DNA of 39,831 nt. Origin: Candidatus Kerfeldbacteria bacterium (lineage in GTDB: Bacteria; Patescibacteriota; Patescibacteriia; SBBC01; CAIJZX01). Position 1 is the first letter of the stretch. Every line of letters begins with the position of its first letter. The DNA is taken from assembly GCA_903825245.1 (NCBI GenBank), contig CAIJZX010000008.1, positions 1-39,831 on the forward strand. The letters are read 5' to 3'. Position numbers and translations under genes: made by a program. Below the pieces are notes generated by a model. It had not been told where the DNA came from. It worked only from the letters and a program-made list of their open reading frames with translations, and ran no database searches. Shown piece after piece: positions 1 to 39,831 of this stretch.

Positions 1-2
1 AC

Positions 3-2198
3 ACAGCGACATCGCTTTCGGCTGGTCTCATGACGAACGCACAAGGTCATGATACGTGCGGCAATGTGGACGGAAATTATGACGATATTTCGAAGCGAAT
101 CGGTCTCGGATTTTCTCTATCGCCGGTGCCGAGTACCGCGACCGTCGTGTCGGCTAGACTGTCAGTTAAGGTTACGGCCCCGACGTCGCAAACGATCTTC
201 ATTGGTCGCTCACAGAGCGACGACATCTCCGGCACGAGTTGTACGACGAGCGCGCGGAGAATCGCCATGACATTCAGCAATACATACGTGAATGACGACC
301 TATGGAATACGGCTGGACAGAAAGAAAGCCGGTTACGTATTCCGGGTGTCAACGATATTCAGGCGCGGATTAACGGTTCTCAGGCGATCAGCCTGAGTGT
401 CACAGGTGATGAATCTATCCGAAACAATGTAAATTATAACGTCATGAATTCTCGGGATACTGGCTCTCGTCCGCCAGTCTTGCGAGTGGGGTATGCCCCG
501 ACGGGGACGAATCCAACAATTGTCATGAATGGGACCGGAACGTTCCACGGTGACGGCAATGGGTTTTATAACCTCACCACCTCTGGAACGGTTACCTTGG
601 CTGATACGTTCTATATGTACGGGACGCTTGATTTGACTGGCGGGACGGTGACACCTGGAGCCTCGAATATCGTGATGTCTGGGGTTACAGGGACGATCAA
701 GGGGGCGAGTCAAACCCTGGGAACCGTCACGATCGCAAGCAGTAATACCACCACTTTCAGCAGTTCTGATGTGACCATCAACAACCTGTTGTTCTCACCC
801 GGTGGATCAATCTCTATCGATAGCTTGAAAACGGTTACCAGCCTCGGGACTTTATCAGGCGTGACCGCAAATATCTTGGGGGCCGGCACATTCCGATATA
901 TGAATTCTGCACCACCGAACACGGCCGGCACTCTCTCGGCGACATTCCGCTATGATTCAACGAATGGGAATCAAACGATTGCTAACCGTACCTACGATGG
1001 TCCGGTCGAAGTGGTGAACACTGGTGCGGGGGCGGCAACCGATGCTGTTACCTCGGTTGGGACGCTGCTACTGAATTCTTCGTTGACGCTCAGCAATACC
1101 GGCAGTGGCAGTTTAGCCGTCACGATTGATACGTATGATCGTCCGACGACGATCAATGGAGCGTTCACGATTGGTGCGGGGACGACCTGGAGTTCATGTA
1201 GCACGAGTTGTTTAACGCTCAATGGGAACTACACGAACAACGGAACGTTTGTGCATGATGCCGGAACCGTGACATTAGCCGGTTCGAGTCCACAAACACT
1301 GAGCGGTACATTGTCTGGCTCGAGCGGCAAGTTTAACAACCTGATCGTGACGAATGCTTCCGGCAGCGATCCGGACGCGACGCCGTCAGTTATTTTTAGC
1401 GCCGGACTTGAAACGGCCGGACTCTTCACGGCTGCGACCAACGATGTGAAATTACGATTCTTGTCTGGCGCAACCAACACCCTCAATGGTATAAGCTTCA
1501 CGGGTGCATCCGGCCATAACGTCTCACTTCGCAGTTCAACTCCGGGAACGGCAACCGTATTCAATGTGGGAGCTGGTACGCGATCTGTGTCCTATACATC
1601 GGTCAAAGATAATACCGCCTGCGGCAGTACCGGTGGTACGATTGATGCTTCAACTGCTGGGACAAACGTTGACCTGGGAAATACCGCTTGCTGGTTGATC
1701 AATAGCGTGACTTTCACCTGGACAGGCGGCAACGCACTTCACCTTGGAACACTCTCAACAACAACGACGCAATGGGCCTCAACGACGACGCCGGCGACAT
1801 CGGAAACGGCGTCGGGGATGTCTTTCACCTTCGGTACGAACGCTACGAGTGGAGCGGTGGTGACAATGTATGCAAACTCCTTAAGCGGACCGCAAACAAT
1901 CACGCCGATTAGCGGCGGGCCGACAGCTGTCGCGACGCCGGGCACTGCTGAACAAGTCGGCATGCGGTTCGCCAAAGCCTCGGGCTCCGGCACCACGACA
2001 TCGGTTTCACCGTTTAATGGCGCTCTCGGTAGTTATGGATTTACTGCCGGCACGACAAGTCCGGTGGTCAATACTGGAGGCGGGCAATCACTCTCAGCCG
2101 ACACGTACAATGTGTATATGATGGCCAATGTCTTGCCGACCACGAAGCCAGGATCATATTCGACGACATTAACCTTCGTCGCGACCGGAACATTCTAA
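3..2198 (+). CDS. Large secreted/surface beta-rich protein, 5'-truncated by the window edge; C-terminal 'VATGTF' domain
   Basis: Reading frame is open to position 3 with no stop; low-complexity G/T/S/N-rich beta-repeat composition; the C-terminal ~160 aa are homologous to the ends of the ORFs at 4120 and 5218 (..GSYSTTLTFVATGTF*). Confidence 0.8.
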   Translation, partial: TATSLSAGLMTNAQGHDTCGNVDGNYDDISKRIGLGFSLSPVPSTATVVSARLSVKVTAPTSQTIFIGRSQSDDISGTSCTTSARRIAMTFSNTYVNDDLWNTAGQKESRLRIPGVNDIQARINGSQAISLSVTGDESIRNNVNYNVMNSRDTGSRPPVLRVGYAPTGTNPTIVMNGTGTFHGDGNGFYNLTTSGTVTLADTFYMYGTLDLTGGTVTPGASNIVMSGVTGTIKGASQTLGTVTIASSNTTTFSSSDVTINNLLFSPGGSISIDSLKTVTSLGTLSGVTANILGAGTFRYMNSAPPNTAGTLSATFRYDSTNGNQTIANRTYDGPVEVVNTGAGAATDAVTSVGTLLLNSSLTLSNTGSGSLAVTIDTYDRPTTINGAFTIGAGTTWSSCSTSCLTLNGNYTNNGTFVHDAGTVTLAGSSPQTLSGTLSGSSGKFNNLIVTNASGSDPDATPSVIFSAGLETAGLFTAATNDVKLRFLSGATNTLNGISFTGASGHNVSLRSSTPGTATVFNVGAGTRSVSYTSVKDNTACGSTGGTIDASTAGTNVDLGNTACWLINSVTFTWTGGNALHLGTLSTTTTQWASTTTPATSETASGMSFTFGTNATSGAVVTMYANSLSGPQTITPISGGPTAVATPGTAEQVGMRFAKASGSGTTTSVSPFNGALGSYGFTAGTTSPVVNTGGGQSLSADTYNVYMMANVLPTTKPGSYSTTLTFVATGTF

Positions 2199-2202
2199 TA
2201 AA

Positions 2203-2231
2203 TTGACAAAAACCATCATTGATGGTATACT
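2203..2231 (+). promoter_or_regulatory. sigma70-type promoter TTGACA-17-TATACT
   Basis: TTGACA at 2203-2208, 17-nt spacer, TATACT at 2226-2231, about 50 nt upstream of ATG 2283. Confidence 0.7.
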
Positions 2232-2282
2232 GGTATTTCGTTACAGGGTACTAACAGAATCAAGGACGATTTTTGTGTGATT

Positions 2283-3857
2283 ATGAAAAAGAGTGTTACT
2301 TCGTTTCGTGTGATGGCACTCGTTGTGGTGGCAAGTTTTTTGTTATTGGCCGGTGGAACGGTTCTGGCATTGCAACGGATCATGCCGATCCCAGGGGATG
2401 GCTCAGGGGGAATAATAAAGCAGCCAGTAGGTGGTATAAAAAAACCACCGATTGTTCCACAGCCGGTTGCCCCTGTGCCGTGTAGTCGGGATATGGGCGA
2501 TACGGCGTACCTCAACTGCGAGGCGCTTGCCGAAAGCCAGAAGATTGATACGTTCCTGTCGAATAATAAGGCGGGGAAGCTATATACGCCCGATTCGCGG
2601 GAAGCGATTTTAACTCCGTATTCGGAAGTTGTACGGCTGCTGATTGATACGCAGGCGCTTGGGTATTTGAATTTGTATGACGCGACAAAGAACGTGCGGT
2701 ACCTGCAAGAAGCGCAGTCGCGGTTAGATTACATTATTTCTCAAGGCAACTTGACCCTGCGGGGCAATAGTTTTGATGGCCAAGTTGGTTGGAGCATGCT
2801 CCGTGCGTATGCCGTGACGAAGAATGAAGCCTACCGGACGTGGGGGATGAAGATTGCCGATGCCTGCCTTGGGTATCGCGATACCATGAATGTCGGCTAT
2901 ATGTGCGATTTAACGCTGGGCCAAGCCTATGCCCTGACGGGTGACGTGAGATACCTGACACAAGCGAGATGGGTATCACGCAACACCGGCGACAAGCAGT
3001 TTACCGATGGTGCCTTTCCACACTTAGCTGATAAGGGATTTGGCGAGAATACCGGATATACCGAATGGATAACCTACGAAATGATCAACTATCGTCGCGA
3101 TGACCCGAACAACCCGGACCTTAATTATGCGATCATCAAGGCGACAAATTTCCTCGGTCAGCGCGTCAGCTCTGATGGGAGCATTAATTATCAGGATGCG
3201 AACGGCATTTATTGGAGCGATGGCGGCGGAAATCTCGATTGTCGGGGTTGGCTGGACGGTTTGCCCTCGATTGCGTATACCTTGCATGCCTTCGGACGTG
3301 ACGATCTGGCGTCGAAGTCACTGGATTTTCTCGTTCAACACGAGTTGACAGGGGCTCAAGCGGGAAGTTTCCCTGATAAGTGGGAACATGCTGATCCGAA
3401 CAACGCCTGGACTACTGGGAGTCCGTCGGTCATTCGGACCTCTCTTATATTTATGTATTTGACCGATATTTTGCGCGTCAAATCGGGTGAGGTCGCGAAT
3501 GGTAGCCGCGTTGCTTGTACCGTGACGCCTGATAACTGTGATCCGGCGTTGCAAGAAATTAACCAGTGCGCGGCCGGTTTATCTGGGCACATGACGACGT
3601 TTGATGGAGTCACGACGAAGTGTCTATCGGAAGAGGCGATTCATTACCGATCAGTGAATTGTATCGTTCAGTGGAGTTGTTCGTACGATGAAGATAATCA
3701 GGAATCGGACGTGCATATTTGTCGGAATACCGCGAGTATCAAGTGCGCCGGCGATGCCTGCGGGTCGTTCTGTCTTGGTGCCAATCCAGATAACGAGACG
3801 TGCGACCGAGAATTTGAGCAGGGTAATCAATGCCTCGTGCAACCGCCGCCGTACTAG
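2283..3857 (+). CDS. Secreted (signal peptide) protein, possibly an alpha/alpha-barrel glycosidase-like fold, with a Cys-rich C-terminus
   Basis: Start MKKSVTSFRVMALVVVASFLLLAGGTVLA is signal-peptide-like; helical repeat region with W/D/Y-rich motifs; Cys-rich tail; ORF caller used GTG 2277, ATG 2283 preferred. Confidence 0.65.
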   Translation: MKKSVTSFRVMALVVVASFLLLAGGTVLALQRIMPIPGDGSGGIIKQPVGGIKKPPIVPQPVAPVPCSRDMGDTAYLNCEALAESQKIDTFLSNNKAGKLYTPDSREAILTPYSEVVRLLIDTQALGYLNLYDATKNVRYLQEAQSRLDYIISQGNLTLRGNSFDGQVGWSMLRAYAVTKNEAYRTWGMKIADACLGYRDTMNVGYMCDLTLGQAYALTGDVRYLTQARWVSRNTGDKQFTDGAFPHLADKGFGENTGYTEWITYEMINYRRDDPNNPDLNYAIIKATNFLGQRVSSDGSINYQDANGIYWSDGGGNLDCRGWLDGLPSIAYTLHAFGRDDLASKSLDFLVQHELTGAQAGSFPDKWEHADPNNAWTTGSPSVIRTSLIFMYLTDILRVKSGEVANGSRVACTVTPDNCDPALQEINQCAAGLSGHMTTFDGVTTKCLSEEAIHYRSVNCIVQWSCSYDEDNQESDVHICRNTASIKCAGDACGSFCLGANPDNETCDREFEQGNQCLVQPPPY

Positions 3858-4002
3858 GCGGATGCGAGTAACCAAAGGCTCCGGAACCACGACCGCGGTC
3901 TCGCCGTTTAATGGCGCTCTCGGTAATTACGGATTTACTGCCGACAACGAAGCCGGGGGGTATTCGACGACATTAACCTTCGTCGCTACCGGAACATTCT
4001 AG
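3858..4002 (+). pseudogene. Truncated and internally deleted remnant of a 'VATGTF' C-terminal domain
   Basis: MRVTKGSGTTTAVSPFNGALGNYGFTAD--GGYSTTLTFVATGTF* matches codons near 1960-2198 (MRFAKASGSGTTTSVSPFNGALGSYGFTAG...GSYSTTLTFVATGTF*) with a ~90 nt internal deletion; different frame from the preceding gene. Confidence 0.75.
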
Positions 4003-4008
4003 GAGTTC

Positions 4009-4037
4009 TTGCCTAGAGTCTCGGACTATGCTATAAT
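4009..4037 (+). promoter_or_regulatory. sigma70-type promoter TTGCCT-17-TATAAT with extended -10 (TGC)
   Basis: TTGCCT 4009-4014, 17-nt spacer, TGC then TATAAT 4032-4037. Confidence 0.7.
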
Positions 4038-4119
4038 AGGGCTCAAGAAAAAGAAGGCAACTAGAAAGAATATACAACCTTAGCCATTTTGAGCCATAAA
4101 GGCAAACATCAACATCCAT

Positions 4120-5202
4120 ATGACACTTCGTTCCGTGTCCCCAATCAAGAAACGCTACCTACAGAAGGCGCATAAGGCGGTTTTTTCTGTTGGAATATTC
4201 GCTTTGCTCATGGCATTGGTGCCGTTTGGGTCAGTTCCGGTCGCCAAAGCAGCTCTGTTAACATCCTCAAGCGCGACATTTAGCAAGGTGACAGAATCGG
4301 TAACTTCAGACTTGTCGGGGACGGGTCTGCAGTTCACAACCTCAACCGGTATCGCGTTGAACGCAACAGTCACCATTACATTTCCGGCAGGTTTTACCGT
4401 TTCGACCATCGTGGCGGCGGACGTCACGTTAAAAGATAATGGAAGTGCATTAACAGTTGCCGGTAGCCCGACCGCGGCGAACTACGGGTGGAGTTGTGTG
4501 TCACTGGTGTGTACACTGACCGCTCCGTCGGCCTCAAATGCCATCCTGGCTACTCATACGGTCCAAATAATTACCACCAACAGCCATATCACCAACCCAA
4601 CTGCCGGTAGCTATAAAATTGCTATTGCCGGGTCGTTTGGGGATACAAAAACCATCGCGGTGACATTCCTTTCGTCTGCAACCTCGCCGATCACGGTTGA
4701 TGCGACGATCGATCCAACCGTTGTCTTCACGTGGACTGGCGGCGCACAGGCGCTGCACTTTGGAACGATGACGGGAAGTAACGTCTATTCGGCGACCACC
4801 ACGAGCGGAGCGACCAGCGAAACAACGAGCGGACTCGGGTTTACCGTTGGCACCAACGCGGCAAGTGGAGTTGCGGTGACAGTAAGTGGTACGCCGTTGA
4901 CTGGAGCAGGGCACACCTTTGCGACGAGTGCAACGCCGACAACGCTAGCTTCGGGGACAGAATTCTTCGGACTCAGAGTGGCACGATCCGGATCAGGTTC
5001 CACATCGGCAGCGACTGAATATGCTGGTGGGACGGGAAGTCAATATGGATTTACAAACGGTACCTCGACGATGGTGTCGTCCTCAGGGGTCTCGTTGACG
5101 GATACCTATACCCTGTGGGCGGAGGCGGCGATCAGTGCGACGGCAACGCCGCCAGGCTCATATACGACAACCCTGACCTTTGTCGCCACGGGTACGTTTT
5201 AA
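4120..5202 (+). CDS. Secreted surface protein, 'VATGTF' family paralog
   Basis: Signal peptide (..FALLMALVPFGSVPVAKA); similar along its length to 5218..6342; C-terminus PGSYTTTLTFVATGTF. Confidence 0.8.
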   Translation: MTLRSVSPIKKRYLQKAHKAVFSVGIFALLMALVPFGSVPVAKAALLTSSSATFSKVTESVTSDLSGTGLQFTTSTGIALNATVTITFPAGFTVSTIVAADVTLKDNGSALTVAGSPTAANYGWSCVSLVCTLTAPSASNAILATHTVQIITTNSHITNPTAGSYKIAIAGSFGDTKTIAVTFLSSATSPITVDATIDPTVVFTWTGGAQALHFGTMTGSNVYSATTTSGATSETTSGLGFTVGTNAASGVAVTVSGTPLTGAGHTFATSATPTTLASGTEFFGLRVARSGSGSTSAATEYAGGTGSQYGFTNGTSTMVSSSGVSLTDTYTLWAEAAISATATPPGSYTTTLTFVATGTF

Positions 5203-5217
5203 TCCGTTCTTCATCCA

Positions 5218-6342
5218 ATGCTAAAAAACACTCATATGATTCCGCAGCGCGCATTCCCGGTAAAAGAACGGCACTTTCGCTTCGTCCAGAAAATGGCCCT
5301 CACCATTGGAATGGTAGCCGTGGTGGTGGTTTCTGCCTTCGCCAGTATGGGTCGCCCGGCGAATGCGGCGGCAGTCACGGGTTTTAGAGCTATATTCAGC
5401 AATGTGACGTCGGGAGCGACATCAAACTGGGCGGATGCAAGCACATCGCCGACGACGGGATTAGAATTCACCACGACGACAGGTATCGTGGCAAGTGCGA
5501 CTGTCATCCTGACGGCCAGCACGAGTCTTGGTCTGACCAGCTTAGTTAACGGTGATATTACACTTAAAGATAACACCACGGCATTGACTGTTGGCGCTTC
5601 AGCGAATGGTTCTGGTCAGTGGGGTTGGAACTGTGGAAGTGCCACGGTTTGTACCTTGACTGCGCCGTCTGCTGGTGGTGGCTTAGTTGCCGGCGGGCAT
5701 ACGTTAAAGATCATTACGGCGAATAACCACATTACCAATCCAGCGGCTGGTTCGTACAAAATAACCCTCTCTGGATCGTTTGGCGATACGGGGATTCTCG
5801 GATTTACGATTCTCTCCAGTTCACTTTCGCCATTGTCGCTCGACGCAACGGTTGATCCGTACGTGACGTTTACTTCGAGTGGAAACACCTTGCACTTTGG
5901 GACTCTCACTACAGCGAATACGAGTTGGGCAACTACGGGCTCTGGAGCGACAACAGAAACTGCTTCGGGTATCACTTTTACATTAGGTACAAACGCGGCG
6001 AGCGGGGCAGTCATGACGGTCAATGGTACGGCTTTGACGGGTACTGGTTTATCGTCACTTACTATATCTGGTGGTGGACCGACCGCGATGGCTACAGCAG
6101 GCACAGCCGAACAATATGGACTGAAATTTACTCGCTCCGGGTCAGGAGGAACAGCAATTGCTTCTCAGTTTAGTGGGAATTACGGCTTTAGTGCCGGTAC
6201 TGCTGTTTCCGCAGTTACTACCGCCAGCGCTGCTTCAGCGACGGACACGATTACGATGTATGCCGCAGCCAACATTTTAACAACAACCAAACCGGGATCG
6301 TACTCCTCGACCTTAACGTTTGTGGCGACCGGGACGTTCTAA
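5218..6342 (+). CDS. Secreted surface protein, 'VATGTF' family paralog
   Basis: Signal peptide; tandem paralog of 4120..5202; C-terminus PGSYSSTLTFVATGTF. Confidence 0.8.
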   Translation: MLKNTHMIPQRAFPVKERHFRFVQKMALTIGMVAVVVVSAFASMGRPANAAAVTGFRAIFSNVTSGATSNWADASTSPTTGLEFTTTTGIVASATVILTASTSLGLTSLVNGDITLKDNTTALTVGASANGSGQWGWNCGSATVCTLTAPSAGGGLVAGGHTLKIITANNHITNPAAGSYKITLSGSFGDTGILGFTILSSSLSPLSLDATVDPYVTFTSSGNTLHFGTLTTANTSWATTGSGATTETASGITFTLGTNAASGAVMTVNGTALTGTGLSSLTISGGGPTAMATAGTAEQYGLKFTRSGSGGTAIASQFSGNYGFSAGTAVSAVTTASAASATDTITMYAAANILTTTKPGSYSSTLTFVATGTF

Positions 6343-6373
6343 TCAACCAGCAATCTCTAACGCCAATATTTGT

Positions 6374-7396
6374 ATGAAACGGCTTGTCTCTCGCTTCCTG
6401 GGTGGAGCGGCAGTGACTATCGCTCTGGTGATCGGTTTAGGGCAAATTACAGCACATCCGGTCTCGGCCTTAACATTTGTGCCGCCGAGTTTTGATTGGA
6501 CGTTAGCTCCTGGGCAGAGCCGACAGGATGTCATAAAGTTGTATAACGACACGTCAGCGCCGATGACATTGTATACGGTTACTGCGCCATTTACCGCGAA
6601 AGACGAATCCGGCACGCCATCGTTTGATCTGACGGCGAAGAGTACCGACCTGCCATCATGGATTACGATTTCCGCTGGTCCCTTTACCATCAATCCAAAC
6701 GAAAAAAAGGAAATCCCATTTGCCGTAACGGTGCCAATGGATGCTGAGCCGGGCGGACATTATGCCGGTATCTTTGTCGGGAGCCAAAGTGACGCCCAGC
6801 CGACCGGAACGCAAGTGAGTATCCGCGCACTTTCCGGACCCTTGATGATCCTACGGGTTACTGGCAAGGTTACGGAAGCCGCGTCTATCTTGGAGTTTGG
6901 TGTTCAAGGCGGAACAACCATGAACCGACTACCGACAACACTGTTTACCCGTATTCATAATACCGGAAATGTTCACGTTCGACCGACCGGCACGATTTCG
7001 GTATCGAATATGTTCGGAAGTAAAACTGCGTCGATGACGTTTAATGATCGCGGTGGTGCGGTATTGCCGCAATCAATTAGACGTTTCGAGGTAACCTGGG
7101 GAAAGGGAAGTGATTCAGCGAAGAAGGGTAGTTTCTTTTCCGAGGTTAGAGCGGAGTGGAGAAATTTTGCAATTGGCACATATACTGTTCGGGCAGCACT
7201 GCAGTATGGGACAACAAATCAATCTATGACAGCAACCATGTCGATTTTGGTTTTCCCTTGGCACCTGCTCCTGGTGGAGTTTATTCTGTTGCTCATCATT
7301 GTCGTGGGATTGGTATTCGGCATTCGCGGATACAATGCCGCCATTATTCGCGGCGCTCAATCAGGTAGACCTACTTCGAGCGGTAATCGACGGTAG
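6374..7396 (+). CDS. DUF916-like (WxL-interacting protein-like) secreted protein with a C-terminal TM helix
   Basis: Signal peptide; LTFVPPSFDWTLAPGQSRQDVIKLYNDTSAPMTLYTV...PGGHYAGIFVGS resembles DUF916-type N-terminal domains; C-terminal TM LLLVEFILLLIIVVGLVFGIRGY; start moved to ATG 6374. Confidence 0.65.
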   Translation: MKRLVSRFLGGAAVTIALVIGLGQITAHPVSALTFVPPSFDWTLAPGQSRQDVIKLYNDTSAPMTLYTVTAPFTAKDESGTPSFDLTAKSTDLPSWITISAGPFTINPNEKKEIPFAVTVPMDAEPGGHYAGIFVGSQSDAQPTGTQVSIRALSGPLMILRVTGKVTEAASILEFGVQGGTTMNRLPTTLFTRIHNTGNVHVRPTGTISVSNMFGSKTASMTFNDRGGAVLPQSIRRFEVTWGKGSDSAKKGSFFSEVRAEWRNFAIGTYTVRAALQYGTTNQSMTATMSILVFPWHLLLVEFILLLIIVVGLVFGIRGYNAAIIRGAQSGRPTSSGNRR

Positions 7397-7397
7397 A

Positions 7398-8258
7398 ATG
7401 AATTGCGGTTGGTTTTCCCGAATGAAGAACCCAGCTCTTGGGGTTGGTCTTTTTTGTGTGCTGTTCATCTTCCGAGCCTTGCCCGTACATGCGGATACCG
7501 CGGTGACCATTACGGCGACGGTGGAGAATAATGGGCCCCTGTCTAATCCGATAGTCGAATTCCGCGGTTTTGCAGCACCGTCGGCAACGATTATTCTTCG
7601 GCGCGATGGAACGGATGTGGCTACGGCTACCGCCGACACTCAGGCCGCTTTTGCTCTTCAACTCCCGGAACAACCGGTTGGCCAGGTCGTGTACCAAATA
7701 GTTGCCCAAGATGTATCGGGGCACGCCCTTGCCCCACTCACCTTTGCTCTGAATTTAACACTAGGGACAAACACGATCATCACCGGTGTTTTTCTCGGGC
7801 CCTCCATTGCCATCAATACAGCGTCGGTAAAACTTGGACAATTTGTTACGTTGTCCGGCGACACGGCGCCGGATAGTGCGGTTACGGTTGTTGTTCACTC
7901 CGTCCAGGCTCTCAGCTTCACCATTTCCGCCGACGCGAATGGCTACTGGTCAAAAATTGTGAACACTCAAGAAGTGGGAGTCGGCACGCACACCGCGTAT
8001 GCTCAATCGGTACTCGGCGGAAATCAGGTTTCAGCGGCCAGTAGTACGATTTCTTTTGCCGTGAACCCACTCGAACAATGCGACGGCAAACGAACGGCCG
8101 ACCTCAATTGCGACGGGAAAGTCGATTTGACCGATTTCAGTATCTTGTTGTATTTCTGGAATCAAACGACGCCGAGCAACGGCCGGGCCGATATCAATAG
8201 CGATAGTCGTGTCGACATCATTGATTTTAGTATTATGCTCTACCAATGGACCGCCTAA
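7398..8258 (+). CDS. Secreted Ig-like protein with C-terminal type I dockerin
   Basis: C-terminus DLNCDGKVDLTDFSILLYFWN...ADINSDSRVDIIDFSIMLYQWTA: two EF-hand-like dockerin repeats; signal peptide; start ATG 7398. Confidence 0.85.
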   Translation: MNCGWFSRMKNPALGVGLFCVLFIFRALPVHADTAVTITATVENNGPLSNPIVEFRGFAAPSATIILRRDGTDVATATADTQAAFALQLPEQPVGQVVYQIVAQDVSGHALAPLTFALNLTLGTNTIITGVFLGPSIAINTASVKLGQFVTLSGDTAPDSAVTVVVHSVQALSFTISADANGYWSKIVNTQEVGVGTHTAYAQSVLGGNQVSAASSTISFAVNPLEQCDGKRTADLNCDGKVDLTDFSILLYFWNQTTPSNGRADINSDSRVDIIDFSIMLYQWTA

Positions 8259-9367
8259 AATTCTCAGCGCTCATCTTTGGTGTGCTGACGGCGGTAGCAT
8301 TTGCCCGGCCAACCAATGCTGCTGATCATGCAATTTCCTTCTTCACGCCTGCGAGCACAATTCGCCCAGGCGATACGGTGATGATTGATGTGCTCTTAAC
8401 AAGTACTGGGCAAGCCGCTAATGCCGTCGAGCTCACCTTGCATTACCCGGCGGGTGTATTCCGTGTTGACGAAATTAGCCGGCAACAATCGGCGCTACAA
8501 CTTTGGCCAACAGCTCCGACCTGGGACGCGCATCAGGGTACAATTCATGTTATTGGCGGGACCCCGAATGGCATGTTCGCCAGCAATGCTCGATTATTTA
8601 CTATCGTCGGTACGGCATTGCAGACGGGGACAATCGAAATCGCTCTCGACTCGACGGGGTCAGGGATGTATCTGAATGACGGTTTGGGAACGAAAACGTT
8701 GTTTGCTCCGGTCAATACGACGTTTGATGTGAGTAGTGAATTTGTACCGCAAATCACTATTAGCTCGCCGACACATCCAAACCCACAACAGTGGTACGCC
8801 AAGAATTCGTTACAAATTGCCTGGGCAGAGGATGCGCTCACCCAATACAGCTATAGCTTCAGTGCGGATGGACTCACTCCACCCACGGACAACCCTAGTC
8901 TAACGCGGTCTCCGTTGACGCTTGATCATCTGGCGGATGGAAGATATGCCTTCCTGATAAAATCTCGCCCGAACGGCGGAAGTTGGGGAGGGATAACGCA
9001 GCGCTGGTTCCTCATTGATTCAACTCCGCCGGAGGCGTTTCGTATTCTTCACCCCGATCCGTCGACGGTTGGTAATGCAAATATTATTAGTTGGTCCCCA
9101 GTTGATCGGATGTCTGGTATTGATCATTCGGTCCTGGCGGTTGATGGTAAAACGGTCGGTGCTGTGACCAGTCCGCTTCATCTGCAAACGGCGTGGGCGG
9201 GAAAAGTATTGGCCATAACCGTTTACGACCAAGCCGGGAATTCACAAAAAGCAGATTGGCTTGTTCCTGGTAAAAAATTATCGTTGGATTGGTTGATTGT
9301 TGGCGTTATGCTATTGCTAGGCTGTTGGTTGGGCTGGCATTACCGTCGACGTGTCATGCAGTGGTAG
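8246..9367 (+). CDS. Cohesin-like domain protein with C-terminal TM anchor
   Basis: ADHAISFFTPASTIRPGDTVMIDVLLTSTGQAANAVELTLHYPAGVFRV... cohesin-like; Fn3-like middle; TM then basic tail; overlaps the dockerin gene by 13 nt. Confidence 0.8.
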   Translation: MDRLKFSALIFGVLTAVAFARPTNAADHAISFFTPASTIRPGDTVMIDVLLTSTGQAANAVELTLHYPAGVFRVDEISRQQSALQLWPTAPTWDAHQGTIHVIGGTPNGMFASNARLFTIVGTALQTGTIEIALDSTGSGMYLNDGLGTKTLFAPVNTTFDVSSEFVPQITISSPTHPNPQQWYAKNSLQIAWAEDALTQYSYSFSADGLTPPTDNPSLTRSPLTLDHLADGRYAFLIKSRPNGGSWGGITQRWFLIDSTPPEAFRILHPDPSTVGNANIISWSPVDRMSGIDHSVLAVDGKTVGAVTSPLHLQTAWAGKVLAITVYDQAGNSQKADWLVPGKKLSLDWLIVGVMLLLGCWLGWHYRRRVMQW

Positions 9368-9394
9368 CGTGATATACTTGTATCTGTCATTTGT

Positions 9395-10804
9395 ATGGTA
9401 AAACGGGTAGTTCAACAATGCATAGGGTTGACGCTCATTAGCCTGGTCGGGCTAAACATTTTTTCGTTGTCAGCCAGTGCTATTGGAGCAAGTTTGAGTA
9501 TCACGCCTTCGAGTGGCGTCTACGAAGTTGGCGGAACCGTTGATGTTTCTTTTCTGGTTGATACCGGCGGGCAAACAATTAACGCCGTCCAGGCTGATAT
9601 TACGTTCCCCGCTGATAAACTGCAAGTCGTAAATCCGGTCGCCAGCACATCGTTTATTTCTCAATGGGCGCCAATGGGCTCAACGTATTCCAACACGGAC
9701 GGTACGATACATTTTGCGGGTGGATTACCAACACCGGGTATCAAGACAAGTGGTGGTGTGATAAGCACCGTCACGTTTCGCATTAAATCCGCTGGCTCGG
9801 CTACCATTCGTTTTGCCTCGACCTCGCGGGTACTATTAAATGATGGTGCGGGAACGAATATACTTTCCTCAACCGGGACAGCAAGCATTACCCTTAAGAC
9901 ACCGCCACCAGCGGGACCAAGTGTTTCCAGTCCGACGCATCCGGAGACAAATGTATGGTATAACAATCCGCAAGTTCAATTCCAGTGGGACGCAGTCGAC
10001 GGCGCTTCCGGTTATGGGTATGTTTTTGATCAATCGCCAAATACTGTACCACCGGAAGCCATAGTCACAACCGCTACCGCGGCCAGCGTCAAGGCGACCA
10101 GTGACGGCGTCTGGTATTTTCATGTGCGAGCGAAGACCGATGCTTGGGGTGGTGTGACGACATTGCAAGTGCAAATTGATGCCACGCCACCAGCCGCTTT
10201 TAAACCGTCATTTGATGCCACAACTATTACCGTCAACGATACCCCAACGTTACGGTTTGTGACGACCGATGCAGCTTCCGGTATTGACCATTTCGAGATC
10301 AAGCAAATGGCTCTCAGCACCTCGTCTGATCAGTCAGTATTGTTTATCGAAACGTCGAGTCCATATACACCAGGAAAATTACTTGCGGGAAGTTATACGT
10401 ATATTGTTAGGGCGTTTGACCGGGCGGGAAATAGTGTTGACGCGAATGCAAAAATAACAGTTATCGCAGCCGGGCTTCCGTTTTATGCGCGGGTGCCATT
10501 TTTACAAAACCCAGCGGTTGCAAACATTGCTCTCATTTTGCTCGGCTTGATCGCAATCATCTTAATCGGTATACTTATCGTGCGTCATTTTCGATTACGA
10601 TCAACGTTTGAACGCGATCTGTCAGTACTCGAACGGAATGCGCAGCGAAAATCTCATGCTTTAGAACGAGAGCTTACGGAATTGCGTCGAGTCCAGGGAT
10701 TTGCTAACCAAAAATTCGGTGCTTGGCCATCAACCACGGAATCCGCGCCGCCAGCATCATCAATGCCGTCGCAACAGCCCCCACAAACACCACCACAACC
10801 ATGA
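9395..10804 (+). CDS. Cohesin-like domain protein with C-terminal TM and cytoplasmic coiled region
   Basis: SLSITPSSGVYEVGGTVDVSFLVDTGGQTINAVQADITFPADKLQVV... cohesin-like; TM near the C-terminus. Confidence 0.82.
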   Translation: MVKRVVQQCIGLTLISLVGLNIFSLSASAIGASLSITPSSGVYEVGGTVDVSFLVDTGGQTINAVQADITFPADKLQVVNPVASTSFISQWAPMGSTYSNTDGTIHFAGGLPTPGIKTSGGVISTVTFRIKSAGSATIRFASTSRVLLNDGAGTNILSSTGTASITLKTPPPAGPSVSSPTHPETNVWYNNPQVQFQWDAVDGASGYGYVFDQSPNTVPPEAIVTTATAASVKATSDGVWYFHVRAKTDAWGGVTTLQVQIDATPPAAFKPSFDATTITVNDTPTLRFVTTDAASGIDHFEIKQMALSTSSDQSVLFIETSSPYTPGKLLAGSYTYIVRAFDRAGNSVDANAKITVIAAGLPFYARVPFLQNPAVANIALILLGLIAIILIGILIVRHFRLRSTFERDLSVLERNAQRKSHALERELTELRRVQGFANQKFGAWPSTTESAPPASSMPSQQPPQTPPQP

Positions 10805-12504
10805 CCATCGGTCGCCGATCACTTCTCACTTGTTGCTTATTTGTTGGCAGTGTTTTGGTATTCACACCAACCGTGCATGCAGCCACGGTGTTTGTGAGTC
10901 CGTCGACGGGAAAATATACCGTTGGGCAATCGGTCAATGTCACCGTGCTGGTGAATAGTCAGGGTCAGTCGATTAACGCTGGTGAGGCGACCGTCACCTG
11001 GTCGAGTGCCACGCTACAATTTATCAGTGTCTCATCAAGTGGTTCGATTTTTAAATACTGGCCGATTGATCCGGTTGTGCAAAGTGGCAATCGGATTATA
11101 TTTTCTGGTGGTTTACCGAATCCTGGTTTTACCGGAACGGCCGGTTCGGTTCTTCATATTACGTTCCAAGCGAAAACCGCTGGTACAGGGACAGTGGCGA
11201 TTTCTGGCGGAAAAATTTTAGCAAATGATGGACAGGGGACAGACGTCTTGAGTGGTCAAGGATCGGCCTCCTATACGATCACTAGCGCCACCGTTCAGCC
11301 GGTTACACCGGTCTCGCCTGTGACACCGGCAGTGCCGAATCGACCAACGCCGACTATCAGCTCATCAACCCACCCGAATTCTTCGGCCTGGTATCAATCG
11401 TCGACGGTGAATCTACAGTGGTCGGTGCCAACTGGTTTACAGGGCGTTAGCTATATCGTAACGAATGACCCATCAACGGTTCCGCCCGAAACCATTACTA
11501 CCACGAAAACCACGGCGACTATTTTGGTTGCTGCAGACGGATTGTGGTATGTTCATCTGCGGGGAAAGTATGCTGACGGTTGGAGTTCGACGGCTCATTT
11601 TGCACTCCATGTTGCTGCTCAACCACCAGCAGAGTTTACGCCAAAGGTGGTACAAGGAACGGATTCCAGCAGTGGAAATCCTACGCTGACTTTCAAGGCG
11701 GTGGCACTGACGGATAGTATTGTTCGATACACCTATGCACTGGATGGCGGTCAATCGACAGATACAACCGAGACAAGCGTCGATTTATCTGGAATTACCG
11801 CTGGACAACACACCGTCAGTGTTATTGCCGTTGATCAGGCTGGCAATACGCGAACCGAAACGATGACGTTTGTTATCGTCGGATATGCGACGCCAGTGCT
11901 CACCTCGGTGTCCAGCCCGCTGCTGCTTCTTGATCCATTAGTGGTTCGGGGAATTGCTAACGCTGGCGATACGGTGTCGTTGTATCTCAATGGTCATCTT
12001 GTTGGCCAGGTTGTCGCTGGTCGAGTTGATACCGATAGTACCGCGGCCGGCGCAAATCTCCGCGTGCCCTGGGTCCTGACCGCAGATGCCGTGCTCAAAC
12101 CCGGTACATATAGTGTCACCGCCACAGCGACGTCGACGACCGGCCAAGTAAGCGCACCGACAAAGAGTCGAACCGTGCAAGTGGTTGGTCAAGCATTGAT
12201 GCTCAATGGTCGTCCGGTAGCAACCTTTTCGGTTGCAGTACCAATCGTCATTGTCATTCTCGCCTTACTGGCACTCATTGTATCGATTATGGCTCGTTTA
12301 GGTGTTTCGGTGTGGTTGATGCATCGCCGCGAATCAACGGTTGAAGCCGAACTCGAGACATTGCGGGACGTCAATAATCGTCAGCCGATTACCCGTGAGC
12401 AGTTGGATATGGCGCTGACACAAATCGAAGAAGATGTTGCCGGTTCACGGAATGCACGGCGCCATCCAGTTGCTCGACGACGACCGAGTAAACGATCACG
12501 ATAA
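10801..12504 (+). CDS. Cohesin-like domain protein with Fn3/Ig-like repeats and TM anchor
   Basis: VFVSPSTGKYTVGQSVNVTVLVNSQGQSINAGEATVTWSSATLQFI... ; ATGA overlap with the preceding gene; ORF caller start (10723) lies inside the upstream gene. Confidence 0.82.
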   Translation: MTIGRRSLLTCCLFVGSVLVFTPTVHAATVFVSPSTGKYTVGQSVNVTVLVNSQGQSINAGEATVTWSSATLQFISVSSSGSIFKYWPIDPVVQSGNRIIFSGGLPNPGFTGTAGSVLHITFQAKTAGTGTVAISGGKILANDGQGTDVLSGQGSASYTITSATVQPVTPVSPVTPAVPNRPTPTISSSTHPNSSAWYQSSTVNLQWSVPTGLQGVSYIVTNDPSTVPPETITTTKTTATILVAADGLWYVHLRGKYADGWSSTAHFALHVAAQPPAEFTPKVVQGTDSSSGNPTLTFKAVALTDSIVRYTYALDGGQSTDTTETSVDLSGITAGQHTVSVIAVDQAGNTRTETMTFVIVGYATPVLTSVSSPLLLLDPLVVRGIANAGDTVSLYLNGHLVGQVVAGRVDTDSTAAGANLRVPWVLTADAVLKPGTYSVTATATSTTGQVSAPTKSRTVQVVGQALMLNGRPVATFSVAVPIVIVILALLALIVSIMARLGVSVWLMHRRESTVEAELETLRDVNNRQPITREQLDMALTQIEEDVAGSRNARRHPVARRRPSKRSR

Positions 12505-13205
12505 TGCTGCCCTGGATTGTTTTACCGACCTACAATGAGGCGGAGAACCTGGCGTTGTTAGTGGGTGAGTTACAAAGAATAGTTGAGGCAAATTTCGTGA
12601 TTGTTGACGATCATTCACCGGACGGTACAGGCGCGATTGCGGATCAATTAGCCGAACACAACCAGCGCATGGTCGTTCTTCATCGATCAGGAAAACTGGG
12701 TCTTGGTTCAGCTTATCAGGAAGGTTTTCGTTTAGCGCTTACTCACGGTGCGACGATCGTGGTTCAGATGGATGCCGATGGATCACACGATCCAAAACTT
12801 TTACCAGCCTTGTTGCACCAAGCTGAAAGCCACGACATGGTGATTGCCTCCCGATATATACGAGGCGGGAGTTTTCCTATTGTGTGGTATCGTCGGTGGA
12901 TTAGTATGGTCGGCAACTATTATATTCGACTGCTGTTGGGTTGGAGCATTCGTGACTGGAGCACTGGATACAAAGTGTGGCAGGGAGGTTTTCTACAACG
13001 CGTGATGACTGTTCCATCGAACGGTGTGGGTTATGCGTGGTTGATGGAAATGACATGGATTACTCGGAAATTGCAGGGAAGAATTATCGAAGTGCCGATG
13101 CGTTTTCAAGAACGGCGGTCAGGTCAATCGAAGTTTTCTTGGCGAATCGCGACCGAGGATATTCTCGTTGCTTGGAAGTTATTTTGGCGCCGTAGCAATC
13201 TGTAG
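12504..13205 (+). CDS. Family 2 glycosyltransferase, polyprenol-phosphate mannosyltransferase (DPM1)-like
   Basis: VLPTYNEAENLALLV, IVDDHSPDGTG, QMDADGSHDPK, SRY..GG, GYAWLMEM; TAATG overlap with upstream gene. Confidence 0.9.
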   Translation: MLPWIVLPTYNEAENLALLVGELQRIVEANFVIVDDHSPDGTGAIADQLAEHNQRMVVLHRSGKLGLGSAYQEGFRLALTHGATIVVQMDADGSHDPKLLPALLHQAESHDMVIASRYIRGGSFPIVWYRRWISMVGNYYIRLLLGWSIRDWSTGYKVWQGGFLQRVMTVPSNGVGYAWLMEMTWITRKLQGRIIEVPMRFQERRSGQSKFSWRIATEDILVAWKLFWRRSNL

Positions 13206-13328
13206 GTGATTGTGAATTTTGCTAGATCGGATTATTAACTTCGGTGTGGTTGGGGGTGCCGTAGTAACGGATGTGTCCAATTTTCTTGACCCCTTGACTC
13301 CTGTAGAAAGGCGGCATACTGTACATAT

Positions 13329-13772
13329 ATGAACACACCAAAGCCACTCGCCATCGTCATTCTCTACCTGTCATTTCTTGGCATACTCTTATCCGGCTAC
13401 TTGTCGTACCATACGCTTTTTGTTTCGACCGGTTGTTCGAAGGCATTGATTACGTGCGGTGGAAATCCGGTGAAAATTCTCGGCGTACCGCAGTGCGTGC
13501 TTGGATTTGTCATGTTCTTCGCTGTATTCCTAATCAGTGTTCATTTGTTTACCGGCGGTCAGGCGAAACGATGGATGACGGTATTAATCTACCTCGGGAT
13601 TGCCGGCAGTTTGTTTGCTGGCGGGTTGTCGACCTATGAGTTGTGGATTCGCCATCCGTTGCCGACAACAATGCCGTCATGCGTCTATGGATTTTTCCTC
13701 TACCTCGGCATTCTCCTGACGGCGATCCTTGGTTGGCGCGAATCAAAACCGACTCTTCACCCAAGCATATGA
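13329..13772 (+). CDS. Vitamin K epoxide reductase (VKOR)-family membrane protein, non-canonical active site
   Basis: Four TM segments; GCSKALITCGG...GVPQCVLGF...MPSCVYGFFLYLG aligns with the VKOR Cys/GIP/CxxC pattern, but the CxxC reads MPSC. Confidence 0.75.
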   Translation: MNTPKPLAIVILYLSFLGILLSGYLSYHTLFVSTGCSKALITCGGNPVKILGVPQCVLGFVMFFAVFLISVHLFTGGQAKRWMTVLIYLGIAGSLFAGGLSTYELWIRHPLPTTMPSCVYGFFLYLGILLTAILGWRESKPTLHPSI

Positions 13773-14197
13773 AGGCGCTGGTGGTCTTCGATTCGCTGTA
13801 TGGTAATACGAAAATCATTGCTGACGCCATCGGTCGGGAGCTTGGTGCAGACACACCCGTTGTCTTTATTTCCGATGTCACACCGGAGCGCTTGCAGGGG
13901 ATTGAATTGCTAGTGGTTGGTAGTCCGATAAACGGCTGGCGTCCGTCAGAGCGAATGGGAAAATTTTTAGTGGGGTTACAACCTGGTCAGTTAGCCGGCG
14001 TAAAAGTTGCCACCTTTGATACGCGCGTCAGTTTAATTATCCATGGCGACGCGGCCAAACAAATGTCAAAAGTATTGATAGCGGCGGGCGCGACACTAGC
14101 GAGTGAACCGCATTGGTTTTATGTGAAAGGAAAAGAAGGGCCGTTGAAGGACGGCGAGTTAGAAAAGGCGATTGTCTGGGCGAAAACGTTGCGGTAG
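13769..14197 (+). CDS. Flavodoxin-like protein
   Basis: MKALVVFDSLYGNTKIIADAIG (FMN-phosphate loop) and VVGSPINGWRPS; ATGA overlap with VKOR. Confidence 0.85.
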   Translation: MKALVVFDSLYGNTKIIADAIGRELGADTPVVFISDVTPERLQGIELLVVGSPINGWRPSERMGKFLVGLQPGQLAGVKVATFDTRVSLIIHGDAAKQMSKVLIAAGATLASEPHWFYVKGKEGPLKDGELEKAIVWAKTLR

Positions 14198-14231
14198 GCA
14201 AATTGAGAAACAGATCTGCTATACTAGAGAC

Positions 14232-14477
14232 ATGTTTTTTTGCTACATCGTCAAGTGCCATGATGGTACCCTCTATACGGGGATAACCACAAATATTAAA
14301 CGCCGAATTGTCGAACACAACACGTCACCACGTGGCGCGAAGTATACGCGCGTTCGCCGACCGGTAATGCTCGTTTATCAGCGACGATTTCGTAATCGCT
14401 CGAACGCGAGTAAAGCGGAAGTACGATTGAAGGCATTATCGCGGGCAGAAAAACAACAGTTGATTATCGGCACATAA
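14232..14477 (+). CDS. GIY-YIG domain protein (UPF0213/YhbQ-like)
   Basis: FFCYIVKCHDGTLYTGITTNIKRRIVEHN...GAKYTR. Confidence 0.9.
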   Translation: MFFCYIVKCHDGTLYTGITTNIKRRIVEHNTSPRGAKYTRVRRPVMLVYQRRFRNRSNASKAEVRLKALSRAEKQQLIIGT

Positions 14478-14507
14478 TCAGAACTGTACTTTTTCTCTGT
14501 TTCTGAG

Positions 14508-14513
14508 TATACT
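14508..14513 (+). promoter_or_regulatory. -10 element TATACT for the metK riboswitch transcript
   Basis: TATACT 14508-14513 with a weak -35 (TGTACT 14485-14490), 16 nt before the aptamer. Confidence 0.5.
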
Positions 14514-14527
14514 GGTTCTACAACTCA

Positions 14528-14632
14528 ATCTATCAAGAGCGTAGCGAGGGATTCTGGCCCGATGACCTACCGACAACCTGCCCTATGGGAAAGGTGCCCC
14601 CAGCCTCATCAATTCGATGGGGAAAGATAGTC
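14528..14632 (+). ncRNA. SAM-I (S-box)-type riboswitch aptamer
   Basis: CTATCAAGAGCGTAGCGAGGGATTCTGGCCCGATGACCTACCGACAACC...GGGAAAGGTGCC...CCTCATC-AATT-CGATGGGG-AAAGATAG; P1 CTATC(14530-14534)/GATAG(14626-14630); matches the remembered SAM-I consensus (AAGAG, GAGGGA, GGCCC.ATGA, CAACC, GGTGC, GAAAGAT). Confidence 0.88.
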
Positions 14633-14634
14633 TA

Positions 14635-14680
14635 CCTGCCGGTAGGCAGGCATCACGCCGCTTTCCCCGAAAGGAAAGCG
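14635..14680 (+). promoter_or_regulatory. Riboswitch expression platform: two hairpins, the second containing the metK SD
   Basis: CCTGCC-GGTA-GGCAGG and CGCTTTCC-CCGAAA-GGAAAGCG; SD AAGGAAAG (14671-14678) is in the 3' arm, ATG at 14684. Confidence 0.6.
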
Positions 14681-14683
14681 ATT

Positions 14684-15709
14684 ATGTTTATCCCGCGAAT
14701 GTATACCGTCGAGTCGGTAACGGCCGGACATCCGGATAAGGTCTGTGATCAAATGAGTGACGCCATTCTCGACGCCTGCCTGGCTCAAGATCCGATGTCG
14801 CGGGTGGCGGTCGAATGCTTCGGTGCACATGGCCATCTGGTGATTGGTGGTGAAGTAACGACGAATGCTCACGTTGATTATGCTGCGATTGCCCGCCAGG
14901 TCTATCGTGACATTGGGTATACCGATGAACTTGATATTGTCGTTCATGTCACTGAACAATCGCGTGAGATTTCACAGGGCGTTGATACCGGCGGCGCAGG
15001 CGATCAGGGCATCATGTACGGTTTTGCCTGCGATGAAACGCCAGAGTTCATGCCACGCGGCGTCGTGCTAGCACATCGGCTAGCAAAAACGTTGCACGAA
15101 CTGCGCCATGCATTGCCGGTCGGACCAGACGGTAAAACGCAAGTGACGATGCAGGACGGTCGGGTATCTGACGTGGTTGTGAGCTCACAACATCAATCGC
15201 GTTTGCCACTCGATCGTTTGCGGTACGAAGTGTTGGAGCGGGTCATTCGGCCGATCATCGGCAATGTCGATGATGTACGGGTTCATATTAATCCGGCCGG
15301 AGAGTGGCAGCTCGGTGGATTTGCCGCTGATACTGGATTGACCGGACGAAAAATCATGGTCGATACGTATGGTGGATTCCTACCCCACGGTGGCGGTGCG
15401 TTTTCCGGAAAAGACGCGACCAAAGTTGATCGATCGGCGGCATACATGTGCCGGCATGTCGCACAAATGCTGGTAGCTGAAGGAAAAGCCAAGCAATGTC
15501 TTGTTTCGGTAGCGTACGCGATTGGACAGGCAGAACCGGTGATGGTCGCGGCGGTCGATGAGAATGGACACGAATTGACGAATGATATTACCGCGCGGTT
15601 TGATTTCCGGCCGCTCGCGATTATTGAACGACTGGGATTACGTCAGCCGATTTTTCAGGCAACGGCGACGTATGGTCATTTTGGAAAAACAGCAGTGCCA
15701 TGGATGTAG
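14684..15709 (+). CDS. metK: S-adenosylmethionine synthetase
   Basis: YTVESVTAGHPDKVCDQMSDAILD, DTGGAGDQGIMYG, GLTGRKIMVDTYGG..HGGGAFSGKD, KVDRSAAY, YGHFGK; start corrected to 14684 (the listed ORF start lies in the riboswitch). Confidence 0.97.
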   Translation: MFIPRMYTVESVTAGHPDKVCDQMSDAILDACLAQDPMSRVAVECFGAHGHLVIGGEVTTNAHVDYAAIARQVYRDIGYTDELDIVVHVTEQSREISQGVDTGGAGDQGIMYGFACDETPEFMPRGVVLAHRLAKTLHELRHALPVGPDGKTQVTMQDGRVSDVVVSSQHQSRLPLDRLRYEVLERVIRPIIGNVDDVRVHINPAGEWQLGGFAADTGLTGRKIMVDTYGGFLPHGGGAFSGKDATKVDRSAAYMCRHVAQMLVAEGKAKQCLVSVAYAIGQAEPVMVAAVDENGHELTNDITARFDFRPLAIIERLGLRQPIFQATATYGHFGKTAVPWM

Positions 15710-15819
15710 GAAGATATGGTCGACATGGTGTACTGGCGAAAACTTGTATAATTCCAGCCATTTGCTAGGGTACAGGTACGTTCACGATGTTCAACTGTTC
15801 TTTGAAAAAGGAGATCCTC

Positions 15820-17244
15820 ATGGCGCCCAAAATTATTCAAGGCGGTATGGGGGTGAATATATCTCCCCCCCATTTAGCTCGTACGGTGGCAATGCTCGGT
15901 GGGCTCGGAACGGTGTCGGGTGTGGCGGCGAATTTGCTCTTGCCCCGGGCACTTCAGGATGGAGATCCTGGCGGGCACCTCCGTCGCGCTCTCGAACACT
16001 TTCCATTTCCCGACATTGCCGAAGACGTACTACGGGAATATTTCGTTCCCGGCGGTCGTTCACCGCTCGAACCGTACCACAAGACGATACCGGCGGTCAC
16101 GCTGACGCCGACGAGAATGGCAATTGCGTTGGCTATTTGTGCGAACTACGCCTTCGTCTGGTTGGCGAAGGAAGGACACGATAACCCAATCAGCATCAAC
16201 TGGCTAGAAAAAATGCAGTTGGTGCATCTGTATGGGTTGTATGGTGCAATGCTGGCGGGTGTCAATTTTGTCGCCATGGGTGCCGGAATTCCTGATCAGA
16301 TTCCGGCGATGATCAACGCCTATGGTGATGGCCACGCTGCCGAGTATCGCGTCACGGTAACCGGATGCGCAGAGGGGACGAAGATGATGCGGTTCGATCC
16401 GGCGGAGTATTTTGGTCGGCCGGTTCCGAAGCTGCAACGTCCATCGTTTCTTCCGATCGTGTCGTCCGATGTGTTGGCTGGTATTCTGATGAAGCTTATG
16501 AAGAAGAAAAAGCTACCGGACGCAATTCAAGGCTTTGTGGTGGAAGTGCCGACTGCGGGTGGCCACAATGCTCCACCGCGCGGTCAGTACGCAACCAACG
16601 ACCTTGGTGAGCCGATCTACGGTCCGCGCGATGCGCCTGACTTCATCAAACTGCAAGCATTGGGCGTGCCGTTCTGGATCGGTGGATCTTTTGCCTCACC
16701 GGCGGGACTCTCGACGGCCTTGTCGCTTGGTGCGTCCGGTATCCAGGTGGGATCGATCTTCGCGCTCTGCGAAGACTCTGGTCTCGCGCCGATGTATCGA
16801 CGCGAGACCATTCGTCGCTGGCACCGTGGTCAACTACAGGTCAAGACGGATGCCCAGGCATCGCCGACAGGCTTTCCCTTCAAGGTGGCGCAACTGCCGG
16901 GAACGTTGTCCGAGGAGGAGATTTACCGACTTCGTCACCGGATCTGCAATCAGCACGGTTTAGCCACGCCGCACCAACTGCCAAATGGCGACATCGTCTA
17001 CCGTTGCCCAGCCGAACCGACACGGATCTATCGCCGGAACGGTGGGCAAATTGAGGACACGGTTGCGGCTCGCTGTTTGTGCAACGGTTTGATGGCGGCG
17101 GCGGGTGTCGGTGATCCGCTTGAACCGGCAATTGTAACGTTAGGTGACGACCTCAACTTCCTTCGTTATCTGACCACAAATGAAAACGATTCGTACTCGG
17201 CTGCTCAAGCTATGGCCTATCTCCTGGCCATAGACGAAACGTAA
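15820..17244 (+). CDS. Nitronate monooxygenase/PfaD-like flavin oxidoreductase
   Basis: KIIQGGMGVNIS, LGGLGTVSGVA, GGHNAPPRG, PFWIGGSFASPAGLSTALSLGASGIQVGSIFALCEDSG; SD AAAAAGGAG before ATG 15820. Confidence 0.8.
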   Translation: MAPKIIQGGMGVNISPPHLARTVAMLGGLGTVSGVAANLLLPRALQDGDPGGHLRRALEHFPFPDIAEDVLREYFVPGGRSPLEPYHKTIPAVTLTPTRMAIALAICANYAFVWLAKEGHDNPISINWLEKMQLVHLYGLYGAMLAGVNFVAMGAGIPDQIPAMINAYGDGHAAEYRVTVTGCAEGTKMMRFDPAEYFGRPVPKLQRPSFLPIVSSDVLAGILMKLMKKKKLPDAIQGFVVEVPTAGGHNAPPRGQYATNDLGEPIYGPRDAPDFIKLQALGVPFWIGGSFASPAGLSTALSLGASGIQVGSIFALCEDSGLAPMYRRETIRRWHRGQLQVKTDAQASPTGFPFKVAQLPGTLSEEEIYRLRHRICNQHGLATPHQLPNGDIVYRCPAEPTRIYRRNGGQIEDTVAARCLCNGLMAAAGVGDPLEPAIVTLGDDLNFLRYLTTNENDSYSAAQAMAYLLAIDET

Positions 17245-17252
17245 AAGAGTTC

Positions 17253-17280
17253 CCCCTGTTGATTTTCAACAGGGGTTTTT
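17253..17280 (+). terminator. Intrinsic terminator
   Basis: CCCCTGTTGA-TTT-TCAACAGGGG followed by TTTTT. Confidence 0.9.
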
Positions 17281-17325
17281 CTATGTAGTATTCACTACCC
17301 CCAGCGCTGAAAACGCGCTTCCCCC

Positions 17326-17410
17326 TCCTCGAGACCACTCCTTCCCGCTGGTGCGGGTTGCCCTCCTTATCTAAAGGAGGGCTCAGTTCGGAGGGGTGAC
17401 TTCGCGAGAC
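17326..17410. repeat. Composite multi-hairpin palindromic element
   Basis: Nested hairpins CCCGC-TGGT-GCGGG and CCCTCCTT-ATCT(A)-AAGGAGGG inside outer partially paired CACTCC.../...GGAGGGGTG. Confidence 0.55.
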
Positions 17411-17465
17411 TGCTTGCTGGTGGGATAATTTGACGTATTATTTGCAGGTGCTACAGTACTATTCT

Positions 17466-17825
17466 ATGAGCCAAGCACTAACTAAAGAAGATCTTCAGGC
17501 GGGTCTAAAAACCCTCGGCGACAGTGTACACGCTGAAATTGGTGGTGTCCGCGCTGAGGTGAGCGGTCTGGATGCTAAAATTGATGGCCTGCACGCCGAA
17601 ATGAACGGGTTAGCTCGCCATTTTACGACGTCGCTTGGCAAGCTTGAGGAGCGTATGGAGGCGCGGTTTTCCAGCATCGATAGCCAATTTGTCGAGGTAA
17701 ACACGAAGCTCGATGCGATCATGTCGGGTGAAATCCTGGTAACGCGCAAACAATTAGAACGGTTGTTAACCGCCCTTGAGGCCCAAGGGATTAAGTTGAA
17801 CGTTTCCGAGATTCTGGCGGCGTAG
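17466..17825 (+). CDS. Small coiled-coil protein
   Basis: Heptad-like LDAKIDGLHAEMNGL...LEERMEARFSSIDSQFVEVNTKLDAI; TTGACG-16-TACAGT promoter just upstream. Confidence 0.6.
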   Translation: MSQALTKEDLQAGLKTLGDSVHAEIGGVRAEVSGLDAKIDGLHAEMNGLARHFTTSLGKLEERMEARFSSIDSQFVEVNTKLDAIMSGEILVTRKQLERLLTALEAQGIKLNVSEILAA

Positions 17826-17897
17826 GGATGGTGGCTATACAAGATGGGATAGGCTGATTTTTTTGTAGTACAATTTTCGGGCGCGATAAATGAATTC

Positions 17898-17959
17898 CCA
17901 CCCCCTGCGGACCCCTCCCGAATTCGGGAGGGGTGGTGCCGCGAGCCGGGGTGGGGAAA
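17898..17959 (-). repeat. Palindromic repeat copy A
   Basis: 62 bp identical to copy B (18378-18439) except one base; core CCCCTCCCGAATTCGGGAGGGG. Confidence 0.9.
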
Positions 17960-18019
17960 GTTGACACAATTTCCTTCTCGTAGTACACCGAATATGTGGT
18001 TTGGCTCACCTCTTGAGTC

Positions 18020-18442
18020 ATGCCTCGTTTGTATCATCTTAACGCCTATACGCCGCTTCGTAAATCGTTACGGAATAACGCCACCCCAGCTGAACAGCAG
18101 ATGTGGAAGTATTTGCGTCGTAGGCAATTTCACGGACTGAAGTTCCGGAGACAAGAAGGTATTGGGCGCTATATTGTCGATTTCTACTGTCCGAAAAAAC
18201 GAATAGCAATTGAGCTTGATGGGCATGGGCACGATGGTTCTGAGCAACGATTGTATGACAAAGAACGTGAGCATTTTCTCGATGAATGTTATATATCGGT
18301 TATCCGGTTCAGGAATGAAGAAGTGCTTTGTGCTATCGAGGCTGTGTTACGAAGGCTAGAAGTTGCGGTACTTTCCTCCACCCCCTGCGGACCCCTCCCG
18401 AATTCGGGAGGGGTGGTGCCGCGCGCCGGGGTGGGGAAATAG
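18020..18442 (+). CDS. DUF559-type endonuclease (PD-(D/E)XK / Vsr-like fold); C-terminal tail encoded by repeat copy B
   Basis: LRKSLRNNATPAEQQMWKYLRRRQFHGLKFRRQEGIGRYIVDFYCPKKRIAIELDGHGHD...YLDE-like..VIRFRNEEV; tail SSTPCGPLPNSGGVVPRAGVGK is the repeat translated. Confidence 0.88.
   Translation: MPRLYHLNAYTPLRKSLRNNATPAEQQMWKYLRRRQFHGLKFRRQEGIGRYIVDFYCPKKRIAIELDGHGHDGSEQRLYDKEREHFLDECYISVIRFRNEEVLCAIEAVLRRLEVAVLSSTPCGPLPNSGGVVPRAGVGK
18378..18439 (-). repeat. Palindromic repeat copy B
   Basis: 61/62 identity to copy A, same orientation, exactly 480 bp apart, flanking the DUF559 gene. Confidence 0.9.
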
Positions 18443-18474
18443 CTAAAACACCCAATAAAACTCAAGACTTGAAG

Positions 18475-18503
18475 TGGACAAAAACGCTAGGACGTGGTAC
18501 AGT
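18475..18503 (+). promoter_or_regulatory. Promoter TGGACA-17-TACAGT upstream of pilin 1
   Basis: Hexamers with 17-nt spacer; long leader ending in SD AAAGGAGGTGA. Confidence 0.5.
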
Positions 18504-18612
18504 ACCTGTGGATAAAAAAATAACCAAGAACAGAAGATATATGAGTGGTCGGGACGGATCCGTGACCATCCATAACAATTCAACTGTTCAATCCCGAAAG
18601 GAGGTGAAACAC

Positions 18613-19212
18613 ATGACCAATAAAAAAGGTTTTACCCTCATTGAACTTCTCGTCGTCATCGCCATCATCGGTATTTTATCGGCGATTGGTTTGGTTTCCC
18701 TCAACGGCGCTCGAGAAAAAGCGCGGGATGCGAAGGCACGATCCGACTTAGCTACTGTCAAGTCTGGTTTAGCTTTGTTCTATGATGATAACAACAGCGC
18801 TTATCCCGGTAACGTAACGGCAGGGACAGATGATATGGGTAACGGTTCTACCGCTGTTCTAGGCACTACAGCCTGTACAACAGGTGCAACAACAAATACG
18901 TGTACGAAAGACAGTATTTGGGATGCGACGAAGAAGATTCTAGTTCCTACCTATGTGGCCGACCTAAAAGCTCCAGCTACATCAGGGACAAATAAGTATG
19001 GGTATAAAGCATCGAACTTCACCTCAACAAACGGTGGAACGGTTGGTGGCTTTGTTCTCTACTATAAGTTAGAAGGTGCTGGTGGTTTAGACTATTACAC
19101 CCTGGATAATACAGGGACCGTGAAAGATACGTCTGATACAAAGACCACACTCACAGCCTGTACCATAGATTCTTCAGCAACATCGAAGACCGGTACCTGT
19201 GCACAGTCATAG
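18613..19212 (+). CDS. Type IV major pilin-like protein 1
   Basis: MTNKKGFTLIELLVVIAIIGILSAIGLVSLNGAREKARDAKARSDLATVKSGL; class III signal peptide; strong SD; ORF caller start (18328) is upstream. Confidence 0.92.
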   Translation: MTNKKGFTLIELLVVIAIIGILSAIGLVSLNGAREKARDAKARSDLATVKSGLALFYDDNNSAYPGNVTAGTDDMGNGSTAVLGTTACTTGATTNTCTKDSIWDATKKILVPTYVADLKAPATSGTNKYGYKASNFTSTNGGTVGGFVLYYKLEGAGGLDYYTLDNTGTVKDTSDTKTTLTACTIDSSATSKTGTCAQS

Positions 19213-19231
19213 GAAGGTTATAGTTCTTCAT

Positions 19232-19258
19232 AACACAGGGGCATTTCGCCCCTGTGTT
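19232..19258 (+). terminator. Hairpin after pilin 1 (weak T-tract)
   Basis: AACACAGGGGC-ATTTC-GCCCCTGTGTT 11-bp perfect stem. Confidence 0.5.
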
Positions 19259-19331
19259 GCTGTCTAATGTGTTGTCGGATACTTGGCGCGTTGTCGTTGT
19301 AACCTGAATGCTGATACGGTATACTGCGGTT

Positions 19332-19946
19332 ATGTTTGATCACGTTGTATATATATCTTATCTCTACTTAAGCTGGATTGCGCTTGTTGTTCAAGCCCTA
19401 TGCTTACTTAGGCTGGCTTTTCGTGGCCGTAGGCTACGAGAGCCGTTTCAAGACTTGCGCAAGAGCTTACTCTTCGTGGCTGTAGTACAAGTTATGGAAA
19501 TATTGATATATGGTGTCTTACTTTGGGCACTCATTCGTGATCACCCTCATGGCGATGTATTCTTGCCCCCTCACAGTTCGTTTTTACTCATTCAGGTGGC
19601 AACAAACACGACCGCCCTGCTTGCCGGTTGGATTTCTAGTAGCGTACTGTTTGTGGTGTTATGGTATGTTTTTATTCATCGTGGTAGTGGTTTGATGTTG
19701 GATGTCCGGGATGTATTATTGCTAGTGCTCTGTGCAGCAGTGGTGGGTTGGCCGGAGGTATTGCCATTTTTTGCAATAGTATTTGTGCTGACGTTATTGT
19801 GGATGTTTTTTATGATATTGCGTAAACGCATGACCCTACAAGACAGGCTTGTTGTGAGTCCGGTCATCATTCCGTCTGCCGTTTTAACAATAATTTTTAG
19901 AGTTCAGTTATTATCAATAACCCACCTCGATAAAATTAGATTTTAG
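19332..19946 (+). CDS. Multi-TM hypothetical membrane protein between the two pilin genes
   Basis: Hydrophobic TM-rich; TTGTAA-17-TATACT promoter whose -10 ends 6 nt before ATG 19332. Confidence 0.65.
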   Translation: MFDHVVYISYLYLSWIALVVQALCLLRLAFRGRRLREPFQDLRKSLLFVAVVQVMEILIYGVLLWALIRDHPHGDVFLPPHSSFLLIQVATNTTALLAGWISSSVLFVVLWYVFIHRGSGLMLDVRDVLLLVLCAAVVGWPEVLPFFAIVFVLTLLWMFFMILRKRMTLQDRLVVSPVIIPSAVLTIIFRVQLLSITHLDKIRF

Positions 19947-20041
19947 TTTAAAAAATTACCAGTAGTGCTATACTTATACAAAGAGAAAAATAGAGTTACC
20001 CACACATACTTTTCCCATAAAAAGCCGTAAAAGTGAAACAC

Positions 20042-20581
20042 ATGACCAATAAAAAAGGTTTTACCCTCATTGAACTTCTCGTCGTCATCGCTATCATCGG
20101 TATTTTATCGGCGATTGGTTTGGTTTCCCTCAACGGCGCTCGTGAAAAAGCTCGAGATGCGAAACGCATAACCGATCTCAATGAAATCAGAACGGCAATG
20201 ATAATTTACTTTGATGATCACGGTAGTAAGTATTTTGCCACGTCGAGTGGTGGTGCTGTCGACGCGTCTGGAGGGGATGGAGGGTTTAAAACTGCTATGT
20301 TGCCCTATTTACCCAACTTGCCACAGAACCCAGGTACAGGCAGCGAAAATAATCATTACTTTTACGCGAGTAATGGGGTGTCCTATGGTTTAGCCACAAA
20401 AATGGAAGGCGGCACCGGAGATTGGTATATTTTGAATAGTGTTGGCTGGGGTGGCACCGTTCCTGATAGTAATACTTGGACTAAAGACTTAGGTGATGGA
20501 GCGACAGCAATCAATTGCGGTGATGGATATGGCGAGGGTAGTGATTTTGATATTTGCGCTAGTCCCCCAGTGCCTCATTAA
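20042..20581 (+). CDS. Type IV pilin-like protein 2
   Basis: N-terminus identical in protein to pilin 1 (MTNKKGFTLIELLVVIAIIGILSAIGLVSLNGAREKARDAK), C-terminal domain diverged. Confidence 0.9.
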   Translation: MTNKKGFTLIELLVVIAIIGILSAIGLVSLNGAREKARDAKRITDLNEIRTAMIIYFDDHGSKYFATSSGGAVDASGGDGGFKTAMLPYLPNLPQNPGTGSENNHYFYASNGVSYGLATKMEGGTGDWYILNSVGWGGTVPDSNTWTKDLGDGATAINCGDGYGEGSDFDICASPPVPH

Positions 20582-20719
20582 TCGTATTGGTGAAACGAAG
20601 TATAGATTTTAGTTGTCCGACACAGCTTTGGCTTAACTGCTGTTTTCTCGTAAAAATGTCGCTATAGCTGCGAACATTAGCAGTACCATGGTGGTGCTGG
20701 ATTGTGCTATAATATACCC

Positions 20720-21208
20720 ATGAAACACAAAGCCTTTACCCAGCACCACTTCGCCCAAAAGGATAAGAAAGAACGTCAAAAAACGTCGATTTTTCGACGA
20801 AGTGGTGCTGGGTTTACCCTTACCGAAACCCTCATCGTTGGTGCCATTTTCGGCCTGTTTGTGTTAGCCGGAACGTTGATTTTAAGCATGGAACGGGCGC
20901 GAACGCGTGATGCCATACGAATTGCCGATATGACCCGTCTATCGGCTGGATTTGCCCTCCTGTACGGTCAAAAAGCGACGTACGCTGATGCCGCTGTCGG
21001 TTGTCCGACGGTTGGCTCGAATGCGGCGTTATGTACCTTAACTGACGTAGAAGTTGGGGTGAGTACGATAAAAGATCCGGGCACGTTTTCCTACACCATG
21101 CTCCGCGTTCCCGATGTTGATGACTATGCGGTCAAGTTCCGACTGGAGCGATCCTACGGAACATTGAAGGCCGGTGAGCACTCGCTGACCAAGTCGGGGA
21201 TTCACTAA
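20720..21208 (+). CDS. Pseudopilin/prepilin-like protein
   Basis: Leader ..SGAGFTLTETLIVGAIFGLFVLAGTLILSMERARTRDA; start ATG 20720. Confidence 0.8.
   Translation: MKHKAFTQHHFAQKDKKERQKTSIFRRSGAGFTLTETLIVGAIFGLFVLAGTLILSMERARTRDAIRIADMTRLSAGFALLYGQKATYADAAVGCPTVGSNAALCTLTDVEVGVSTIKDPGTFSYTMLRVPDVDDYAVKFRLERSYGTLKAGEHSLTKSGIH
20738..20813. repeat. 16-bp perfect inverted repeat in the prepilin leader coding region
   Basis: ACCCAGCACCACTTCG (20738-20753) and CGAAGTGGTGCTGGGT (20798-20813), with inner hairpin CGTCGA-TTTT-TCGACG. Confidence 0.9.
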
Positions 21209-21209
21209 C

Positions 21210-21983
21210 ATGGTCACGCTCGATCCACTGGCGGTGCTGGTACTGGCCGCGGTTGTCGGACTCATGTTCGGCAGTTTTTTAAACGTCCTGATTCTCCGCA
21301 CGCACAAAGGCACCTCGCCCTGGAAAGGTCGATCGGTGTGTATGCATTGCCATCATCCGATCAGATGGTTCGATAATATTCCGCTGGTCAGTTTCATCGT
21401 TTTGCGCGGCCAGTGCCGTCATTGCCAAGCGAAACTTTCTTGGCAGTATCCGCTGGTTGAAGTGGGGACGGCAGTAGTATTCGCGATCGTCGCTCATCGG
21501 TTTGGTGCGACCTGGTGGACGCTCGGAGCGTTTGCGGTGACTATGATGATGATTGCGGTGGCGGTTTATGATGCGCGCTGGTCGTTGTTGCCAGATAGTT
21601 TTTCCATCGTCTTAGCGGTGTTTGGATTTACGTTTGCCGCCTTAGCGAAGATGCCGCTGGTGGATCTGGGACTTGGTCTACTCGCTGGTGCTAGCTTTTT
21701 TGCCTTGCAGTTTTTTCTTTCGCGTGGACGATGGGTGGGGAGCGGCGATATTCTCCTCGGTGGGGCGATTGGTGCGCTGTTAGGATGGCGGATGCTCGGA
21801 TTGGCATTATTTATCGCCTACATGGTCGGCGCGATATTCGCCTCGGTTCTGCTCATACTGCGACGGCAAAAAACATCCAGCGCAATTTCCTTTGGGCCGT
21901 TTCTCGTTTTGGGAGCGTTTCTGTCATGGCTCTGGGGACAACAGATCGTTGACTGGTATTTCAATCATGCCTTATTCCGCTAA
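21210..21983 (+). CDS. pilD: Prepilin peptidase / N-methyltransferase
   Basis: GSFLNVLILRTHKG, two CxxC pairs (CMHC..CRHC), YDARWSLLPD and GSGDILLGGAIGALLG aspartates. Confidence 0.95.
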   Translation: MVTLDPLAVLVLAAVVGLMFGSFLNVLILRTHKGTSPWKGRSVCMHCHHPIRWFDNIPLVSFIVLRGQCRHCQAKLSWQYPLVEVGTAVVFAIVAHRFGATWWTLGAFAVTMMMIAVAVYDARWSLLPDSFSIVLAVFGFTFAALAKMPLVDLGLGLLAGASFFALQFFLSRGRWVGSGDILLGGAIGALLGWRMLGLALFIAYMVGAIFASVLLILRRQKTSSAISFGPFLVLGAFLSWLWGQQIVDWYFNHALFR

Positions 21984-22590
21984 TCTAGCAAATTTTCTCA
22001 CCCCGGCGCGCGGCGCCACCCCTCCCGATCCCGTGTCACAGCACGGGACAAGATTCGGGAGGGGACGATCTGGGTTCACACTCGTTGAACTCATGATTAG
22101 CGTCGCGATTATTGTTATTCTCACCGCTATTATTTTTGGTGATTTTAATCATGAGAGTAGTCGCAATGCATTAAAATCCGCAGTTCATCAACTGCAAACA
22201 GATTTGCAAGGGATGCAAGCGAATGCCCAGGGTGGTGTGTTAACGGATGGAGTTGCCCAGTCTTGGTATGGTGTTCATGTTCAAGCGAAAGACCATGCGG
22301 ATAGTGACACCCAAGGCTTTGCTGTTTTTGCTGCTCCGACGCTTGGCGCAAAAAATGTTCTGGTGACGAGAACGTTTACCTCGGAAGTCTTCATTCGCTA
22401 TGTCAACGGCAATTCGGGCGATGGTGATATTACTTTTCAGGTGCCGAGCGGCAAAGCGGTGCTCTCTACCGGCGGTTCGACCATGACCATTGTTATCGAA
22501 AGTCCCCAACTGAACACCTGTTATGCCATTACGGTTACGGCGGATGTCGGAACTGTCTCACAACGTCAACTATCCTCATGTTCGCTGTAA
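21967..22590 (+). CDS. GspH-like pseudopilin with a repeat-derived leader peptide
   Basis: MPYSANLANFLTPARGATPPDPVSQHGTRFGRGRSGFTLVELMISVAIIVILTAIIFGDF. Confidence 0.8.
   Translation: MPYSANLANFLTPARGATPPDPVSQHGTRFGRGRSGFTLVELMISVAIIVILTAIIFGDFNHESSRNALKSAVHQLQTDLQGMQANAQGGVLTDGVAQSWYGVHVQAKDHADSDTQGFAVFAAPTLGAKNVLVTRTFTSEVFIRYVNGNSGDGDITFQVPSGKAVLSTGGSTMTIVIESPQLNTCYAITVTADVGTVSQRQLSSCSL
21998..22066 (+). repeat. Palindromic repeat copy C (inserted in pseudopilin leader)
   Basis: CTCACCCCGGCGCGCGGCGCCACCCCTCCCGATCCCGTGTCACAGCACGGGACAAGATTCGGGAGGGGACGA; matches reverse complement of copies A/B with an extra hairpin in the core. Confidence 0.8.
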
Positions 22591-23186
22591 ACCCGCGCCA
22601 TCATTCTGCACAGTCACTTCTCGAGGCGGTGATCGCCATCGGAATAATTGTTGCCGCAGTGATGGGCTCGACGACCTTAATTGTTTCGACCATAACGTCT
22701 GGCCAAAACACGCAAGATAAAATCGTGGCCATCAATTTTGCTCGCGAAGGCGTAGAAATTGTTCGCGGGATTCGTGATTCGAATTGGTTGAAGCGAAGTG
22801 ATAATGTACAAACAACAGATACAACACCTGCGCTGTATGATTGGGATACTGGTTTCGCCACCTCTTGTCCTTCTGGGAATTGTGTGGCGGTATTCACCAC
22901 GAGTAGTGGCTGGAGTCTCCATGATGCAACGAATGCAGTACAGACGATCTCGCAAAACGGCGATTCGTTTACACAATTTGCTAACGCGGATGATGCCGCA
23001 GGATGCACCTCGTGCATAGACACTAAGTATAGTCGTGTTATTACGATCGCCACCATGCCAGATACGTTTACCTATTCAAGTAACCCTGTGGCAACGACAT
23101 ATCTGCTGGTGACATCTAAGGTTGTTTGGTTCAATCACGGTGATAAAAGTTTAACCGTTAGTGAGCGTCTCTATAATTGGCGATGA
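22578..23186 (+). CDS. PilV-like minor pseudopilin
   Basis: HSAQSLLEAVIAIGIIVAAVMGSTTLIVSTITSGQNTQDKIVAINFAREGVEIVRGIRDSNWL. Confidence 0.75.
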   Translation: MFAVNPRHHSAQSLLEAVIAIGIIVAAVMGSTTLIVSTITSGQNTQDKIVAINFAREGVEIVRGIRDSNWLKRSDNVQTTDTTPALYDWDTGFATSCPSGNCVAVFTTSSGWSLHDATNAVQTISQNGDSFTQFANADDAAGCTSCIDTKYSRVITIATMPDTFTYSSNPVATTYLLVTSKVVWFNHGDKSLTVSERLYNWR

Positions 23187-23187
23187 T

Positions 23188-23962
23188 ATGAAATTACTTC
23201 TCACCATCATTCATATTTTACGTCGCCGCACTGTAGAGCATTCCGGTGCTGGGTTTACTCTGATTGAATTACTCATCGTCGCCGCATTGTTCTCCCTATC
23301 GGCTTTAATTGCCACCTCGGTCTTTTCCAATGTCCAATCGAGCCAGCGTGGTTTACAAGCCCAACAGCGTGTCACGAGTGACGGACGATATCTACTAGAA
23401 ACCATGGCCCGGAGTATTCGTACCGGAACGATTAACTACAAGATGTATACAGCTACGCGCGAACAGGCGATTGGCGCACAAACAACATTCTCGACGGTTG
23501 ATCAACAAAATATAGTCACATGTTATCAGTGGGTACCTGATTCTCCGGGTGGCACTAACTATGTACTTCAAGTAAAAACCAATTCGGATGCCACGTGCTC
23601 AGGTGGAACGTGGACAACATTTACACCATCAGATTTACATGTGGACAGTCTTAAAGTTTATATTACTCCAACCTCAGATCCCTATAAAGCGGCTCCTCGT
23701 GTGGAGGCGGATTGTGCAAATACATCGAACTTTAATCCAGCAAATGGAACGTGTACATGTACGCCGGTTTCGGAAGTGAATAATACCTCGCCGGATTGCT
23801 TTTCAGATATGACGTGTGACGCAACGGATGGAACAACATTTATTTGCCACAACGCCGACGTCCAACCACAGGTAACGATTTTCCTACAAACAACCAGCAA
23901 AAACTCGGCCGCCGGAGAAAGCGCAACGGCGAAGTTGCAAACGACTGTTGTATCACGTATTT

Positions 23963-23973
<11 letters not shown>
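23188..23973 (+). CDS. PilW-like minor pseudopilin
   Basis: SGAGFTLIELLIVAALFSLSALIATSVFSNVQSSQRG. Confidence 0.85.
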
Positions 23974-26992
<3,019 letters not shown>

Positions 26993-26994
<2 letters not shown>

Positions 26995-27016
26995 AAAACC
27001 TCGATCAGCGTCGAGG
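26993..27016 (-). terminator. Intrinsic terminator on the minus strand
   Basis: Minus strand CCTCGA-CGCTGA-TCGAGG-TTTTTT; the T-tract overlaps the ligA stop. Confidence 0.8.
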
Positions 27017-27146
27017 TATATCGTGGTAGAAGCGCAAGAGTGCCCCGTAGGCTCTGAAGAAAGTGTTCTCCCCCTATCCCCATAGTTAGGAACCCCTCTT
27101 CGTCTTGCCGGCGGGCGTCATCTCAGGCAAATCCGTGCCACGAAAC
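26993..27146 (-). ncRNA. Candidate structured ncRNA between ligA and gatC (6S-like rod architecture possible)
   Basis: Minus-strand promoter TTGACA(27181-27176)-17-TAGTCT(27158-27153) with extended -10 TGT; ends in CCTCGA-CGCTGA-TCGAGG-TTTTTT; terminal pairing TCGTGG/CCACGA and a nested apical hairpin; no convincing ORF. Confidence 0.6.
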
Positions 27147-27174
27147 GACCAGAGACTAACACCCTCTCGGCTTC

Positions 27175-27203
27175 TTGTCAAGATGGTCTGTCAACGGTAC
27201 ACT
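27175..27203 (+). promoter_or_regulatory. gatC promoter TTGTCA-17-TACACT, -35 overlapping the divergent minus-strand -35
   Basis: TTGTCA 27175-27180, TACACT 27198-27203, ATG 27211. Confidence 0.55.
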
Positions 27204-27210
27204 ATGACTC

Positions 27211-27489
27211 ATGGAGATTACGACACAAGATATTCTCAAACTCGCCGATCTGGCGCGGCTGGAATTGACTCCCGACGAGGTGGCGAGTTTGACGACGCAA
27301 TTACCGAAAATTGTCGACTATGTAAGCCATCTGCAAGCAATTGATGCCACGATCGTGCCCGAAGTAACAACACCGACCGAAAACCTGCGTGCCGATATCG
27401 CGGTTCCGGCGACGAATACTGAAGCTATCTTGGCACAAGCACCGGAACGTGCCGAACGATTGTGGAGAGTTGATGCGGTATTTTCCTAA
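27211..27489 (+). CDS. gatC: Asp/Glu-tRNA(Asn/Gln) amidotransferase subunit C
   Basis: ILKLADLARLELTPDEVASLTTQLPKIVDYVSHLQAIDA. Confidence 0.93.
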   Translation: MEITTQDILKLADLARLELTPDEVASLTTQLPKIVDYVSHLQAIDATIVPEVTTPTENLRADIAVPATNTEAILAQAPERAERLWRVDAVFS

Positions 27490-27492
27490 GCC

Positions 27493-28938
27493 ATGTCGTA
27501 CCGCACGATCTCTGATGTCCATGCAGCACTTACGGCGAAAGATGTTTCGACGGTGGAGTTAGTGCAAGCGTCGCTTGAGCGGATTCACGAAACAGACAAA
27601 GATCTTGGCGCCTTTTTACGCGTTCGAGATATCGTGCTCGATGAAGCGGCGGCAACTGATAAACGGATCGCCGGTGGCGAACCATTGCGTTTGCTCGATG
27701 GCGTAACCTTAGCGGTTAAAGATAATATGGCCATTAATGGTGAGGTGGTAACTGCCGCGTCGAAAATATTGGAGCACTACAAAGCCGTAGTAACGGCGAC
27801 GGCGGTTGACCGTTTGCGTCAGCAGGGCGCACTCGTGATCGGCAAGACAAATCTTGATGAATTTGCCATGGGCGCATCGACGGAAAATTCAGCTTTCCAA
27901 AAAACGAAAAATCCGTGGAACACCGCACTTGTTCCCGGCGGTTCGTCCGGCGGTTCGGCGGTAGCGGTTGCCAGCGATCAAACACTGGTCTCAATCGGTT
28001 CGGATACCGGCGGCTCCATTCGCCAACCAGCATCATTTACCAACGTCGTCGGGTTCAAACCGACATACGGTCGCATTTCACGATTTGGTTTACTCTCGCT
28101 CGCGTCATCGCTCGATCAAATCGGACCGTTTACCCATACCGTGGATGATGCCGCACGAATGTATATGGTTATGGCCGGTCAGGATGATAACGACGCTACA
28201 ACCAGTGCGCGGACAGTTGAGGCAATTACTTTTGGTGCCAAGGCCGACGTGCAAAATATGCGGATCGGATTACCTAAAGAATTCTTTGGTGAGGGGATTG
28301 ATCCGGCGGTAGCGAAAGTTGTGATGGATGCGGCGGATGTCTATAAAAAATTAGGCGCAACGATCGTTGAGGTTTCTCTACCGCACGCTCGCGACGCTTT
28401 GGCGGCGTACTACATTATCCAGCCGGCGGAGACGAGTTCCAATTTAGCGCGGTATGATGGTATTCGATATGGCTTATCGAAGCGCGAAGGACAGGGACTA
28501 ATCAATATCTACAAACAATCGCGCGACGCCGGATTTGGACAAGAAGTAAAACGACGAATTATGGTTGGGACATTTTCACTCTCCGCTGGTTATACCGATG
28601 CGTTTTACCATCAGGCCGTTATGGTGCGGTCGCTGATTCACGAAGAGTTCGATCAAGTTTTCGATCAGGTCGATATATTATTGACACCGACATCACCGAC
28701 AACCGCTTTTCCGCTCGGCGCCCGAACGGCCGATCCGCTGACTATGTATTTGGCCGACTTACTCACCGTCCCGGCGAACTTAGCTAATATTCCAGCCATG
28801 TCGTTACCGGGAGGATTTGCTGATAACTTGCCGGTCGGAATTCAGTTGATGGCGAAGGAGTGGGATGAGGCCAGTATTTTCCGTGCTGGACAAGCTTTCC
28901 AGCAAGTGACGGATTGGCATACTAAACAGCCAAACTAA
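27493..28938 (+). CDS. gatA: Asp/Glu-tRNA(Asn/Gln) amidotransferase subunit A
   Basis: Amidase signature GGSSGGSAVAVASDQTLVSIGSDTGGSIRQPASFTNVVGFKPTYGRISRFG. Confidence 0.97.
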   Translation: MSYRTISDVHAALTAKDVSTVELVQASLERIHETDKDLGAFLRVRDIVLDEAAATDKRIAGGEPLRLLDGVTLAVKDNMAINGEVVTAASKILEHYKAVVTATAVDRLRQQGALVIGKTNLDEFAMGASTENSAFQKTKNPWNTALVPGGSSGGSAVAVASDQTLVSIGSDTGGSIRQPASFTNVVGFKPTYGRISRFGLLSLASSLDQIGPFTHTVDDAARMYMVMAGQDDNDATTSARTVEAITFGAKADVQNMRIGLPKEFFGEGIDPAVAKVVMDAADVYKKLGATIVEVSLPHARDALAAYYIIQPAETSSNLARYDGIRYGLSKREGQGLINIYKQSRDAGFGQEVKRRIMVGTFSLSAGYTDAFYHQAVMVRSLIHEEFDQVFDQVDILLTPTSPTTAFPLGARTADPLTMYLADLLTVPANLANIPAMSLPGGFADNLPVGIQLMAKEWDEASIFRAGQAFQQVTDWHTKQPN

Positions 28939-28985
28939 GTCCAGATATTGCCAAAAACGCTTTTTTATGCTAGTATGTACATATT

Positions 28986-29369
28986 ATGACTGACAAAAAG
29001 ACAATTGTAGCCATCGTCGAGGATGAAAAGATGTTGGCGGACATGTATGCTACAAAGTTCACCATGGAAGGATTTGATGCTAAGAAGGCCAATGATGGTC
29101 AGGCTGGTTTTGACATGGTCAAGAAGGAAAAGCCGGACATTGTCTTGCTCGATATCATTATGCCGAAAATCGACGGTTTTGGCGTTTTAAAAATGCTCAA
29201 GGATGAGCCGGAACTGAAAGCAATTCCGGTGGTTTTATTGACGAACCTCGGTCAAGAAGAAGATATTAAAAAAGGTAAACAACTTGGCGCGGCCGATTAC
29301 TTCGTTAAAGCGAATCATACACCCGCGGAAGTTGTGCAAAAAGTGAAACAAGTTTTGAATCTACCGTAA
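28986..29369 (+). CDS. Stand-alone CheY-like response regulator (REC domain)
   Basis: IVAIVEDEKMLADMY..KPDIVLLDIIMPKIDGFGVL..PVVLLTNLGQ..ADYFVKAN. Confidence 0.95.
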   Translation: MTDKKTIVAIVEDEKMLADMYATKFTMEGFDAKKANDGQAGFDMVKKEKPDIVLLDIIMPKIDGFGVLKMLKDEPELKAIPVVLLTNLGQEEDIKKGKQLGAADYFVKANHTPAEVVQKVKQVLNLP

Positions 29370-29872
29370 TGCCGACGATTGAACGCTCGCTCGTTTTGCT
29401 GAAGCCCGATGCAGTGGATAGGGGTCTTATTGGTGAGATTATACATCGTTTTGAACGGACCGGTTTGAAGATCGCCGGATTGAAAATGGTCTGGCCAACA
29501 AAAGAACACGCCTCAAAGCACTACACCGAAGACCTAGCTGTTCGTCGCGGACAGCATGTTCGCGATTTGATGATTGAGATGCTGATGTCTGGTCCAATTG
29601 TGGCGATTACATTAGAAGGAGTAGAGGCCGTAGAGCAAGTCAGAAAAATGATTGGTTCTACAGAACCGAAGGCCGCATTACCGGGCACTATTCGTGGTGA
29701 CTTCTCGCATGTTTCATTTAAACATGCCGATAGTAAAAATATTGGGATCTATAACCTGGTTCATGCCTCAGGGAGTTCAGAGGAGGCTGTAATCGAAGTT
29801 GCCGTTTGGTTTACGCCGGAAGAACTTCACGATCATAAGGCGGGATACACAAAGCATACGATCGCCTACTAA
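29369..29872 (+). CDS. ndk: Nucleoside diphosphate kinase
   Basis: ERSLVLLKPDAVDRGLIGEII, LMSGPIVAITLEGVEAV, MIGSTEPKAALPGTIRGDF, NLVHASGSSEEA; TAATG overlap with RR. Confidence 0.93.
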   Translation: MPTIERSLVLLKPDAVDRGLIGEIIHRFERTGLKIAGLKMVWPTKEHASKHYTEDLAVRRGQHVRDLMIEMLMSGPIVAITLEGVEAVEQVRKMIGSTEPKAALPGTIRGDFSHVSFKHADSKNIGIYNLVHASGSSEEAVIEVAVWFTPEELHDHKAGYTKHTIAY

Positions 29873-29937
29873 AATATGGATCCAGTCGTTTTTCTGTTGG
29901 AGGGTTCGGAAAAGTTGGTGGCAAATAATTTCAAAGC

Positions 29938-31734
29938 ATGGATTCAGATGTAGATTCGGGTAGTATAGCAAAGGAAATTGAGCAGGGAGTTTTTACATCT
30001 TTAGAAATAGAGATTATTTCCGAGGTGATACTCAGGGAGATTTCGGGCAGGTTACTTGAGAAAAATAAAACGAATGCAATAACAAAATCCTTAATTCAAG
30101 GGATACCAAATGGTAATAGAAATTACGATTGGAATGTTGGTAGTATCCTTCGTCATTTTCCGGCAAACAGTTTAGTAGAAACTCTGGGCGTGATGGAGAA
30201 CGCCCCACTGCATAATTCAATCGGTTTAACATGGGTTCTGGGTGAATTAAAGAATCAACATTGGATAATAGTAAATTATCTTCGATCCACTATCGTTCAT
30301 GCGCGTTGTTCCGATGCGTGGTGGCGAGCAGCTTTTTCTCTTGAAAGTCTGGGTCTTGGGGATGCGATAAATATTTTAAAAATGTCCCTTAAGGGGCATA
30401 GATTATCTGAACTGAGGGAAAATTTATTGCATCTTGATGACAAACGCTGCATTGTAGGAATACTTATTCAAAGCAACGTGGATAATATAGAAAAAGAAAT
30501 TTATCCTTTGCTAAAAAAGCGTTTTCTTGAGTCTGAACAAATTGCCGAAACAGTAAACTGTTGCTGGTTGCTTGGTCGTTTACGACTTATTGATAATGAT
30601 ATTTATGATCATCTACTCAAGCTCTCGGGCAGCGAAAACCATGAAATTAAATATTATACGTTTTTTGCTCTTCAAAATAACGCTAATGAGACTCTTCGTC
30701 CTGTGTTCGAGCGAGCACTCAAAGACCAGGATTCATTAATCAGAAAGATGGCCACTCGTGGGTTGCTAACTATTGGAAATGAAGCGGCAAGACAAAACAT
30801 TGAAACCGCTTTAGCTGTTGAACAAGAAGAAGACGTAATTGGAGAAATGAGTCAAGCGATTTATTGTTTAAAAAATCCCTACGATCGCAACAGGCTATTA
30901 ATAGAATCACGAGCGTTTCGAAATGAAAATGGCATGATCTCAGATGAGAGCGATAAATGGTATAGCGATCCGGCTATTTATCATACATTTTCTGAATCGG
31001 AGGATCCTGAAAACGTATGCTTGAATCTTGTTTTGCGAAATATGAAAGGTCACACCTTTCGGAATCCGATTGATTTAGGAACCGGTACGGGACGTATGAT
31101 TTGGCCGATTATGGACACCTTGCGTTATCAGGGGAGGTTTTATGCAGTTGATGCTAGCGAAAAAATGTGCGACTTCTTATTAAAAAACTCTAAACGAGAG
31201 CGGAAATTTACTCACAATTTATCCGTTATTCGATCGACCATTGAAGATGCCCCTTTGCACATTTCCGATGTTTCCACCTTTATATTAAGCTCTTTTGGTT
31301 TCCCGAGTCATATTAGCAACAAAAAAAGATGTTCGAAAGAACTACAAGCAGTGGATCATTTATTAGCGGATGATGGATACTTTGTCACCATTGGTTGGGA
31401 CGAAACCTTTAATGATGAGCTGAGCGAAATGTGGTATCGGTTCATTCCGGATGATATTCAAGCTAATACGTTTGAAGATTGGCGACAGCAACGCGTTGCC
31501 CGCATTCAGTCACCCCGAAATTGCGGTCTAACCTGGTTTAAGCGCGGCATCCGGGTGCCATTGCAGTTTGATTCTCTAAAAGAATCAGCGAATGTGATGG
31601 GGTACCTTTTTGGTCGAGATGCGGCGCAGTATGTTGTGAGTACCGGGCGGACGGAATGGATTATGTCATTAGGAATTACCTGCGACCGCAAACAAGATCT
31701 CCAAGCAATCATTCAAAAATATGAAGGAAATTGA
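29938..31734 (+). CDS. HEAT-like repeat + class I SAM-dependent methyltransferase fusion
   Basis: Helical repeats in N-half (..LIRKMATRGLLTIGNEAARQNIETAL..); C-half PIDLGTGTGRMIWPIMDTLRYQGRFYAVDASEKMC (motif I). Confidence 0.75.
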   Translation: MDSDVDSGSIAKEIEQGVFTSLEIEIISEVILREISGRLLEKNKTNAITKSLIQGIPNGNRNYDWNVGSILRHFPANSLVETLGVMENAPLHNSIGLTWVLGELKNQHWIIVNYLRSTIVHARCSDAWWRAAFSLESLGLGDAINILKMSLKGHRLSELRENLLHLDDKRCIVGILIQSNVDNIEKEIYPLLKKRFLESEQIAETVNCCWLLGRLRLIDNDIYDHLLKLSGSENHEIKYYTFFALQNNANETLRPVFERALKDQDSLIRKMATRGLLTIGNEAARQNIETALAVEQEEDVIGEMSQAIYCLKNPYDRNRLLIESRAFRNENGMISDESDKWYSDPAIYHTFSESEDPENVCLNLVLRNMKGHTFRNPIDLGTGTGRMIWPIMDTLRYQGRFYAVDASEKMCDFLLKNSKRERKFTHNLSVIRSTIEDAPLHISDVSTFILSSFGFPSHISNKKRCSKELQAVDHLLADDGYFVTIGWDETFNDELSEMWYRFIPDDIQANTFEDWRQQRVARIQSPRNCGLTWFKRGIRVPLQFDSLKESANVMGYLFGRDAAQYVVSTGRTEWIMSLGITCDRKQDLQAIIQKYEGN

Positions 31735-32314
31735 AATATTAGTTTCTGTCTCCGGAAGTCCGGCGAAGATACGCAGGCAACTTCGCCGCATAGGTAGTCC
31801 CACGGTTTCGCGCACAATCGATCAATATTATTTCGACCCAAAACGTTCCGACTTACGCCCAAACCGTAGCGGACGATTGATGCGGTGTTTTCGACTTCGA
31901 GATCGGGCCGGGAAATTCACGCTTACGTATAAAGTTGACCGCTTTGATCGGCGCGGGAAGTGGAAATATTCAGACGAACACGAAACCCTAATTGAAGATG
32001 GTAATGTGATGAGAAAGATTATTCAACACTTGGGATTACAGATGCTCGTTTGCGTTGATAGTATCAAACATGTTTATCGGCAAGGTGTTTATGAAATTGT
32101 ATATGAGCAAGTGAAGGGGCTTGGACAATTTCTGGAGGTTGAATTGAAAAGCCACACTTCCTATACAAGCCCTGTAAAAGCTAAGGCGGCAGTTTGGCAA
32201 TACATTAAGAAGCTTGAATTACATACCGGCCCAGAACTCAATGCCGGAAAACCAGAATTGTTATTGCAACGTCAATCTGGAAGAAAAAGAATTTCGGTTG
32301 AAATGATGGAGTAA
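31721..32314 (+). CDS. CYTH domain protein (class IV adenylate cyclase / thiamine triphosphatase-like)
   Basis: MKEIEILVSVSG..., IDQYYFDP, RCFRLRDRAGKFTLTYK, YEIVYEQVKGLGQFLEVEL; overlaps the methyltransferase gene by 14 nt. Confidence 0.85.
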   Translation: MKEIEILVSVSGSPAKIRRQLRRIGSPTVSRTIDQYYFDPKRSDLRPNRSGRLMRCFRLRDRAGKFTLTYKVDRFDRRGKWKYSDEHETLIEDGNVMRKIIQHLGLQMLVCVDSIKHVYRQGVYEIVYEQVKGLGQFLEVELKSHTSYTSPVKAKAAVWQYIKKLELHTGPELNAGKPELLLQRQSGRKRISVEMME

Positions 32315-32390
32315 AGTACGTTTTTACATTTATCAAAGTAGTGCTATCCTTAACAGGTTGACCTGCCAAAAGGCGGTATCTTTGTATTGA

Positions 32391-32490
32391 CCCTGTTAGA
32401 AGTGGGGATATTTTACTTTTCAAGTGCAAGTAAGTTTTTGCACGAACTAATACATATTTTTGTATACTATTTCGGCCACTTCTAACGGGG
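32391..32490. repeat. 15-bp inverted repeat in the 5' region of the small membrane protein gene
   Basis: CCCTGTTAGAAGTGG (32391-32405) versus CCACTTCTAACGGGG (32476-32490), pairing with one G-U. Confidence 0.75.
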
Positions 32491-32583
32491 TTGACACCTA
32501 CCACTACGGGTGTATCGTTATCTATCGCTCTTTCGCCCTTTGCCAACTGAATACTCACTAGTCCGTAACCAAGGACTACTCAT

Positions 32584-32793
32584 ATGCTGCACGTCACATT
32601 GGTGACGGCACCGTACCTCGCGCCGCTGTTGGCCTTCGCCAATCAGTATGGCTTGATGGTCATCGGTGCCTTCATCGTTCTCGTCGCGTTTACCGGACGC
32701 AAGTTCGGTCCGCTCGCTCTCTTTCCCTTGGTCATCGGCCTAGGGATTGTATTGAGTGGCGCTGCGCGCTTCCTGCCTTTGGCAGGAAAGTAA
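32584..32793 (+). CDS. Small hydrophobic membrane protein (69 aa)
   Basis: Two TM-like segments; followed by hairpin/terminator. Confidence 0.5.
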   Translation: MLHVTLVTAPYLAPLLAFANQYGLMVIGAFIVLVAFTGRKFGPLALFPLVIGLGIVLSGAARFLPLAGK

Positions 32794-32798
32794 ACGGC

Positions 32799-32830
32799 AA
32801 ACATCCTTGGCTTACCCCCTTGGATGTTTT
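32799..32830 (+). terminator. Intrinsic terminator
   Basis: AAACATCC ... GGATGTTT T. Confidence 0.65.
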
Positions 32831-32914
32831 CTTGATTCCGTATGTTTCTGTGGAGTGGAATGTTCAGATCAAAAGTGCAGGGTAGTTTGAAATAATCGCT
32901 TCATATCGCTGGGC

Positions 32915-32943
32915 TTGACAAATTGAAAGAGATGTGGTAGTCT
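32915..32943 (+). promoter_or_regulatory. Promoter TTGACA-17-TAGTCT with extended -10 TGG
   Basis: Same -35 and -10 hexamers and spacing as the minus-strand ncRNA promoter; upstream of the SPFH gene. Confidence 0.65.
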
Positions 32944-33076
32944 GTTCGGTCGCGGCTATGGAGGGCTGATTGATAACTACATAAGAAAACAACGAGACTG
33001 AAAAGTCTCTCACGATAGCTAAACGCATCTCAACCGCGTGGTCTTATTATATAGACGACGCACCGGAGGTACTCGT

Positions 33077-34492
33077 ATGTGGTGGTTCTTGTTTGCTCTG
33101 ATCCTCGTGGTCGGCGGCGGCATCATTTTTGGTGCTCGCTCGTTCTACAGTTGGATCGTGTATGGATGGGCAGATCGGCAGTTTCTGTTTGCCCGACGGG
33201 ACACAAACTTCACCTACCTCGTGGCTGATGGCGAGAACGTCTGTCGGGTTGAGGTCAACCCGATCGACAAGCAATGGCAAGCCTTTTATACGGAGGCAGC
33301 CAAACATCGGGAAACCTACAGGGTCAGCACAGGTCGTCCAGGTTTGGTTTGGGTCGGTTTTCCGCCCAATCGCTTTCGTCTGAAGTCTTGGGCGCCGACG
33401 AAGTACTACGAATTCGTTCGTGGTGGTTCACGGCACGCAGTTCCGATGCAGATTCAGCGGCTGGAGTATCCGTTCCAGCCCGATGACGCAACCTTGAAGG
33501 CCTTGAACGAGAAGGCCGACAAGGCCCGGGCAGTCTTTACAGCGTTGGAACGGAATGTCCCGACCGATCAGGCGCCGATATACTTGACGCCGGACGAAGC
33601 AGACTTGTTGTCCTACATGCCCTCGATGCGGTCGAAAGACAACATCGAGACGAACATCTGGGTGACACTCTACGTCCAGATCATCTTCGCCGACGACATG
33701 GTCGCTAAGGCGAAGAATTATCAGGATGAACTGGAAGGTGTGGTCGATCCGGCCATGCGCCTGGTTGCTGCGGATCTCGAGTTGATGAGTATCACCAGCA
33801 CGAAGACGGTAGCCAATGCTACAACCGCACCTGATACAATCGTCAAGTTCGAACGCGGCAAGTTGCTTTCTGAAGGCCAGGCCGCTCTTCGGAAAGAACT
33901 CGGTGTTGATGTTACTAAGCAGATCGTCACCTACGCCGATTACATCGCAATCTGTGGGGAGCAAACTATCCGCGGTCAGGTTCTTCGTGACTGGGGCATC
34001 TTCATCGCTAACGCGGTGATCAAGGACGCCCAAGAAGTCAGCGGTGAGCTTGAGAAAGCAGCTGAGACGTTCGTCAAGAAGCAGGCTGAACAGGCCGGAC
34101 GACTGGTCGAAGCTCGCACAACTCGGGATCTTAAGATCCTCGAAGCCGAAGGAGAATCTCAGGCAAAAGAACGCGTGGCAAAGGCCGACGCGTTTCGGAT
34201 TACTACGATCGCCGATGCCGATCAGAAAGCGGCAGTGGCGAGAATCACTGGGTTCTCCATTGGTGAGAGGCCAGACGAGGCTGGTCGGGCGGCGTTTCTG
34301 TTGTGGTTCGAAAAGGAAACGATGCGTCAGGGTCTGACGACTTCCGGTCGGACGACCTATGTCCTGCCCCAGCAGTTCAGCGCCTTCGCGCCGCTCCTGG
34401 AAGAATTGCGAATGGCGATGACCAAGCCGTCTGGCGATTCCAAGTCCAAAACCGAAGCTGCGGAGGGCGATCAGTCCACTGCAGCGTCATAG
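33077..34492 (+). CDS. SPFH/band 7-like membrane protein
   Basis: N-terminal TM; VLRDWGIFIANAVIKDAQEVSGELEKAAETFVKKQAEQAGRLVEARTTRDLKILEAEGESQAKERVAKADAF; SD GGAGG before ATG 33077. Confidence 0.7.
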   Translation: MWWFLFALILVVGGGIIFGARSFYSWIVYGWADRQFLFARRDTNFTYLVADGENVCRVEVNPIDKQWQAFYTEAAKHRETYRVSTGRPGLVWVGFPPNRFRLKSWAPTKYYEFVRGGSRHAVPMQIQRLEYPFQPDDATLKALNEKADKARAVFTALERNVPTDQAPIYLTPDEADLLSYMPSMRSKDNIETNIWVTLYVQIIFADDMVAKAKNYQDELEGVVDPAMRLVAADLELMSITSTKTVANATTAPDTIVKFERGKLLSEGQAALRKELGVDVTKQIVTYADYIAICGEQTIRGQVLRDWGIFIANAVIKDAQEVSGELEKAAETFVKKQAEQAGRLVEARTTRDLKILEAEGESQAKERVAKADAFRITTIADADQKAAVARITGFSIGERPDEAGRAAFLLWFEKETMRQGLTTSGRTTYVLPQQFSAFAPLLEELRMAMTKPSGDSKSKTEAAEGDQSTAAS

Positions 34493-34501
34493 GAGAAATT
34501 C

Positions 34502-35407
34502 ATGCCTATCCGCGTGCAGTGGAAATCGGTTGCCGGAACGATCGGCAACATTCTGCTCAGCGCTGTCGTGCTGAGCCTATTCATCGGGATGCTGATGTCG
34601 TTCAGCAATCCGGTGGCGCGCATCATGATCTGCAGTCTGTTCACTTCGGCGCTGGTCTACGTCGGCTACCGCTGGTGGCCGACGTCCAGCGCTCATGCCT
34701 TCCGGATCAAAATGAAAGCGTTCACAGCCAAGTGGTGGAAGCGGACGCCGATATGGGTGAAGGTGTGGGTTGTGGTATCCCTCGGGCTCGCGACATTGGT
34801 GAGCCGGGTAAAGTTCGGCTTCTCGGCGGTCGCCTGGCCGGATTGGCACAGTACACCTTTGTGGTGGTCAGTGGCGGGGGTGTGTATCCTGCTGTTGGTC
34901 ATCATGGTTACCCGACGGGTAAATCAGAAGCGGAAGAATAGCCCGACGTCGGGAGCAGAAACGAAACCGAAAAGAACACCGCACCCTGAGGGCTGGAACA
35001 AATTCTTTCTGGCTTTGGAGGCGTTGGCGTGGATGGTTGTCGGTTTGGGAACGATCGTGTGGGCGCTAGCCGTTCTACTCGGGAAATGCCCGCCGCACTG
35101 GCCAGTAGTGACCGCTTACGTGGCTCTCGTGCTGCTGAAGGTCATCCGCTCGGTCTGGTTTAACTACACAACATCACTGGAGCCGAATGTTTCGATCGGC
35201 CTAGTGCGTCCTGCGCTGGCGGTCGGTCTGGTTTTCTGGCTGGGGAACTTGGTCATGAAGTATGTGACCCATCCAGTTAATTTCAAAACCCACATGTTCC
35301 CGGCCAAATGGCTGTACAGTACCACGCAAACGTGGCACGTCTTGTTCGGTGCGTTGGGAATCATCGCCGTGATCATTGCGATCGGGTTCCTGACGAATCG
35401 GGATTAA
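34502..35407 (+). CDS. Multi-TM membrane protein
   Basis: About seven hydrophobic segments; 9 nt after the SPFH gene. Confidence 0.65.
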   Translation: MPIRVQWKSVAGTIGNILLSAVVLSLFIGMLMSFSNPVARIMICSLFTSALVYVGYRWWPTSSAHAFRIKMKAFTAKWWKRTPIWVKVWVVVSLGLATLVSRVKFGFSAVAWPDWHSTPLWWSVAGVCILLLVIMVTRRVNQKRKNSPTSGAETKPKRTPHPEGWNKFFLALEALAWMVVGLGTIVWALAVLLGKCPPHWPVVTAYVALVLLKVIRSVWFNYTTSLEPNVSIGLVRPALAVGLVFWLGNLVMKYVTHPVNFKTHMFPAKWLYSTTQTWHVLFGALGIIAVIIAIGFLTNRD

Positions 35408-35423
35408 CCGCTCTTTCTCTTAC

Positions 35424-35472
35424 CCGCCTAGCCCATTCTCCTTCCAAGGAAGATGGTGTTAGGCGGTTTTTT
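35424..35472 (+). terminator. Intrinsic terminator
   Basis: CCGCCTA...TAGGCGG followed by TTTTTT. Confidence 0.85.
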
Positions 35473-35518
35473 CTTTGCAAAAATACACAAATACTGTCTC
35501 GACTTTATCGAGGATATC

Positions 35519-35594
35519 TGGCGGGCCCAGGGGGATTCGAACCCCCGATCTTCTCCGTGACAGGGAGACGTGTTAACCGCTACACTATGAGCCC
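35519..35594 (-). tRNA. tRNA-Asp (GTC), CCA encoded
   Basis: Reverse complement GGGCTCATAGTGTAGCGGTTAACACGTCTCCCTGTCACGGAGAAGATCGGGGGTTCGAATCCCCCTGGGCCCGCCA; anticodon loop CTGTCAC. Confidence 0.97.
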
Positions 35595-35707
35595 ACATGA
35601 AACACAACTTTCTTCGGCAGGAGTGTATCATCGAAAAACAACCTTGTCCAGTGTTTCGAGAGTATGAAAACCGGGTATTATTCTTGGTATTGTAGTATAC
35701 TAGTTCT

Positions 35708-37810
35708 ATGTTGAAGCGTTTTTTTCGCTCGCCAATAGTCATTACAGGCCTGATAATCACGGTTGCAGCCTGTTTTCTCTTTGGACCGATATTCCGCGGC
35801 CAGGTGCCATTACCGACGAAGTCTATACCAGGGCTGACCTGGGGCGCTCCATCGAGCGCCACTCAACCCAGTATTTTCCGCGACCGCATCGTCCAAGCAT
35901 TTCCCTACCACGATTTCGTAGCGACACTCATCCAGCACGGACATTTTCCGTCTTGGAATAATTTGATTTTTGCCGGAACAACATTTTTTGCCAACGGCCA
36001 AGCCGGAATATTTTCATTACTCAAGTTGCCATTTTGGTGGATGCCATCGTGGTTGAGTTACGACATTGTTACATTGCTTCAGTCTGTTATTGCCGGTGTT
36101 GGCTTAGCACTGTTGGCACGAAAACTGAAATGGCATCCGGCGGCTGGGGTTGTTGCCGGTTTAACACTGACGCTCAGTGCGCCGTTTGTGATGCGCATGA
36201 CCGTGACGACGATGAGTGCCGTGATTGCCTGTTTACCATTTGTCTTCGTCTTTGTTCTGCGCTTACATGAACAGCTGACGTGGAAACGACTAACGGTCTT
36301 AGCTGCGGCCTTGGCGATTATGATTCTGTGTGGTCACGTTCAGCTAGCGGCATTTTCTTTTGGCTTTGCCATTTTGTGGTCGTTGATTTGGTGGCGACGT
36401 GATCAGTGGAAACGGCGAGCCATACTTTTCGTGCTAGCTTTTGGTCTTGGGCTTGGTCTGACTGCGATACAACTCGTACCAGTAAAAGAATCGCTCGACC
36501 TTGCCTATCGCCAACCGAAAACAACGGCGTCGTGGATGTCCGTGCTGAATCCGGTGAAACTCTTTAAACCGAGTCTCTACACGGCCGCAGCTTCGCGCAC
36601 CGTCCTCGACCAAAATTGGTGGGGCAATGAATCGCACTATCGCGGGCCGGCGAATTATCTTGAAGGAAATTTGTATCTCGGACCGTTCGCCATCTTTTTC
36701 ATGTTGTTCTCGGTGGTACTGTGGCGTAAGAAAGTTTGGCGCTGGCTGGCAGGTGTAACGTTTATCATTTCTGGTTTCTATGTCTTTCCGGGTTGGTGGA
36801 ATCTCGTCGGAAAAATCGCGCCATGGATTACGGTGACACCGGTGTGGCGGACGTCATTTATGTTAGCATTTGCCGTGGCGTTGCTCGCGGGATACGGCGC
36901 GCACGAATTCTTCCAGCGTCGTTCAAAATGGGCGTGGCCGATAGTCGGGGTTATGCTCGTCACGATGTTGTGGCAATGGTGGGGGATTTTACCGTTTGAA
37001 CCGCGCTCAACGTTGTTTCCATCGGATACATTACTCACAAAAGCACAACAATTAACCCAAGATGGTTCACGCGTTTGGACGCCGAACGGCGCCCTCGATC
37101 AATTCATGCCCTACAATATTCCGGTCTCGGTCGGCTATGATTCCGTCTATCCGGCGACATATCTTGAACTGTGGAAAGCGAATAGCGCCTCAATCCAAAA
37201 ACTCAATCAGCTCGTACCAATCAATCCGAATGAAAATGTGCTTCGTGTGACGGGAAGTAACGTTATGATCACAAGTGATCCAGTGCCGACAGGATGGACT
37301 GAGATCATGACGGAAGGGAATTGGCACCTCGCCCAGCGAACTTCACCGACGCCCTCAATACATACCGTTCAGTATCTACTTGTTTCAGGAAATCCCGCGA
37401 GTGTTGCTGGAATTAATCCTGATACTGAAGCTACTATTAATGGCAATATTCCCATTGTTGATGCGAATGCGCAAACTGCAGTCCGCGTTCTCTCGCAAAC
37501 ACCCACGTCGTTGACAGTCAACGTTGTCACGAATGCGCCTACCGCATTGATTACTAATCTGCAGAGCTACCCGGGCTGGAAGGTGAAAATTGACGCCATG
37601 CAATCCGATAGCGCATTATTGAAAGTCAATTATGCTTTCCAGGGTGCAGCCATTCCAACCGGTGATCACACCGTTGAATTCTATTACGCGCCTCGAAGCT
37701 ATGTGGTGGGCGGAATACTCAGTATCATCTCACTGGTGTTGTTGATTGTTGGTGGGTGGGTGTTTTCAAAACTCACATCCTCCGTAAAGAAAAACGACCA
37801 CTCAGTTTAA
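35708..37810 (+). CDS. YfhO-like multi-TM membrane protein (putative glycosyltransferase-like)
   Basis: YHDFVATLIQHGHFPSWNNLIFAGTTFFANGQAGIFSLLKLPFW and multiple TM helices; C-terminal beta domain. Confidence 0.75.
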   Translation: MLKRFFRSPIVITGLIITVAACFLFGPIFRGQVPLPTKSIPGLTWGAPSSATQPSIFRDRIVQAFPYHDFVATLIQHGHFPSWNNLIFAGTTFFANGQAGIFSLLKLPFWWMPSWLSYDIVTLLQSVIAGVGLALLARKLKWHPAAGVVAGLTLTLSAPFVMRMTVTTMSAVIACLPFVFVFVLRLHEQLTWKRLTVLAAALAIMILCGHVQLAAFSFGFAILWSLIWWRRDQWKRRAILFVLAFGLGLGLTAIQLVPVKESLDLAYRQPKTTASWMSVLNPVKLFKPSLYTAAASRTVLDQNWWGNESHYRGPANYLEGNLYLGPFAIFFMLFSVVLWRKKVWRWLAGVTFIISGFYVFPGWWNLVGKIAPWITVTPVWRTSFMLAFAVALLAGYGAHEFFQRRSKWAWPIVGVMLVTMLWQWWGILPFEPRSTLFPSDTLLTKAQQLTQDGSRVWTPNGALDQFMPYNIPVSVGYDSVYPATYLELWKANSASIQKLNQLVPINPNENVLRVTGSNVMITSDPVPTGWTEIMTEGNWHLAQRTSPTPSIHTVQYLLVSGNPASVAGINPDTEATINGNIPIVDANAQTAVRVLSQTPTSLTVNVVTNAPTALITNLQSYPGWKVKIDAMQSDSALLKVNYAFQGAAIPTGDHTVEFYYAPRSYVVGGILSIISLVLLIVGGWVFSKLTSSVKKNDHSV

Positions 37811-37817
37811 GTGGTCG
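37795..37817. terminator. Hairpin at the convergent gene ends
   Basis: CGACCACT-CAGTTTA-AGTGGTCG, containing the stop of the YfhO-like gene. Confidence 0.6.
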
Positions 37818-38112
37818 GTGGTTTTGTTATCCAACCTGTGTCACGGTCGGGATGGTTGAATTTTGACGGTCGTCGTCGGAGACAGCCCTTCCAAAGTTCC
37901 ACTGAAACTCGTTCCAGTGACATTGCGGCCAAAGCCACAAGAAGTACAGGTTGCCGCTGACAGGGGAAACTGAGCACGAATGCCCAGAACGCGCCGAGCA
38001 CCGGCGAGCGGAAAAATGATCCCCAACGGAATGGTTCCCACCGGCTGTCTTTCCAAGCGCCGATGATAGCCACGACGAGGCCGAAACAGAAGCCTGTTAG
38101 TACAAAGAGCAT
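37807..38112 (-). CDS. Small membrane protein of unknown function
   Basis: SD AGGAGG before ATG; minus-strand extended -10 TGCTATACT (38145-38137). Confidence 0.6.
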   Translation of the reverse strand: MLFVLTGFCFGLVVAIIGAWKDSRWEPFRWGSFFRSPVLGAFWAFVLSFPCQRQPVLLVALAAMSLERVSVELWKGCLRRRPSKFNHPDRDTGWITKPPTT

Positions 38113-38165
38113 GAAGTTCCTCCTCTGTTATTTTGGAGTATAGCAAAGGCTTCAGGAATAACAAA

Positions 38166-38187
38166 CGCCGTCCCTGGTGGGACGGCG
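38166..38187 (-). terminator. Hairpin downstream of rplT
   Basis: CGCCGTCCC-ACCA-GGGACGGCG followed by TTTGTTATT on the minus strand. Confidence 0.75.
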
Positions 38188-38203
38188 GTGGGAAAAATCG
38201 TTG

Positions 38204-38551
38204 TTAGGCTTTGGTAACTTTAGCCACGATGCTCGAGAAGAGCTTCGGTTGTTCGGCCGCGATCTGGGACAGCACTTTGCGATCGAGATCAACCTTGGCG
38301 ACTTTGAGCTTATGGATGAAAACGCTGTAGCTCATGCCGTGTTCGCGGGCGGCGGCGCCGATGCGGATCTGCCACAGGGCGCGGTAATCGCGCTTCTTCA
38401 GTTTGCGGTGACGATAGGCATGACGACCGGCCTTGGTGATGGCGGTCTTGGCTTTACGGATTTGATTCTTTCGGCCCCACTTAAACCCTTTGGCGGCCTT
38501 GAGAATGTACTTACGGTGTTTGACGTGCGCGACGCCTCGTTTAACCCTCAT
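38204..38551 (-). CDS. rplT: 50S ribosomal protein L20
   Basis: MRVKRGVAHVKHRKYILKAAKGFKWGRKNQIRKAK...RDYRALWQIRIGAAAREHGMSYS. Confidence 0.98.
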   Translation of the reverse strand: MRVKRGVAHVKHRKYILKAAKGFKWGRKNQIRKAKTAITKAGRHAYRHRKLKKRDYRALWQIRIGAAAREHGMSYSVFIHKLKVAKVDLDRKVLSQIAAEQPKLFSSIVAKVTKA

Positions 38552-38563
38552 GATGGTGGAAAA

Positions 38564-38764
38564 TTACGCGTGTGGTAAAAGCAATTCAAGCGCCGGAACG
38601 TCAACTTGTTTGACGCCGATATCGCGACGCTTGCCCATGGTTCGGACACCGCGATCGCGCGAATTGAAATGGTTTTGCCCAGCTTTCCGCTTGATAAACT
38701 TCTTATTGCCGGTCTTCTTGAACCGTTTGGCGGTGGCTTGGTGGGTCTTGAGCTTGTTCTTCAT
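38564..38764 (-). CDS. rpmI: 50S ribosomal protein L35
   Basis: MKNKLKTHQATAKRFKKTGNKKFIKRKAGQNHF. Confidence 0.95.
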   Translation of the reverse strand: MKNKLKTHQATAKRFKKTGNKKFIKRKAGQNHFNSRDRGVRTMGKRRDIGVKQVDVPALELLLPHA

Positions 38765-38807
38765 AGCTGCAATAGGATACTAAAATACTTGGATAACGTC
38801 AAGAGCT

Positions 38808-38857
38808 CCCTCCACCCCGGCGCAATGCGCCACCCCTCCTCGGGCAGGAGGGGACGT
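38808..38857 (+). repeat. Palindromic repeat copy D
   Basis: CCTCCACCCCGGCGCAATGCGCCACCCCTCCTCGGGCAGGAGGGGACG; same 5' arm and core as copy C. Confidence 0.75.
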
Positions 38858-38862
38858 TTTTC

Positions 38863-39345
38863 CTACTTTTTTGACACATCCAGAGTTGCGGACGGGAGGG
38901 TGACTGCCGGTTTTTTTGGGAAAAAGAGCAAGGCAGTCAGAATAGCCAAAAACGATGCGAGGATGCGAATGACGCCCCAAACACTCATTGTCCCCATTCC
39001 TTCTGCAAAGAAAATAATCATTCCTACGACAGCATAGAGCCCAAAGAGCATCCAAATCCACAACAGCCAGCGTGTCCAGGATCGATTATACCAATAACCA
39101 TAGAGGGTGAAGCCCTGCCCTAGGAGAACAAGCGCATAGAAAATAATAGAGAAAATTGACAGCGATACTAGTGAAGAACCTGAATGGTTATTGAGGGGAG
39201 CGCTAGAGGACAAAAAAGTGAACCCTACGAGGGAGCTAAACTGACCAATCGAATAAACTACATCGATAACAACATAGACCAAAAGAAACCAAAACCCCAA
39301 TGAAATTTTTTTCATAGGTTGTATGAAAGTTGACGGTTCGCTCAT
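38863..39345 (-). CDS. Four-TM hypothetical membrane protein located between infC and rpmI
   Basis: Hydrophobic segments; lies on the same strand within the usual infC-rpmI-rplT operon. Confidence 0.65.
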   Translation of the reverse strand: MSEPSTFIQPMKKISLGFWFLLVYVVIDVVYSIGQFSSLVGFTFLSSSAPLNNHSGSSLVSLSIFSIIFYALVLLGQGFTLYGYWYNRSWTRWLLWIWMLFGLYAVVGMIIFFAEGMGTMSVWGVIRILASFLAILTALLFFPKKPAVTLPSATLDVSKK

Positions 39346-39360
39346 GTGAGTTTTTCTAGT

Positions 39361-39831
39361 CTATTTCTTTCGTCCGACGATCATTGTCACTCGGTTGCCA
39401 AGCATACTGACGGCTGACTCCGTAACCACGTCCGGACCTAAATCCTTGGCGAATTGTTCCATCAACTGTCGCGCTAAGTCCTTATGGGCGTTTTCACGGC
39501 CGCGCAGGCGCATTTCGAGCTGGATTTTGTGGCCGTCATCGAGGAACTTCAATGACTGTTTCTTGCGGGTGTCTTTATCGTGTTGGCCGATTTTGAAGGT
39601 TAGGCGGATGCCTTTGAGTTCGACTTTCTTTTGGTGGGCTTTGGCTTTGCGTTCCTTCTTCTCGAGTTGGAACTGGAAAGCGCCGTAGTTCAAGATTTTA
39701 CAGACCGGTGGCTTCGCCATCGGCGCAACTTCAACCAGGTCCAGTCCTTTGTCCTGGGCCAATGCGAGGGCGCGACCGGTGTCCATGACACCGAGAGGAT
39801 TGCCAGCTTCGTCGATCACCGCCACCTGCGG
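39361..39831 (-). CDS. infC: Translation initiation factor IF-3, 5'-truncated by the window edge
   Basis: VIDEAGNPLGVMDTGRALALAQDKGLDLVEVAPMAKPPVCKILNYGAFQFQLEKKERKAKAHQ; frame open to the right edge. Confidence 0.95.
   Translation of the reverse strand, partial: PQVAVIDEAGNPLGVMDTGRALALAQDKGLDLVEVAPMAKPPVCKILNYGAFQFQLEKKERKAKAHQKKVELKGIRLTFKIGQHDKDTRKKQSLKFLDDGHKIQLEMRLRGRENAHKDLARQLMEQFAKDLGPDVVTESAVSMLGNRVTMIVGRKK

Follow-up and report, generated by a model that had tools for sequence, protein, structure and literature searches.

Intrastrand triplex-forming repeats are present in hundreds of bacterial genomes, and their origin was previously not known. The best described family, TMECO/PIT, is built of a C-rich arm, a loop, a purine arm, a short loop and a purine tail that mirrors the purine arm (Holder et al., 2015; PMC4666352). 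TMECO occurs in 3610 copies in 262 proteobacterial genomes, and TMECO oligonucleotides were found to form a triplex in vitro by NMR and CD, with no triplex seen in vivo by DMS (PMC4666352). That study reported no flanking gene of interest, found no mobility gene or mobility activity in the gene contexts of triplex motifs and did not mention DUF559 (PMC4666352), whereas DUF559 is the recurrent partner of such repeats in the present analysis. A second related system is REP/RAYT (TnpA-REP), in which a small nuclease gene likewise lies between palindromes that are also dispersed as solo copies and in inverted pairs, and in which repeat copy number also correlates with the gene. The nuclease of REP/RAYT is a Y1 HUH transposase, whereas the bracketed gene described here encodes a PD-(D/E)XK (Vsr-fold) protein of the DUF559 family; the GTAG/CGTC foot of the REP hairpin is, by inspection, absent here, its place being taken by a G-rich mirror tail that ends in T. 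The Vsr and EDxHD homing endonucleases (PDB 3r3p) and the DUF559 structure 3hrl belong to the same nuclease superfamily, to which YcjD has been assigned with Vsr as a relative (PMC1189080), but the present locus has no intron or intein, and repeats bracket its gene. Another DUF559 protein, VsrA of Caulobacter, is responsible in vivo for a DNA-damage response in cells without the methyltransferase ScmA and is interpreted in terms of mismatch repair linked to a cytosine methyltransferase, unlike the role considered here; in the available part of that report no repeats are discussed (PMC12907096).

The window, by which we mean the whole stretch of 39,831 nucleotides that was analysed, contains a DUF559 PD-(D/E)XK (Vsr-fold) nuclease gene at 18020..18442 on the plus strand (140 aa; PF04480, 112 bits, E 1.6e-32). 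Repeat copy A (17898..17959, plus strand) consists of the hairpin ACCCCTCCCGAATTCGGGAGGGGT (17911-17934), flanked by the mirror tails CCACCCC and GGGGTGG, and repeat copy B (18378..18439, plus strand) is a direct repeat of it. A preliminary description of this DNA had stated that the two copies are 61/62 identical, lie in the same orientation 480 bp apart and bracket the DUF559 gene, and that the last ~22 codons of the gene are read from copy B; the layout was found exactly so, with the 480 bp counted from start to start, and the repeat-encoded tail measures ~21 residues. Folded as single strands, both copies were far better than shuffled sequences (z -4.7 for copy A and z -3.3 for copy B). 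The related copies that had been reported elsewhere in the window are also present: copy C (21989..22028, minus strand) is a truncated half element with a GGGAGGGG arm, a mini-hairpin and a GGGGTG tail, of which the opposite arm is lost, and copy D (about 38812..38853, minus strand) is a solo element, a full hairpin (CCCCTCCTCGGGCAGGAGGGG) with a mini-hairpin (GGCGCAATGCGCC) and one tail (CCACCCC). An extra CCCTCC/GGAGGG palindrome with imperfect mirror tails, located at 17360..17382, 540 bp upstream of copy A, is possibly a decayed element. The TTGACA that had been described as -35-like is present at 17961..17966 (plus strand), one base past copy A, but a promoter scan gave no acceptable -10 partner, and as a -35 box it is only suggestive.

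The left flank of the window locus is rearranged compared to its relatives and a clean empty site was not obtained for it; in G001, with which it was compared, a related pilin gene directly follows a PilC-like gene. Downstream, at 18604-21983, the window contains type IV pilin-like genes followed by a prepilin peptidase-like gene, and two of the pilin-like genes have 131-nt starts that are 97% identical. In G003, a genome of the same family, the slot upstream of the related pilin gene is filled by a GIY-YIG nuclease gene (L251/L280, G003:C33, about 370-591), bracketed by another, TTCGACAAGCTCAGG-like repeat family. The window itself contains a GIY-YIG nuclease gene 3.7 kb upstream (14232-14453), with no triplex-type hairpin adjoining.

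The source genome (1.30 Mb, 42 contigs) was searched with the palindrome pattern CCCTCCn2-12GGAGGG, and the reversed pattern was used as control. The palindrome occurred 39 times and the control once, indicating that the palindrome is more frequent than expected by chance. All seven DUF559 genes of the genome (7/7) have a palindrome within ~200 bp. Twelve of the 39 palindromes are located near DUF559 genes, where about 0.2 would be expected by chance (estimated from lengths), and the other 27/39 are solo palindromes away from DUF559.

In hairpins that flank DUF559 genes the 5' arm is almost always the pyrimidine arm, and most of these hairpins carry a G-rich tail. The general build is a C/T-G/A hairpin, a short linker and a G-rich tail mirroring the purine arm, as in CCTCCCC..GGGGAGG followed by GGAGGGGT, CCCCTCC..GGAGGGG followed by GGGG(T/A)GGT, and CCCTCTCC..GGAGAGGG followed by GGGTGAGGT. 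Among 198 unique elements, 82% follow the mirror rule perfectly, compared to 21.5 ± 2.5% with permuted tails; a rule in which the tail is a direct copy was rejected, as it reached 21%, equal to chance. Palindromes far from DUF559 follow the mirror rule in 71% of cases, those near it in 74% and random flanks in 1.7%. Opposite an A of the arm, the tail carries A (105), T (84), C (4) or G (3). A mirror tail with A or T over A is the pairing rule of the antiparallel purine-motif triplex. The class II triplex rule described for TMECO matches this pairing (PMC4666352), and the class II purine pairing, in which the tail mirrors the purine arm with G over G and A or T over A, was found in the present elements. 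The linker is mostly 3 nt and in most elements 2-4 nt long, within the 1-6 nt loop definition (TMECO/ITxF); the window copies have 6 nt at the 5' side and 13 nt at the 3' side, where a mini-hairpin is possible, and differ from TMECO in this 13-nt linker and in having no match to the exact TMECO consensus. Judged from their sequence, the palindromes are predicted to form an antiparallel purine-motif intrastrand triplex within a single strand and are members of the known TMECO/PIT class (PMC4666352), with DUF559 as a new partner. The preliminary description had recognized the nuclease gene bracketed by repeats, which stands, but had missed this membership. At both flanks, tails are directed at the gene more often than away from it (139 vs 71). 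A search of Rfam gave no match. Plain terminators were rejected; the elements are without T-runs.

The association was further analysed in 103 DUF559 loci from the source genome and its relatives, several of which are records of Patescibacteria, e.g., Uhrbacteria. Hairpins were defined independently of the motif, by a perfect stem of 8 or more, a loop of 12 or fewer and arms with 60% GC or higher, and scored within 250 bp. Upstream hairpins were present at 56/100 loci and downstream hairpins at 67/102; 82/99 loci had one on either side, and 38/99 had them on both. Among 448 other ORFs of the same loci, 12.7% had one at the 3' side, 7.8% at the 5' side and 0.9% on both sides. GIY-YIG nuclease genes of the same genomes had a hairpin in only 5/26 cases, and GIY-YIG as a general parallel hairpin-linked system was rejected for that reason. 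A wider set of 80 further loci from Bacteroidota, Nitrospirota, Desulfobacterota, Pseudomonadota, Acidobacteriota, Chloroflexota and other phyla gave hairpins on either side in 59/71 and on both sides in 35/71 of the loci; a detectable hairpin is absent at about 17% of DUF559 loci. Of 170 DUF559 loci, 105 have within 250 bp a triplex-type element whose mirror tail is perfect, compared to 38/2328 random windows (1.6%). Enrichment of DUF559 beside the repeats, on which the preliminary description had staked its reading, is strong in the source genome, in the class and across phyla. The median number of palindromes per genome is 6 with full-length DUF559 and 1 without (p 6e-15, Spearman 0.57). 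Some relatives without detectable DUF559 are nevertheless rich in palindromes (G031, 35; G034, 41; G183, 19), which requires the assumption that a different mobiliser acts there or that the gene was lost. The element type is the same on both flanks in 40/74 loci (22.5 ± 3.8 expected), and mapped on the DUF559 tree it requires 45 changes, compared to 61 ± 3 when shuffled and only 29 vs 34 ± 2.3 within the class; this agreement can partly be due to host lineage. A search of the literature accessible without subscription found no paper linking DUF559 with repeats.

At syntenic sites, gene and hairpins are present or absent as a block. This was observed within one genus (G078 vs G185 and G041; G118 vs G139), within the family (G006, G007, and G009 vs G004) and, with extra sequence, in G102 vs G034. 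Empty sites, which had been called for among strains, exist at the level of genus and family; their junctions are good only to a few tens of bases, with syntenic flanks about 68-79% identical, and for individual sites neither a gain nor a loss is proven. No target-site duplication was recognisable at the compared empty sites at this flank identity. The flanks of DUF559 genes are inverted repeats at some loci and direct repeats at others, and therefore no single insertion product is defined. The acidobacterial genome from which locus L208 was taken contains 91 palindromes, many of them in inverted pairs with the tails inward and some in tandem; the inverted pairs span 173-203 bp in nearly all cases, and six such units surround the DUF559 gene of L208. 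The inverted pairs of this genome relate to the DUF559 gene as MITE-like units to their autonomous copy.

The DUF559 protein of the window carries E25, W29, R44, Q45, D54, E65, D67, H71, and D80, which is the invariant set of the family. The active-site residues D54, E65, D67, H71, and D80 are missing in only 0-3 of about 182 sequences, and in the alignment the active site is conserved in 180-183/183 at most positions. Together with a dN/dS of 0.12-0.20 in four close pairs, this indicates that the nuclease is under selection: its active site is intact and the selection is purifying. One of the seven copies of the source genome (L145, G000:C32:12949-13269, minus strand) has Ala instead of the otherwise near-invariant Asp at D54 and is probably catalytically dead. 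The AlphaFold model of the window protein has a mean pLDDT of 88, with high confidence in the nuclease domain and low confidence and no secondary structure in the repeat-encoded tail. Helices and strands of the model, the profile match and the acidic and His residues place the protein in the PD-(D/E)XK (Vsr-fold) superfamily. In searches of the DUF559 profile against PDB the best-supported hit was 3hrl (E 6e-34), the sequence of which is itself a DUF559 protein, and the mobile-intron endonuclease 3r3p was reached weakly (E 0.002). Matches to toxin B-chains in the same table (E about 0.01) cover a short stretch only and were taken as chance, and PADLOC returned a DpdF match that is partial only.

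On this basis we consider it somewhat probable that the locus represents a single copy of a REP/RAYT-like repeat-nuclease unit that occurs bacteria-wide and uses a PD-(D/E)XK (Vsr-fold) nuclease. The resemblance of a small mobile unit to REP/RAYT had been proposed from the window alone and is strengthened by the enrichment, the block-wise presence and absence and the non-autonomous inverted pairs; that DUF559 cuts or mobilises the hairpins is still something we infer. Because of the association, the mirror rule, the unit structure and the analogy with REP/RAYT, the nuclease may process the repeat and the unit may move by a transposition route. The repeat would become single-stranded during replication or repair and fold, the DUF559 nuclease would recognise the folded repeat and nick at or near it, and the ends would be copied or moved to a new site. 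Repeats would in this way spread alone, as inverted pairs (MITE/REPIN-like) or together with the gene as the autonomous form, and near-identical direct flanks as at the window would result from recombination or repair at an existing repeat. We propose more tentatively that a lone PD-(D/E)XK nuclease, present across bacterial phyla, which recognises and spreads a triplex hairpin and which is responsible for the TMECO/PIT repeats of E. coli and relatives, could represent a new minimal class of mobile element.

The main rival is a homing-type variant, in which the repeat is the target and DUF559, acting as a free-standing nuclease of the homing type, cuts an existing repeat; the gene is then inserted during repair templated by an occupied copy and ends up between two direct repeat copies, the repeats themselves being spread by another route. 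The most similar flank pairs (L066, L115, L120, L110, L128, L112, and the window, where the flanks are near-identical) are all direct repeats, a DUF559 gene of Neisseria gonorrhoeae is flanked by near-identical direct repeats that share this design, the profile reaches 3r3p, and palindrome-rich genomes without DUF559 exist, all as expected for homing. However, at the position of the gene no triplex palindrome remains in the empty sites of G185, G041, G139, and G004, inward-pointing inverted ends prevail overall, and the MITE-like pairs, which share the ends of the unit, look as if derived from it. High-identity direct flanks, as in the window and some other loci, are compatible with recombination or homing at a repeat already in place, and inward inverted ends with a transposable unit; as an account of the whole, homing appears unlikely.

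A cis-regulatory role, with the hairpins as terminators, mRNA stabilisers or ribosome-site sequestering parts of DUF559 genes and no role in mobility, is in line with their frequent position beside start and stop codons and with the G-rich tail, which can resemble a Shine-Dalgarno sequence; 3'-end hairpins are common. Such a role is made improbable by the 27/39 elements that are solo elsewhere in the source genome, by inward C-rich tails past the stop codon that ribosome binding leaves unexplained, by the lack of T-runs, by control and GIY-YIG genes that are without such hairpins and by the absence of promoter or terminator activity of the E. coli motif (PMC4666352). That triplex repeats are unstable spots of breakage and rearrangement where DUF559 genes, moved by unrelated means, collect is in line with the higher rearrangement linked to TMECO loci in E. 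coli (PMC4666352), but is very improbable, as GIY-YIG genes do not show the enrichment, which is specific to DUF559, and the element type tracks the DUF559 tree and agrees between flanks.

If the repeat-nuclease unit proposed above is real, it would be a transposon-like system based on an enzyme of the Vsr fold, would assign a function to a 'domain of unknown function' that is very common and would provide a natural protein that may read triplex DNA. DUF559 may then be the candidate long-missing partner that spreads triplex repeats, from candidate-phyla bacteria to E. coli, and the recurrent nuclease partner offers a testable system in E. coli K-12, where the DUF559 gene is ycjD. In one E. coli strain ycjD ends inside an exact TMECO, which is followed by a second TMECO farther along; of these two, K-12 has the second in intact form and the first in decayed form. 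The gene is present in 3370/5426 complete E. coli genomes, and strains without ycjD have an efflux operon in the same sapF-fabI slot (cf. PMC12817139). E. coli O157:H7 has no ycjD, yet it has several TM-like matches, and the partial strain counts are confounded by phylogroup. In ST69/ST182, ycjD is 12 nt longer (PMC12817139), which may reflect a TMECO-encoded tail. At two E. coli sapF-ycjD-fabI loci (L306 and L320) the stretch after ycjD repeats the 3' end of the gene (GAGACGGTGCTGGAGAATATTC) and continues with TM-like remnants, and in strain PSS-12 the interval between the ycjD 3'-end repeats is lost.
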